Shown: positions 1 through 64,000 of the stretch, piece after piece
Layout of the letters: each line of letters opens with the position of its first letter
How positions within the stretch are numbered: position 1 is the first letter of the stretch
Assembly: GCA_036872755.1 (NCBI GenBank)
Contig: JAVHNS010000006.1
Location: 744,001 to 808,000, forward strand
Direction of reading: 5' to 3'
Origin: Orbilia blumenaviensis
Taxonomy: Eukaryota; Ascomycota; Orbiliomycetes; Orbiliales; Orbiliaceae
Length of the DNA: 64,000 bases
Position numbers and translations under genes: made by a program
The notes under the pieces: generated by a model
What the model was told of the DNA's origin: nothing
Databases searched by the model: none
The model's input: the letters and a program-made list of their open reading frames with translations, nothing else

Positions 1-144
1 AATGCAACCGCAAATTCAAATTCAAATGGTATTCTAACAGGCTAAGTTCTGACACAACATACACCACCGCCCTAAAATACTCCGATCTATCCATTCTATG
101 AATCAGCATCGCTCTAGTGCCATCTTCTCTAGTTTGCATATTCC

Positions 145-1457
145 TCAAGCTTGTAGCACTCCGTTTTTAAATTCTTTAGCGGTATATTTGACGACTGGAT
201 TCCGTATCTCTTCGACGCATGACACGAGCCGAAGCTCCGCTGCCCTCATGTATCGGGCCCGTTTCAATTGAGCATCGTTTTCATGGTTGTCCTCATCCAA
301 AGACTTTACTTTCTTGTCTCTTTCTATCCCTGTCTTTTTTAGCACTCTGTCCATGCTCGCTAGGACCATCTCGGCTGCTCTCGCCAGTGGCAGGTCTGTG
401 GCAGCCACACTATCTAAGCTCATCCAATTGGATGTCTCGAGTAATCCAGCATCCGCAGCTGCATGTCGAAACCGTGATACTAACAGTGATGCGAACATAT
501 CACCGGTACCGACGAACGGGCCCTGTAGCATAGGAACTGTGATTCCGAACGGCCTGGGCTTGCCTGTCGATGTCATCGATGAGCCGAAACATATATACTC
601 ATTTTTGTTGACAAGAGACTGGACTGAAGATATGATGATATGGGGAGTTTTGAAATCTGTATGAAATTTGCACAGGGCGTTTGAAACGTCCGTTAGAGAT
701 GTTAGTTTAATTCCAGTGAGCCACCTGCAGATCACGTTAGCCCCGGAAACTGGATTTCATTTTTTGTTACAGAGAAAGCTTAGACGTACTCAACCTCATA
801 TTGGTTTGGTGTAATCAAGTCTGCTAGGGGAAGCAGGCTCTTATATATCGGTATCACGGCATCACTAACGTAGAGTTTGCCTGAGTCTCCCATGACAGGA
901 TCAAGTACTATAGGTAGAAACCTGCACTGTTAGCCATCGAAATTTCAAGACGATAATTGAATGTTTCGATGAATCATGACACACCCCAGAAGAACCTTGT
1001 ACCACTCTCCCCGCCCCCTTTCTTCTTCAGATCCTTCGCCACCCTTCCAACAGCCTCTAAGCCCTCAGCGCCGGGGACATACCCCGTCGCCAGCATATCG
1101 AAATCCGCCAGCTCATTGTGCTTCAGCCCTTCATATAAGGCATCAATCTCTGTTGCCGGAATCTTCGTCCCAGCCCATTTCCCGTACCCGGTATGATTTG
1201 AAAACTGAACCGTGTTGAGCGAACACACTTCCAGCCCTAGAAGCTGCATTACAAACGTGGCTACAGTATTTCCGACATAACCAGATACAACCTTGCGAAG
1301 CGAATCCCAGAGTTAGCTTGTTGACGTAATTTATAAAATATATTTTATATGGGGAGTTCGGAATATTACGTACATGACTCGCAATACTAAGTACCCGAGT
1401 TGGCGGGCCATCGGGGCTTGGCGGAACTGCAGGGACCGACTGAATGATGTTGGTCAT
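145..1457 (-). CDS. Pyridoxal kinase (vitamin B6 salvage)
   Basis: ATP-dependent phosphorylation of pyridoxal, pyridoxine or pyridoxamine; cytosolic PfkB/ribokinase-like family (BUD16/PdxK type). Model: exons 1457-1374, 1291-985, 907-790 and 724-145, giving 362 residues with every join in frame. The first exon ends in the 'SIASH' segment and continues as VVSGYVGN after splicing. The second carries '[11 protein letters not shown]', a family signature. Joining exons 2 and 3 restores '[13 protein letters not shown]', and exon 4 carries the glycine-rich [10 protein letters not shown] motif near the anion hole and catalytic Asp. The start at 1457 fits the usual short N-terminus; the open frame extends 20 codons upstream without conserved sequence. 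No operon context. The family call is secure; exact splice ends are inferred by eye. Confidence 0.9.
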
Positions 1458-4400
1458 GACGGTAAGAACTTGACTCGCGGTGAAAGGTATTTGAGGCCGT
1501 CGGGCATATATATCCAATGAAATACGAGTGCGGTATGGCGACGATTGTAAGATGCAAAGTGGTAGTGGACGGGAGTGAAATACAGAGCGGGTGAGTGGGC
1601 TGTTGAGGGTCCACCGGACTTAAAGAAGGGTTAGTGGGGCCTGTCAAAGTTAAGTTAACCTTCTCCGTTTCGCGTTCGCACAAACGTGCAAACTCCATAG
1701 CTCGTCAGCTGTCAAGGTCGCCCTATTCTTATATGATATCACATCAAAGCTATTTGCAGAAGGCTGGTGATAATGAAGAGCTATTATTACAGGAATCTCA
1801 TAGAGTTGAAGGGAATATCAGTCCACTTCAATAACCTGCACCGTGCAGTTTGCGGCAGGAGGTATGCAATGCAGGTCCATTCTCTTGGATTCGGCTTTCC
1901 ACTCGAGTCAGTTGGTGCCAAGACATGCCAGGCACGCACCACGTGACAAAACTCGGACTGATTCTGGTGAGAAGGATGGTAAATGCTGAAGCACCGCCTC
2001 GAAGATATACATCGCGATATTTAGTCGTCGGGTTCAGACAGTAATATAATTCCTAATTTAGGGCCGTGGGGAATTCATGGAATGGAAAGAAATACCCTTT
2101 GCATTTTGACCCAATTGCGGCAAGGTTGCACTGACTTAATTGCAACGCCGCCAACACAAAATCAGGTCCGTCAGTAGCGCTAATCGCTAGTGGTCTTATA
2201 AAAGCAGTGATATATTTGAGTGCTTTTGAATTTCGTCCTCTATAGCTATGTTCTGTGTTTCATATATTCATATGTAATGCGAATAAGCGCGGCTTTAGTG
2301 AAAGTCGGCTTATAGATTTCCGCCTCGATTTAGATTCGCTGACACACATTCCTATGATAATCTCACAGTTGTGGTTAACAGCGTCTGGGAACGAGACTAT
2401 GATCATCTAATGAATACCCAGACATTTTTGGTCGTAAATATTGGAAAATATAGGGGATATTGAACCTTTGAGGATGGTAGAGATTTTGTAAATATTATCA
2501 TTCCGCGAGACCCTGCTGAGTTCATGAGCGGGGTTTTTGCGTTGTGCTCATGCTCGCGCTCGTTAAGATCATGAGATGGATGGAATTTTCAAATAGTAAT
2601 ACTTGTCTCGTGTTGGATAAAACCATTAAAATAATTACTTCCGACGTCGGCTGAGGGAAAGTTGCATGTGAATACTAACTCCAAGTGGCAGCTAATACAA
2701 TAACCGAAAGCATCATAGGCATCGAAAATACTCACAGCACCTTTAGCAACAGCGTGGCACCTACTTAGCTGCATGCCACCATTACTGCCTCCCATCTCAT
2801 AAGTAGAAAGTAATTGACCTTCAATTATGGAGGCGAATGAAATAGTAATGAAAGCTAACTTTTTTCATGGCACTTGCATGTCGCATCGTCTTGCTTTCAT
2901 CTCGTAGCGTCATTGGATCTCGCTATGTTACGAGGTTGAAACATCGCCCGGTGAGGCTTTTGATATGACGGTGTAAACTAGATAGCTGAAGGGAAGTTGA
3001 TGAGAGAAAGATACGCCAATGAGACAATGATGCTTGTAGGAGTGAAGAATTTTCTGATTGAATTGATCCTAAAATTTGAGCCGCTGCCTTTGTGCCGTTA
3101 ACGATACGGAGACATGACTCGAAAGATTTAGACGTAGATGGCGTGCTTGATACAATTATGTAGCCGAATGAACTTGACCTAATGCTTGAGCGCAGGCGTG
3201 AGTATAAATTCATAAAGCTCAATATACTACTATGAGACATTTCATTGTCGTTAAAGTTGTTCTTGATGCCCATAGGATGGGTTCAGCGTTGGAAAGCCTG
3301 GTGCGCTTAGCATACTAGCGTTAATAACGGGGCCATTCAAGGCTGTGTGTGTGATCACAATGCTCATCGTCGGCACTGAGCAACTGCTTTGAGCCTGGAT
3401 TGTGGGGGTGTTGGACGACAAGTACATATGGTATTTTATCAATATATCGTATTCATCGCTATGGTAGAAGAACAATGAGGTACCTAGCTTCAAATTCTCA
3501 CGAGAGGATGATAAAAAAAGTTGGTTCCTTTGTCCTGGGATGAATTTCAAGGCTGAGAAACTTCCAAGGCCGGATCCTTTTGATGTTGACTACCGACCTG
3601 GGGGCCGGGATATCCATACCTGGGCCGCGCCTTGGTGTCACGCGGGGTTGCTGCATAAAATTTGGGGGTCTAATGAGAGTAATCCTTGTGATTTTCATGT
3701 GAAGCAAGTGCTAAGAGATGGAATTTGACACGGATACTTATGTAGATATGGTCGTTTCGTTGAATTTAATTGGTAGGGGAATTCGAAAACCCGAAAATGC
3801 GTTGCTTGGCTCGCTTGGTGTAGACAGTCTATATTGATTTTTGTCGATACCGATTGGGTAAATGCGTTATCTAAGTACATGGGGTTGGAAATATTTCCAT
3901 TTTGGTCGTCTAATTCAAAATGTTTACGCTAATTTGTCAGGAGTCTGCGGTGAGGTAAACCCTTGTGGTGAACGCTCATAATCAGTGGTGGTACAAGGCT
4001 TAATTGACCCTTAAATCCAAACGGAATAGCGTCGGTTAATCAATGCAACTGGGCATCCATCGATATCGATATCTATGCGTTCTACAGGGGTAAGGCTACT
4101 GCTATTTCATGACACTGGGCCGGGCCTACTTACTGTGCACATGTGTGACTGTGATCGAATGGTTTATACTGATTTCGACGTGCGAGGTTTACATTATGAG
4201 GCTAAGCTTCATGAATTCAGGCCGGTGGAATTGAATCGCATAGGCACATATAGCACACTACAATGGCTTACGAGTCGACAACTTAAGGCTTTGAACCCGA
4301 AATTTGTATGATAAATTTATAAATTTTAATGTTTTGAATGCATACTACGGCAATACTTTTAAACACTGACACAATATAGAACGACATATTATTCTCCTAA

Positions 4401-4997
4401 TTTCCCTTCATAGTCACACGAACGAAGATGTTTCTGTGGTTTTAGAACAAGGCTTTGTTTTTGCCGTGAGGCGAGACGGCAAGTACTGTCATCGCGGTTG
4501 GCAGCTTGCGAGTGTCTGGTGAAAAGCCACCTGCATGAAAATCTCGGCACGAGACAAATTCTTACCTAAAGACCGAGATGCATGTTAAGTACTTCCAAAA
4601 TCAAGGTCTGCCGCAAGCGTGGTTTGGGGGGTTTATTATTTTACTGAAGCCCGTGGAAAATTTGTTATAGTTACTAGAAACTACCTGTGAGGCAGAAGCT
4701 GGACGAAGCTTTGGAAGAGACTGGCGGTGTGCAGGGTGTTATAGGCTGTTTATCCAATAAGTAAATGTATTTCACATTACATGTAGCAAACTTTGGATTT
4801 GACGAAAGTTTTTCTTAGTTTCTATTTAGTCTCGGTCCCAGACGCTGTTGACCACACGCTGTTGACCACGCTGTTGACCAGTTTCTATTGATATCTTTTC
4901 CCAAGGCCGTCAAGTTTAAAGTGTAAATTGACAATTGCGCGGGAGCTATGATCTTCCTGAGCCAGTTCAACTAGCTATCGGTATCGAACTCCAGCAA
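1458..4997. other. Gene-poor stretch, 3.5 kb
   Basis: Only short open frames on both strands, none with recognisable domains or convincing splice-linked continuation. A Ser-rich frame on the minus strand (2923-3273) and a 78-codon frame on the plus strand (4075-4311) were examined and not accepted. Base composition is AT-rich. A short direct repeat lies at 4842-4880. Confidence 0.6.
4842..4880. repeat. Short tandem direct repeat, about 3 copies
   Basis: A unit close to acgctgttgaccac is repeated almost head to tail about three times just downstream of the small minus-strand gene at 4998-5328. Seen directly. No function can be assigned. Confidence 0.7.
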
Positions 4998-5328
4998 TTA
5001 GAGCTTATCTTGGACCCTCCGTACAATTTCCTCCACCTGTCCTCGCCCGCCAGCGAGCTCTTCCAGCCCTTTCCGTTGGGAGATTTCAACATGCAAATCT
5101 ATTAACTCCCTTGCAGCAGACAGGATTGTATCCGAATCATCGCTCGTTGATGGCTTGAGAGATGGTGGGAGCAGAGACGGGTCAATTGTGACCAGTGATA
5201 GGGCGTCTCCGGGTTCCTATCTCGCAGTTAGATTGACTATCCAGCTTCATGGTAAGAAACGGGCAACTTACACAAGCCTTGAGGGAGGATAGGTCGGTGA
5301 GAAGTTCTGCAATTGTTATCGGAGGCAT
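4998..5328 (-). CDS. Small unidentified protein, about 91 residues, one intron
   Basis: I do not recognise the family. The ATG at 5328 opens 'MPPITIAELLTDL'. A GTAAGT donor starts an intron at 5271 that ends at 5217 (55 nt, CTAAC branch site, TAG acceptor). Splicing gives an uninterrupted 91-codon frame ending at TAA 4998. The second exon encodes an acidic Ser/Asp stretch followed by a predicted amphipathic helix (ARELIDLHVEISQ...) with heptad-like hydrophobic spacing, ending in charged VRRVQDKL. Size and helical character would suit a subunit of a larger assembly, but that is only an impression. An in-frame ATG 16 codons upstream (5376) is an alternative start. Support comes from the textbook intron and the marked GC rise over its AT-rich flanks. 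Confidence 0.55.
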
Positions 5329-7401
5329 TCTCGCTATGAATCTAGATGTAGACGTCGGAACGTTGGATCTTGACATGTGTCACCTAGGAGCATATGTGCA
5401 TGTCATTGGGGGCGTTGCGCCACAAACTACGCCACAGGCCGGATAATACAACAAATTTCGGTGGTGGACGTTGCAAATGTGTTGGAATGGGTCCGTAAGT
5501 TTTGGTGTATTCTAGTTACGAGCCTGTGTATTCCACCGGCCTCGTCGAGCTTATCTTAATATTTATGTCTAAGTTAATAGGTATGTTGCGAAGTAATAAT
5601 AATAGCCTATAGTTATTTTAAATTGTGCATGGAGTGTGAACATTGACGCAAACACTGAGTGGGATATCTTGGAATAGTTACTGGGTAGCCATTTTTGTAG
5701 ATACCTATTAAGTCTTTTTAATTTCAAATACACATGTACCACGGGACTAACATATAGCTAAGTGGTAACTCATAAAGAGTGTTCTAGTCGGAGAGATCTA
5801 CTATCCTAGAATACAATCTTATATATAATAATCTCGACGCCAGCTATTTAGATCCAGCTAGAACCAAAGAGAGTAACTTAGTCCGTGAATAGGCATGCAT
5901 GTGTCCGGACGTTTATGCGGTCGGGATTCTTGTTAACATCATTGTAAATACGTCTAAGCGGCCTACGAAGCTAGCTCAAAGATAAGAATGCTGTTTGCAT
6001 ATGTATATTTCTACCGACTTAAGTAGGTAGCCAGCCATACCTAGCTAAGACCCTTTTGGATAGCAACATCAGTGGCCAACCTGCACGCGCTAGCTAACCG
6101 CTAAAAAAATCGTTAGTTATGGAAGACATAGCCGAAGTTCTGAACTGATGTTATAAAGTATCTAGACTAGCTACGCATCTTTGTAAATAAATTAATATGC
6201 CAAATATAACTATGGCTAAGTTGATATTGTTTTCGGTTGATAGGCATATATGGTTTTAGTAACCACGTCGGTGCGTTTTAGTAGGCAGTCAGATGTCTGT
6301 AGACTATTCATGGATTCGAACTATACGGTCGTTTTAGAGCATTCCCTACTACGCCGCTTTAATCTACTTATAATAATTAAAATGACCGAGTATTTCATGG
6401 TCGACCGGTTATTGGGAGAGATAAATGTTAAACGGCTGTTGCGAAATAGCAAATGCTCAAGACCAGCATAGAAAATATTGTTGGTCGGCGATGAAATTTA
6501 AAATAGCACAATTAGTAATATAATACTGCAATAGAAAATTAAGAAGGTTAAAAACCCTTTCGTACAATGCAGGAATCTTGTTTACGAAGAATACAAGCGG
6601 TTAAGCTTGGAAATAAAGTATTTAGTGGCCTTCGAGAGGTATCTATGCTGCATGTTGGGATGTTTGGACTCTTAAGTTCCTGAGATACGCAAACGTAAAC
6701 CTTTGTCAACCGAAGTGTTCTAGCCTCCCAAAGTGGCGGTGAAGCAGATCTATTCCTCTTTCCCCGGGTTTCCGTGGATCGATCTCCTCGAATAGCAACT
6801 TCGGAATTTGCCTGCGGAGGGCGGGTGTTTACCTTAGTCTGAGAGCAATTGCATATTGAGGGCGAATACATCTGGTAACCCGACTCGATGATGTCCGGCG
6901 GGTCGCATGTAAGATACCGGATTCAGTGCAACCGGACTGGCCAGTGGCGCGAGTCGTGTTTCCATTTCTGGAGCTGGGCCCTCCCCTGCAGCCGAAACGA
7001 AGCGTTTAGCTCACGCAAGCTAATCCATAACATTATTTATATGTTTCTTCCCCCTCTTTTTTCTTTGTTGTGGAAATAGTACCTTATCTAAATATCTCTA
7101 TCGATTAAAAGATTAAGGGGGTATATTTGCATTGGGGAGACTTTTTTTTGCAGGTGAGGGCTTTGGGAAAACTATTTTGCTCAGAAGCTGGGGGCAAACT
7201 TACGGCTGAACTTTGGGCTGACATTTGCTTGCCTTGCCGGGCTTCACATCTCCAGGGTCCAAAACAACACACAAGCTCCTGAACCACATTCACTTTCATT
7301 CATCCATCACCATTCTCGCTCCATCAACCTTCCAACTTCTACGCTTCACCTCCATACAAACCTAGTATCTCACGCTTCAGCTCCTATTTAAATCTATCAC
7401 C
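5329..7401. other. AT-rich gene-poor stretch upstream of SEC9
   Basis: No supported gene. About 5560-6540 is strongly AT-rich with many tagcta/ctagct words and stops in all frames, compatible with degraded sequence. The last 150 bases (about 7250-7400) are pyrimidine-rich (catcacc/ctccatc tracts), as expected for the promoter and 5' leader of the SEC9 gene. Confidence 0.5.
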
Positions 7402-8572
7402 ATGGGTTGGTTTTCTAAGAAAGAAAAGGTTGCTTCCCCGGACACTGCTCCATCAAACCCCTATGCCCAGGCCCCTCCACCAGCCTACGACTCTGGCAGT
7501 GCTCCAGCTGCTTCCTACGACAATAAATCCGCCAATCTCTACGGTGGTGCCAAAAGCTCTTCCGGTGGAAGCAACCCTTACGGGGGTTCCCAGCAATCCT
7601 CCGAAGACTCCTATGGCGCTTCCATGTATGGGAACAATAGCAAGCCAAGCGGTGGTGCTAACCCATACGGAGGCAACAACTCCAACCCCTATGGCGGTGG
7701 CGCTGCTCAGGACAACGCTTATGGCAAGGGCTCCTATGGATATGGTTCCAGCGGATACTCTGCTGAAAGTGGTTACGACTCTAAGGACCCTTACAGCACC
7801 GGACAGAGCAAGCAAATGACTGCCGAAGAAGAGGAAGAGGAGGATGCCGACGCCCTGAAGTCCCAAATCCGCTTTACTAAACAGGAGTCCGTTGCCTCCA
7901 CCCGCAATGCCCTCCGTGCTGCTGCTAGAGCTGAGGAAGTTGGCCGAGACACTCTCGTCAAACTCGGTGAACAGGGCGAGAAGCTCCACCAGACTGAATT
8001 GAATTTGGACATGGCCAAGAACCACGGTCACCGTGCCGAAGATCAAGCTGCACATTTGAAGAGGTTGAACAGGAGCATGTTCGTCCCTGTCGCCGGGAGC
8101 CCCTTCGGACGCCAGGCTAGGGCTGATAAGGAGGAAGAAAAGATCATGGAACGTCACAGGGTCGCTCGTGAAGAACGAGAGAGAGTCCAGGCTGCTGGGA
8201 TGCAGGGTCAGCAGCAAGTCAAGGGTGGATTGAGGCCAATGGGAGCCCCGGCAATGGCACCAAGGCAGAAGATGAGCTTGGCCGAAAAGGCCAAGTTCCA
8301 GTTCGAAGCTGATGCCGAAGACGATGCTATGGAAGAGGAAATCGACGACAACTTGCACCAGCTCGGAGGTGCTATCGGCAGACTCAACCTTTTGGCCAAG
8401 ACACAAAACCAAGTTGTCCAGGACCAGAACAAGACCATCGAGCGTTTGAACCAGAAGGTAAGCTCTCTAACCGTATCCATCATATTCTTCAAAGATGCTA
8501 ATAGTATTATAGAGCGAGTCTGTCCACCAACAAATCGACCGAAACACCCACCGAATCAACAAGATAAAATAG
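7402..8572 (+). CDS. sec9: SEC9/SNAP-25-type Qbc t-SNARE
   Basis: Plasma-membrane t-SNARE light chain that pairs with Sso1-type syntaxin and Snc-type v-SNARE in exocytosis. Exons 7402-8457 and 8513-8572 (55-nt intron) give 371 residues. The intron must be spliced: the joined C-terminus reads SVHQQIDRNTHRINKIK, the end of the Qc SNARE helix, whereas unspliced sequence gives an unrelated tail. Residues 45-135 are low complexity with repeated NPYGG/YG units (Gly/Asn/Ser/Tyr, prion-like). An acidic run (EEEEEED) precedes the Qb SNARE helix (about 158-222, zero-layer Gln near 191). The Qc helix spans about 305-371. No transmembrane segment, as in the family. In Neurospora and in the Podospora/Cryphonectria equivalents, SEC9 alleles act as allorecognition partners of patatin/NLR genes. 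Confidence 0.93.
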
Positions 8573-9434
8573 ACGGGTTCCGCGGGATCGATTTTGTACA
8601 CTGTGTTGTTCTCTATGTACCCAGACTTGGCCTTGAATCTTGCTACGAATGGAATTGAATATATTGGACCTTGTATTGCTGTGATATTCTGGTGCATTGG
8701 GATGGACATGTTTTTATAGTTTTACCTTGCGCATGCCGTGATTGATTTAATATTTGCGTTTCTGTACACAAGTTAACTCGGAAGCCTGGTTTCTCTTTTC
8801 GGTGCCCGAGATAATTCGTCTTCGTTGCTCTGTCTCGACTGCTACTCCCTTGTTCCGTAGTAAAATATTGCCAGGAAAACGACCATACCAACTGCACTTC
8901 ACAGTATCTGGCATAGGTCTTATATTTTCCTATACGGGTCAATTAATGGCTTTCTTGATGGGATTTACTAGCTAGTCTTCAAAAGCCCATTGGCTGCATT
9001 GAAGCTTAGTATATCGGGGAGCATGTGCGTCCAATCGAGTTTGCAGACCTGCACGTAAGCTAGGCCCCTGAGAATTCTTTGGCAAGCTTGCAAGCCGATT
9101 ACCAAATAATAAAACGACGGCTACCCTTTTATATGGCTCATTACTTAGATACTAAGTGCTTACCTAGGTAAGTAGGTATTTAAGTAAGTAGGTAGCTGCC
9201 CGTGTCTCCATCTGCTGCTACCCGTGTCACCTTCTACCACCACTGCTTCAGGGCTCTATGGCTTGGTATCACGGCGCAACCAACCCCCAAAACGCCCAAC
9301 TTGACCTGGGAGCAGCCATTTGCCAATCTACGACACGAAATAACATTTGACCAACAAATGTGCAACACAAAGCGCAAGGACCGACCACGGCACCTTCACG
9401 AGTGCATAAACCTATCACGACATCATCAAATAAA
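8573..9434. other. Intergenic with TAGGTA microsatellite
   Basis: No gene seen between SEC9 and the tRNA. Bases 9161-9195 contain a degenerate (aag)taggta repeat (taggtaagtaggtatttaag...). Confidence 0.6.
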
Positions 9435-9507
9435 GCTCCTATAGCTCAGTTGGTAGAGCGCGACACTAGTAATGTCGAGGTCTACGGTTCAAATCCGTAT
9501 GGGAGCA
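9435..9507 (+). tRNA. tRNA-Thr (anticodon AGT)
   Basis: A 73-nt cloverleaf: acceptor GCTCCTA pairs with TGGGAGC before discriminator A, D-arm/A-box tagctcagttgg, anticodon stem CGACA/TGTCG with loop CTAGTAA (anticodon AGT, read as IGU), and T-arm/B-box ggttcaaatcc. No intron. A T-run terminator follows within 15 nt. Confidence 0.95.
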
Positions 9508-10269
9508 TCAAATCACCTTCTTTTTGGATCTTTTTTGGTGCTGGGAATCATTCTTTTTGGGTAAATAACCGTGGCGTTCTGGGGTTTTCGAATTTCGGAC
9601 ATCGTGGCTTTATTTTTTTGCGTAGGGGTGTGTGTGGTGTTGGCTAACTGGCTCGAGGCTAGAGTGGAGTTATTGAACCGGGGTAGAGGATCATGCAATC
9701 ATGGGTCTGGCCGGGATATCAATTTTGGCAATTCGGGATGAGGAATTGGATATGTATGTATGCCCTGGATTACTAAGGAACCAAACCTTTTTTCGACGTT
9801 TCGTGGGCTGACGTAGCTTGGAATGGGTGACGTTAAACACCGATGTGGAACCAGATTGCCCAGAATTCGCGTCGGATTGCTGTATTATTCGGTCTGAAAC
9901 TTAACTAGGGTAGCGCAGGTCCACCTCAAGGCGTAAAAGGTCGAGTGATCTGACAGAAGTGCTGTTGTTCCTGAAGTACATTCTGCCAATGGGCGAGGTA
10001 AGGTCCGAGTTTTCGTGGTACGATGCATGGTTCAACATATTCCTCAGCTAACTAGTCTGGACCTGACGCAGGCTACCCATGGGCTGACAAGCGGGCGGAT
10101 TATAGTGCCTTGACCTGAGCGCATTGCTTAGCTTAGCTTGATAGCTGTTGAATTATATAAATCGCAGACGCAACCCTCGGCCTTGCAAACCTCGAACTCC
10201 TAGCGTATGATACATCGCCGTTCTTTTCAGATTAGAATGATAATATAATCGGCCTGCATTATATGGACC
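9508..10269. other. Intergenic, no gene seen
   Basis: Apart from the Pol III T-runs nothing is recognisable. Open frames are short and lack domain signatures. Confidence 0.5.
9521..9536 (+). terminator. RNA polymerase III terminator of tRNA-Thr
   Basis: A run of five T at 9521-9525, then six T at 9531-9536, downstream of the tRNA 3' end. Confidence 0.8.
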
Positions 10270-11999
10270 ATGAGAGGCTCTCAGCATTCCCCGGATGCGC
10301 AGTACATCCAATGCAAGGTCCACCGCAACCTCTCTCACCATTCATTCACGCATTGCCGACCACCTGCCCCGCCTTTATCTCCAATCACGCCGACCGGCCT
10401 CTCCCGCCTCCCCACTGAGCTGCTCCTTCAGATATTTTCGTACCTGTTAACATCATCTACTCCAATTATAATTTCCGACTTCCAAAAGCAAGATGTATCG
10501 TCTACCACATCTTCATACACCAATTTTAAAAATCGACTGGTAAACCACTATATCGGTGCGGCCTCCGGTCTCTTCCTAGCGGATAAGAAGATCAGCGATG
10601 CGGCGTTGACAGTGTTATACTCCTCCAATACATTCATTATCAAGCTCCGCGTGAACTTCACACGGGCATTTCTACTCTCTATCGGTGCGGTCAACCGGTC
10701 AAGGGTTAAGAATATCCAATTCGGAGCTTATTCGAAGTTATCGGCGACTACATGGCAGTATAACTTAAAGCGGGAGTTTGAAAAGCTAGGGAGTGATTTG
10801 CAGGATATGGCAATTCTTAGAGGGGTGGAGTATAAACTGGAGTGGACACATGGGAGGGATTATCCGGTTGGAGATATCGGGGTGAATGAGGTCGTGAAGG
10901 TGGAGCGGAAGGATATTGCAGGTTTTCATAAGAAGTTGCTGAGTGGGTGGGATGATGGACATGGGAATGTGCGGGTTGAGTACGTATTTCTTCCTTGATT
11001 CCTTTAGATAGGTATCATTAGTGCTGACTGTGGTGTAGCGTAATATCGACCTCGTCATCGCCCGCTCCGCCGGTGGTCCAACAACAATTTGGAATACTGT
11101 CACTACCGAACGAAATATTGGAAAAGATCCTATCGTATTGCCATTTGCAACAAGAAGTGCTGCTTTCGGGGCCCCATAACTATTTTTCCACGCTTCACAG
11201 AAACATGGGCGCTGGATCACTAGATGTTATTTTGAAACACCACTCGCCCTGCTTTGGCTACTTCTCGCTTTTCCTAGCATCTCGAAGAATTGGAACGATT
11301 ATGAGGGAGATTATATACGGCCAAACGAAGTTCAGGGTCAGGGATAGAGCGCTGAGCATACTGAGTAGTGTGCTCAACGAACAGGATTTCAATATGATTA
11401 AAGAGGTGGAATTGGTACTGGGAAATCCGAACCAGGAACGGATGAAGTTTGTGGTATTATGCTTAAAGGGGGCGCTCTGGAGGTTTATAAAGAGTGGTAG
11501 TCGGGTAGAAAAAGTTACGGTGAAGGTCGATAGGTTGTCGGTACCTTACTTGGGAACGATAGTACCTCTGCTGCGAGAGTTGAGGAAGAAATGTAACCTC
11601 ACGTTGGTGGAAACCTTGGGAACTGGGGCAGATTTGAAGGTCGGAGATAGCTTTGGGCTCGATATGGGTGCGGAAAACAATATAGAATGGATATTGGACG
11701 ACCAGGGCAAAGCTATTTGGACATGGAGCTGGGCGCAGAACGGGTGGAGGGACTTTGAAGAGGTTGTTGGACGGGAAGAAGGCGAGAGGGATCGGGTGGG
11801 CAAAGTGAATGGACTGAAGGAGAAGAAGAAAAATAAGAAGGGGAAGGAGAAAGTAGAGGAGAAAGTAGAGGACCCCGCGCCCCCTGAAGGATCTCAAAAC
11901 GGCAGGCGTCTTTCTGCTTCAAAGGCTGAAGGGTCAATGATGAGGAGAGTGAGCAAGAGTAAAATTATGCTCAAAAAATGGGTATCGGACCTGCATTGA
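10270..11999 (+). CDS. Protein with two F-box-like motifs (spliced fusion)
   Basis: Exons 10270-10979 and 11039-11999 (59-nt intron: GTACGT donor, CTGAC branch, GTAG acceptor) join in frame to 556 residues. Exon 1 has an F-box-like start, LSRLPTELLLQIFSYL (near residue 40). Exon 2 has a second one, LSLPNEILEKILSYC, just after the junction. F-boxes normally bind Skp1 in SCF ubiquitin ligases; the rest shows no LRR or WD repeats and is fungal-specific. The C-terminus is Lys/Glu-rich (KEKKKNKKGKEK) and ends with a basic Ser-rich tail. If the intron were retained, a stop at 10996 would leave a 242-residue protein. Two separate genes remain possible, but no ATG begins the second half near its F-box, which favours fusion. 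Confidence 0.7.
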
Positions 12000-12839
12000 A
12001 CAGATATACTTTTATTGAGTGCACTAAAGTTAGTTTAGCAGCTACCACTTGACCCTATCTAGGTACTGGTACTTAGGTAGTTATACACAATTGCATCGAG
12101 GAGCTTGGGACTATAGAACTTAGACATAGAGAGTAATACAGCAATGACTCAATAAGATTAGACGAGGACTAGAGGATACAAGTTGATTAACTACGGTCAT
12201 TTAATATCTCACAAAGCTAGGCTTATCAGTCATACTAAAGTATTTAGCTATGGTTCTTGGTGGATATACGGACAACAGATACTTCCTATAGATATCTATA
12301 GCTCTTACGGCTATTCAAGATTCAGTGAACATTTGAGATGACAATACTGAATTTGAATATTTTCTCAAGGCAGTAGATGTCTACAGCTTAGACCTCGAGG
12401 GGCCGAATTTTGGTGTTGAATTCTAATTACCCAATGCGGTTAGCCTTGCGGTCTTCCTGATACAACGGCCACCTCCACGCATCCTCTCGAGCGCCGGTAC
12501 ACGACTCCGAGCCTCATACATGGGGCGTCGACATATTTAAAATCTTCACGGCTACCCATTCAATTGAGCTGGCCATCAACTCAAGTTACACGGCATAATC
12601 ACTGATTGCCCGCCAACAGCTACTCACGTTCATCTGTCACGCGGTGCCACTAGCTGCCAGCTGTCTCTCTGCCCCGGACGACCCGTCCACGCGAAACCAC
12701 TTAGGAGCCCCATAAGACGAAGAGGAAATGCCTCCATCCGAATCTTCACGATTAATTTACCCACTACCATTATCGAATACAATACTGACCTCAGTCCCTA
12801 CAATATCTCCCGGCTAAGGACCCGGAATCTCTTATCGCA
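12000..12839. other. Intergenic and LCL3 promoter region
   Basis: AT-rich, with stops in all frames near 12000-12400. The last 250 bases are C-rich and probably promoter and leader for the next gene. No gene recognised. Confidence 0.5.
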
Positions 12840-13901
12840 ATGTCATCATGGATCTCTCCACCACCACCGCCGCCCGAACATCCTCTCCTTCGCGCCTATA
12901 ACTCCCTGAAGCTACGGATAGCCGATGTAACGTCTTTGCCGCCTTCTGCGATTGATATTATACTTCCATCTATAACCGCTGCGACGGCAACCCTCACTTT
13001 GGTGTATGTTTATCGGAATTTCTTGAAGCGGTATCCAGACTCAAACTCGTTACCTCCACATTTCTTCCGACGGAAGGGGCTTTATGGGAAGGTTGTCAGT
13101 GTTGGTGATGCGGATAACTTTCGACTATTCCATACCCCTGGTGGGAGATTGACGGGGTGGGGGTGGCTAAGGCAGATTCCTGAAGGCAGGAGGACGCTGA
13201 AAGGCCAGACGGTAAATACAACAGTCTCTATTCGGGCTCTGTTGAATGGCCGAGTACTCACGTATATACTGCATTAGATACATATCCGAATAGCTGGTGT
13301 CGATGCGCCTGAAGGCGCACACTTTGGCAAACCCTCACAACCACATTCCTCCGAGTCTCTAACATATCTCTCAAACCTCCTCACCACGCACAATGTTCGC
13401 GCCCACCTCCTGCGCCGCGATCAATATGAACGGGTAGTTTGCTCGGTCTCTATGAAAAGAAATGGATTACTAGGGTTATTGGGCTTCAAACAGGATGTTG
13501 GACTATTGATGCTCAAGGCTGGGATGGCACAGGTCTACGAAGGTACCTATGGCATAGAGTTTGGAAGGCGCCAGGGGATGGAGGAGAAATACAGAGCTGC
13601 AGAAGAGGAAGCGCGAGTGAAGAAACTGGGAATATGGGGGTTGAAAGGGAAGTATGAAAGTCCGGGGCAATATAAGGCGAGGTTTGGGGGTAAAGAAGGC
13701 CCGTTTACACCCAGCACTTCTATCTCTGAGAAAGGAAAAGAAAGCACGGGCGAGAAGGTTAAAGGGAAGAGAGGCGTAAGTAGTAGTAGTGCGCCTATAA
13801 GTTTGGGAGAAGAGAAACCGGCGGGAAAAAGGAAAGTGGCACCGATTACGACGGTTGTCAAGGTTGTAAAGAGGAGAAAAAATGATAAAGGTTTGAAATA
13901 A
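12840..13901 (+). CDS. lcl3: LCL3-type membrane-anchored nuclease (TNase fold)
   Basis: Putative Ca2+-dependent endonuclease of the staphylococcal-nuclease family, membrane-anchored and reported at mitochondria/ER in yeast. Exons 12840-13211 and 13278-13901 (66-nt intron) give 331 residues. N-terminus: Pro run, then one transmembrane helix (about 40-60, IILPSITAATATLTLVYVY). SNase core: GKVVSVGDADNFRLFHTPGGR, then across the splice TIHIRIAGVDAPEGAHFG with the catalytic Arg/Asp/Glu region, then RRDQYERVVC and DVGLLMLKAGMAQVYE. Length and order match the Lcl3 family. After about residue 255 comes an added Lys/Ser/Gly-rich basic tail (KRKVAPITTVVKVVKRRK), possibly a nuclear or nucleic-acid-binding extension; that is inference. 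Confidence 0.92.
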
Positions 13902-14291
13902 GGCATATCAGGCATGGCTATGATCTACGAGTTTCATTATGGCGGCAATTTGATTTCAGAACTGTATAAAATTGCATACGCGGCGGTATATAAATCTTAC
14001 ATGTAATCTATACAACAGCATCTTCACCTAAAATAACTGTCATCTCCAAACAAGTTGCGGACTTGTTACGCAAGGTGTAGGAAAGCCCGCAAGGTTCACC
14101 ATCAGGTTTGGAAATATGCATTCATCCTAGCTCCTCGCATATCTAGCCAATAGAACTTGCAGGAACCTGCCGTTGTGGAGCGGGTAGATTGAAACCAAGA
14201 CCGCGGGGGACACCGATATAAACCTCAATGTTACCCCGTCGATGTCAATTACGGGATACTAACCAGCATAGAAGCATTAAAGATCGACAAA
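13902..14291. other. Short intergenic
   Basis: No gene seen. Presumed 3' region of LCL3 and 5' region of the next gene. Confidence 0.5.
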
Positions 14292-15992
14292 ATGTTATCT
14301 AAAGCCCTTCAAAAGTTACAACTATCCCGCGATCGTAACAAGGATAACAGTCCAACTATAGCTTCGCTTGCCCGTATCGCTTCTGTCGAATCCCCAATCC
14401 CCTTTCCCGCCCAGGAACCCCCATTCTTTACCCTCTCACTCGACATCCTTTCCTTGATCCTTCAGTACCTCACTTTTCGAGATCGTGTATCTCTTTCACT
14501 TTCTACAAAAGGGCTCCGCCATCTATGCCCTCCAGTTCCACCTTCAAAGGCCCCTTCAGATATATCCCGTGCACGGTGTATAACCCTCATTCATAGACGT
14601 ATATTCACTCCACAGTCCCACTACACCCCTTCAAACCCCCATAAGTGCCCATACTGCAGTCATACATTATGTCCTCCCACATGTTCGACGGCCTTGTTAT
14701 TAGATAGCGCAACTGGTATTTTCTACCCAGCATCATTATACCCTATTCACCTTGCCGCCTTTAAATACTCCAAACCGACCCCCGTATCATCTTGGCAGTA
14801 TAGTACTATTTGGTGCCTTCATCACCGTTGTCCGCGGGATACAACATTAACGCAGAAGCCTCCTCTTCTTACATCTTTGACATCTTCTGCATCATCTTCA
14901 CTTTCCTCTTCTTCTAGCCAAAGGGTTTCAACTGGTTCAGAACGCTTCCTAGCTGAATACGAAAATCAAAATACATTCGCCTCTCTCAATAAAAAGCAAT
15001 ACCACTTATGTTTCTCCTCACCGTCTTGGTTGACGGGTTATAAACCGGAATATGAACTTCCCGCTAGGGTAATAAAAACCCGACGTGGCGATGACATATC
15101 CTCAGATTTAAAGCTGGCGGGTGTGCAAAAGTACGGATATCTGGATGAGATTGAAAGAAGGGCTGTCATAGATTCTGAGAACGGAGAAGGGAGGACGAAA
15201 GTCATCAAAGGCTGGCTGCAGCCTTGTTATGAACGAGTGTCTTACGAGAGTATATGTTTACACTGTTATAAACCGTTGGGGATGGCGAGTAAGAGTCTAT
15301 GGGCTCTAGACTTTCCCGCCTTTTGCGATTGTAATGGGTTTTCTCATGGCGAAACGGGCGAGGATACTATACCTGATACACAAGCTGGACCCTCAACAGC
15401 GACAGCGGATACAGATACAGATACAACACCAACCCCACGGAAGAAAAGATTACCAGGTTGCAAACTCTGCGGAACCTCTACCGTAAAATTTACGTTAATT
15501 GAAGTCTTTGATCTTCTTCGCGAAAAGCTCTCCCTTACGAAATCTGGTCTCAGGCAAAAATACTACCGGTTGTTTCTCGCGACGGAATGCCTAATCCTCC
15601 CACCTCCGCCTTCCCCACGAGCGTCAGCGGTAACAGTAGAAAAAGAGAGAATATACCCTCTATCTGCCACTCTTTCGAATACCTACTTGTCTATAGTTCG
15701 AGGCTTAGTAGGAAAAGACTACGTCATACGACCGTTACCGCCTCCACCAGCGTTCGGGATTACCGACCTGCCATATCCTGTTTTGAGAAGGGTGTTGGAG
15801 ATTTTATTGGAGGAGATGGAAACGGTTTATACTTACTACCAGGCTATGCAGAGCAGCTACATATTTTTGAAAGCGTATTACCGGGGGCCTCTGGGACGGG
15901 GGACGCTGGAGAGGCTGCAAGAGAGGTATACGTATAGTAGGGGAGTAAGCTGGCCGGCACCGTTTCCACAGGATCCGAGGCAGGTTGGATGA
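14292..15992 (+). CDS. F-box protein with Cys-rich putative zinc-binding motifs
   Basis: A single open frame of 566 residues. An F-box-like segment, LSLDILSLILQYLTFRDRVSLSLSTKGLRHLCP, lies at about 48-80. CxxC pairs follow: CPYCSHTLCPPTC (about 120), CLHHRCP, ICLHCYKPL, CDCNG and CKLCGTS near 400. They could form one or two zinc sites, but spacing does not match a named finger that I know. The C-terminal third (FTLIEVFDLLREKLSLTKSGLRQKYYRLF) is helical. Ser- and Thr-rich linkers separate the blocks. Probable SCF adaptor; substrate unknown. No intron is needed. Confidence 0.65.
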   Translation: MLSKALQKLQLSRDRNKDNSPTIASLARIASVESPIPFPAQEPPFFTLSLDILSLILQYLTFRDRVSLSLSTKGLRHLCPPVPPSKAPSDISRARCITLIHRRIFTPQSHYTPSNPHKCPYCSHTLCPPTCSTALLLDSATGIFYPASLYPIHLAAFKYSKPTPVSSWQYSTIWCLHHRCPRDTTLTQKPPLLTSLTSSASSSLSSSSSQRVSTGSERFLAEYENQNTFASLNKKQYHLCFSSPSWLTGYKPEYELPARVIKTRRGDDISSDLKLAGVQKYGYLDEIERRAVIDSENGEGRTKVIKGWLQPCYERVSYESICLHCYKPLGMASKSLWALDFPAFCDCNGFSHGETGEDTIPDTQAGPSTATADTDTDTTPTPRKKRLPGCKLCGTSTVKFTLIEVFDLLREKLSLTKSGLRQKYYRLFLATECLILPPPPSPRASAVTVEKERIYPLSATLSNTYLSIVRGLVGKDYVIRPLPPPPAFGITDLPYPVLRRVLEILLEEMETVYTYYQAMQSSYIFLKAYYRGPLGRGTLERLQERYTYSRGVSWPAPFPQDPRQVG

Positions 15993-17317
15993 GCCTTGAG
16001 CGAGTTTTAGATGTGAGGCTTAGTATTATAATGCTACTACTTGGATTTAGGAGGTGAATTGTGCTATTAGTAATAACCTCTTGTGGGTACTTAGGTGTCT
16101 TGGACTTGGGCTGGTTTTGGATATCAAAATGCTATCAAAGCCTCATGTATTTCCGCGCGGTTAGTAGTACTAGTAAAGTAGTTCAATAATTTCATAGGCT
16201 CCTTGGACAATTGTTCTACCATACTAAATTTGGTTTGCACTGGATATTGTACTGTCCAACATTTTATCAATAATGTTAAAATTTTCGTGAAATTGTATCT
16301 AACTTGACATTACCGCGAATAACGCCAGTCTTGTGGAGCGCGAGAAGTGCTTTTCTTGCACGTTTCCAGAATTCTGTGTGTATGCTCTCTATCATTGCCA
16401 CTTTGCCGCAGTTTTCAAGGGCAAGAACTTTAAGCATATTACAGATAACACCGACCACATAAAGCTTTGGGATATGCTTCCCTTGAAGATTTTTAATCCT
16501 CATAACTGTATTAACAAAATTTAGTCTTGAACAGTTGATATGATCTTCGGGGCGATCTTGATAACGAAGATGCTCAGCGAAGGGGCACTTGGAGAGAAAA
16601 CTCCTAGACATGCGTCTGGGGATGTTTACCCTTGGATTTCGGTGTTGGTGATCTTTAGCTTGGCTGCCATCGCTATGTCGTAAATTTTAAAAACTGTGGT
16701 ATACTTGTGTACTGAAATTTTGTCCGGCCTCCTGGTCGAACCACTCCGGGCATCATAACCGTGGCGTTTTAACCCATCTATCCTTATATATATAATTGTA
16801 TTTCCCTCCATGGAACCTGCACACCATCATTCCATTTACCGCCTGTCTCAACATCGTCTAGCTGCAATATAAGATGGTCTATTTTGGCGGGTAAGGAGAG
16901 TATAGCTCGCTTTCGCGTTACATCTATACCTTCATTCAAAGCTTAAAGGATACCACCAAGACTAAATATAGGTGCATATGCGCCTATGATCTTCGCTTAG
17001 AATTTTAGGTCATTACGCGAGCGAGCAACTGGAAGATCAATTTATCCACGCAATTGCCCCAAGTTAACGTTGCAACCTCCACGTGCGTAAGTGTTACAGT
17101 TCAAACGAGGCTAGAGTTGCGTGGGTCCTGCCTACGATATTAGTATAACGGTACCTACCGGCCTTCTAGGTAGCTATATAACTATGACCTGGTCCGGCCC
17201 CAACTCTGGGCCCAACTACTTGTTATAAACGTTTCGAATCTACATACCGAATGACATAATTTTTTTGTATATTTGTTCTTCCCGCCGTCATTATTCATAA
17301 GTATAAAATAATTTGAG
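15993..17317. other. AT-rich gene-poor stretch holding a kinase-like relic
   Basis: AT-rich sequence between the Cys-rich F-box gene and the 3' end of the NLR-like gene. Apart from the minus-strand fragment at 16276-16611 no coding region is supported. Confidence 0.5.
16276..16611 (-). pseudogene. Degraded fragment of a fungal kinase-like protein
   Basis: The 111-codon frame contains 'HIPKLYVVGVIC...LENCGK' followed by 'FWKRARKALLALHKTGVIRGNVKLDTI'. This resembles the segment before and including the catalytic loop (LHxxGVxHGDxxxxNI) of fungal kinase-like proteins that are common near mobile or accessory DNA. Here the HGD is replaced by RGN. Neither the N-lobe nor the C-lobe follows, and flanks are AT-rich with stops. 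I read it as a relic. The resemblance is by eye and could be coincidental. Confidence 0.4.
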
Positions 17318-20300
17318 TCAATAGAATTGTGGTGTAGAGCCGTGGTCAACGGCGCCCTTCCTCCAATCCTTCCAAACAATTGGGTGATCCTCCCTAAGAG
17401 AAAGGTTAGAATAAATCACACGAAATATAGGTTTTTGGGGCGCGTACTGTAGCATACTGTCGACGGGTTGTACTAGCTGACGTGTTTCCAACTCTTTATA
17501 CATCCTCTGTTCGTCTGCTAACTCCGCACAATATCTAGCCCATTTAACTCCCCAATTTTTTAAAGTTTCGTTGGGCACACCCTCCAGGAACTCTATAACC
17601 TCTGAGGACTCTTCAAGAAACCCGAGTGCCCGATCAAATCCAGAAAATAATATATATGTAGCATAGGTGCCTGCTGGAATACCACGAGGCCTGACTAAAC
17701 GACTGTATATCTGCGGCAAAAAGCTTGAGTCGCACCGACTGACTTGGTTCACATAATCAGCCACGAGACCACTTGTTATAAGAGCCCCGAGTAAACGGCC
17801 CGCTTCATGGCCAAAAGTGTCAATAATAGTGGAAACAGCACTCTTTCCATCCTTATAAAACTCTGTCAAACCCATCGTATTTACCTCAGTATCGATTAGT
17901 ACTTGAAGAAGGAGGCAGGAAATATGAAGCTTGCAGCAAAAAGGCCCGGAGTTAAACTCGATATTCGAACCCTCTGGCAGACCCAACCCATGAAATTGTT
18001 GCTGAATCTCCGATATTTTGCGGAAAAATCGGTATATAGATCGAGTTGTTTTGTGAAAGTCATCAATAAATTGGATAGTAGCAGATGGATCCACGAATAA
18101 ATCCATAGGCGCTTTTTGAGATTGGGCGTGCTGGACCCCATAACAAAAGATAGTGAATGAGTCTAGAGGCAATGGATAAATCGTTCTGTCATTGATATCT
18201 TTTATTCTGCATTGTAAATGCGAGATGATTTGACGCCGAATGTCCGGGGTTGGCAAAACTGCTCCTCCCTGCTCAGCAACCCGTATAGCAGCTTCGTTCC
18301 AAGAATATAGATTAAGAAGCTGCTCTCCATCGAATTTTGTCGAATTCCAGTACATAAGTCCACTCCTGAAATCTTTAATTGTAGTGATTGCCCTGATAAT
18401 TTCACTGGGGTTGAGGTACTGTAGCACTTCGGCAACTGTACCTGGGTGCATTTTCGGTATCGGAGCTGCACTAAGTGATCCGCTCTTAATTTCCCCAAAG
18501 CGCCTGTACTTACGTCTCAAGCTCTCTTTCTCGGAACTCGGATTGGATGATTTCCAGTGGAAGTAGCAGAGGCGGTATAATCTTAATGGGTGTTCGGTCA
18601 GACTTTTGCCGTATGTCTTGAGAACCTCCTCAACGTGGGACAGAATTGGTGGAACGTCTTCCTTGGCTTCCTATATTGACTTTATCGTTAAAACATATTG
18701 ATGAGGCAGGCTGTCTGAAGGAATTGACATACAGCAAATATGAGGCGCAGAGCCTGTATCATTTCTAGAGCCAGCGACCCTAACAAAAGGACCACCTCAA
18801 TCCAAGGTAAAGTCCAGTGATCTATAAATAACCTGATCTCAAGTAACGCGGGGAATAAAAATGTTTTTGTATAGAGTTTTTCAAGAATATACACCCATGA
18901 ATGGCAGGCTGCTTGAAGATCTGAGGGTATTACACGTCTAATCATTCTGTGGTCGATACTCGACAAAGGTGTCTCAGAAGATCCGATATTACAGCTATTC
19001 ATTTTGAGGCTTGAACCCATGAGTTTTATGTCGTAGAGAGATTGCCATAGATATTCGCTAAAATCCACGGTATGTATATTCTGGAGCAGTAATTTTGTAT
19101 AAGCGGCAGCTCTAACCATCGCAAATGATCGCGATTCCGTGTTCCTGTCCACGTTGTTATCGTACCCGCATATGCCTCGTATCATGATTAGTGGTATGTT
19201 AATTTTTAATTGTGAGTGATTTAGTGCCGGACAAACAGCTAGTATGTTTTCCTGGCCGTCTGGCGCACCTTGATAGTACTCATTTACTGTTCTTGTCTCG
19301 AAAATTTTTATACCGCCATAATGAATAAATGGGTGGCTGAAAGCTCGATTGGGCCGATCCACCTCTTTGGAGAGGCTACAAGAGGCAAAGTGGTCAACAG
19401 CGTCCCCGCCTGCAGGTATTTGCTCAGATTTGGGGGGAACTCTTTGGTCGGGCCCAGAGTGACGAACTTTCCGATTAGAATTATATCGTGATTTCTCTGC
19501 ATTCTTTAGTATATCAGATATAGCTGCTTCATATGCTTTGTATCTGTCTTTCTGGTTAGCAATGACATTTCTTAGGCCCCACTCAGGGGCGCCTATTAAA
19601 CCAGATATCGTGGTTTCTAGAGATCCCTCTTCAATCGAAACCAGCCCTTGCGCCGTCTGGTCTCTATCAAGACTCCCCAGAGCAGCGACAACGACATCAC
19701 CTAAACGAACATCGTATGTGTCCATATCGAACTGGTCGGCTACTTTATGCGATGGAGATGGGCTAATTCCGCTTCCAATTATCAGCCAAAGACGCAACCC
19801 CGGGAAGCTGATTCGTAGCCGGACGGCGAAGTCCTCTACTGCAGCTACAAGGCACGCGCCAGAAGCGGGGATTGGGTGTGCGATAACAATATTATGCACT
19901 CCTATCCTGCCAAAATCCAAATGCCAGTGGTCATCTGGGACGTCCCTGGAATCTTCCAGGTATAGTTTGTCAAGGACACTAAAGACCCATGTAACCTCAT
20001 GAGAGTCATCACAAATCCAACAAATCGTAAAATCATCAGCTGTCGGCTTCTCGTAGGTATCTGCCGCATCGCGACCTCGGGAGCCATCTCGATGTTTAGC
20101 TAAATAGTCTGTTATATTAGACCATTCTTGTGACTTTGAGTAGTCGAGCTCATGATCGTCTAAAGAGTTGTCTAATGAATGGTCCTTTGTTGGGGTGCCG
20201 AACTGGAGCCCTTGGGATCCGTCTGAGCTTAAGCTAATTTGATTGCTTTCGGAGTATTTTCCTAGAGAATCCGTGTAATTTTCTGTTGGGGTTGCGCTGG

Positions 20301-22230
20301 TTCCCTCTTCGTCATCACTTAGTGCTTCGGTCTGTATGTCTATCAACCGCAATGACAAGACCATAATCTTTTGGAGATGCCCAGCAATATGATTTTCCAT
20401 TTCGGCTGGGATAGAGAAGGCATAGTGACTCGTATTGCTTGAGTCTCGCAAGCTTTCCGGTCTCATCCGGCAAAGAGGGCAAATATCCGGGTTCTGGGAC
20501 GTGTCAAAAGCCGCTTCGTCAATGATTCGTGTGATATCCATAGGGCCCAAGCTCTCCCAGAACTCTCTATGGATCATCCCTAGATGGCCTTGAAGCTCTT
20601 TTGTAGAGGTGAATAGCACTTCGGTGCCAGGTTCATGTGTGTCATCCTGGAGCGTATTCCCATCACCACCTTCTGCACCCTCGTTCTTTATGCTTCCCAC
20701 GCGGCATGCCCACATCTCTTGTTGGTGGATGGATTGCGCCCAGTTTCGATTATGCTTAGCCATGTGGCCCTTCCACTTTTTGAGGGATGAATAGACCCTG
20801 CCTTTTCCAGCGCAATCCTCGGAAATGCAACAAAAGGGTTCCAAGTCGGCGGAGTAATGCTCTCTAAACATACATTAGCTCAACTTAAAAAAAAAGCAGA
20901 GAAAAGCTTCAAAGATGTTGGATAATCCAAGGAAGATATCCTCTCAGTGGGTCCGCTTGGAATATTTGACGGACCTTCCAAAAGCAGTCCAACGTCCATC
21001 CTTTACCAATCCCAGACCAATATCATTGAAGCACCATTGGCATCGTCGGTCCGATGTACCTTGGAAGAGTAGAATCCGTGGCTCGTGCGTCTCGGCCATG
21101 ATGACTGTCGTGCCAGGTCGAGATTTGGGAATCTGTATTGCTTTGAGATGCATCTGAAACAAGGACGGATCGGCTGATGTTACTGTAGGCGGTGGTTGAT
21201 CTCGTCTTTCTACGGGGTTTAAAGACGGTGCAGCGGTAGCGGTAGGAGCGACTGGGAGAGAGGGAGTAGGGTCGCTGGATGAAACTGAAAAGTATGGAGT
21301 TGCAATGTTTGGAATCTCCGGGTGGGGTCGACGTACATCCATTTTCAGGTTTTCGTGCCTTGACTTACGGAGCGCTAAGCGTGCATAACGGTCAGCCATG
21401 CTCTGCCCCAGTTGGAGTATGAGACTCTCTGGTGCATCTGAATACAGAATCTCGAGAGCTAAGATGCATAGTGTCTCGAAACCATCTAAGTCAATGGTGT
21501 CAGAGTGTTCAGATGCGTGGATTCTTGCCCTTGTTGTTTCGGTTGTCGTCGATGCCTTTCGAATAGCGACTGCAATTTGGTTCAGCTCGGTCAAAGCCTC
21601 GTCTATGGTTCTACAACAGTATTCGATGAAAGCTGATGTTTCTTCTTCGGCGTTTGGGCTAGTCGGTTTATCGTCTTCTGCGGGTTCAATTACTATATAA
21701 TGAAGCTCAGCTCAATTAGATATCGATTCCCTACTACATATATTTAACCAACCCTCTTGCGTCGCTCTCAGCTACCTTGGTTGTTCATGTTTTTCTGAAT
21801 TTAGATTACACTACTCACGTTGATCAAGATTTCGTCTTAAAATCAGTAGCAGCCTGACTATAAGATCACGGATCTCAGGCTGTTTCCGTAGGCGGTAGTC
21901 CAAGTTTGCTCTCTTATCCGCAAATACACCTAAATATTCTTGCCATGCTCTGAACCGTTGATCATACTCTTCTATCCTATCTCTCGCCAGTGGTGAGATA
22001 TCCCCGTCTGAACCTTTAAGACATCCTCGAAGAAGGTCGTCGCAGTCCCATGCTAAAGAAAATATGGGTTCCTCCGGATCATCCTCTCGATAGGTCGCAG
22101 ATAAATGTTGGTCAGCCGCTTCTGCCAACGGTTCCGGTGTCGGCTGGGCCGACCGAATTGGTATGGGAGGGACTTCGGACATGTCCCCTGGGGATAACGT
22201 ATCGTAGGTAGGCCCATCTTCCGCATCCAT
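17318..22230 (-). CDS. NLR-like protein: helical N-term, zinc fingers, nucleoside-phosphorylase-like domain, no NACHT
   Basis: Exons 22230-21819, 21692-20975, 20863-18733 and 18670-17318 splice in frame to 1537 residues. Residues about 60-250 form an acidic helical region of the type that heads fungal NLR proteins. About 345-530 hold C2H2-like elements: CQWC, then EHYSADLEPFCC..C, W..H and CPLC. About 655-974 is a PNP_UDP-like domain (FGRIGVHNIVIAHP, YDVRLGDVVVAALGS, PLIMIRGICGY). Instead of a NACHT/NB-ARC ATPase, only about 40 residues follow before an arm (IPSDLQAACHSWVYILEKL...LPWIEVVLLLG, about 1018-1075) that normally lies C-terminal to NACHT in fungal NLRs. The remaining 450 residues are unrecognised. 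The least certain join is exon 2 to 3 (donor GTCCGT at 20974). If that site is not used, the frame stops at TGA shortly after (20945) and the gene is broken. Probable intracellular sensor or regulator; divergent neighbour of the S8 protease. Confidence 0.68.
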
Positions 22231-22842
22231 TTGTTCTTATAGTAAAGGACTTATGACCCCGGTGGGCGTATATAGATCTAAATAGAGGTATATTGGGATA
22301 TGGATATACAATATATATCCATATAAAACTCGTGCCCAAGTCGAGAATTATGGTACCTTTTGGAGAATTAATGGTAGAGGGAGCCCGATTTCCTTTTTGC
22401 CCGTTGGGCGAACAGAGATATGGTACTGTTCGTAACGGATATGCGTGGTCGGAGAGTTGGGCTGCTGTTAGCCCCGCAGGTTTAAATATTTGGAGAAGGT
22501 TCCAAGAATTTGAAGAGCCTTGAATCTGCCATATATGTCCACGTGAGGCATGCATGAAACAAACCTTACAGCAGCAACGCGAAATCCTGGCGCTCCACGA
22601 TATTAAGATCATGATTAATAATTGGTCCTGAGAGCTTTCATGGGTCTAAGGGGCAACGGTTGCACGGAATATATCGCTGTTATCGATCTAGAAACCCTCG
22701 CCGAGGTGTTGTATTTTGTTGATTTTGGGCGGTGGAGTTGCTTGCGCGCAAATTTACATACTACACACAGCGGCAGCAGCCGATTTATCTTTCTACATTG
22801 AAACTTATTCACCCATTTTGTTCATCAATATACGGAATTACC
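22231..22842. promoter_or_regulatory. Divergent intergenic region between the NLR-like and protease genes
   Basis: 612 bases separate the ATG of the minus-strand NLR-like gene (22230) and the ATG of the plus-strand protease (22843). Contains TATA-like AT runs (about 22295-22325, with palindromic atggatatac...tatatccat). Presumed shared promoter, inferred from geometry only. Confidence 0.5.
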
Positions 22843-25800
22843 ATGGCTGAAGCTCCCGAACGGCTGAGCTACTACCCCACTATCTTGCTCAAAGCATTTC
22901 ACCAACACTGGAAGAAGTTTCGCCTTCAGAGACACGATTACCATCGCGATGTAAAACGTGGAGGCCAAAGGCTAAATCGCGCAGCCCATCGTCTACAAGA
23001 CTGTCGGCAGGCCTTTGAGAATGATTTTGTCACTATGATTTCGAACGAAATCTCCCCCGGTAAAGAAGGACTACTGCTGGCGGCTGGCGAACCCCTCCCC
23101 AAACTCTTCACGCTGCTTGATAGGCTGGTGAATCCCAAGTTCGACCCTACTGATTATGCACCGGTCCAGAATCCTCAGATAAACCCAGCTAGATGGTGCC
23201 TGCATCGTAATCTTGAGAGGGTTCTGTCACTCCTCAGCCGATTCGACGGCCTCTTCGATTTAAGTAGTGGCACTCGGCACTCGGTCTTCACTATCTCTAG
23301 CTTGGAAGATGGGATTGCTGCCCGTTTAGCTATTAAGAACGTTTTATGTATGTTAGATAGCATACAGGTGCAATCCATAGATCAGACACTAAGACCTTCT
23401 CCGACGACTCGATTCCCGAGAAATTTGGTGTTGGAACCCCACCCAGCTGATAAATTCCTTGAGTTTTTCGATGATGAATACCGGCCATTTGTCGCTCGGA
23501 TACTTGGTACTACCCTTTCCGAATTTAGAAAATGCCCTTCGGCTTTCGATCACAAGATTATGATACAGCTCCCACAGCTTGGGAAAGGAGGCAGACTCTC
23601 TTCAGTCCCATTGAACCAAGAAATGGTTCTCGATGGGATTATATATTGCCCAAATTTATTGAAATGGCATATTGTCCACTGCAAATTTGATGAGTAGGGC
23701 ATCTCTCAGCTCTCCCTAGTCATGGCTTGTGTTAATAGCTAACGGTATTTTGATAGCGTCTTTGAGTCTTCCGATCAACTTTGCGAGGTAGCAAAGATAG
23801 CATTAGATCAAGGAGAAGTGTCTGTGCTACTCTTTCATGAGTCCATATGTAGATTTTCTGAGGATCCTAGTGCATCTTTCCATCCGAAAATAGATCCAAA
23901 CGCGTACCCTCTTCGAAGTCTTAAGGCTCTGATTAAGGTTGACGAGCTATTCAACATGCCCAACGCTCGATGCAAGAATCAGTGCACATTTAATCACTCG
24001 CAGCGTCGAGAGCTGGCAGTCAAGCTGCTCCTACATATTTTGGCTTTCATCAGCACAGATAGTATGCCTGATAGCTTTGATGGCGACCAGGTCTCATTTT
24101 TGAGCAAATCAGGATCTTCGGAGAACTGCAATAGAGAAGAACCATATTTCTCATGCCGTGCGGGCTGCAGAACTAACAACATAGCAGCAACTTCATTTGA
24201 AGAGGCAGACACTGAGACGCAAATGGTTCGTGCGTTTGCTGAGCTTGCAAAATTACTCATGGAAATTGAATACGGCCCTATAGATGAGCAAGATCGTACT
24301 GGACCTGAGAGTGACAGCCTTGCAGCTGTTCGAGATTTCTATAAAAGGCAGAAAATTCATAACGACTTTTCGAAAGAGAACTATTTGAAAGCCGTCCGTA
24401 ACTGCCTGGAATTTGAGAGAGTATTTAAGTCCGAACGGGCCCGAAAAGCCGGAAGATTTGAAACGGTTGAAGATACGCGGAAAAGGATAATTCGAACAGA
24501 AATTATCCGCAACGTTCTAGTAGACCTCCCAGCATTTCAGCAACCACTACCAAAAAGAAGACGAGCTCTCGATTCCGACACGCGAATTCCGTTCCCAGAC
24601 CGGCACCGATTCCAAGAGCCAGACGCCATAGACTCCGACTCGGATAGCGATGAAGGTACGATTTTTAATCGGTATAATAAGAGTCAGCAAAGACTGCTCT
24701 CAGCACGAACTGGGATAAAACCGGTCACTTTGGTAGTATCGACACCCTCTGTCGCAGCAAACACTGCACCCAAACGAGCTTCTGTTTCAAAGATTCCCCG
24801 ACTGGGGGCATCAAAAATTCCAAGCGAAAGAAAGAAAGGTCAGTACATTCTTTATTCACGGATCTACCCATTGTTCATGAAAATCCTTAAATCTAACAGT
24901 AGCAATAGTGTCATTTTCGGATTTGGGGCCACCAAAAACAAATCCTGGCTGCCTTTTCGATCTCGAGAGTACCCCAGTGTCAATACCACCTCAGACGTAA
25001 GTATTTCTCTAATCTCAAAAAGAAATAAATCGAGATGGTAACAAATCCCGCAATTTTTTCACGTGCCCAGTGCTGTCGCTACCAATACTTGGCTCGAAGC
25101 TTTAAAAGAAAACACATTTCCAATAATAAATCGGTTAAGGAGGGAGGGCGACAAGCCCCGAGTGAAGGTTGCGGTTATCGATACGGGACTTGATAAAGAA
25201 AATTCAAGAATCAAGAAGCACTTGGAGGAAAACTTCTCAGAAGTCGTTGGTTGTTTGGATTTGATTGGTTCGTCTGAAAATGTAGAAGACGAGATAGGCC
25301 ACGGTACAGCTGTCTGTGACATACTACTGCAGATTGCCAAAGTGGATTTATATGTTGCGAAAGTCTCAAACACCCCCCAATTCGATTCTTCGGCTCCTAG
25401 CAGGGTCGCAAAGGTAAGATATATTGCTTTGGCTCGTAGATATATCAACAAAACTAATATATTTAGGCAATTACGCACGCATCATCAGCTGGCGGATGGA
25501 ATGTCGATATAATCGTTTTATCTCTTGGCTTCGATGACGAAGATGACAGTATCCGTCAAGCCATTCTGAACGCTCACTCGAAAGACAAGATCATATTTGC
25601 AGCCGCATCAAATTCTGGTTCCCTTATGCCGGAGAAACTGGTGTCGTATCCAGCGCGGATACAAGGGCATGTTATCAGCATTAGATCTGCGACGGGACAG
25701 AGCCAAAAGTCTCCTGCATCGCCCCGAGCTTCATATGGCGATGATAATTTCATGGTCGTTGGGGAGGGTATTAAAGCAGCTTGGCCACAGAATCTAAATG

Positions 25801-26105
25801 ACGGCTCACCAGCCCGCTACGTTTCTGGTAGCTCGTTTGCCACACCTGTAGCTGCAGGCATCGCAGCTCTTGTATTAGAATTTTCGATACAAAGGGGACC
25901 GAAAGGGCGCAATATATCCGATGAGAACCGCCAGCGGTTATGGACCCATCGGGGTATCCGGGGAGTATTTCATTCAATGGCCACGGTTGATAGTCAAGCA
26001 GGTTCGAATGGTTGCAGGATGATTTGTCCCTGGAAGCTATTTGCGAGGAACCGAGGGGATGAAGGTTGCAAGATTGAACTCAATCTGCTGATGCAGAACC
26101 TTTGA
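22843..26105 (+). CDS. Subtilisin-like (S8) serine protease with long helical N-terminal domain
   Basis: Exons 22843-23693, 23757-24838, 24909-24996, 25071-25413 and 25467-26105 splice in frame to 1000 residues; the start is an ATG in context ACCATGG. Residues 1-640 are helical with no signal peptide, so the protein is likely intracellular. I associate this region with the large domains preceding S8 peptidases in fungal incompatibility-type proteins (possibly DUF7580; unverified). A basic PKRRR and an acidic DSDSDSDE linker lie near 560-600. The protease domain spans about 700-930: Asp711 in VAVIDTGLD, His751 in GHGTAV, oxyanion Asn837 in AAASNSG and Ser911 in SGSSFATPVAAG. The triad is intact, so it should be active. 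It sits between the NLR-like gene and the gasdermin-like gene. In Podospora, the S8 protease HET-Q2 cleaves the gasdermin-like HET-Q1. Confidence 0.85.
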
Positions 26106-26190
26106 CGCACCTGTATAGCCTTCTTAACCGTATCCATGTTGGGTTACTTCACATCAAACCTTCTACCTTCCACTACAGAGTTATATTTAC

Positions 26191-26211
26191 ATATACATAT
26201 ATATATATATT
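26191..26211. repeat. (AT)n simple repeat
   Basis: Alternating AT run seen directly. Confidence 0.85.
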
Positions 26212-26293
26212 ACCTGAAAATCCACACCTAACTCTTACGCAGCAGGTTTATATGCAATAAAACCCTTCTAAGCCGCTTTTAAGTTTACTCCTA

Positions 26294-26323
26294 CTTTCTT
26301 TCTTCTTCTTCTTCTTCTTTTTT
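26294..26323. repeat. (CTT)n simple repeat
   Basis: A ttcttcttcttctt tract followed by poly-T and poly-A runs. Confidence 0.85.
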
Positions 26324-26723
26324 AAAAAAGGAAAGAACTGCCTGCAAATAAATGTTGCCGAACTAGGGCGCGGCTAATTATTTGTATAGCCAAACATAAG
26401 AGACCCTATACAATCGTAAATTAGATAGAATTGAAGAAACCCAGGCAATATACTCCAAGCTCTCAAGCCCAATCATCTACGACTAGAATATCTGTATATC
26501 GATATAAACCTACGCCTAGGTCCAAATTTTCCCGTTAGCGCAGTCTAGCTTAGCTAGATTATGTACTATATGTATATCGCATGTAGATGGTCTTGCATTA
26601 TTTTACTTTGCAGTTCAGCCTTGCGACATAGTGCCGCTCAGAAGGCTGACAACAAATTTAGGGTGTTTGTCAATCATCGATAAGGATCCACTCTATAAAG
26701 TCACAACAGGAAGGTTTGATATC

Positions 26724-27656
26724 ATGTCTACCCAAGTATATGTCAATACACCATATTCCCAGTTATTCCTTAACGTGGGTGATACAGCATATTTTATTCA
26801 TTGCTTCCAGGCCTACCTATTACCCACTATGCCCAAAAAAACCTATTTGCGTCCCCCGAACGACGACTATGCGCCAGACACCAATATCTGTCTAGGTCAC
26901 GTCTGGCGGGATCCAAAGGACCCAGGTTCATTTATCGGCCCTCCACTACCTATCCCTTGGGATATAGCTATTAACCATACTCGCAAAGAATCTTGTAGCA
27001 TAGATCTCAGTCACGACTCTCACGTCAATGTTGGTTTTTGGGCAAAAGTCGCCACGCTTCCTATCACAGCGGGCGCCTTCACATCCTGTGGCACGGCTAA
27101 AAGCAGCATATACAACATTCCTACCATGGACACCTACTCTATTGAGCCAACTCCTGAGTATGTCAGTGCTAGTGTCGGGCCAGCCTCAGCGGAGGACATT
27201 CGAAGGGGGTGTAATTTCTATATGGTGACTGGTGTCAAAATTGCGCGAGGTGGGAGCGGCTTAAATACTGAGTACAAAACCCTTGGGGTCGGTGCTGCCA
27301 TCGGCGTCGATGCTACTGCAGTAGGAGTACCTGTTGAGGTCGGGAAGGAAATCGGCTACCTAAGAGGCGGGGATAGTAGCCAAAGCTTCGGCTCTACCAG
27401 CGATTTTGTTTTCGCATATCGCGTTCGGGAAGTCTTTTACTCTAGAAAAAGGGTTTTGAAAACAAAGCAGTACAACAAAGGCGCAGTGATGGGGGCTATC
27501 GAGACTATTACCCCTACTGACGAAGAAAAGGTTGAGACTCAGTATGTTATTGAGGATGCCGAGATTGGGGATGACGACTTTGATTTTGAGATCGATGGGG
27601 GAGGGTATCCTTTTGTGGATGATAATGGCGAGGAAGTTGGGTTTATAATTCAATAG
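26724..27656 (+). CDS. Gasdermin-like protein (putative pore-forming cell-death effector)
   Basis: A single exon of 310 residues from ATG 26724. The frame is open another 31 codons upstream but only with GTG, so a missed 5' exon is possible. No signal peptide. The middle shows alternating beta-strand pattern with a Gly/Ala/Val-rich hairpin: YMVTGVKIARG (about 166-176), GVGAAIGVDATAVGVPVEVG (about 188-207), then SSDFVFAYRVREV-type strand (about 226-237). This arrangement resembles the gasdermin N-terminal fold (human members have VVTEV...Gly-rich...IPxGSxLAFRV). A basic patch (SRKRVLKTK) is followed by an Asp/Glu-rich tail (265-310), a plausible autoinhibitory segment removed by proteolysis. 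It lies 618 bases downstream of an S8 protease on the same strand, the arrangement known for fungal gasdermins. The fold call is by eye; an unrelated beta-rich protein is the alternative. Confidence 0.6.
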   Translation: MSTQVYVNTPYSQLFLNVGDTAYFIHCFQAYLLPTMPKKTYLRPPNDDYAPDTNICLGHVWRDPKDPGSFIGPPLPIPWDIAINHTRKESCSIDLSHDSHVNVGFWAKVATLPITAGAFTSCGTAKSSIYNIPTMDTYSIEPTPEYVSASVGPASAEDIRRGCNFYMVTGVKIARGGSGLNTEYKTLGVGAAIGVDATAVGVPVEVGKEIGYLRGGDSSQSFGSTSDFVFAYRVREVFYSRKRVLKTKQYNKGAVMGAIETITPTDEEKVETQYVIEDAEIGDDDFDFEIDGGGYPFVDDNGEEVGFIIQ

Positions 27657-30600
27657 TAATGTATCTGGTGAATGCATTAGTAGAAATTTGCAGGTGTTAA
27701 TATGTTCATTATCTTATTTCTGCCGTCGGATAGACTATAACTCTTCCCTGACCCTAGAATCCCCGGTTCAAAGCATGAGAAAGCTCAGGCGGAAACGCAT
27801 GCTCCCACTTTAATAACGTCATATGTTAGTTAGTAATGTTATAATACTATTGATACTTACACAGCGGCGAGAAATTAAGTCGAAGACTCAACTAAAACCA
27901 TTTAATACTTTGACGAACGAGTGAATTAACAATCGTTGTCAGGGGGTAGGAACTTTGAGTTATATACTTACCTATCGATCATCACCTATCACGAAAAAGT
28001 CCATGCGAACCAAGAGGCAGTATATTTAGTGATTTGCACAATTGCTAAACTACTCAACGCTAAAGCAAGCATGTGTCGATGCGTATATAGGCTCTGGGTC
28101 GGCCTTGTATTCTGTTATTCATATCGAGTGGGAGAAAAGTATTAATGACACTTGGTCTTGTATATCTACATGGTGTGACGAAGACTAAAATATGAGTGAG
28201 AGAACTCCAGTCCAGCTAGCCAACTCAGTGAACTTCCAAGGCACGCCCATGAACCCTATGCAGAGCGACCAATTGTTCGTTTGCTGGGTTACGATCGATC
28301 CCGAAACGAAATCCCGATTTCGACATTCCAACCCATTCAAGAGCATCCAAACCAGCTAGGCTCACAGACCACCATCATCCCATGATCTGAAAATATGCAT
28401 TGGCCTAACCGGTTAAATGAGAAATTCGTGGCGCTTTCACACAGTTGAATATACAAAGAGAGTGCCATGAGTATTCTGACAGGGTTGCATGGAGGATAGA
28501 AGGTCCAATTGTTCCATCCGGGTTCGAGTATACTAGTACGGTGTTCTAGCTGGAACTCCAAACTCCGTCTTCTGATGAACCCTCCCCACCAGGCCGGCAA
28601 TTTTAGGATTAAAAAGCATCAATTTTATCCTACACCTCTCAACGCCGATATCTAGAGGACGCGCAAGAATGTATACATAAACTACAAACTCAGCTCTATC
28701 AATTCACTTGTATCCGTAATTCATTGAGTGCCAGAAAGACAACTCGCCTTGGGTAGTCAGGTACATAGTCCCGTTTACAATACCCTCTACCCTAGATCAA
28801 CCAATCAAGGCGTCTGGCAGTGAGCTTATACAGTCTCGTATGCCAACCTCTTCGCAGTGGCCCGAGTCTATATACGTTAAGAATTCTTTTCGAAATTTCG
28901 AAGTGATCTTTAGAAATATTGGATGATACAATGTAATTCTCCGCATCTATACTTGGGAATAGAAGACATTAAGGAAGACGCTCCGGATTTCCCTTTTATC
29001 ATAATAACGAGGTTTCAAAAAAAAAAAAAAAAAAAAAAAATTCAAGTCAAAATATGCGAGAACGATGCACGTATATTCAGGTACATACGCACGGGGAGGG
29101 ACTGTAGTCCACGGGCTAAGATACCCCGTTTATTTGCTCTTGCACTTGTTGCACAGGCCATTCAAGAGCCCCGAACACTTCCTTGAACTCTTCCCCTGCA
29201 CTTGCATCTGCACCCATTGCATGTTGCAAAAACTGTGTTGGGTGGCGTCCTCATCTGATCGTTTCCACCCAATTGTTCATTACACCCATCCTGGTAATAA
29301 GCAGCGGGTGGCAGCCACCCATCTTATTTGAACCTCAAAATTAACGATTAAACGGAATATTCCGTCTTCGTATGTTCCCGTTCGTTCCAGGGAAAACTTT
29401 ATGGCGACTGATATCGTGATATCCATGATATCCAATGAATTACTTGGTTGGATTATACACACGTAGGCTTACCAGGGGTCTCGCGCGAGCACCCAAAGCG
29501 ATTGCTATCTAAGCATGCATGTCTGAAACGCCGAGCCGGTGCTCTTGTCAATGTATATAAGCCTAGTACACATGTTATTTTTTCCTTATCGTATTCATTT
29601 TTCCGGGGAGGCTCAGACCAGCTCGGTTCGAACAAAAAGTCTGCATGGCGCTGTTATACACTGACCGCACTGCAGCTTAGTACATAATACCCTTGTCACA
29701 AGATTCTTAAATATCCAACCGATGTATATGATGAAGGAATATTGCCGAGCCAAACTGGGTTCCTTCATCTTGGGTGAGAGGCTCTTGTTTGGGTTCGTTA
29801 GAATTCAGATAATATTCCAATCATGCCTGCGCACAAAGGATAGTAATTGACATATTAGCATAGATACACGTAGTTGGACATCTAGATCATAAATTTAGTA
29901 TTTTCCGGTACTCCGGAGGGTACCCTTTACACAAGGGTCTTAATATATAATCATGTAGAATCGACTTTGTAAGTATCTATAGTTGATAACTACGCGCAAT
30001 CAATTTCAATATTGTGATGAATGGGTTATAATAAAATCGATATGGCTAAGATACCTAGGTAGATCTAGACGAAAACTTCTGTATGCGTCCGAGCAATTCA
30101 AACCCAACGCCTAAAATATGTGTAAGCTTGCGCCGAACTAAACGATACCTGAGTGGACTCTAGGAGGGAGGGCAAAAGCGCTCTACAGATCTAAAAAATA
30201 TGTAGACTGAGCGCCTTCAGTAGACGGGTAATGCCATCTTCAACAATATTGTTGTTAGATCCCTGCGATGTTAATATCAAAAAAACCAAAAAGAAACCAA
30301 AAAGAGAGGAAATGACAACATTCTTCTCGTCCGAGAAGACCCACACAGCCTCAATATCAAAACGGTACATTTCCACCGGGCTTAGCTAGTGCTAGCACCG
30401 ATAAGAAAACATGCTTCAAGAAATATGTATACGTACAGATGCCTAGGTGAATAGATACATATATTAACACCGGGTGCCGCAGGCTAGTACCGTACACAAG
30501 AATGGCACAGACCATTGCACATATGCATGGTCTAGAAGTATGTATGAACATTACTCGAGACCCAGTATGGATATGGAGTATAGCCTAAACCTGCAAGAAT

Positions 30601-32584
30601 CGGATGCCCCGAGCATCTGGTGCTTGTCAGCTACCAGGCACTGATAAGCCACCAAGCATCTATGAAAACCTGGAAAAAATCGAAACAAAAAAGCTGTTGG
30701 CGTCTGGAGTGGTATGTTCGGGGATTTGTTCGCACAGGGGTGCCTTGTACGACATCAGATGATGGACAGGCCGGGACTGGGGACAGGGGGGTGGGTTGTT
30801 GTGGTACCATGTGTTGCGATTTCTAGTGCACAACAAAGTCTAGGTTGAACACGTTCTCAAGTTCGATCTATAGCCGTCGTATTTTCGACATCGACATCTA
30901 TTGTTCTAGAAAAATCGAGTTTTAGGCATTGCCGCCTCTCACTATTGTTTGCATGCCAAGGCGGATCCGTCATGTCAAAGGAGTTTCGAATCGACGGCAA
31001 GACGGGACGAAATGAAGACGTGATTCAAAGAGTGGTGTTGCAACTGTGATATTTTGGTCGACGCCCATAGATATGTGTTGGGCCATGGGCAGCCAGTCCA
31101 GATATCTCAACAGGACTTTCTCTCATATGCAATTGGGGAATCTTGAAAATAAATTTCAATATAAATTCATCGGTTTCTTGCTCTTCCTAAATTGGTGCCG
31201 TCTATAGTGTGGGCTTCTATTGCCTTTACTCTCGAACAAAACCTTTCTTTGAACATTTTCAAGACTTCGGATTTTATGCCTAGCCCACCGTCCCAACCCA
31301 AACCCACACCAGCGCCTCATAAGCTCTAGAAGACCCAAATTTGAGCAGAGATCCTCTGAAGGTTCGATAAAAATCCAGGTACTACTAGGTATGCCTAAGG
31401 CAATTGCAGACATCTATCACTGGGATGACTCGGGGTGCCTAGAACTCCAGAGCTAATATCAGACATAATAAGTGACATTCATCTAAATTGAAAATCACCA
31501 CAAACTTTTGAGCCGACCGACCATCATCCGATATAAAATCTGTCCCCACGGTTCAACCAATCAGTACCTGAAATACAAGGGGACATCTATCCCTCCCGGT
31601 GCCCAAACCCTCGCGTTTACTGCACCTCAATATTGGTAATCTCGGCCACCCTGGCAGAACAAGTTGTGCAGTCCGTCTACTTCTAACACTTGGCGCAGAA
31701 AGTATTACGCGGCTTTGCCAATAAACCCGGTCCTTCGATATCCAAGCCGAAGTACAGGTGGATCTACCAAATCTCGGCGAGGCAGCTCGGATAAACAAGC
31801 TTTTTGGGCTTAGGAACTGCCCGTTTTGTGTTTTGTGTTACGAAGGTGTTTAGTAACGCATTCCGCTCTACACTGGGTTGGCACACCGGTTAGGTACCCG
31901 AACTTGGAAGCCGAGAGTTTTCAAAAGACCAGTGCTTTGCAGTAAGAAAGAGTTAACGAGATATCACCAGTTGTGAAACTGGGGTTTGTAGCGCTTGGAA
32001 GTTCGGTTTACCTTGGTCCGCTCATCTTAGATTTCGAACTTACTGATAGGAGCACGGGCCGTTGAAGAAAAGGGCCCACTTTTACTCTGTTCTGCATCTT
32101 TTGGACCTTTCGACTGTGGGGTTTTCTGAGACAGACAGTTTGGGACAGGACAGACTTTAGATTTTGGAGATATCGCGTAAGCAAAACCTGCCGACGAGGA
32201 GGTATAATTGTTTCTTTTGCGCATCGTTCCTGAAAGGGTTTGACGGATACTCGATCGATTCATTCCGAGGGCTCGACCTGTTAGTCCAACCGAATATTGG
32301 GCTGCAAACCCTCCAGAAGAAGTAAAGTATTCAAGCTATTAAAGGCTGCAGTGTGGTATTTTCTTGGTGTATAGTTGGACACTTCACTGCAGATTTGTCT
32401 ACCTCCAGGCCTTATCAAGAGAGAGGTTTCTCGTTGCGAAGTTCGTCTCCTGATCCATAGATTCTAGATCTATCGACATACTAACGTATAACGGGCTACC
32501 GGCCTTATCTAGGTGGATATAATTTAACAGCAAAACATAGTTTTTTTTTAATTTCAGAGCTATACATACTTAGCTTGAGTTACC
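27657..32584. other. Large gene-poor stretch, 4.9 kb
   Basis: No gene supported. Frames are short on both strands. A 24-base poly(A) tract sits at 29017-29040. Around 31550-32270 the GC content rises. Minus-strand frames there (32263-32027, followed by a possible GTAAGT donor, and 31798-31553) might be exons of a small Ser/Lys-rich protein, but I could not join them convincingly. The end of the stretch (about 32510-32580) contains TATA-like and T-rich sequence ahead of the GT32 gene. Confidence 0.5.
29017..29040. repeat. Poly(A) tract, 24 bases
   Basis: An uninterrupted run of 24 A on the plus strand. It could be the tail of an old retroposed copy or a simple repeat; no element is recognisable upstream. 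Confidence 0.9.
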
Positions 32585-33766
32585 ATGGCCGCCGACCTTC
32601 GTCGCGACATCTTTCGCGGGATGAACAATCCAATATACCGAAACCCGTACACTCCTGAGAAAGAAGATACGGTTAAGCCAGCTCCTTCTACTGGTTGGCT
32701 CTCTTGCGTCCGTATTCCCCGTCGTCAAGCGATACTCAGCTTTGTCAATGTCGTACTCTTCTTTGTATTCGTCTGGCATATCCCATCACTACCTGGAAGA
32801 TCGTTCCTTCCGACTTCGGTATCGCACACACATCCTGGACCCCTTCCTCCTCCAAAACCAGACTTTGCGGCTTCTCTTTCAGCGTCAGGTAGAAGCACGA
32901 GGCGCCATTTACTTAGCCGCGCCAAAGAACTTTCCAAAACAACCTTCCCTAAGAAAATATGGCAAACCTGGAAAACTATCAACCTCCCCGACGATGAAAC
33001 GTTCACTCGCCGACAGACCTGGCACGCCATGAATCCAACCCACGAATACGAACTTTTAACCGATAAATCTGCGTTACAATACGTTACTGATCAATTCAAC
33101 GCTACCGATCCATACATCGTCCACCTCTACGAGAATTTCCCACAAAGAATTTTAGCAGCAGATTTACTTCGTTATCTTATCGCCTTCAAGTCTGGTGGGC
33201 TCTACTCGGATATTGATACTGAGTGTAAAAAGCCCGTCGACACCTGGGTCTGCCTAGCGCTTGACCATCTACCGAACGTCAGAAAGGCAGATATCAACAT
33301 CGTGATCGGAATGGAGTTGGATATCTTGGATAAAGTCAAGTACACAGACCAATGGGTAAAAGAGTCGGGATTCGCACGGAGAATACAGTTTCTCCAGTGG
33401 ACTATCTATGCAAAACCTGGTCATGAAATACTTAGACGAATGGTAACAAACATCCAAGAGACTATCAGAGCAGACATAGAAAAGTCAGAGAGCAAATCCA
33501 TCAAAGGGATCAAGTACGAAGATGACCAGATCCTGGATCGGACGGGGCCTTGGAGGTGGACTAATGTAATTATGGGATATGTGAATGATATCATGGGGAG
33601 AGAAGTGGCACTCGAGGAGTTTACAGGGATTAAGGATGGGAAGGTGTTTGGGGATGTGTTATTCTTGCCAGTCAACAGATGGAGCCCTGGCGTTGGGCAT
33701 AGCAATGCTGGTGACGACGACACATCGTTCATGATTCATCATTTTAAAAGCACCTGGAGGGATTAA
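32585..33766 (+). CDS. OCH1-like alpha-1,6-mannosyltransferase, GT32 family
   Basis: Type II Golgi glycosyltransferase, 393 residues, no intron. A short cytosolic N-terminus with basic RIPRRQ precedes one transmembrane anchor (about 49-65, ILSFVNVVLFFVFVW), followed by a Pro/Ser-rich stem. The catalytic region begins FPKKIWQTWK (about 121), a GT32 hallmark. 'RILAADLLRYLIAFKSGGLYSDIDTE' at about 188-213 holds the DxD-type metal and sugar-nucleotide site (Asp209/Asp211). The C-terminal HHFKSTWRD is typical of Och1/Hoc1 relatives. Probable substrate is GDP-mannose with N-glycan or related acceptor; which paralogue it is cannot be decided here. The start is the first ATG of the frame, just upstream of the anchor. 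Confidence 0.9.
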   Translation: MAADLRRDIFRGMNNPIYRNPYTPEKEDTVKPAPSTGWLSCVRIPRRQAILSFVNVVLFFVFVWHIPSLPGRSFLPTSVSHTHPGPLPPPKPDFAASLSASGRSTRRHLLSRAKELSKTTFPKKIWQTWKTINLPDDETFTRRQTWHAMNPTHEYELLTDKSALQYVTDQFNATDPYIVHLYENFPQRILAADLLRYLIAFKSGGLYSDIDTECKKPVDTWVCLALDHLPNVRKADINIVIGMELDILDKVKYTDQWVKESGFARRIQFLQWTIYAKPGHEILRRMVTNIQETIRADIEKSESKSIKGIKYEDDQILDRTGPWRWTNVIMGYVNDIMGREVALEEFTGIKDGKVFGDVLFLPVNRWSPGVGHSNAGDDDTSFMIHHFKSTWRD

Positions 33767-34314
33767 GTCAGTTGGCGATGCGGAGGTGCGATTGTTTGGT
33801 AGTATGTATATAATTGATCTGGAGGGGATGGATTAGGGATCTGGCGCTCGGTGTTGCTGATTTCTGATTTCTGATTTCTGAATGGTATAGTGGTATTTTG
33901 GTATCGCATTATTCTAGTATCGTATTATTTTACATGTACATTTATCTTGCTTGTCGTACTGCTGCCTCGGTTCACAGATGTGTGTATAGAGGCTTATAGG
34001 CCACACTCTTTTTTTAGTCGAAGCATCACTTCAATTCTTTCACATATGGAGGCCAGCTAGGTGGTCTTTAATCCTGCTTCGCCTGGGAACCTTAAGTACT
34101 GACCCAATATCAGAATCTGTGGTTTGTTAACTTTACACTCTTTTAAACGTACATGACACAAAGGACGGCCCCGAAGCAGTATATATATATTTACAAAACG
34201 AGCCCCGATTCTACACTGGTGCACCTTCTTCAGTTCACGATTAGTCAATCAGTGATATGTTTATATAGTGAGTATCTGCCACGCCTTATATTAAATGCGT
34301 ATTTCATGATGAGT
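33767..34314. other. Convergent 3' intergenic region
   Basis: Lies between the ends of the GT32 gene (+) and adenylate kinase (-). No gene seen. Confidence 0.6.
33861..33881. repeat. 3x tttctga tandem repeat
   Basis: Three perfect copies of a 7-base unit in the 3' region of the GT32 gene. Confidence 0.85.
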
Positions 34315-35134
34315 CTATCCAAACCGTTTAGCAACTTCCTCTAGTAGCTGCGGTGTAATCTCATCGCTCGTCTTCCCGCTAACAGTCCAAACGACACCCT
34401 TCTCTTTGTAGAACTCCATTAACGGACCTGTTTTCTCCTCGTATTTCTCTAACCGTACTTTAAATGTTTCCTATAGCATGTTAATTATTATGATTAGTAC
34501 TCTGTTGGCCTTCGGCTATGGATAATCAATCCGTAGACATGTCTATTTCGGTTGAATACTAACCGGATCATCATCCACCCTTCTAACTAGCTTCTCTCCA
34601 GTGACATCATCAATACCTTCGACCTTCGGCGGCGAGTATGTTAAATTATAAACACGCCCGCTGCCGGGATGTACCCATCTATTCGCTATTCTATCGAGGA
34701 TAACGGAATGCGGAACGTCGAGATTGACGACAAAGTTTACTTCAACGCCTGCTTCTGTTAAGGATTCGGCTTGCGGACGAGTTCGTGGGAATCCGTCGAG
34801 GATATAAGATTGTTGAGGTGGGGGGAGGGAAGACAGAATTAGACGGGACATAAGGGTGTCTGGTACGAGAGTGCCGGATGACATGTATGTTGCTGCTTGC
34901 TGGCCTTCAAACCGGTATTAGGCGCATTAGACATATGAAAAGAAGTTCAGGGAGATATGAAAATGGCAACATACCGATCTCAGTGCTTCTAGCGACGTTG
35001 TCGCGGAGGATGTCGCCACTGGAGAGGGCCTTGAGGCTTGGGAAGGCCTTGAGTAGGCGGGCAGCCTGTGTTCCTTTGCCAGCGCCGGGTGCGCCGACCA
35101 TAATGATTCGGGCGGCACGCGAGAGGGGCCTCAT
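34315..35134 (-). CDS. adk2: Mitochondrial GTP:AMP phosphotransferase (adenylate kinase 3 type)
   Basis: Converts NTP plus AMP to NDP plus ADP in the mitochondrial matrix (yeast ADK2/PAK3). Exons 35134-34975, 34895-34564 and 34470-34315 give 215 residues. P-loop 'MVGAPGAGKGTQ' at 12-23, 'LSSGDILRDNV' AMP-binding motif, 'YILDGFPRT' core, and LID region 'ANRWVHPGSGRVYNLTYSPPKVEG'. The LID lacks the Cys4 zinc site, as usual for eukaryotic AK3/ADK2. The start is the first true ATG (MRPLSRAARI), with an Arg-containing N-terminus acting as an uncleaved import signal. Intron 1 (34896-34974) uses the acceptor cagcaag and leaves the segment after 'STEI' two residues shorter than usual, so that junction is the weakest. 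Confidence 0.9.
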
Positions 35135-37339
35135 TGTGGGGTTACGGACCCGGAGGGGTTCACAGGTTTGACGTCGTGTGGAGTTAATGGACAAGTTTGG
35201 CAGGCGACTTGGCGAAATCGGCGAAGCGAGGGGTTTTGATTGCGACAAACCAACAAATTTAATATTAAAATGCAATGATTCGAGCGTGCATTAAAATGTT
35301 TTATATAGAGGCAAAGAAGAAAGTTATGGGGTTAAAGCGGTTGGGGCTATCGCCGTCGGACTTTGTGTGTCTTCGCCATGATAGTTTTTTTTACGGTTTC
35401 AAGGATGTATTACGGGGAAGAAGGGTGGGGGAGGGAGAGATTCGGCATCACGAGAAGCATCTTTAGATGGGGTTTTAGCGTGTGATAACAAACTGCTCCG
35501 ATCCTGGCAAGCTGCAGGCACAATCGGACTCTTATTGGCCGGTTAATTGGCAAACTTATTCTCGAATATTACGGCTTGGGGAAGTTCATTACAGATTCGA
35601 TTTATCCCGATCCAGATTGGCTGACGTTTGAGATCGATATATATTAATTGGAAGGGTGGGAAATCTACTGGGCTGGGTATTATTAATAAGGTATGTATTC
35701 GGAGAACGGACTGGCGGAGCTGCTGTATATTCTACTACATGACATTTGTATAGATGAGGAGGCACCGCAAGATCGTTCACGTTGCCCCGCTAATCCAGAT
35801 CGAAACTAATATTAATGGAAACCCCGTACGGCCGGTCGGAAGGACTATGTTTTGACTACAGATATATATCACTGTGTCCAAACTGGCGGACGGAAAACAC
35901 TAAAGGTTGACTATTTTTACAAGCCTAACTATTGATGTATGTAGGTACCTAATCGGTAAACAATATCGATCCGTACACACACATACACCGTATATGCACA
36001 GGCGGGGTTAGCAGTGGAGAAGCCCCCAGACTCGATAAAGCCAAACATTTTTGAAAAGTCCAACTCAAGGATAAATTTACCAAGCCGGACAGATATTGGA
36101 AATGGGCTTCTAGAACATCTGAAGAACAAACTTTAAGAGCCAATCAAACGGTCGGAGGAGAAGACCGGGGTGTCGTCAGCGGTGCATATGTGCATCTGTT
36201 AATTCTGCCTTCCAGCGCATACCGATTCTGCACGTTTTGCATGCATATCAACGACGTCAATCGATTTTGAGATATCAAAGCTGCTACAAGTTGCTTACAT
36301 ATTTAAGTAAATAATATAATTGTTCTCGATTTCACGTAATGATGCCTGCATACCCCGCTTTTTGTGATCAAACTCGGAAGTAAGGTATCTATATTGATAT
36401 CGTCGTTGAATCAAATCTCGACAGCACACTCAGTTTTCCAAGGCTACAGCCAGGAAACGTTTCTTCTCACCAATGGCACTTGCAGGACGTTGGGACATGC
36501 GCTAGTCTTCATAGGAACACCACCATCTTCTCTGGATTTTGCTCCGGCACATAAACTCAACAAGTAAATTTTGAGTAACTACCGTCGGTGGCGAATGAGA
36601 GGGTCGGATTCCGCAGACTTCCGACACGCTGGCAGACAAGGTTAACCTCGAGCTAGCGGACGCTGCTAAGGGGGAATTTAGTCCTGCCAGCGGGCCTAGA
36701 CACAGAGTGTGTCGACGGATTCAGATTGCTGCTGTGAACGTTGGATTGAATTCCTATATACCTTATGCTTTCGCCAGCCTGGAATTCTGTCAATTCGAAT
36801 TGAATTCAGAGGAATCCAACTTTAGCCCTGAAAATAAAATTAGAATTTGAATTTAAAGTGGTTAATTGCGTTTCCAGGAACATCGGTAATATATACGATC
36901 GGCTATAAGCTCTTATATCCGACCAGATTACATAAGGCTCTCTCTCAGACCCTCTCACTCTTTCCAATCTCTCCCTTTCCAATTTCACCCTTTCTGCGAC
37001 TCTGATCCATCGAAACACTCCCTTTCAAACTCACCATCGCCAGACCTCACCGCTTTTTGTACCCTGTCGACGTCGTTTTTGCATTTGTATCGGTATATCA
37101 TCGAATCGGCGTTTTTCCGGAGATAGGTTGAACAGCCAGCTGAACAGCTCAACAGCTTGCCTGCGCTAGCGAATACCAAATTTGCGTCACTCCCTTTCCA
37201 ATATCCATCGGCCCCAACATCCATTTCCATCAACCTCCGCCGACAGACCGATATTTCCCGGGCTCGCTCATTCGATTCTTGGACTTAGGAGGTACTGAAA
37301 GCGTCGCCGGACGGTATTATTGCAATTCATAAACTCATC
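35135..37339. other. Intergenic, 2.2 kb
   Basis: No supported gene. AT-rich from about 35250 to 36800. The last 450 bases (CT-rich ctctctcag/ccctttcc tracts) look like promoter and leader of the MDM38 gene. Confidence 0.5.
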
Positions 37340-39020
37340 ATGTCGTCTCATCTCTCCGCGAGACTGGTTCTCAGCCAGAGATCTCTCCTTACAGCCAATG
37401 GTAAGGCATATGCTCCTTTTCCTCTCGGACTTCCGATTCTAATGGCTGTAACATATCTTAGCACATTTACTTCGCCGAACAATTCAGCGGAACCCTCATT
37501 ACCTCCGGGCGATTGCAATCTCCGTCCCACATAATCGACTCCTATCCACCGAGACATCATCTCATGGATCTATTCCTTCGGGCCCACCGCCCGGTTTCAA
37601 TGCGAAACAAGCCCAAAAGCCGCTTCCTCGTGAAAAGGCGCCTATGAAAGCCTCCCAGGCATCTGCTCCACAACCGACGAACAAGCTACCGGCTAAGGAA
37701 TCCGATGTAGCACCAAACGGAAACTCACAGGTGCCATTGGTCCCTCAATCAAAGGAAGAATTATCCGCAAAGGATGAAAATAAAGAAATTGAAAAGGAGA
37801 AAAAGAAGGAGAGCGAGAAACTTACCGTGTGGCAGAAGGTGAAGAAAGAGCTGAATCATTATTGGGATGGAACAAAGCTCCTGGGCACCGAAGTAAAGAT
37901 TTCTACGAAACTAGTTGTCAAAATGGCTGCAGGGTACGAGCTTTCGAGGCGAGAGCACCGACAATTGCAACGAACGGTTCAAGATATCGCCCGGCTAGTA
38001 CCTTTCTCGGTCTTCGTAATTATCCCATTTGCCGAACTTCTCCTTCCTGTCGCTATTAAGCTCTTCCCAAATATGCTTCCTTCAACCTATGAGGGCGCCA
38101 AGGACAAGGAGCGCAAGAACAAAATCCTGCGGGCAACCCGTAAGGATGTTTCAGACTTCCTCCGGACCACCCTACAGGAATCGGGCCTCCCGCTTTCTTT
38201 GGCAACCAGGGGAACTGAGGAGTTCACCGAGTTTTTCAGAAAGTTGCGGAGTAGCGGCGAAAAACCTACACATCACGATGTTATTAACGTCTGCAAGACA
38301 TTCAAGGACGATTTAACTCTTGATAACTTGAGTCGTCCACAGCTTGTGGCGATGTGCAGATATATGAATCTCAACGCCTTCGGAACCGACATGATGCTCC
38401 GTTATACAATCCGTCACCGTATGAGGCAGATTAAACGTGACGACAAGGCTATCTTCCTCGAGGGTGTGAGCAGCCTTAGCGTTCCGGAATTACAGACGGC
38501 GTGTGCCAGCCGTGGTATGAGGACCCACGGTGTCAGCCCTTCAAGGCTAAGGGAAGATTTGCAGACCTGGTTGGATTTGAGGCTTAAGCACGGAATCCCA
38601 TCGACTCTATTGGTTCTCTCAAATGCGTATGTGTACGCTGAGGGTAGGGCTGATGAGATCGAAAGCCACTACGATGCCCTCACTGCCGTGCTAAGCAGCA
38701 TTCCCGAGGAACTTTACCACGAAGTCGAATTGGATTTGATGAGTGGTGAGGGTGCGGCGACAAACAAGCAGAGATTGGAGGTGTTGAAGGAGCAGCAAGA
38801 GCTGATTGAAGAGGAGAATACTCAGAGCGAGACGAGCGGCGGTGGAAGAGTTAGCAAGAGGCTTGATCAGGATATCGATGAGAAGCCGGTGCAGAAGGCG
38901 GAAGAGGGTAGCGGAGCCGAGGCCGCTGAGGCTGCCAAGTCGAATGAAGATTTGGCAAAGGCCACGGAAAGACACGAGGGTACCGAAGAAGGAAAGAAGG
39001 AAGAAGCTGAAAAGAAATAA
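37340..39020 (+). CDS. mdm38: MDM38/LETM1 mitochondrial inner-membrane protein
   Basis: Mitochondrial K+/H+ exchange factor that also contacts mitoribosomes; inner membrane. Exons 37340-37400 and 37462-39020 (61-nt intron) give 539 residues. N-terminus: Arg/Ser/Leu-rich presequence spanning the splice (SARLVLSQRSLLTANA...RRTIQRN). A Lys/Glu-rich stretch precedes the LETM1 core starting VWQKVKKELNHYWDGTKLLGTEVKIS. One transmembrane helix, ARLVPFSVFVIIPFAELLLPV. Ribosome-binding-like part: SRPQLVAMCRYM and the SAP-like SVPELQTACASRGMRTHGVSPSRLREDLQTWL. The C-terminus is a coiled coil and an acidic Lys/Glu tail. No EF-hand seen, as in fungal Mdm38. Strong match in order and length. Confidence 0.95.
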
Positions 39021-40134
39021 AGAGCATCATCTCTAGATACAGCCTAGAGTAGACTGATCTTTCTATCAGCATCCAAGCCACGCATTTCTGCACAGTATTG
39101 CAAAATTGCTACGCCTTTTCCTTTTTTTTATATATATATCACCACACGGTCATTTCCTTGTCTCGTTTAAGAGTCGCTTCTTAGATGTTTGGGTCGTCTT
39201 TTTTTCGTTGGCTTTTTTTACCTGGGGTTTCGTTTTTAGAAAAAAACTTTGAAAAATCCCATTGGCAAAATGGAGGTACATTTCGGGTTTACTTATATTT
39301 CACTATTGTGCTGGTCGGGTACACTCTGCTCCTAAATCCCTCCTTTTATTTTCTGGCCATCTGGTTTATAATCTGTTATGTACTTTTAAACTGAAGATAA
39401 TATAAATGAAAGATGATAATTGCGAAGCAATTGAAGAAGCCTGGCGGCTCCTCGTAGTCGCTCAGCGGACGCTGAATTCAAATTGGTGTTAATATGAGGT
39501 ATACGTGCACCCCAGCCTTGAGGAACGTTATGCTTGACCGCCATCGGGTTGGTACCCATCGCGCAACCCCAGACCTATCAATTGTGGCCCCAATTGCAAA
39601 TGCCAACAACTACGAGGGCGTCACGAAAACCATAGCCAACGGCTGCTGAACATGCAATCCCTTTATCGAAAACCTCTCTCGAAGGTTTAAATTAAATATC
39701 CTTGATTTCGAGTCATCGAACGCGTGCTCATCTGATTTCCTGTAGTCACACCCGAGCATTCATTTGGGTGAAGACATTAGCGTCAAGCTGAGTCACGAAG
39801 CGCAACGGAACTAGACAGGGCCCACCGAGCCTGGGGTAGACTGCAGCCGCGCGCCGCCCGATCATTTAAGAGGCAGAAGCAGCCCAGCCCATGATGCTGA
39901 TATAACCAGCAGGCGAATCTGTCCGGCCTGAAACCCACCTTCAGAATCTTTGCCAATTGATAAGGCCATTCCTATTAGCTCCTGAAACAACGCGTACGAA
40001 TGCATTATACCGTGGATCCTTTTCGCTTCAACACCAGTTTTTCAGTTCAGTCTATCATAGTTTATTCGTTACAAACACCAGAAGATAACCGAAGGACCAG
40101 AGTCTTATATACCATTAAAATCAGCAGATAAGCA
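39021..40134. other. Intergenic
   Basis: 3' region of MDM38 (T-rich, about 39120-39400) and promoter of the next gene. No gene seen. Confidence 0.55.
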
Positions 40135-41547
40135 ATGGCGTCCCTAGCATCATTGCCTCAGGAGCTAGTGGATATGATATTCTCAGATCTTTTACTACAC
40201 GAAATTGGCAAAGTCCGCGGGATCTCTAAGGATCACAACGAAAGATTCAAACATTTGTTCTGGCACAAAGCGTTCGACACAATTCATACCACCCTAAAAG
40301 TTCAAACCCTCGAACGACTGCTCGGGATTGCTAAGGGTGCCGATGACGAGCTACAACGCTATCTCCAGCATATCATCATCCATCCAATTGAATCATACAA
40401 TGAAGTTAAACACCCTAAAGTCAAGTCTCTACTTACGAGGATAATGGGCGCTTTACCGTGCCTGAAAACTGTGGAGTTTGATATTCGAATGCGCTGGTCG
40501 CATGTTTTTGACCATTGGAGGCCGGTTATGGATGCCATCCTTGCTTCCAGACGACAGACCGTCGAAGTTATAAAGGGACCTCGGGCGGGCTTGGCGATGT
40601 CCTCATTAAATCTGAGGGAGAAACAGCTAATAGCTTATGAAAACACTTTTACCAATCTTAAGTCGTTGGAAATTACGACATCCGTACAGACTGAACGTGC
40701 CGATGTAACGTTCGCATTCTGGAGCTGGGTGATGGTTATTGGAGACAAACTTGAGGACCTGGCGGTTGCAGGGTATAGGTCCACCTCGATTCACCAACCA
40801 AAGCCGGACGCTGAGGGACGATTTCTCCCGTCGCGGTTTAACTTGCCAAATCTGAAAAATTTAGAGTTGGTGGACGTCTGTCTTACATTGAAAGATATGA
40901 AGGTCATGTTGCGGAATACGGATAAAATCGAATCGATCAATATATCAGGTTGCATCGCAGAGGACAACCGGCCTAGCTATTTTTTCAAGTTACTAAAATA
41001 CCTTCAAACCCGAGGAGCGAACAAACTCCAATACCTAGAATTACCAATGTGGGGTTACCACGACGGGATTGTTATATACGAACTACCGAACCTCACATTA
41101 ACGGGAAACTGGACGGATGAGAAAACAATGTGCAAAGTCGAATTAAACATTGAAAAACTACGGTATTCTGGAGTTCATACTTATACCTGCGAAAAGTCGC
41201 TTTGGAAGGAACTTGGAAAGTATGAAACAACAAAAGAGTTCTGGGATTCTATGACGGATAATAAGTGGATGTCAAAGGAGATAACGAACTGGAAGAAGTT
41301 GATGTGGGCAGAGCCTCACCGCCGTAGACCGTCTTGTCGAGGAGGGACTGCAAACCACGAGTGGGCCCGTCTATTCCAATTACACGCTGTGTATCACCCC
41401 TACAATGATCCACGATGGATTAGGCCACAGGATCAGACAAGGCTAAATGTAGAGACAGTTGATACAGAATTCGAGAGGAACCCCATTGTTTTGGAAGAGA
41501 TCAATGACGACGAAGATGATCCCGCCCCTGTGGACGAATCGGACTAG
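40135..41547 (+). CDS. F-box-like protein
   Basis: A single exon of 470 residues. The N-terminal motif SLPQELVDMIFSDLLLHEIGKVRGISK is a reduced F-box. The body has repeated hydrophobic segments with leucine-rich spacing (LKSLEITTSV, LPNLKNLELVDVCL, IESINISGC, LQYLELPMWG), suggesting irregular LRRs that would recognise an unknown substrate for SCF ubiquitination. C-terminus: Asp/Glu-rich. Ends 87 bases from the stop of the convergent kinase-like gene. Confidence 0.65.
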   Translation: MASLASLPQELVDMIFSDLLLHEIGKVRGISKDHNERFKHLFWHKAFDTIHTTLKVQTLERLLGIAKGADDELQRYLQHIIIHPIESYNEVKHPKVKSLLTRIMGALPCLKTVEFDIRMRWSHVFDHWRPVMDAILASRRQTVEVIKGPRAGLAMSSLNLREKQLIAYENTFTNLKSLEITTSVQTERADVTFAFWSWVMVIGDKLEDLAVAGYRSTSIHQPKPDAEGRFLPSRFNLPNLKNLELVDVCLTLKDMKVMLRNTDKIESINISGCIAEDNRPSYFFKLLKYLQTRGANKLQYLELPMWGYHDGIVIYELPNLTLTGNWTDEKTMCKVELNIEKLRYSGVHTYTCEKSLWKELGKYETTKEFWDSMTDNKWMSKEITNWKKLMWAEPHRRRPSCRGGTANHEWARLFQLHAVYHPYNDPRWIRPQDQTRLNVETVDTEFERNPIVLEEINDDEDDPAPVDESD

Positions 41548-41634
41548 GTCATGAAGTACATAGCCTTTACAATCTACTATAATAGAACCCCGATACTTCT
41601 GCACCCCATAGCTTTCGCTAATAGTCGCTGTCGA

Positions 41635-43026
41635 TCAGTTAAAGCTCTGCCACTGCTTCTCCCAGAATTTGAGTAGGTCCGCCATCAAGGGCCGATCGTT
41701 TGGGTCGTCTGCTATTGATAGCTGTATCATGTGTTTCCATGATTCTGGGATGTCCTCAGAAGCACTCGACCAGTGAACCGTTTGAGTCGAATAGTCTGTT
41801 ACCCCTGGTTGATTCTCGAGTCCCACCTGCTCTAGCAGAACCCACATTGTTTTTCCAAGACTGTATACCTCAGCAAGTTCCGATGCCCTTGGGTATTTTG
41901 TATTCCACTCCGGGAACACATTCCACCCTGAATCACTGTATGGTTCATTATACCGCTCCGGCCCCTCATACCGAGTATATTCTAGTTGTCGGCGTCCATT
42001 AACCTCCACATCAAGCTCATGAACCTCAGAAAATCCATCGGCCTCGGGAGCTACTATAAATGGATTTGCACCACATTGTTCCCAGTCGACGATCAACACA
42101 TTATCATCATCGTCGAGGATAACATTTGGAGCCTTGAGATCTTGATGCCAGCATTTCGCTTTAAAGTGAACATGCGCCATCGCTGAGCAGAGCTGGTAAC
42201 ACCATTTCGCCTTGAGGTTGAGGGGAAGCCTTATCCCTTCATCAACCGTTTTATCCAATATATCTGCCAGGGAGCCTTTGCCGTAGAACGTGTAAAGGCT
42301 CCCACAGATCAATTTCTCTTCGTGCCCGCCTTCAACAGGGTTAACGGAAACGAGGTATTCCGCGGGAGGTATGATATTCGGATGTCGGAGAAGGAGGTGA
42401 TTAACCATTGAGATCTCGCGATAACAAGCTTCGATCTCACGTTGAAACCCATCCTCTCCGCAAACCAAGAATTGGTAGAAGGAAGTGCCTTTGAAGACAA
42501 ATTTTTCGTCGGGGGCGGAGGCAATAGAGGCCTTCGTACTCGTCATACGCCAACTTGGGAGCGGACTTTCGTATACGACCTCCTCGTACGACACCGTCTT
42601 GTTTTTGAGCGCAACATGGTTGGATTGGTTGTTGGACTGGACGATGCTGTCTTTGGGTTTAAGTAGCTTGCAAAATGCAGAATAAGACTTTGATTCCTGA
42701 ACGAGATCTGCGTGAAAGGCCTCGTTTTCGCTACTTATGTATAGCACCGAATCTGCTTGTAAGTTTGTTTTGTGGAAATAGTTTTTGTCCTCAGCGATTT
42801 TGATAGCTTCGAGAAGATACTCAGTCCCCCGTTTGCGTTGAGAGGCCAATTCAGCGGCTGTTGTTTGAGGGCTGGAGAAGGTCTCAATGATGCGATTTTC
42901 TAGGCTTTTCGGCGTGTAATTCTTCTTGGGTATTGCTGCTATTAACTTTGTAGGACCATTGTAGAGCAAGGCGAAGAGTGTCGAGCATGCCTTGCCCTGG
43001 TTTACAGTGTGGAGTTTCCACGCCAT
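41635..43026 (-). CDS. Protein kinase-like protein with atypical DFG (DWE)
   Basis: A single exon of 463 residues from the ATG at 43026; a further in-frame ATG at 43227 would add 67 hydrophobic residues that look like leader sequence. The first 170 residues are unrecognised. The kinase fold follows: VFKGTSF (Lys179), helix C YREISMVNHLL (Glu203), hinge, GKGSLADIL, catalytic loop HQDLKAPNVIL (294-304), and VDWEQCG (314) where DFG is expected. E-rich APE region: YEGPERY. The HxD...N set and a metal-site Asp are kept, so residual activity is possible. A true pseudokinase cannot be excluded, as the Gly-rich loop is not evident. Related proteins are expanded in Pezizomycotina without known roles. 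Confidence 0.7.
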   Translation of the reverse strand: MAWKLHTVNQGKACSTLFALLYNGPTKLIAAIPKKNYTPKSLENRIIETFSSPQTTAAELASQRKRGTEYLLEAIKIAEDKNYFHKTNLQADSVLYISSENEAFHADLVQESKSYSAFCKLLKPKDSIVQSNNQSNHVALKNKTVSYEEVVYESPLPSWRMTSTKASIASAPDEKFVFKGTSFYQFLVCGEDGFQREIEACYREISMVNHLLLRHPNIIPPAEYLVSVNPVEGGHEEKLICGSLYTFYGKGSLADILDKTVDEGIRLPLNLKAKWCYQLCSAMAHVHFKAKCWHQDLKAPNVILDDDDNVLIVDWEQCGANPFIVAPEADGFSEVHELDVEVNGRRQLEYTRYEGPERYNEPYSDSGWNVFPEWNTKYPRASELAEVYSLGKTMWVLLEQVGLENQPGVTDYSTQTVHWSSASEDIPESWKHMIQLSIADDPNDRPLMADLLKFWEKQWQSFN

Positions 43027-44235
43027 CTTGTTGTATTTCGAAGATTTGAATGATGCTGAATCGAACAATTGGGTCCTCAAGCCAGTTATAGGAAGGAAAT
43101 TGTAAATGAGCGTCACTATTTTGTAAATGTAAGAGTCTAGGAGGATGGATGGACTGTTTCTAACTAAAGCTGTGGATAAAGAGAGCTGGGAGCTAGGAAT
43201 CCAAAGACAACACGTCAACACGTTCATCTACTCTCAAAACGTCAGACCCATGATCAGACGCCAGACATTATGCATTATGAGGTGGTCTCTTTCACATGCT
43301 GTGCGCCTCTTGATAAGAAATTACGTTCATCAGATCGAGAAATTGCAGTTGATTCGAATCCAATTCAAGGCATAGCGTGGTCTTGGGCCTCGCCTATTCC
43401 CACGGGGAGGGCTGAGAGATCCTACCCGTCCCGTCATGGGCAAGCTTGCAGGCTGGGGGGAGAACATGCACATTTGACACCAGGATTTGGCACCGAATGG
43501 CCTGGTTTGCCTTCGCCCCAAATCACGCTATTAGTCATTTATTATCCGATCGTGTCAAACTGGATGCTGTAGAACGGTCGAATGGGCTCAGAGGTCCCTC
43601 AATTTTTTAATTTTTTTTTACTATTTTTATTTCTTTTATCTATAACCCTTTAGTATAGATGCTTTACAAAAACCTAACTTCCTGAGATTGTTACTTAGTA
43701 ACCGTTGCAAATTGTGCGCATGCGGATACGCTGAATATATTTTAGAGCTTTGAAATTGCCACTAACTATGCCTTAGCCTGTTTCTATGTATCGGCTACAT
43801 GGGCTGCTCTGGACGTAAGAGCGCGAATTGATCACTGCAGCCTACAAAGTGAAGATGGGAAGTCCTATTAATCAATGCTCTAGATTGCCTGCTAAGTATT
43901 ACAGACCGATCGACCGTAACACCTTTCCAACATTGGAGGCGATTTCTTCAAGTATTGTGTGTTTTTACTCAATTATGTAAATATCCTTAGTAAGCACTCA
44001 CCTAGTTGTAGTATATAGGCGTGTCGCCATGTCCTAACTCGATTGGGGGCCGGCATTCCTTAGGATGATTTTGGAACCTAGACCCCGGCTTTTCAAGAAG
44101 AAAGGTTAACACTGGTCTCGTAAATTGACACCTTCCGATTTGATCTCATCTGCATAACCAACTCGATTTTGACAACATTCCTAACTAGCAAATTCCAGAT
44201 CGTTCTTGTACCGGCATTCCAAAAATATAATTCAG
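43027..44235. other. Intergenic
   Basis: No gene seen. Contains T-rich stretches near 43600-43660. Separates the kinase-like gene from the metabolite-type cluster. Confidence 0.55.
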
Positions 44236-46016
44236 ATGGAGACCTCGAAAACTTGTAAGAAGCCGATCGGATACCGTTGGCGGTCCTCGACCGTTTTCAT
44301 CGTAAGCTGCGTCGTGATTGCTCTTTTCACTGGTAAGATTGCCTCCTAGTCATCTAAAACCGGATCGTGGCCAAGTTTCGAAACTAATTCGCATGCGTGT
44401 GTGTCCATAGAGAGTTTTCTTTACGGGTTCATAGTCCCCATTCTCCCTGAAATTCTCGAAAATCGCAACAATGTGGACCCTTCGGACATTCAGCGCATCA
44501 CCTACCAGATCCTTGCACTATATGGGGTCGTGTCGGTTTTATCCGGGGTTTTTATCGGGGAGCTGGCAGACCGAGCTGGCAGTCGAAGAATGCCTCTGGT
44601 AATTTCCCTAGCTGTTGCATTTGTGGGAACCCTAATATTAGCTGCGTCTACGAAACGTATGTGATCGACACTATGCTATACATCCCCTGACTGATGTCCC
44701 ATCGTGAGAACAAAACTGATTCAATCTGTATTTCTATATACAAAGTTTGGGGTGTTTTTGTAGGTAGAGTTATTCAGGGGCTTGGGGGAACGGCCGCATG
44801 GATCGTCGGGCTCGCTACACTTAGAGACTCAATTCATGGGAGCAACATAGGTAAAGCGTTCGGACTAGTCGGGAGCTTTGTTAGCGTGGGTGCGGTCTCT
44901 GGACCAGCTACGGCAGGCCTTTTGCTTGAATTAACTGGTTACTGGATCACTTGGGGGGCTGCCTTGTTGGCTCTTGCTATCGACATCGTTATGAGATGCC
45001 TAATGCTAGAACAAAGAAATTGGGATAGAGATCCAGATTTTGCGAAAACGGATTCTCACGGGGCCCAGGCTACGGTATCAGAGACGGACCCCGAAAACAC
45101 CGCTCTTATTTCTGATGACTCTTTGCGGTCATACGATTCCATTAAGGATGACCCGAGTCCAACGAGAACGGAAATTTCAACTCTATCTTTTTACAAGGTC
45201 ATGTTCAGTCAGCCGAGGGTTCTAACTGCTTTGCTGTGTTCGGTCACTTACTCCGCCATGCTCGCCAGCTACAATACTACGATCCCTACACATGTTAAAT
45301 TTGCCTTTGGTTGGGGAAGCTTGCCAACCGGTCTACTGTTTGTGGGACTCCAGGGACCAACAATATTCATCAGTCCCTTTGGTGGCTGGCTTCGGGATAA
45401 GGTCGGGACTAAGCTACCAGCCACGATCGGTTTCGTTTGTCTTGCTCCATTACTACTACTGCTGGGTGCCGCAGACCAAAAACAGTTCCCATGGGCGAAA
45501 ACCGAAGATTCGGCCAAAGCTACGTACATCGCTGCCCTCATAGGCATAGGATGTGTAACAAACTTGATGAGTAGTATTGGTACTGTTGAGCTTACCGGTG
45601 AGTATACTTCTTTGAATTTTAATTAATATTGTTGAAGTCGTAAGGCCTCTAACCAGCTTTGAAACAGCCGCCGTTGATATTCTTGAATCTAAGCAGCCAG
45701 GTATCTTTGGTGCCAATGGAGGCTACTCACGCACCTATTCTCTCACAAATTTAAGCTTTTCAACGGGTTTGTTAGTTGGGCCTCTTTTGTCTGGTACTTT
45801 GGCGGATAGTATTGGATATTGCCGCATGAACGTAGTACTAGGTTAGTAGAACTCGTTTTTATTGCTTCTTGTTATGTCATCTTATCATGCTAACGTAGCT
45901 AACGCATAAAAGCTTTTATATCTGCTGTTGTGGCCATTTTTGCGTTCAATTTCCTGGGCGGTAAATCTTCGCTACAACAAGACAGGCATAGATCAGAGGC
46001 ATCGACTATGGAATGA
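44236..46016 (+). CDS. MFS transporter (DHA1-like drug/metabolite efflux)
   Basis: Exons 44236-44332, 44411-44656, 44746-45597, 45668-45841 and 45913-46016 join in frame to 490 residues with about 12 predicted membrane spans. Motif A-like GVFIGELADRAGSRRMPL lies after TM2. 'GRVIQGLGGTAAWIVGLATLRD' and 'SVGAVSGPATAGLLLE' match the antiporter motif C region of DHA1 and vesicular-amine-transporter-like exporters. A cytosolic central loop with Ser/Asp residues separates the halves. The second half holds 'GGWLRDKVGTKLP' and ends with 'GPLLSGTLADSIGY'. Probable plasma-membrane or vacuolar exporter of the neighbouring cluster's product, inferred from position. It lies 3'-to-3' with the adjacent O-methyltransferase gene. 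Confidence 0.88.
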
Positions 46017-46305
46017 GCCTAACTGGACCGAGTTATTAGTCAGGATATACTATTCTTTTTCTGTAAATACTGGTTGTATGCGCATACTCAACGCGATAAT
46101 CTCTAAATTAGCGAGCTAGGGCTAAGAAACCGTATAGATAGATGAATATTGATATCAATTATGTGAACGTAGGATATGTCTCCACTTTTTGATAGATTTA
46201 GGGTCCCAAACATTTGAAAAATCAGATTTGAAGTTTTCTAGTAACAAGTTTGCGCTTGTACCTAAGAGCATATGATTGCCTCTCTTGCCGGCTAGGATTC
46301 GAACT

Positions 46306-47814
46306 TCAAGCCTCTTTGATCAATTCAAAGATTGCTCTTCCGTCCAACATTTCCAACTTTTGAATCTTGAGTAACGGTGATACAGACGTGAACATTTCTT
46401 GCCATTCCTTCTTTGTCCAGAACGCCCGACCCAGGATTGCGAACATGTGCAAGTTCAAAGTATTTGTCGTCAGTGCCATATTTCCCTCATCCCCAGTTGG
46501 GCTGATGCAATCGCTAATCAGCAGAATAGAGCGGCCAGGTGCCATTGCTTCTACTATATGAGTTAATATTTCGTGGCAGACACTAAGATGTAATATCAGT
46601 ATTGCGCCGTTGGTTTCACATCTATCCATTCTAGGAGGATATCTCCTGGTCGTTGTTTTGCTTACCTTGGTGGGTGGTCCATTAGAACCTGGCTGACCAG
46701 ATAAACATCTGCACCTTCCACAGGTTGCGGGGTACAAAAGTCATGAACCTGCCATTTAACCCGGTCCCGTAGCCCATCTGGAAGACGTGACCATTCCGCG
46801 GTATCACTGTCATTGTATCGGTCTTGAACCACAAATTTCATGTCCCGAAATTGCTTGGCCAAGCGGATGGAGTTTTGTCCTCTGCCGCCACCGACATCCA
46901 CCACTGTTGCATTTTTTTTGAGCTTTTCAAAACTTGAGATCAGATCAACAGGTAAGTCACCATAAATGGCGGTTTCTGTACTAGCCGCCATGCCCTTCCC
47001 AAATCTCAAACCACGGTCCCTATCCTCCTTATCGTAATACTCGTACAATGATCGAGACGCTGTGAGTTTCAGATAGCTATTAGTGCGTGATTATGGTCTC
47101 TCTCAGTCTTGGTACCTACTTCCGAATGCCATCCCGAAGGCCCTTTTTCCAGGATCCTCTGCTAGTTGGTATCCATTTGTCGCGATACTTCGACTGAGAT
47201 ACGCCCCAGCTAACATACCCTCGTCGACACTGGCATAAATTTCATAGCTTTTAGTATGTGACACTTGTAATTCGAGAATACGGATATTAAAATACCGAAA
47301 ATGAACCCATGCTGCATAGTCATCATCCAGAAGGGTACGGGAGTTTTCATTGTGTCTATATCTTTCTGGTGCTGGTTCCTCGAAAATTTGATATTCGATA
47401 CATTGCCGTAAGGCGGTTTCTGCAAGGAGTATTAGAGAGACTATGCGGGAAAATATTGAGGTCTATTCTCCAATACTTACTGATTATCTCCCTCGAGTAG
47501 TTGGTTCGAGATACAAGGTCTTCAAGCCGTGTGGGAACCTTTGTGTTACTGACGTGCTTCTGTAATCCCATCTCAACGATTAAGGAAAGAGCCATGCTCT
47601 GAGTATAAGAGCATGCCACCCCGATCACCCAATGACGAGGAGGGGCGGCATAAGATTGTAGCTCCCTGCATACATCGGAGATATTACGGTGTTGTTGCCT
47701 GGATTTTGGATCAACGGTTTGGGTTCCCTGTTCACACTCTTCTACGTATTGTAGAATTGAGTTTGCCAGAGACTTGATTTTTTCGAGACGCTCAGGGGAT
47801 TGGAATTCAGACAT
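46306..47814 (-). CDS. O-methyltransferase (COMT-like, class I SAM)
   Basis: Exons 47814-47481, 47419-47120, 47059-46666 and 46582-46306 join to 434 residues. The N-terminal helical dimerisation half includes 'MALSLIVEMGLQKHV' and 'YQLAEDPGKRAFGMAFG'. The SAM fold has the glycine motif VVDVGGGRGQNSI, acidic VVQDRY, and DVYLVSQVLMDHPP. The C-terminal part ILLISDCISPTGDEGNMALTTNTLNLHMFAILGR...EWQEMF matches plant-COMT-like fungal enzymes of polyketide and other secondary pathways. The usual catalytic His appears as 'LMDHPPR'. Start chosen at MSEFQSPERL; an ATG 27 codons upstream is possible. Tail to tail with the MFS gene and in tandem with the next methyltransferase. Confidence 0.85.
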
Positions 47815-48039
47815 CGTTAGAAGTATTGAAGAAGAATTTGCTTTGGTTCTTGAGTTTGATTGAGTGGGCTCCGCGTTTCTTTTATGTTTCCCCACCCCGG
47901 ATCAAGTGTATATTGGATTTACAGGCTCCCATATATCTATCTTACATACTCGCATGGTTTCTCTAATTCCTGAATGCGGCAATGGCAAAAACCTGTTGAC
48001 TGAATCGATTCTAGATAGAGGCTGGTATTTTCTAACCCT

Positions 48040-49157
48040 TCAGAGACGGCGAAACGAAAAGCAAAGATAGTAGGACGTATCTTTCCAAAGTGGTCTTGAT
48101 TCAAACCAATCATCAGGTTGTTCCCATGTCTCAAACTTCCACTCGGATTCCGAATCTTCTTGAACCTGTTGCCAGAGCCTTTCCCAGCTGGCTTGATCAT
48201 GATGGAAGGGCTTAATATTCTGAATTTTTGCAATCTCGTCCATTTGATTTGAATCCCTATACGCGACGTTGCGGCCAACAATCATGGATCCGGGCTTTGG
48301 GCAAAGCAAGCTCACTATCCGTTTTGCGACAGTGATTTGTTGCTCCCAGGTAAAGTGGTGAAGGATAAGCGCCGCATATATAATATCTATCTGGCCTGTA
48401 AGTTTTGATACGAGATCTGACGCATCCTCGAGAATGTCCGCGGCAATAAATTCGGTTCTCAGACTTGAGCGATCTCGAAAAAGTTCATAGCCCAAATCTA
48501 CAAACTTCAGGTGGAGATCTACCCCGAACGTATTCCCTGAAGGAATACCATCATATACCTATGGATAACACTTTAGCATTGGTTTTGGTTTCATCCTTTT
48601 CTTCTTCGTCTTTTTGTTTTTCGGGAACAGAAAAGAGACAGAGAGTAGAAAGTCCTTACCAGTTTCCGTATCTCCTGTCCGAACCCGCAACCAAGGTCTA
48701 AGAATTTTTGACCACTTTTTATTCTCTCAAGAATCTCATTATAGCATGGAAGTAGATGAATTTTGGTTTCGGCGAATGCAAAACTCCCAACACACACATA
48801 GGGATACTACGGCATGCGGATTACATTAACCATATGGCCCGCAATTGGTGTGAACGGTAAATGTATCTAAAAACAAATAAAATTAAATTATTACAGCAAA
48901 CATACTATTGAGAAGGCCCTGTTCCGCTGCGCAGATAGTTAGCGGCTGCTCCTGGTATGGTTTATGGATTTGCGTCAAGGGGTCAGAAAGTTCGAACATA
49001 CCAGTCTATTGATATGACTTAGCACTTCGTTTTCTGGTATATTACTGTATTTCTCGAGGATAGTTTTCATGGGCTCCTTGACTTCCGTTAAATCGGGATC
49101 ATAAACCGCCTGAGGATCGAAACCACGCTCGATAGCGGCCTCCAATCGGGGATCCAT
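48040..49157 (-). CDS. AusD-type SAM methyltransferase
   Basis: Minimal model: exons 49157-49002, 48806-48660 and 48558-48040, about 273 residues. The start 'MDPRLEAAIERG' and 'ILEKYSNIPENEVLSHINRL' followed by 'YPYVCVGSFAFAE' and 'FLDLGCGFGQEIRKLV|VYDGIPSGNTFGVDLHLKFVDLGYELF' are characteristic of the family of carboxyl methyltransferases of fungal meroterpenoid pathways (AusD, Trt5, AndF). Between exons 1 and 2 the family's RDxAW segment is missing in this model, so either a tiny exon is overlooked within 48807-49001 or the gene has a small deletion. No meroterpenoid synthase or terpene cyclase lies in this window. Substrate therefore unknown; probably part of the surrounding cluster. Confidence 0.78.
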
Positions 49158-49669
49158 TATCTTCGGTCCGCGAGGACAATTTACTGAGGAAACTGTTTTT
49201 ATGCACTCTAGTATTTGCAGTGGATACCTAAGTATACCACCGAGAAAAACCAGCTGAACCGATACTGCTATAAGTATGTCGGTAAGGGCGGTTTGGTTTG
49301 AGGGCTGAGTTAATTGAAGGAATTATTTAGAAAAACGTCTGACAAGGATAATCGAATCTAGAGGTTAGGAAGCCCGCTTGCACATACTAGCGTGTGACAG
49401 TAATGTACCTTGTGCCTAGTCACATTCTTGTGCTACGTTTGCATCTGCCTATGCATATGCATGCTTGCGATATTTGTAACACACCAGCCCCTTACAACGG
49501 CACCTAGATTTGTCACCAACACAGTTGCACAATTAATGACCTGAATTGAAAAGAGAGGAAGTTCAAAGTTCGAATTTCTTATCAAGCACAAGCCTCATCT
49601 GCATCTTCTATAGTTCTATTCACCGCCGTCCCGCAAAATATAGACAACATTTGCTAAATTACTTAACCA
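49158..49669. promoter_or_regulatory. Divergent promoter between methyltransferase and PsuG-like gene
   Basis: 512 bases between two outward ATGs. Contains palindromic gcatatgcatgc-like words near 49450. Presumed bidirectional promoter, inferred from geometry. Confidence 0.45.
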
Positions 49670-50962
49670 ATGTTCATGTGCCGTGCAAAGTTATTGGGCA
49701 GCAGGGCCCCAAATTCATTAGCTCGAGGCTCACGGAAACTACACAGCAAGTTTCTAAAAGTATCTGAAGAAATAGTCGATGCGATTGCCACTGGCAGGCC
49801 CGTAGTCGCTCTGGAGTCTACTATCTACACACACGGTAAGTTGTCACGCCCTGAACTCCGCTAGCCGTTTTTAATGATGTATATAACAGGGTATCCTTAT
49901 TCTGAGTGTGTGAAACTACCTGCGCTACTTGAGTCAATAGTTAGGAGAAATGGTGGGGTTCCCGCAACAATTGGGATTCTAAATGGAATTGCTCGGGTAG
50001 GAATGACATCCGAGGAACTCGTGGAACTAGGATCTACTGCAGAAACAGGAAGTGCACTTAAAGTATCTCGGCGAGATTTGGGTTATATTTGTGGTTTGGT
50101 TCGTGGATTTTCCACACGGCACACAACACATTTTCGTATTAGGTTAACATCCAAAACTGCTAGGGTGCCACGGGAAAGCATCTCCATGGCGGGACAACGA
50201 TCTCGGGAACTATGGCTTTAGCACACTTGGCTGGGATCAGAATCCTTGGCACAGGTGGTCTAGGCGGTGTCCATCGTGGTGGACAGACCTCTATGGATAT
50301 TTCCGGTTAGTCTGCCGTTCATGCATGGTTATGCATTGTTTAGCGAACACGGCCAATGCGTTAACATTCCTCTCGGACTGGTAGCTGATCTCACCGAACT
50401 CGGTCGTACACCCGTTGCGGTTATTAGCAGTGGGTGCAAAAACTTCTTGGATATTGGCCTGACGCTTGAATATCTGGAAACACAAGGCGTCTGTGTAGGT
50501 ACGTTTGCAGACGGTCGTGTTGGTTCTGTAGACTTCCCAGCATTTTATACAAGAGACAGTGGTGTGAAGAGCCCACGCACAATTGCGAATGAGAAAGAAG
50601 CAGCAGCGATTATTTGTAAGTGACTCCCAGTTATCCCAGCTACTCATCCTAACTAGATTATAGATGCACAATCAAAATTACCAGTTTATACCGGAATTCA
50701 CCTTGCCAATCCGGTGCCAGTAGAATTCTCGATCGCAAAGGGTGAACTGGATGGTGTCATTGACGAGAGTATTCATCTTGCTTCTATGGAAGGATACCAG
50801 GGGAGCGAAAATACACCATTTATCCTTGCTAAAATAAAGGAAGCTAGTGGTGATAAGGTCCTGCAGGCCAACCGTGCATTAGTACAAACCAACGTGAAGC
50901 GTGCTACACGAGTTGCGGTTGAGCTTGCGAAACTCGAAAAGGAGTACGATGCAAGGGTGTAA
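49670..50962 (+). CDS. Stand-alone pseudouridine-5'-phosphate glycosidase-like enzyme (PsuG/IndA family)
   Basis: Exons 49670-49835, 49890-50098, 50164-50305, 50385-50615 and 50664-50962 join to 348 residues. PsuG reversibly splits pseudouridine 5'-phosphate into uracil and ribose 5-phosphate. Signatures in order: [12 protein letters not shown] (catalytic Glu), [91 protein letters not shown] (Lys of the active site) and [11 protein letters not shown]. Most fungal homologues I know are fused to a PsuK kinase; here the gene ends after the glycosidase. IndA-type relatives occur in indigoidine and minimycin clusters. A preceding basic N-terminus ([20 protein letters not shown]) could be an organelle-targeting sequence. 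Location between methyltransferase genes suggests a biosynthetic role. Confidence 0.85.
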
Positions 50963-51397
50963 AGGTGTCTACACCAGCTAGCAGTGTAGTTTACGTAACT
51001 CAGATCGCGTATTCGAGGAGTACCTAGGTATTTTCCGACACTTAAGACAGATTATTATTGGTTCATCTCGCAGCCAACTGATCGACAGGATAGATATCTA
51101 AATATCAATTTAACGGGGTACACGAATAACTGTACGCCCCCACTGTAAAACACATTGCATTGCATGAGCGCAATCGGAGGACAAGTATATGACAAAAATA
51201 CGCTATGGTCACGTACGGGCAAATAATTATGACAAAAGGCACGTCCGCATTAAGAAGTCGATTGAGGTCGCGAGAAAATATCTACCTAGCTAATCTAGAC
51301 CCTAACAAGATTTTAGTTACAATCAATAGACATTAGCATATCTGAGGTAAATAGGCCCAATAAACAGGCGATAAGCTTGTAAGTATAGTAGCTTCCC
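50963..51397. other. Convergent 3' intergenic region
   Basis: AT-rich; no gene seen between the PsuG-like gene and the next methyltransferase. Confidence 0.6.
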
Positions 51398-52084
51398 CTA
51401 TGCCGCTATCTTCCGCGCTAATATAAAATAATGCATTTCCTCGTCGCATTGGGATTCTCGAGGCGGGGTAAATAGATCTGTTGCTGTATCAATAATCTCG
51501 AACCCGTTCTGTGATAAAATTGTCTCCCAACCAATTCTCGTAAATAAGTCGAGCGTGATATCATTCCCCATAAAGCGAAAAGGAATGCCTCTAGCACACA
51601 AGCCGTCTTTGTCGTAATGATGATCCTGAACCATAGGTTTGCAATCCTCGGCTGCAACAGAGCCAACAGACAAGATCCCGCCAGCCGGCACCCAGCGGCT
51701 CCAATTTTTGGCCATTTTCTCAATGTCCTTCCTTTCGAGTGCGAAAAGCGATAGTAGGCTCAGCACTGCATCGAATTGGGTCCCTTCGGGAGGCTCGTAC
51801 TGCAACATATCCGCAACTTCAAATTTGCCATCTGGGACCGCTTTGCGGCTAAGTTCAACCATTACGCCAGATATGTCAATCCCCGTTACAGAACAGCCAG
51901 CTTCGGCCAGAGTAGAGGCGACGGGCTTCCCTGTTCCGCATCCAATATCGAGAACAGACGCTCTTGGGGGTAGATGCGCCAGAATTTTATGAACGAAGTT
52001 CACAAGGCCAGAATCGTGCCCAAATGCCGTTTCATAATTTGAGCCTAGAGAAGAGTAAAAGTCTGCGTCTTGCGTGGTAACCAT
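51398..52084 (-). CDS. Class I SAM-dependent methyltransferase
   Basis: A single exon of 228 residues. SAM motif I 'VLDIGCGTGKPVASTLAEAGCSVTGIDISGVMV' at about 45-77, motif II 'ADMLQYEPPEGTQFDAVLSLLSLFAL', and C-terminal 'TLDLFTRIGWETILSQNGFEII' followed by 'EEMHYFILARK', typical of a small fungal metabolite methyltransferase group. No membrane segment. Target atom cannot be told from sequence; N-methylation of a heterocycle would fit the neighbouring GTP cyclohydrolase. Faces the GTP cyclohydrolase gene across 1 kb. Confidence 0.88.
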   Translation of the reverse strand: MVTTQDADFYSSLGSNYETAFGHDSGLVNFVHKILAHLPPRASVLDIGCGTGKPVASTLAEAGCSVTGIDISGVMVELSRKAVPDGKFEVADMLQYEPPEGTQFDAVLSLLSLFALERKDIEKMAKNWSRWVPAGGILSVGSVAAEDCKPMVQDHHYDKDGLCARGIPFRFMGNDITLDLFTRIGWETILSQNGFEIIDTATDLFTPPRESQCDEEMHYFILARKIAA

Positions 52085-53083
52085 GTTGTCTGTTTTCGTT
52101 TCTTTCTGTGTATATAGAGAGAAGAGAAACGAAGAAAGAAAATGCGCTGGCTCGGCTGACTAAGAATAGTTCAAATATAATAGTGTAGCTTCAATATATG
52201 TGGACCAAAGAAATGGTAGAGATTTTGATATCAGCAGATATATGCTCATTCAAGTATTTTCTTATATTCATAAGGTGATTAAGGTGGTATATGTATCTTT
52301 AGAATTTGAGGGAGACTATATTTGGGGGCAGGAAAATTCACGTTCCCGAGATTTGTGCAAGGGAAAACCGCAATCTAGAACCTGGTCACTTTCAAAAGAA
52401 GTGAGCTGGAGAAAAATCCAAGAAGAATGTGCTGATTGCAACTAGTTTTCTCGCGCGAACAATTTTCTCCTGTGTTATCTGGTACTTATGCGAGACCAGG
52501 CAAACACCAGAATCAAAGAAAACCACCATATGCATATGCATATGCAGCATGCATATATGAATGCAAAAATGCGATGCTAAAAAATACATACGCAGGAAAC
52601 TATTTGTTCTCAGACCAGCCAGCCGTTTGTTTTTCCCGCTACGTGCTAGTTTCCAGTGCGATATTAAGGGCCTTCGCCGGCTTCTGAATCTGAATTGAAA
52701 ATCCCAGGAAGTGTTTGAATGCGGCGATTACGGAATGCAAGTTAAAGAACCTATCCGCGTTCCGAAAAGGAAAATAGTTTCGCACACATTGAAAATACAT
52801 CGATGTGTAACACAGGAATCCTAGATCTATAAAATACCTCATCAAAGAAGCTAAAGTAGTTGAGTTACATGTATCCGGATTTTAATTGTGCGCTGGTTCT
52901 TTAGTGCTGGGCACAATATCCAAGCTACATAATTCACCTCCAAAGACTTAAGAAAGAAACTTGCTAAATTTCCAAAGCTGCAAAGCCATCCTACTCTTTA
53001 CTTACTATCGCTCTCGCATAGTAAAAGACTATACCCAGTCAGATCAATATACATCAAAATATTCTACTATCAGCGGCATTAAA
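52085..53083. promoter_or_regulatory. Divergent intergenic region, methyltransferase / GTP cyclohydrolase II
   Basis: Contains the palindrome-rich run catatgcatatgcatatgc (about 52528-52555). No gene seen. Probable promoter region for both flanking genes. Confidence 0.45.
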
Positions 53084-54367
53084 ATGACTTTGTCACAAAG
53101 GTTTCTGAGGTGTTCTGGTACTATGGTGAGTTCTCCCCTTTAGTTACCCCAGGCCCCTATAGAAAGAAAAATGTCCTATAAAAGTCGACTATAACCCTGA
53201 GGGCCCCATACATTTGCGATCGTATTTAAGCTCGTGTGGTTCCTTAATTTCAAGAATTATACTTACAGTCAGAGTTAGGCCGGGTTGGGTATCATAAGAA
53301 GCCATGTACGATATCCTGGCGTATCTCCTGTCTCTGGATTATATGCTCCAAGATTCAAAACTGCACCTATAAAATTGAACACTTTGTCGACTATTGCAAG
53401 ACCAGACCTTAGCCAGACTCTCCAGAAACAAGCACACAGTCTCGAAGGAGCAAAAATAACATCGCAAAATTGTTTGCCTTCTGTGCAATGCCTGGTTCGA
53501 GCGAGATTGCCAACGTTAGTATACTCCCATTCAGTTCTTAAACTTTCCTTTCGGGTTTGTAGCAGTTGATTTACTTTCATATTTAGCCCCTTTGGAACGG
53601 ATATGTATTTACACCTCTACCGAAATGACCAAGACGATAAGGAGCATCTCGCCATGGTTTTTGGGAATGCCATAGCTTCACAATCATTAGCCGCCTATCG
53701 CCCAGATGATACTCCATCATCGAGACTACTACGGGGAGCTGGTCATCAACAATCCCATTTTTTCGGAGGAACAATGCTTCTTGGCAACAGTAATAAGGGG
53801 TCTGTGGGAGAAAATTCCGCTGAGAGAGAAAACCTGGGCCCAGGGGACACGATACCGTTAGTACGCGTTCATTCTGAATGCTTTACAGGCGAGACCGCTT
53901 GGTCCAACAGGTGCGACTGTGGCGATCAACTTACGGCAGCAGCGAGGCTCATTTGTCAATCTACAACGCCACATGGGGTAATTGTCTACTTGCGTCAAGA
54001 AGGACGGGGAATAGGTTTGGAGAATAAATTACGAGCCTATAACTTACAAGATCAGGGCGCCGATACCGTCGAAGCAAATCAGCGACTTGGTTTTGGGGCA
54101 GATGACCGAACGTATGGGGTCGCAACATCAATTCTCTGTGATCTCGGTCTTGACGGGGAAACGGGAATCCGACTGTTGACGAATAATCCTGATAAAGTAG
54201 CCGGTATACGTGGTCCGCAAGATCAAGTTAAGGTGAGGGAGGTCTTGACCATGAAGCCTTCAGCCTGTAAAGGTAAAACTGAAGGGGCAGAGTCTTTGGC
54301 ACCAGTGGAACTGTTAGCCTATTTACAGACGAAAATTCAAAAGTTCGGTCACACAATCGAGCTATAG
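53084..54367 (+). CDS. GTP cyclohydrolase II
   Basis: Opens GTP to 2,5-diamino-6-ribosylamino-4(3H)-pyrimidinone 5'-phosphate, releasing formate and pyrophosphate; first step of riboflavin synthesis (RIB1/RibA). Exons 53084-53125, 53279-53514 and 53587-54367 give 352 residues. 'VRARLPTPFGTDMYLHLYRND' spans a splice as in fungal Rib1. The zinc site is Cys191, Cys202 and Cys204 in SECFTGETAWSNRCDCGDQ. The catalytic segment is YLRQEGRGIGLENKLRAYNLQDQGADTVEAN, and the GTP-binding end is LLTNNPDKVAGI. All key residues are present, so it should be active. Exon 1 encodes only 14 residues and is the least certain. Lying among methyltransferase, PsuG-like and monooxygenase genes, it may be a pathway-dedicated paralogue rather than the housekeeping RIB1. 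Confidence 0.9.
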
Positions 54368-55775
54368 ATCCAGCCACAAACCTGTCTACTCTTAAGCCTA
54401 GAGAAAAAAGTTCTCTCCTATTTTCATGTAAAAGGGTCATGGGGTAGAGCCCGAAAGAACACAATGATCCAGTCTCTTAACCAGTTAGCTTATATTAGGA
54501 TAGCATAATGATCACCCTTTGATTTGCAACTGAACGTTTTGAACGTAGTATGACCCTAAATCTACCAAATAAGTTGGCTTAGGTAACTAGATGTCGTTTA
54601 TTCTAAATGGTGTCGTGTAGTTATCAATAAGTCAAGCACTCAGGAAGGTTATACCAGCCCGTCAGCAATTTAACTAGTTAACGATTATTTATGCTTGCCC
54701 CAGATATGACAAGATTTGCTTTGGTGGGGTAGTCCGCGGAGAAGGCCCATTAGAGTATTGATTCGGATGATACATTCGCGGGCACGCGCGCATGGGCATC
54801 TCATACACATACAACTCTTCATAATATCACTCTGCATTGTTTTTCCGTTTCAGTTTTCTTTCCTTGTTTCTTTCTTCCTTTCCTTTTTACTGTTATATTG
54901 GGCGAATTCGAATTCAGAGATTCGATAGGGCAGTTACCGTGCACAAAATCGAAATATATTGGTTCAAACTTAATGTGGTGTTAACGCATGTTCCACAAAC
55001 AGACATATGCGCGTGTGGCGGCCTAAAATGGAAAAGATTTGATCGGATCCTGCAATATATCCATGCATATTGATCTAGGTATGTACTTACATGTAACTCT
55101 GATGCATGTGACGGAACGGATCTGCCGAGTTCCATCGGAATGCTCTCGCCCTTCTGCATTCAGAAAAGCCTAATTGTATTAGTCGTGGGGAGACAACATT
55201 CTTTGCCTAGATTCCTACTTGCGAAAATGCTACGGTTGTTCATATCAAGAATATTCTTCTAACCGGATATGTGGCGTTTTTATATCTTTCGTGCTTAGTG
55301 ATCAATGGCTATCCATGTATACAACTGGGGCCAGTGATTCAAAACGATACTCCTAAAATCTATTGATATTGAGATACGAATGCAAGCAGGGAATTTTCGC
55401 TCTGATCGAAAGTAAATTCAACATAAACCAAGCTATATATATATATATCTCCGACCATAAACTTGCTTAACCTACCCGTTACCGGTTCCGCATATTCGAA
55501 TATTCCGAAATATGCGAGCGTTCACGAGCTATTACATAACTTAATAGCCAATCACCACGCGCATTCTCGAACTAACTTTGAAAAGTCGAGCAGGGCGGTG
55601 GATATCCATTACCTCCTAGAACAGGACTCCCATATATGATTATCCGAGAGCTCGAGAATATAGTTATGCAGCAGTGATAAAATCTTCAAGCTTGGAAATA
55701 CGCTGCTATAACCTCGCCACATAAGTTCGTCAGAACAATTTAATTCCTGCAAAGCGGTATATTACACTTTCTCAG
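54368..55775. other. Intergenic, 1.4 kb
   Basis: No gene supported. AT run (ta)n at about 55434-55449, upstream of the monooxygenase. Confidence 0.55.
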
Positions 55776-57762
55776 ATGCCAGAGCACCAAGACCTTATTA
55801 TAGTTGGCGCAGGTAAAAGCATAGCCAAAATTTCCCTAGAAACTTGACTGTTCCATTGCCGCTAATATTTAATATTTCTTGAAGGCTGGCAAGGAATAGC
55901 TGCTGCCAAAATCTACAGGGACCTCTACCCCAATGGTAATTTTCTAATTCTAGATGCTGTGAGTTGATAATGTCTAGAATCACCATACCAACATAACGCT
56001 GACTATTGCCAAAAGAATTTGACCGTGGGGGGTGTCTGGGCAGTTGAAAACCTGTGCCCAGGACTGAAAACTCAAAACACCCTCGGCACATTCGAATATT
56101 CCTGGTATCCATTGACAACTCGAGAATTCGATGTTCAGCCAGGCAAACATATTGATGCCCCTGTGGTACAAAAATATCTTCAACGCAATGCCGAGCGATT
56201 TGGTCTTATATCACGTATTTCCTTTGGGGTGAAGGTGATTTCCGCAAAACCCACTCTGAATAGTGGATGGCTGCTAGAAATAAAAGGCCCTGATGGGTTT
56301 CAAAGTATTTCTTGTTCAAAGCTCATCATGGCAACTGGTATAACCTCAATACCAAGATATTCTGATATATCTGGCCGTAGGGAGTTCACGGGGCCTATAG
56401 TTGGATACCGAGATCTTGCAAATGCTGAGAGTTCAGCATTCATCAAGGATGCTAAATCAAAGACCATCACGGTTGTTGGAGGGTCAAAGTCAGCTCATGA
56501 TTCTGTATACTGGAATGCGAAAGCAGGAAAAAAAGTTAACTGGGTTGTTCAGCGGAAGGGTAGCGGAGTTTTCTGGATGACCTCCCCACATACTCGGTTC
56601 TTAGGCCAAGAAGTTCAAGTCGAGGCAATGGCAACAACGAGGGCATTTAGTTTCTTCTCTCCCTGTGTTTGGGGCAATGCAGATGGATACGGCTTGATTC
56701 GATGGTTCCTACATCAGACTATATTCGGCCGATTCATCGTAAATCTCTTTTGGTATCTCTTGGGAGCTTTGATTCTGGATTCTACGGGAGTGAAGCGTTG
56801 CGAAAGCACAAGAAAAGCATTGCCCGATTTCGAGTAAGTACGAATAAAATCTCTATTTCATATCCGAGTCACATACCAGGAACTTTCGAATTCTTGGTTA
56901 GATATATATACCCAGGTATACGTATATACTAATCCTCTGCAGATTCCAATGGCAAGCTAGCTCCGCCGGTACTTTGAATTATGATGACGACTTATATTCA
57001 TTTATAAGATCCGGCCAGATATCCATTTATCGGGAAGATGTCGCTCGACTGTCCATCGATCAAATACATTTTTCGAATGGCGGCTCTGTACAAACTGATG
57101 CGTTAGTCTGGTGTTCGGGCTGGAAGTGGACTTCCCCAATCCATTTCCCAGATGAACTTAATTTCGAACTGGGGCTGCCAACTAAAATCATCGACTCGAA
57201 AAGGATCCTTGATTGGAAATCTCAATGCATACATGCAGATCGGCGTATACTGAACACTTTTCCATACCTTCGGTCTGCGCCTGTAGGTCCACGAAGATCC
57301 AGATCTAACGAATTCGGCGCGGACGAAGATGGAGAGCTATACACACCCTGGTGCCTCTATCGAGGAATCGCCCCTCCGAACCAGGCCGACCAGAAGGTTA
57401 CTAAAGATATCGCATTTCTGGGTCGCTGTAGTACTATACCTACCGTCGCACTCGCGGAGATACAGGCACTCTGGGCTATCGCTTTTCTTCACGACAAGCT
57501 CACATTACCACAAACAATAAACCCTAGTCGAGAAGAAGCCATTATATGGATGCGGTGGAACCGGCTAAGGTATCCATTTTCACATGGTTCGAAATACATG
57601 GATACGTCTTTTGACATAATACCGTACTTTGATACGCTTCTATCAGACATGGGGCTCAACTGCCAGCGCAAAGGCAACTGGTGGAAGGAACTGTGGGAGC
57701 CGTATGGCGTTGCGGACTACAGGGATATAGTCGCCGAGTTCAAGAAAAAAAATATTCCATGA
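55776..57762 (+). CDS. Flavin-containing monooxygenase (FMO/BVMO-like)
   Basis: FAD- and NADPH-dependent oxygenase, 582 residues from exons 55776-55812, 55885-55958, 56016-56833 and 56943-57762. The Rossmann FAD motif is split by intron 1: VGAG|WQGIAAAKIY (about 9-22). 'FLILDANLTVGGVWAVENLCPGLKTQNTLGTFEY' matches the group's GGxW..xxYPGL motif. 'LIMATGI' (about 142) and the NADPH motif TVVGGSKSAHD (about 190-198) follow; the usual GxGxSG is GGSKSA. C-terminal 'DALVWCSGWKW' is the ATG-like hinge. Similar enzymes perform N- or S-oxidation or Baeyer-Villiger reactions in fungal specialised metabolism. No signal peptide. A hydrophobic stretch (FGRFIVNLFWYLLGALIL) occurs near residue 270. Position ends the putative cluster. 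Confidence 0.88.
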
Positions 57763-58772
57763 GCCATTCTACTATGTTTTATGGGTTTGCCGCTGTCTAA
57801 AACCGTATACAAAATCCACAAGTTATATGCAAGCCGCATACTCAGAACAACAGCTCGTTCATCCATATACACCACCATTAGATCCCACAGCCCCAGATTC
57901 AGGGTCGATATGCATATATGCATAAGTATCTCTTTGAATATCGTTATGAAAATGCAAATACCAGAGGCAGGCCTCACCTCATTGTGCTTTTATAAACGCA
58001 TCCTCCAATATTCTAAACTTCACAGTGGAAGGTATCGGTATAGATCTGCATGTGCAGGTATTCTACACATGTACATCCACATAATCCACGTGCTTTCGGG
58101 AAAGATGTACTACTTTTAAGCTTAGCTGCTCGGATATCGTACGCACTTAGCCCGGTTTACTTAAACCCACAAAATCATGTTGACCACAGGGCCAAATAAC
58201 CATTCCGTGGCAAAAATATCACGCGTAACTTTTCATGCGATAATTCGAATTCCGACAATTGATGAATTTCGACCGCGATCCACTATGATTGCCAGCCAGC
58301 CTCGAGCAGGTGGTCCAGACGGCCAGGCCAGGTCAGGCTACATTGATCAGAGGCCGAGCAGGGTTCACTAACTAGTACGTGCGAACAACCCATTGCTGTC
58401 GCGCCAAGAAACGCCAAGGCAAATCATGTCTGTGTCACAAACACGCTTTCCAACAATTTCAACACTTTGGCGGTATGTTACTCCTCACATGTTAATTATG
58501 AGCTATAGCTAGACAATGCATCTTGATCCCTCTAAATTTCAGACAGGTCCGGGATCGATGGCCCGGCGATAAGACCAGACTTCAGGATTGTTGGATGAAT
58601 TTTATCCGACGGATAAGTATTATGTAGAAATAGAACTAGCTAGCTAGCATTGGCATCTCGTATCAATAATTGCATCATGATCAGCGTTCTAACTACAGGC
58701 GGGCACTGACCATTTAGACACCGTAGATTATTAGTGCAAAAGGCTTGTAATTTATGGCAGCTACTTCTATCC
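57763..58772. other. Convergent intergenic region, 1 kb
   Basis: No gene seen between the monooxygenase and the Egh16-like gene. Confidence 0.55.
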
Positions 58773-60052
58773 CTATTCCTCAGCTTGGCTCATAACATGG
58801 GGAGGCTCTGCAGCCGCCATACGTCTCGCCATTTTGAGTGCCTTTCGAACACTCCTTTTAATCTTTAAGAATTGATGGTTAGCCATCTCTTCGTTGCGCT
58901 TCTGCTCCCGCATCTGTCCCATGCTACGTTTCTCAGGCTCTTCGCTTCGCTTTTCGTTTGTATCGATAATTCCCTCGTGTTCGCTGCGAGTCTGAATTTT
59001 ATCCGCATCAATGACGTGGAGATCACGTTTATAATATCCGCCATCGGCTGCCTGCACAGGTTTCGATTTATCTTCGTAGTCAATGACCTCTGGATGTTCA
59101 ACTGGCTTATCAATGGGCTTTGGTGGTCTTCGCCTAATTTCTGGCGGTTGGTTAACAGTCCTGAATGGAATACAACCCCCAAACGGCCCGTTACTAGATG
59201 ATAGCATATATTAGTCGGCCCCATGCTCACCAAGACACACACGAATACTTTTAAGGAATACACCTACGTTGCATAATTTTCGCACCGCATGATACAGACA
59301 TTGCTGTATTTACCAGACTTGCCGTTACAGACCAGGCCCTTAGGTGCGTGCCATTTCAGCAAATGGGCCTTGTGCTTTCCAGCCGGCCAGAATGATTTGG
59401 CAGCTCCGCCATCGTTTGGCTGTGGCTGCGCCGAATATCTAGAATCTGGCTCCCAGCCCCATGGATATTTGCCATCTCCATTTGGGTCGACTCTACACCT
59501 AAAAGGGCCTGCGCCATCTTCATTGATTTGGAGAACAGCCTGGAATCCTAGTTAATATCTCACCAGTGCGCTGTGCCTTGAGGGATAGGTATTTTGGTTT
59601 ACCATGTGAAGCCAACCAGTGCCATCAGCACTGACTACGGGTAGTACTTCGCCATCAGACTGCTTCAAAGTCTCCCACCACGTCTGAACCCAAGCCTCCT
59701 TCGTGATCCCAGGCCTATTAGAAAGAGTTTCTTGGTATTTCCACCCATCCTCTGGGTTCTTGCCACCGAACATTTTCCACCATAGGTCGACGGTTTGAAG
59801 AGTCATGCCACAGCCCTCGTTCAAATAAAGCCGTTGAACTTTGGGGTTAGGAACTGGGGGGTCACTGAAAATAGTGGCCTCCTTTTGGCCGACAACATCG
59901 TTCTTGCCATGATGAGTCCATGTAGAAAGCAAACCACGGCCATCGCCGCCTTTGTCGCCGGTGGTGTGGATGAATCTGCAATGAGCAGAGGTTTCATCCA
60001 CTAAAATGGCGAAGATAGCGGCCGCAGTGGCTGCAGAGATGGGGAAGTGCAT
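58773..60052 (-). CDS. Egh16-like secreted protein with dibasic C-terminal tail
   Basis: Exons 60052-59603, 59539-59268 and 59193-58773 give 380 residues. Signal peptide about 1-23 (AATAAAIFAILV...SA) is followed by mature His24, as in Egh16/MAS-type proteins (Blumeria Egh16, Magnaporthe GAS1/GAS2), which are made by host-invading and other filamentous fungi. Domain signatures: FIHTTGDKGGDGRGL, LYLNEGCGMTLQTVDLWW, DGTGWLHMAVLQINEDGAGPFRC and CIMRCENYATNGPFGGCIPF, with conserved Cys. The last 130 residues are not part of the usual domain: a Pro-rich linker (RRPPKPIDKP), then an Arg/Lys/Glu-rich tail with repeated Lys-Arg pairs (YYKR, NEKR, PEKR, EQKR, KIKR), which are potential Kex2 sites. Biochemical role of the family is unknown. 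Confidence 0.85.
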
Positions 60053-62605
60053 CTTCAAAGTAAAGCAGGTAGTAAGCCTTTAGAGCGAGAGAAAAGGAAT
60101 GTAAGATCCAACTAAAGAGTTGCTAATCAAAAACGAGAGACTATGATAATGCCGTAGAGGCTGTGGTTCCCCAAAGATGCTTTGCTGCTGTGGTGGTGCT
60201 AATGTTGAATGAATGGTGGACTTCTTGGTCATTTATAGAAATCTTGTTCGAGCGTCTCCTTTTTCGATATCGTGAATTTACGTATAAACAAACTAAGACA
60301 TACTTCCATGATGCTTATCGATTAGCTGATCATTGATGACATCTCGATTCAAACTGGGAAACCTTTACCTTAGACAAGCTGTTAATACCCGAACTTGGAG
60401 TTTAGATTGCGCATGCGGGTTTCGACATTCTCATCCGGATCTCGAGATCTTGATACATCAATACCCATATCCGGGTAGTAGAACCTAGTATGCTGGGGGA
60501 GTTCCATGAATGTTAGCCGGTTTTGTGTCCCGTCTACAATCCTTGTTGTAGCCTTCCGCAGCGGCAAGTCACGCTGAATTAGATACATACAGGCGACAGA
60601 TTCCCAGTCATTGCCACCGTAATAAAATGAAATTATCTAAGTTTATCAAGACCGCCTTAATAAAACCAAGTCTTTAACTAAATAGATTGCCTTATCAAGG
60701 CAGAGGGATATGCCGTCACAAGTAACCGATGGCATATCTGCCCACTTCGTGGGGCTGAGTCGCAAGGCAATAATTAACCTCGCCCAAAGTACAGGCCGAG
60801 ATAGAATTCCGCAGGGGCCCAGATATCAATATTGCAGTAAAGAAACTTAAATACATTTCGGTAGAACTTTAGTAGTGGTATACTCGGAAAACAAAATATA
60901 ATTAGGACTATCGAGCCACGGAGAACGGCTCTGAAAGCAAACTGATCATATAAAAGTCATTTATTCAATATGCATGCCTGTAGGATTCGCACACAATAGG
61001 ACATAGGCTCCGCAATGATGTTCGAGTTACTTTGTATCTTAGCATTGCAGATCTACTCAGAAATAGATACATTTCCCAAGGTCGCGGCGGATCTGGAGCC
61101 AAGATCATATTTTATTCTTCCACTTGCTTTGCGAAAGCCTTTTCCGAACGGCATCTGTTTTTTGGATGATCCCTATGACGTTACGAAGGGACAAGCCCTG
61201 CATCCAACTACATGTTAGTACTAACCGGTTTGGCCGTTCTGATGCGAAGACTATGGGCAAGCGACCTGGGTAGCGAAGTTCGGATTACTTATTCCGTCGG
61301 TACACGGAAAGACCTCAAGGGTACCTAAAACTTTGTTTTGAACTTCCTGATCCAGAGTTAACAATACAAAGGCTCATAAACCTCCACAGCCAGCACTCAA
61401 AATAATCGCTTAGGTAGCCCGGAAAAGTGAAGAAACAGATCATGCAATGCGTTGTCTCCTATGACCCGGAATTTATGCATAGATGCTCTCCTTGCAGCCT
61501 TGTGGGTTTTTCAGCCAATAGACAGTATGGACCTACAATATGAATATTTCCACGAGTAGGTTGTATGCAGGGATGAGCCTAGAAGATCACTTAATGATAA
61601 AGGGACTTCGAACGGATATCGATTGCAGACATCAGGATCAGGCCTGGCCAGGTACACCTAGGCGTGACTTATCAAGAAGTGAGCTGAACGAGTACGTAAA
61701 ACTAGGTTTTAGATTCAAACTTACAAATGCAGAACGAGAACTTGGGCAGAAAACAGAACACCGCCCGCAAGGTATGTGTATGCTATAACTAAGACTTAAA
61801 CGAATGACATCCAGGCACATTTTTTGGCATGCGTTAGTGGTAGTCCAATTACGAGACCCAAGACTCTCAGCTAGACCTAAAGTTAGTTTGAAATCACGGG
61901 TGCATCGGTCTTCAGGCAAAGTGTATCGCGGGGCCACTGCTTTTGTTGAACCCTCAGCCTTTTTTCACATCGTAGCGATTTGCGATACAATAATTGTTCG
62001 GGTTCTGTCGTAGTCATTGGAATATTATCGTTGCGAGACCGATCGCATCCGCCCGGATATGGCTTTGTGGGGTGATCAAACAAGACAAGATACTACTACA
62101 TTGCTGGTTAGTGTGGTGTTTTCCCAGGGTGTATGAGAAATAGGCAACATGCTGTGGAACATCCACCTTGCTGACTAACTAGGGCATCTCTATAGCTCTA
62201 CCCAGATTCTAAAGTTAATTTCACAACAGATAAGTCCATCCGCCCCTTCTTTGATCCTGACTGAGATCTCGCTCCAGGTGCATGTGGTCAGACATATCAC
62301 GATCAATAGCGATAGTTGTGCTATAGTTCCAAAGTGCCAAGAATAATTCGCGTGGAACTAACCAAACTGGGGAAGAGTGAGGGGATGCTGGAAACGAAAT
62401 CCAGATGGCTGTGAACCACGCTGCTCTGCCGGCCTGGTTCACGATTGTCTTGCATGATCCCAACCAGTGCAACTTTATGAGGCCTCCTTTTCAAATATTC
62501 GCATAACCTGCGCTGGCCACAAAATTCGACCACATTAGGAATCTAGCGGTATTTATAGAACAACCGGCAACCCGCTCCCCTAAAACGACGCCAACGGTAT
62601 GACCG
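60053..62605. other. Gene-poor stretch, 2.5 kb, with a possible exon relic
   Basis: No complete gene. Apart from the fragment at 60382-60636, frames on both strands (for example 61540-61788, 62221-62472) lack recognisable features. AT-rich. Confidence 0.5.
60382..60636 (-). pseudogene. Possible orphan terminal exon or gene fragment
   Basis: After an acceptor-like aacttag at 60637 a frame runs for about 84 codons to a stop: YYGGNDWESVACMYLIQRDLP, then KATTRIVDGTQNRL, LPQHTRFYYPDMGID and DENVETRMRNLNSKFGY. Composition and the absence of low-complexity sequence look like a real protein C-terminus. I do not recognise the family, and no upstream exon continues it toward 61 kb. Could be a truncated remnant or the last exon of a gene whose other exons I missed. 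Confidence 0.35.
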
Positions 62606-63442
62606 ATGTTGTCTCTCACAGGGTGGTCGCTAAAGAAACGGCTAGCATATGACGACACGAGCGCAACATCCAGGGTCTTGAGTCTCCCAGAACTTTTCGA
62701 AAAGATACTCCAGTTCGTGACGACTAAAGATATCAATAAATTTCGTCGAGTGTCTCAAACATGGCGACTATTTATTGATACATCTCCCAGCCTCAGCACG
62801 ATTGCATTTCGCAATCCTCGGTTATTTACGGAGGGCGAAATCCCAGATTTGTGTGAGGGTTACCTCAAATTTCTCGAGAAGCAAATGCTGGAGGGTATAC
62901 GAACCATTGAAATTGAAAGGGATCGAGATAATCCAGGGCTCGGGGAATTCCAACATTTCCAGAAAGCCATCGGAAACAAAACCTCGCTTTCACCAGACTT
63001 GCAAATTACGCAACGAGCAAGCTCATCGGTGCATTTAGTCTTCTATGGATATGGGAGTGCGGAGTGGTTAACGAAAATAAATTCTTTGGCCCAATCCAGA
63101 TCCGATAGGGTTAGAATAGACGGCCATCATTATTATTGCTACTATCGTCGGCTCGATAATGCCCACGGTGTAAGATGTAATGATGTTTTCCATGCTATCA
63201 TTGCAACAATCAATGAACTATATTCCTTCAAAGAGGAATTCTGTGTTACGAGCGTTAGCCTACAAACTCGGAAACCGGGTGTACTTCCGGACTTCGATGG
63301 CCCCACAAATTTTGAAAAGGAAAGAGTGTTATGGGATCGCCACTGGTTCAAACGTAAGTTCACGACCGTTAATCGCAGCACTCTAACTACCGCTACTTTT
63401 AGCGCCTATGTGGATACCTGGGATCTAATCAAGGCTTTTTAG
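62606..63442 (+). CDS. F-box protein
   Basis: A single exon of 278 residues from ATG 62606. The F-box lies at about 25-65: LSLPELFEKILQFVTTKDINKFRRVSQTWRLFIDTSPSL, a good consensus with the RRVSxxW core. The rest (VHLVFYGYGS..., HHYYCYYRRLDNA) matches no repeat family that I know; it is typical of the many fungal-specific F-box proteins with unknown substrates. Stop TAG at 63440. Confidence 0.8.
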   Translation: MLSLTGWSLKKRLAYDDTSATSRVLSLPELFEKILQFVTTKDINKFRRVSQTWRLFIDTSPSLSTIAFRNPRLFTEGEIPDLCEGYLKFLEKQMLEGIRTIEIERDRDNPGLGEFQHFQKAIGNKTSLSPDLQITQRASSSVHLVFYGYGSAEWLTKINSLAQSRSDRVRIDGHHYYCYYRRLDNAHGVRCNDVFHAIIATINELYSFKEEFCVTSVSLQTRKPGVLPDFDGPTNFEKERVLWDRHWFKRKFTTVNRSTLTTATFSAYVDTWDLIKAF

Positions 63443-64000
63443 CACGATCTGACGGCAATATTCCTACCGCCTTCCTTATCATACTAATTCCTGTAATGGT
63501 AATTATAGAGGGGGTTGGTCAAATACGCGGAGCAGTCGATAGCATCAAGATATTCTAATTTATACGAAACTGCAGAGCTAATTTCAACTTTCAGTCAAAT
63601 ATCAGTAGATATGATAACTCTCATATTTAGGCGACATGTATTCATAGGCGGACAACATACACGTGGGCCTTATATGTGCTGATAATGAACGCCAGAAAGG
63701 CATCTTTGAGATCTTCAGCACCCAATCCCACGGCCCAGCACACTGCGGACCAACCCACGCAATAATTAGAACCGATATTTTATGCCCGTAGCTAGCCGCT
63801 TATGACCCAATATATATATTTATGCGACCTGTGGTGACATATATTCAGCCCGTGAGCTCGAGAACCTAGATGTTCTCGATCGAGGCCGTCCTATTTTCGC
63901 CTAATCAGACGATAGACTAGGAATTCTCTGGATCTATAAACCCTGGTAAGTTTTCAAAATCTAGTGCCCTTTGATCGATTCTCCTCGTGTTCTTTGAAAG
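63443..64000. other. Terminal intergenic stretch
   Basis: No gene seen up to the window end. Confidence 0.5.

What the first reader, a model, noticed from the sequence alone, without database searches (positions are those of the whole stretch)
17318..27656. Candidate cell-death module: NLR-like regulator, S8 protease and gasdermin-like effector side by side
Seen: three adjacent genes. They are a 1537-residue NLR-like protein (-), a divergent 1000-residue protein with an intact subtilisin triad (Asp711, His751, Ser911), and, 618 bases on, a 310-residue beta-rich protein with a Gly/Ala-rich hairpin and an acidic tail. Known: Podospora HET-Q1 (gasdermin-like) is activated by cleavage by the S8 protease HET-Q2, and fungal gasdermin genes often neighbour protease genes. 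Inference: this locus is a het-Q-like module with a third, divergent NLR-derived component, giving sensor, protease and pore former in one cluster.
Basis: partly seen in the sequence, partly recalled or inferred. Interest (0 to 1): 0.92.

Follow-up and report, generated by a model that had tools for sequence, protein, structure and literature searches.

The report
Gasdermin cell-death module with paired receptor
A nematode-trapping fungus carries a pore-forming cell-death protein beside the protease that probably switches it on, and that protease gene is one of eleven that sit back-to-back with a gene of an immune-receptor-related family, which suggests a paired sensor and executor system in fungi.

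The parts
17318..22230 (-). NLR-derived partner gene, 1537 aa, 4 exons (22230-21819, 21692-20975, 20863-18733, 18670-17318)
   Evidence: Spliced model gives an open 1537-aa frame; residues 52-775 align to A. musiformis P0070 (40%, E 2e-147) and residues 56-588 to the NACHT protein P0082 (25%, E 6e-33); no Pfam family at E<=0.1
21820..22080 (-). N1 helical module (residues 51-137)
   Evidence: Iterated HMM finds it in 10 of the 11 family loci (not L017) and in P0070
20341..21117 (-). C2H2 zinc-finger block (residues ~330-551; contains intron 20974-20864)
   Evidence: HMM hits at 11 of 11 family loci
19072..20043 (-). Degenerate PNP/UDP-phosphorylase-like domain (residues ~651-974); EME and DYxDS motifs lost
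   Evidence: BLASTP to PF01048-bearing proteins, best E 1.4e-20 (P0071); motif alignment. Pfam itself gives no match
22231..22842 (.). 612-base gap between the two divergent start codons, candidate shared promoter
   Evidence: Coordinates; 343-1231 bases at the 11 pairs, start codons approximate; promoter activity not tested
22843..26105 (+). Pseudokinase (DUF7580)-S8 protease gene, 5 exons (22843-23693, 23757-24838, 24900-24996, 25071-25413, 25467-26105); public model TWF730_009071, 1000 aa
   Evidence: my exon model is 3 residues longer than the public one
23467..24528 (+). DUF7580 domain (spans intron 1)
   Evidence: PF24476 E 1.7e-44 in the genome, 6.5e-45 on P0089; kinase-like fold predicted for a paralogue; no recognisable HRD or DFG in the alignment
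25159..25880 (+). Peptidase S8 domain (includes intron 25414-25466); Asp 25180-25182, His 25300-25302, Ser 25833-25835
   Evidence: PF00082 E 9.5e-20 on P0089 residues 704-926; triad D711/H751/S911; coordinates worked out by hand from the exons
26829..27656 (+). Fungal gasdermin, 275 aa, single exon
27480..27653 (+). Flexible linker and acidic C-terminal tail (residues 218-275), candidate inhibitory segment removed by the protease
   Evidence: Low pLDDT 219-259, then two short strands 259-263 and 269-273 at pLDDT about 55; tail conserved in the closer homologues
7402..8658 (+). SEC9 (SNAP-25-type SNARE) homologue 8.7 kb from the partner gene; possible guardee, speculative
   Evidence: phmmer to yeast SEC9, E 4.2e-29

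Best explanation
The locus is a fungal pyroptosis-like module with a receptor pair on top. The gasdermin (26829-27656) is held inactive by its short acidic tail. The S8 domain of the adjacent pseudokinase-protease cuts the linker before that tail, and the N-terminal domain then assembles into membrane pores and kills the compartment. The divergently transcribed, NLR-derived C2H2 protein is the partner of the pseudokinase protein and gates it: it restrains it, or senses the trigger for it. Its degenerate PNP domain works as a non-catalytic bait or interface. The same kind of pair, with different enzymes on the pseudokinase side (S8 or PNP) and different receptor domains on the C2H2 side (PNP, NACHT with ankyrin, NB-ARC-like), occurs at eleven loci of this genome. 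Shown here: gene content, families, folds, catalytic residues, head-to-head linkage and effector swapping. Inferred: cleavage, pore formation, gating, and the immune or allorecognition role.
Against: No functional data. The C8 gasdermin has an S8 protease but no DUF7580 or C2H2 partner in the 16 kb held, so the pair is not needed for every gasdermin here. C1's C2H2-side PNP keeps both motifs, so degeneracy is not a rule. The window's partner has no NTPase, so it cannot work as a canonical NLR. Two DUF7580 loci (C14b, C6c) show no partner in the stretch fetched. The eleven pairs are paralogues, not independent events; C3/C4 and C6b/C10 are close copies of each other in both partners. The genome searches score best candidates only, so unpaired family members could have been missed. 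Cross-species evidence for the third gene is one species, by locus tags, and its middle gene (011583) was not seen; no A. musiformis protein is among the 15 S8 hits.
Confidence: 0.66

Rival explanations
1. Plain two-gene fungal gasdermin cluster: the protease alone senses and cleaves the gasdermin, and the minus-strand gene is a neighbour without a part in it. (The rivals overlap in part, so the odds need not sum to one.)
For: About 80% of fungal gasdermin genes are clustered with a protease gene, and the protease proteins are described as the sensors (PMC10197012 passages; PMC12881547 section 21). The C8 gasdermin here has only a protease.
Against: The third gene's family was found only head-to-head with DUF7580 genes, 11 of 11 loci found; the partner is also two locus tags from the gasdermin in A. 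musiformis.
Confidence: 0.2
2. The pair is an SltB/SltA-like signalling pair: the pseudokinase-protease acts on its C2H2 partner, and the gasdermin is a secondary acquisition at three loci.
For: SltB of Aspergillus is a pseudokinase plus serine protease in one pathway with the C2H2 factor SltA (PMC4557415 passages). Most pairs here have neither protease nor gasdermin. A weak hit of the C2H2 block to an ordinary C2H2 gene (L025).
Against: SltB's protease is described as chymotrypsin-like, not S8. At 6 of the 11 pairs the enzyme is PNP, which cannot cleave a partner. Each of the three S8 loci has a gasdermin.
Confidence: 0.12
3. The linkage is only inherited from one ancestral divergent pair and kept by chance or by a shared promoter, without functional dependence.
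For: All pairs are paralogous; partner distances correlate only moderately (r 0.39).
Against: Partners have diverged to 20-25% median identity and none of the 11 C2H2-family genes found has lost its neighbour; the spacing stays within 343-1231 bases.
Confidence: 0.12

Closest known systems
het-Q1/het-Q2 and protease-clustered fungal gasdermins
   Same: Gasdermin beside an S8 serine protease gene; short C-terminal inhibitory segment. A review also says that the protease can be fused to predicted kinase-like domains and that such pathways are often two- or three-gene clusters (PMC12881547 passages and section 21; PMC10197012 passages)
   Different: Here the pseudokinase-protease gene is divergently paired with an NLR-derived C2H2 gene of a family that is paired with DUF7580 genes across the genome. 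Protease and gasdermin are on one chromosome, whereas het-Q1 and het-Q2 are idiomorphs.
RCD-1 gasdermins (Neurospora)
   Same: Fold and sequence
   Different: RCD-1 is activated by co-expression of two variants, not by a clustered protease
Plant head-to-head paired NLRs (RRS1/RPS4, RGA5/RGA4)
   Same: Divergent pair, short shared intergenic region, extra non-canonical domain on one partner (PMC9528088 passages)
   Different: Here one partner is a pseudokinase-enzyme, not an NLR; no homology claimed; evidence is linkage only
Head-to-head NLR pairs in Sordariales
   Same: Same genomic idea in fungi; that survey also found C2H2 zinc fingers in 34 NLRs, so C2H2 fingers in fungal NLRs are not new
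   Different: The survey counted NLR-NLR pairs, found 13 among 225 clusters of two and called them rare (PMC12258605 passages). A pair with one non-NLR partner would not be counted (my reading).
SltA/SltB (Aspergillus)
   Same: Pseudokinase-protease working with a C2H2 protein (PMC4557415 passages)
   Different: Other protease class; a cation-stress pathway; homology with DUF7580 not tested

Membership tests
Fungal gasdermin (RCD-1/HET-Q1) | Sequence homology over the pore-forming domain | tested here: met
   Profile E 1.6e-23 RCD-1-1, 9.6e-13 HET-Q1; single sequence 9.6e-5 (RCD-1-2) and 0.004 (HET-Q1)
Fungal gasdermin (RCD-1/HET-Q1) | Gasdermin N-terminal fold | tested here: met
Fungal gasdermin (RCD-1/HET-Q1) | Short C-terminal inhibitory tail removed by protease | tested here: inconclusive
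   Acidic tail after a low-confidence linker, conserved in closer homologues; cleavage not testable
Fungal gasdermin (RCD-1/HET-Q1) | Pore formation and cell death | not testable with these tools
   needs experiment
HET-Q2-like S8 protease of gasdermin clusters | S8 domain with intact Asp/His/Ser | tested here: met
   PF00082 9.5e-20; D711, H751, S911
HET-Q2-like S8 protease of gasdermin clusters | Gene beside a gasdermin gene | tested here: met
   Window, C1, C11; 4 other species by consecutive locus tags
HET-Q2-like S8 protease of gasdermin clusters | Homology to HET-Q2 itself | not tested
   HET-Q2 sequence not obtained
NLR (fungal) | NACHT or NB-ARC domain | tested here: not met
   No Pfam family at E<=0.1 in 1537 aa
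NLR (fungal) | N-terminal module homologous to that of true NLRs | tested here: met
   Aligns to NACHT protein P0082 (E 6e-33); at paralogue C4 frames with NPHP3_N/NACHT and ankyrin follow the C2H2 and PNP-like frame on the same strand
Head-to-head paired NLRs | Divergent adjacent genes with a short gap | tested here: met
   11 of 11 pairs, 343-1231 bases between approximate start codons
Head-to-head paired NLRs | Both partners are NLRs | tested here: not met
   DUF7580 partner is a pseudokinase-like protein, with an enzyme domain seen at 9 of the 11 pairs
Head-to-head paired NLRs | Integrated decoy in the sensor | tested here: inconclusive
   PNP motifs lost wholly or in part in 3 of 4 alignable C2H2-side copies, kept at C1
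Protein kinase | Kinase fold of DUF7580 | tested here: met
Protein kinase | HRD and DFG motifs | tested here: not met
   Not recognisable in the 11 aligned DUF7580 domains (by eye)

The most novel reading that the evidence does not exclude
Fungi have a paired-receptor immune system of their own. A divergently transcribed gene pair couples an NLR or NLR-derived C2H2 sensor with a pseudokinase executor whose enzyme is swappable (S8 protease acting on a gasdermin, or a PNP nucleosidase). Degenerate copies of the executor's PNP enzyme in the sensor act as decoys. In the window the guarded protein may be the linked SEC9.
Probability: 0.4. Interest if true: 0.9.

Novelty: new variant of a known kind. 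Interest (0 to 1): 0.72.

Why it matters
[quoted passage not shown] This locus names a concrete candidate regulator for one such protease. It also suggests that head-to-head immune-type pairs are common in at least one fungus once the partner need not be an NLR. Because the enzyme swaps between a protease with gasdermin and a PNP domain, the C2H2-pseudokinase pair looks like a general control device, and that can be tested in yeast or another laboratory fungus.

Full report
WHAT IS THERE. The window lies in a 42.46 Mb fungal genome (G000, contig C6). The closest public protein for the protease gene is TWF730_009071 of Orbilia blumenaviensis, 100% identical, so this is most likely that fungus, a relative of nematode-trapping species. 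The minus-strand model gives 1537 residues; the protease is 1000 residues in the public model with Asp711, His751 and Ser911. The gasdermin start should move to ATG 26829: P0001 has 275 residues and starts there, as do 24 of the 28 other database rows in the alignment.

THE THIRD GENE. No Pfam family matches the 1537 residues. Homology is still clear: A. musiformis P0070 aligns over residues 52-775 at 40% identity; the NACHT protein P0082 (Fusarium kuroshium) aligns over 56-588 at 25%; PF01048-bearing proteins align over about 650-974. Motifs kept in relatives (EME..G, DYxDS) are lost in the window copy. It is therefore NLR-derived, without the ATPase. C2H2 fingers occur in other fungal NLRs (34 in the Sordariales survey, PMC12258605 passages).

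THE GASDERMIN-PROTEASE PAIR IS CONSERVED AND KNOWN. The genome search found three gasdermin genes; each has an S8 gene beside it. A fourth (L006:1727-2999, two exons) was found by reading next to the C1 S8 gene; its first exon matches a profile without any G000 sequence at 4.4e-20 and its second at 0.0032. Because it was found that way it is not counted as independent support. Among 14 S8 hits other than the window's, 6 share a longest-contig length with a gasdermin hit, and for 4 of them (DRE_02243/02244, FQN49_007809/007810, DL765_009367/009368, N7496_009077/009078) the locus tags are consecutive. Reviews give about 80% of fungal gasdermin genes clustered with a protease gene, about 63% with S8, and speak of two- or three-gene clusters. 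So far this is ordinary.

THE PART THAT IS NOT ORDINARY. A genome search with the N-terminus of the minus-strand protein gave six loci, and each lay next to a DUF7580 gene. Stretches round all 13 DUF7580 loci were read (and the window), HMMs were iterated on them, and the genome was searched with three more family members. This gave 11 loci with the C2H2 block, 10 of them with the N1 module by HMM. All 11 are head-to-head with a DUF7580 gene, with 343-1231 bases between approximate start codons. The two DUF7580 loci without a partner in the stretch fetched are C14b (L018) and C6c (L019, a weak DUF7580 match in a kinase-like protein). Extra hits were an ordinary C2H2 gene (L025) and a match outside the C2H2 block (C6:715373). 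The searches score best candidates only, so further family members may exist. By a rough count the chance that one such gene starts within 1231 bases of one of 13 DUF7580 genes is 7.5e-4. The pairs are paralogues, so the eleven are not independent, but median identity is only 20-25% and the partner distances correlate (r 0.39, p 0.005), as expected if pairs duplicate and evolve together.

EFFECTOR SWAPPING. At the 11 pairs the DUF7580 gene goes on into S8 at the window, C1 and C11; into PNP at C3, C4, C5, C6b, C10 and C17 (same or abutting open frame; Pfam shown for C3, C4 and C5; the others by alignment); at C12 and C14a nothing was seen. The unpaired C14b has a PNP frame farther downstream. 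All three S8 loci have a gasdermin next to the protease's 3' end. No gasdermin was found at the six PNP pairs, each with at least 2.8 kb of downstream flank (one-sided Fisher 1/84, by hand). All seven PNP domains aligned on this side, C14b's included, keep the motifs. On the C2H2 side the frames carry a degenerate PNP (window, C6b), a partly degenerate PNP followed by NACHT and ankyrin frames (C4), an intact PNP followed by a P-loop stretch by eye (C1), an incomplete PNP-like stretch (C10), an NB-ARC-like stretch (1.1e-4, below cut-off) with a caspase domain in the next frame (C3), or a NACHT-like stretch with ankyrin by eye (C11, not run in Pfam). Splicing of these partner genes was not worked out.

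MECHANISM. The simplest reading is a sensor/executor pair. The pseudokinase protein carries the enzyme; the NLR or NLR-derived C2H2 protein controls it; in the window the enzyme is a protease whose substrate is the gasdermin next door. Only gene content, homology, fold and linkage are shown. A looser analogue exists: SltB, a pseudokinase-protease, works in one pathway with the C2H2 factor SltA in Aspergillus. Plant NLR pairs share the head-to-head layout. A Sordariales survey looked for NLR-NLR pairs and called them rare.

LIMITS. No expression, population or biochemical data; no other fungal genome was available; HET-Q2 was not compared directly; the A. musiformis trio rests on locus tags 011582 and 011584 with the middle gene unseen.

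Noticed in passing
window 7402-8658 (+): SEC9 (SNAP-25-type SNARE) homologue (4.2e-29), 8.7 kb from the NLR-derived gene. [quoted passage not shown] linkage alone does not show it.
   Followed up: partly
L006:1727-2999 (C1): Fourth gasdermin, two exons, the first matching the profile at 4.4e-20, beside a DUF7580-S8 gene that is paired with a C2H2-PNP gene: a second full trio. L005/L011 (C11) is a third.
   Followed up: yes
L004:1674-5715 (C8): Gasdermin with a short S8 protease gene and no DUF7580 or C2H2 partner in the 16 kb held.
   Followed up: partly
L008:1372-3161 (-) (C3): C2H2-family gene with an NB-ARC-like stretch and a caspase domain (Peptidase_C14, 4.6e-10) just after it in another frame, head-to-head with DUF7580-PNP: a possible caspase-NLR.
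   Followed up: partly
window 11073-11999, 14292-15992, 62606-63442: F-box-type genes (the first below the Pfam cut-off); the first two lie between SEC9 and the NLR-derived gene.
   Followed up: no
L011:3212-4495 (-) (C11): Long, regular ankyrin-like array on the C2H2-side strand (by eye).
   Followed up: no
window 41635-43227 (-): Kinase-like gene (Pkinase 2.7e-11), not examined further.
   Followed up: no
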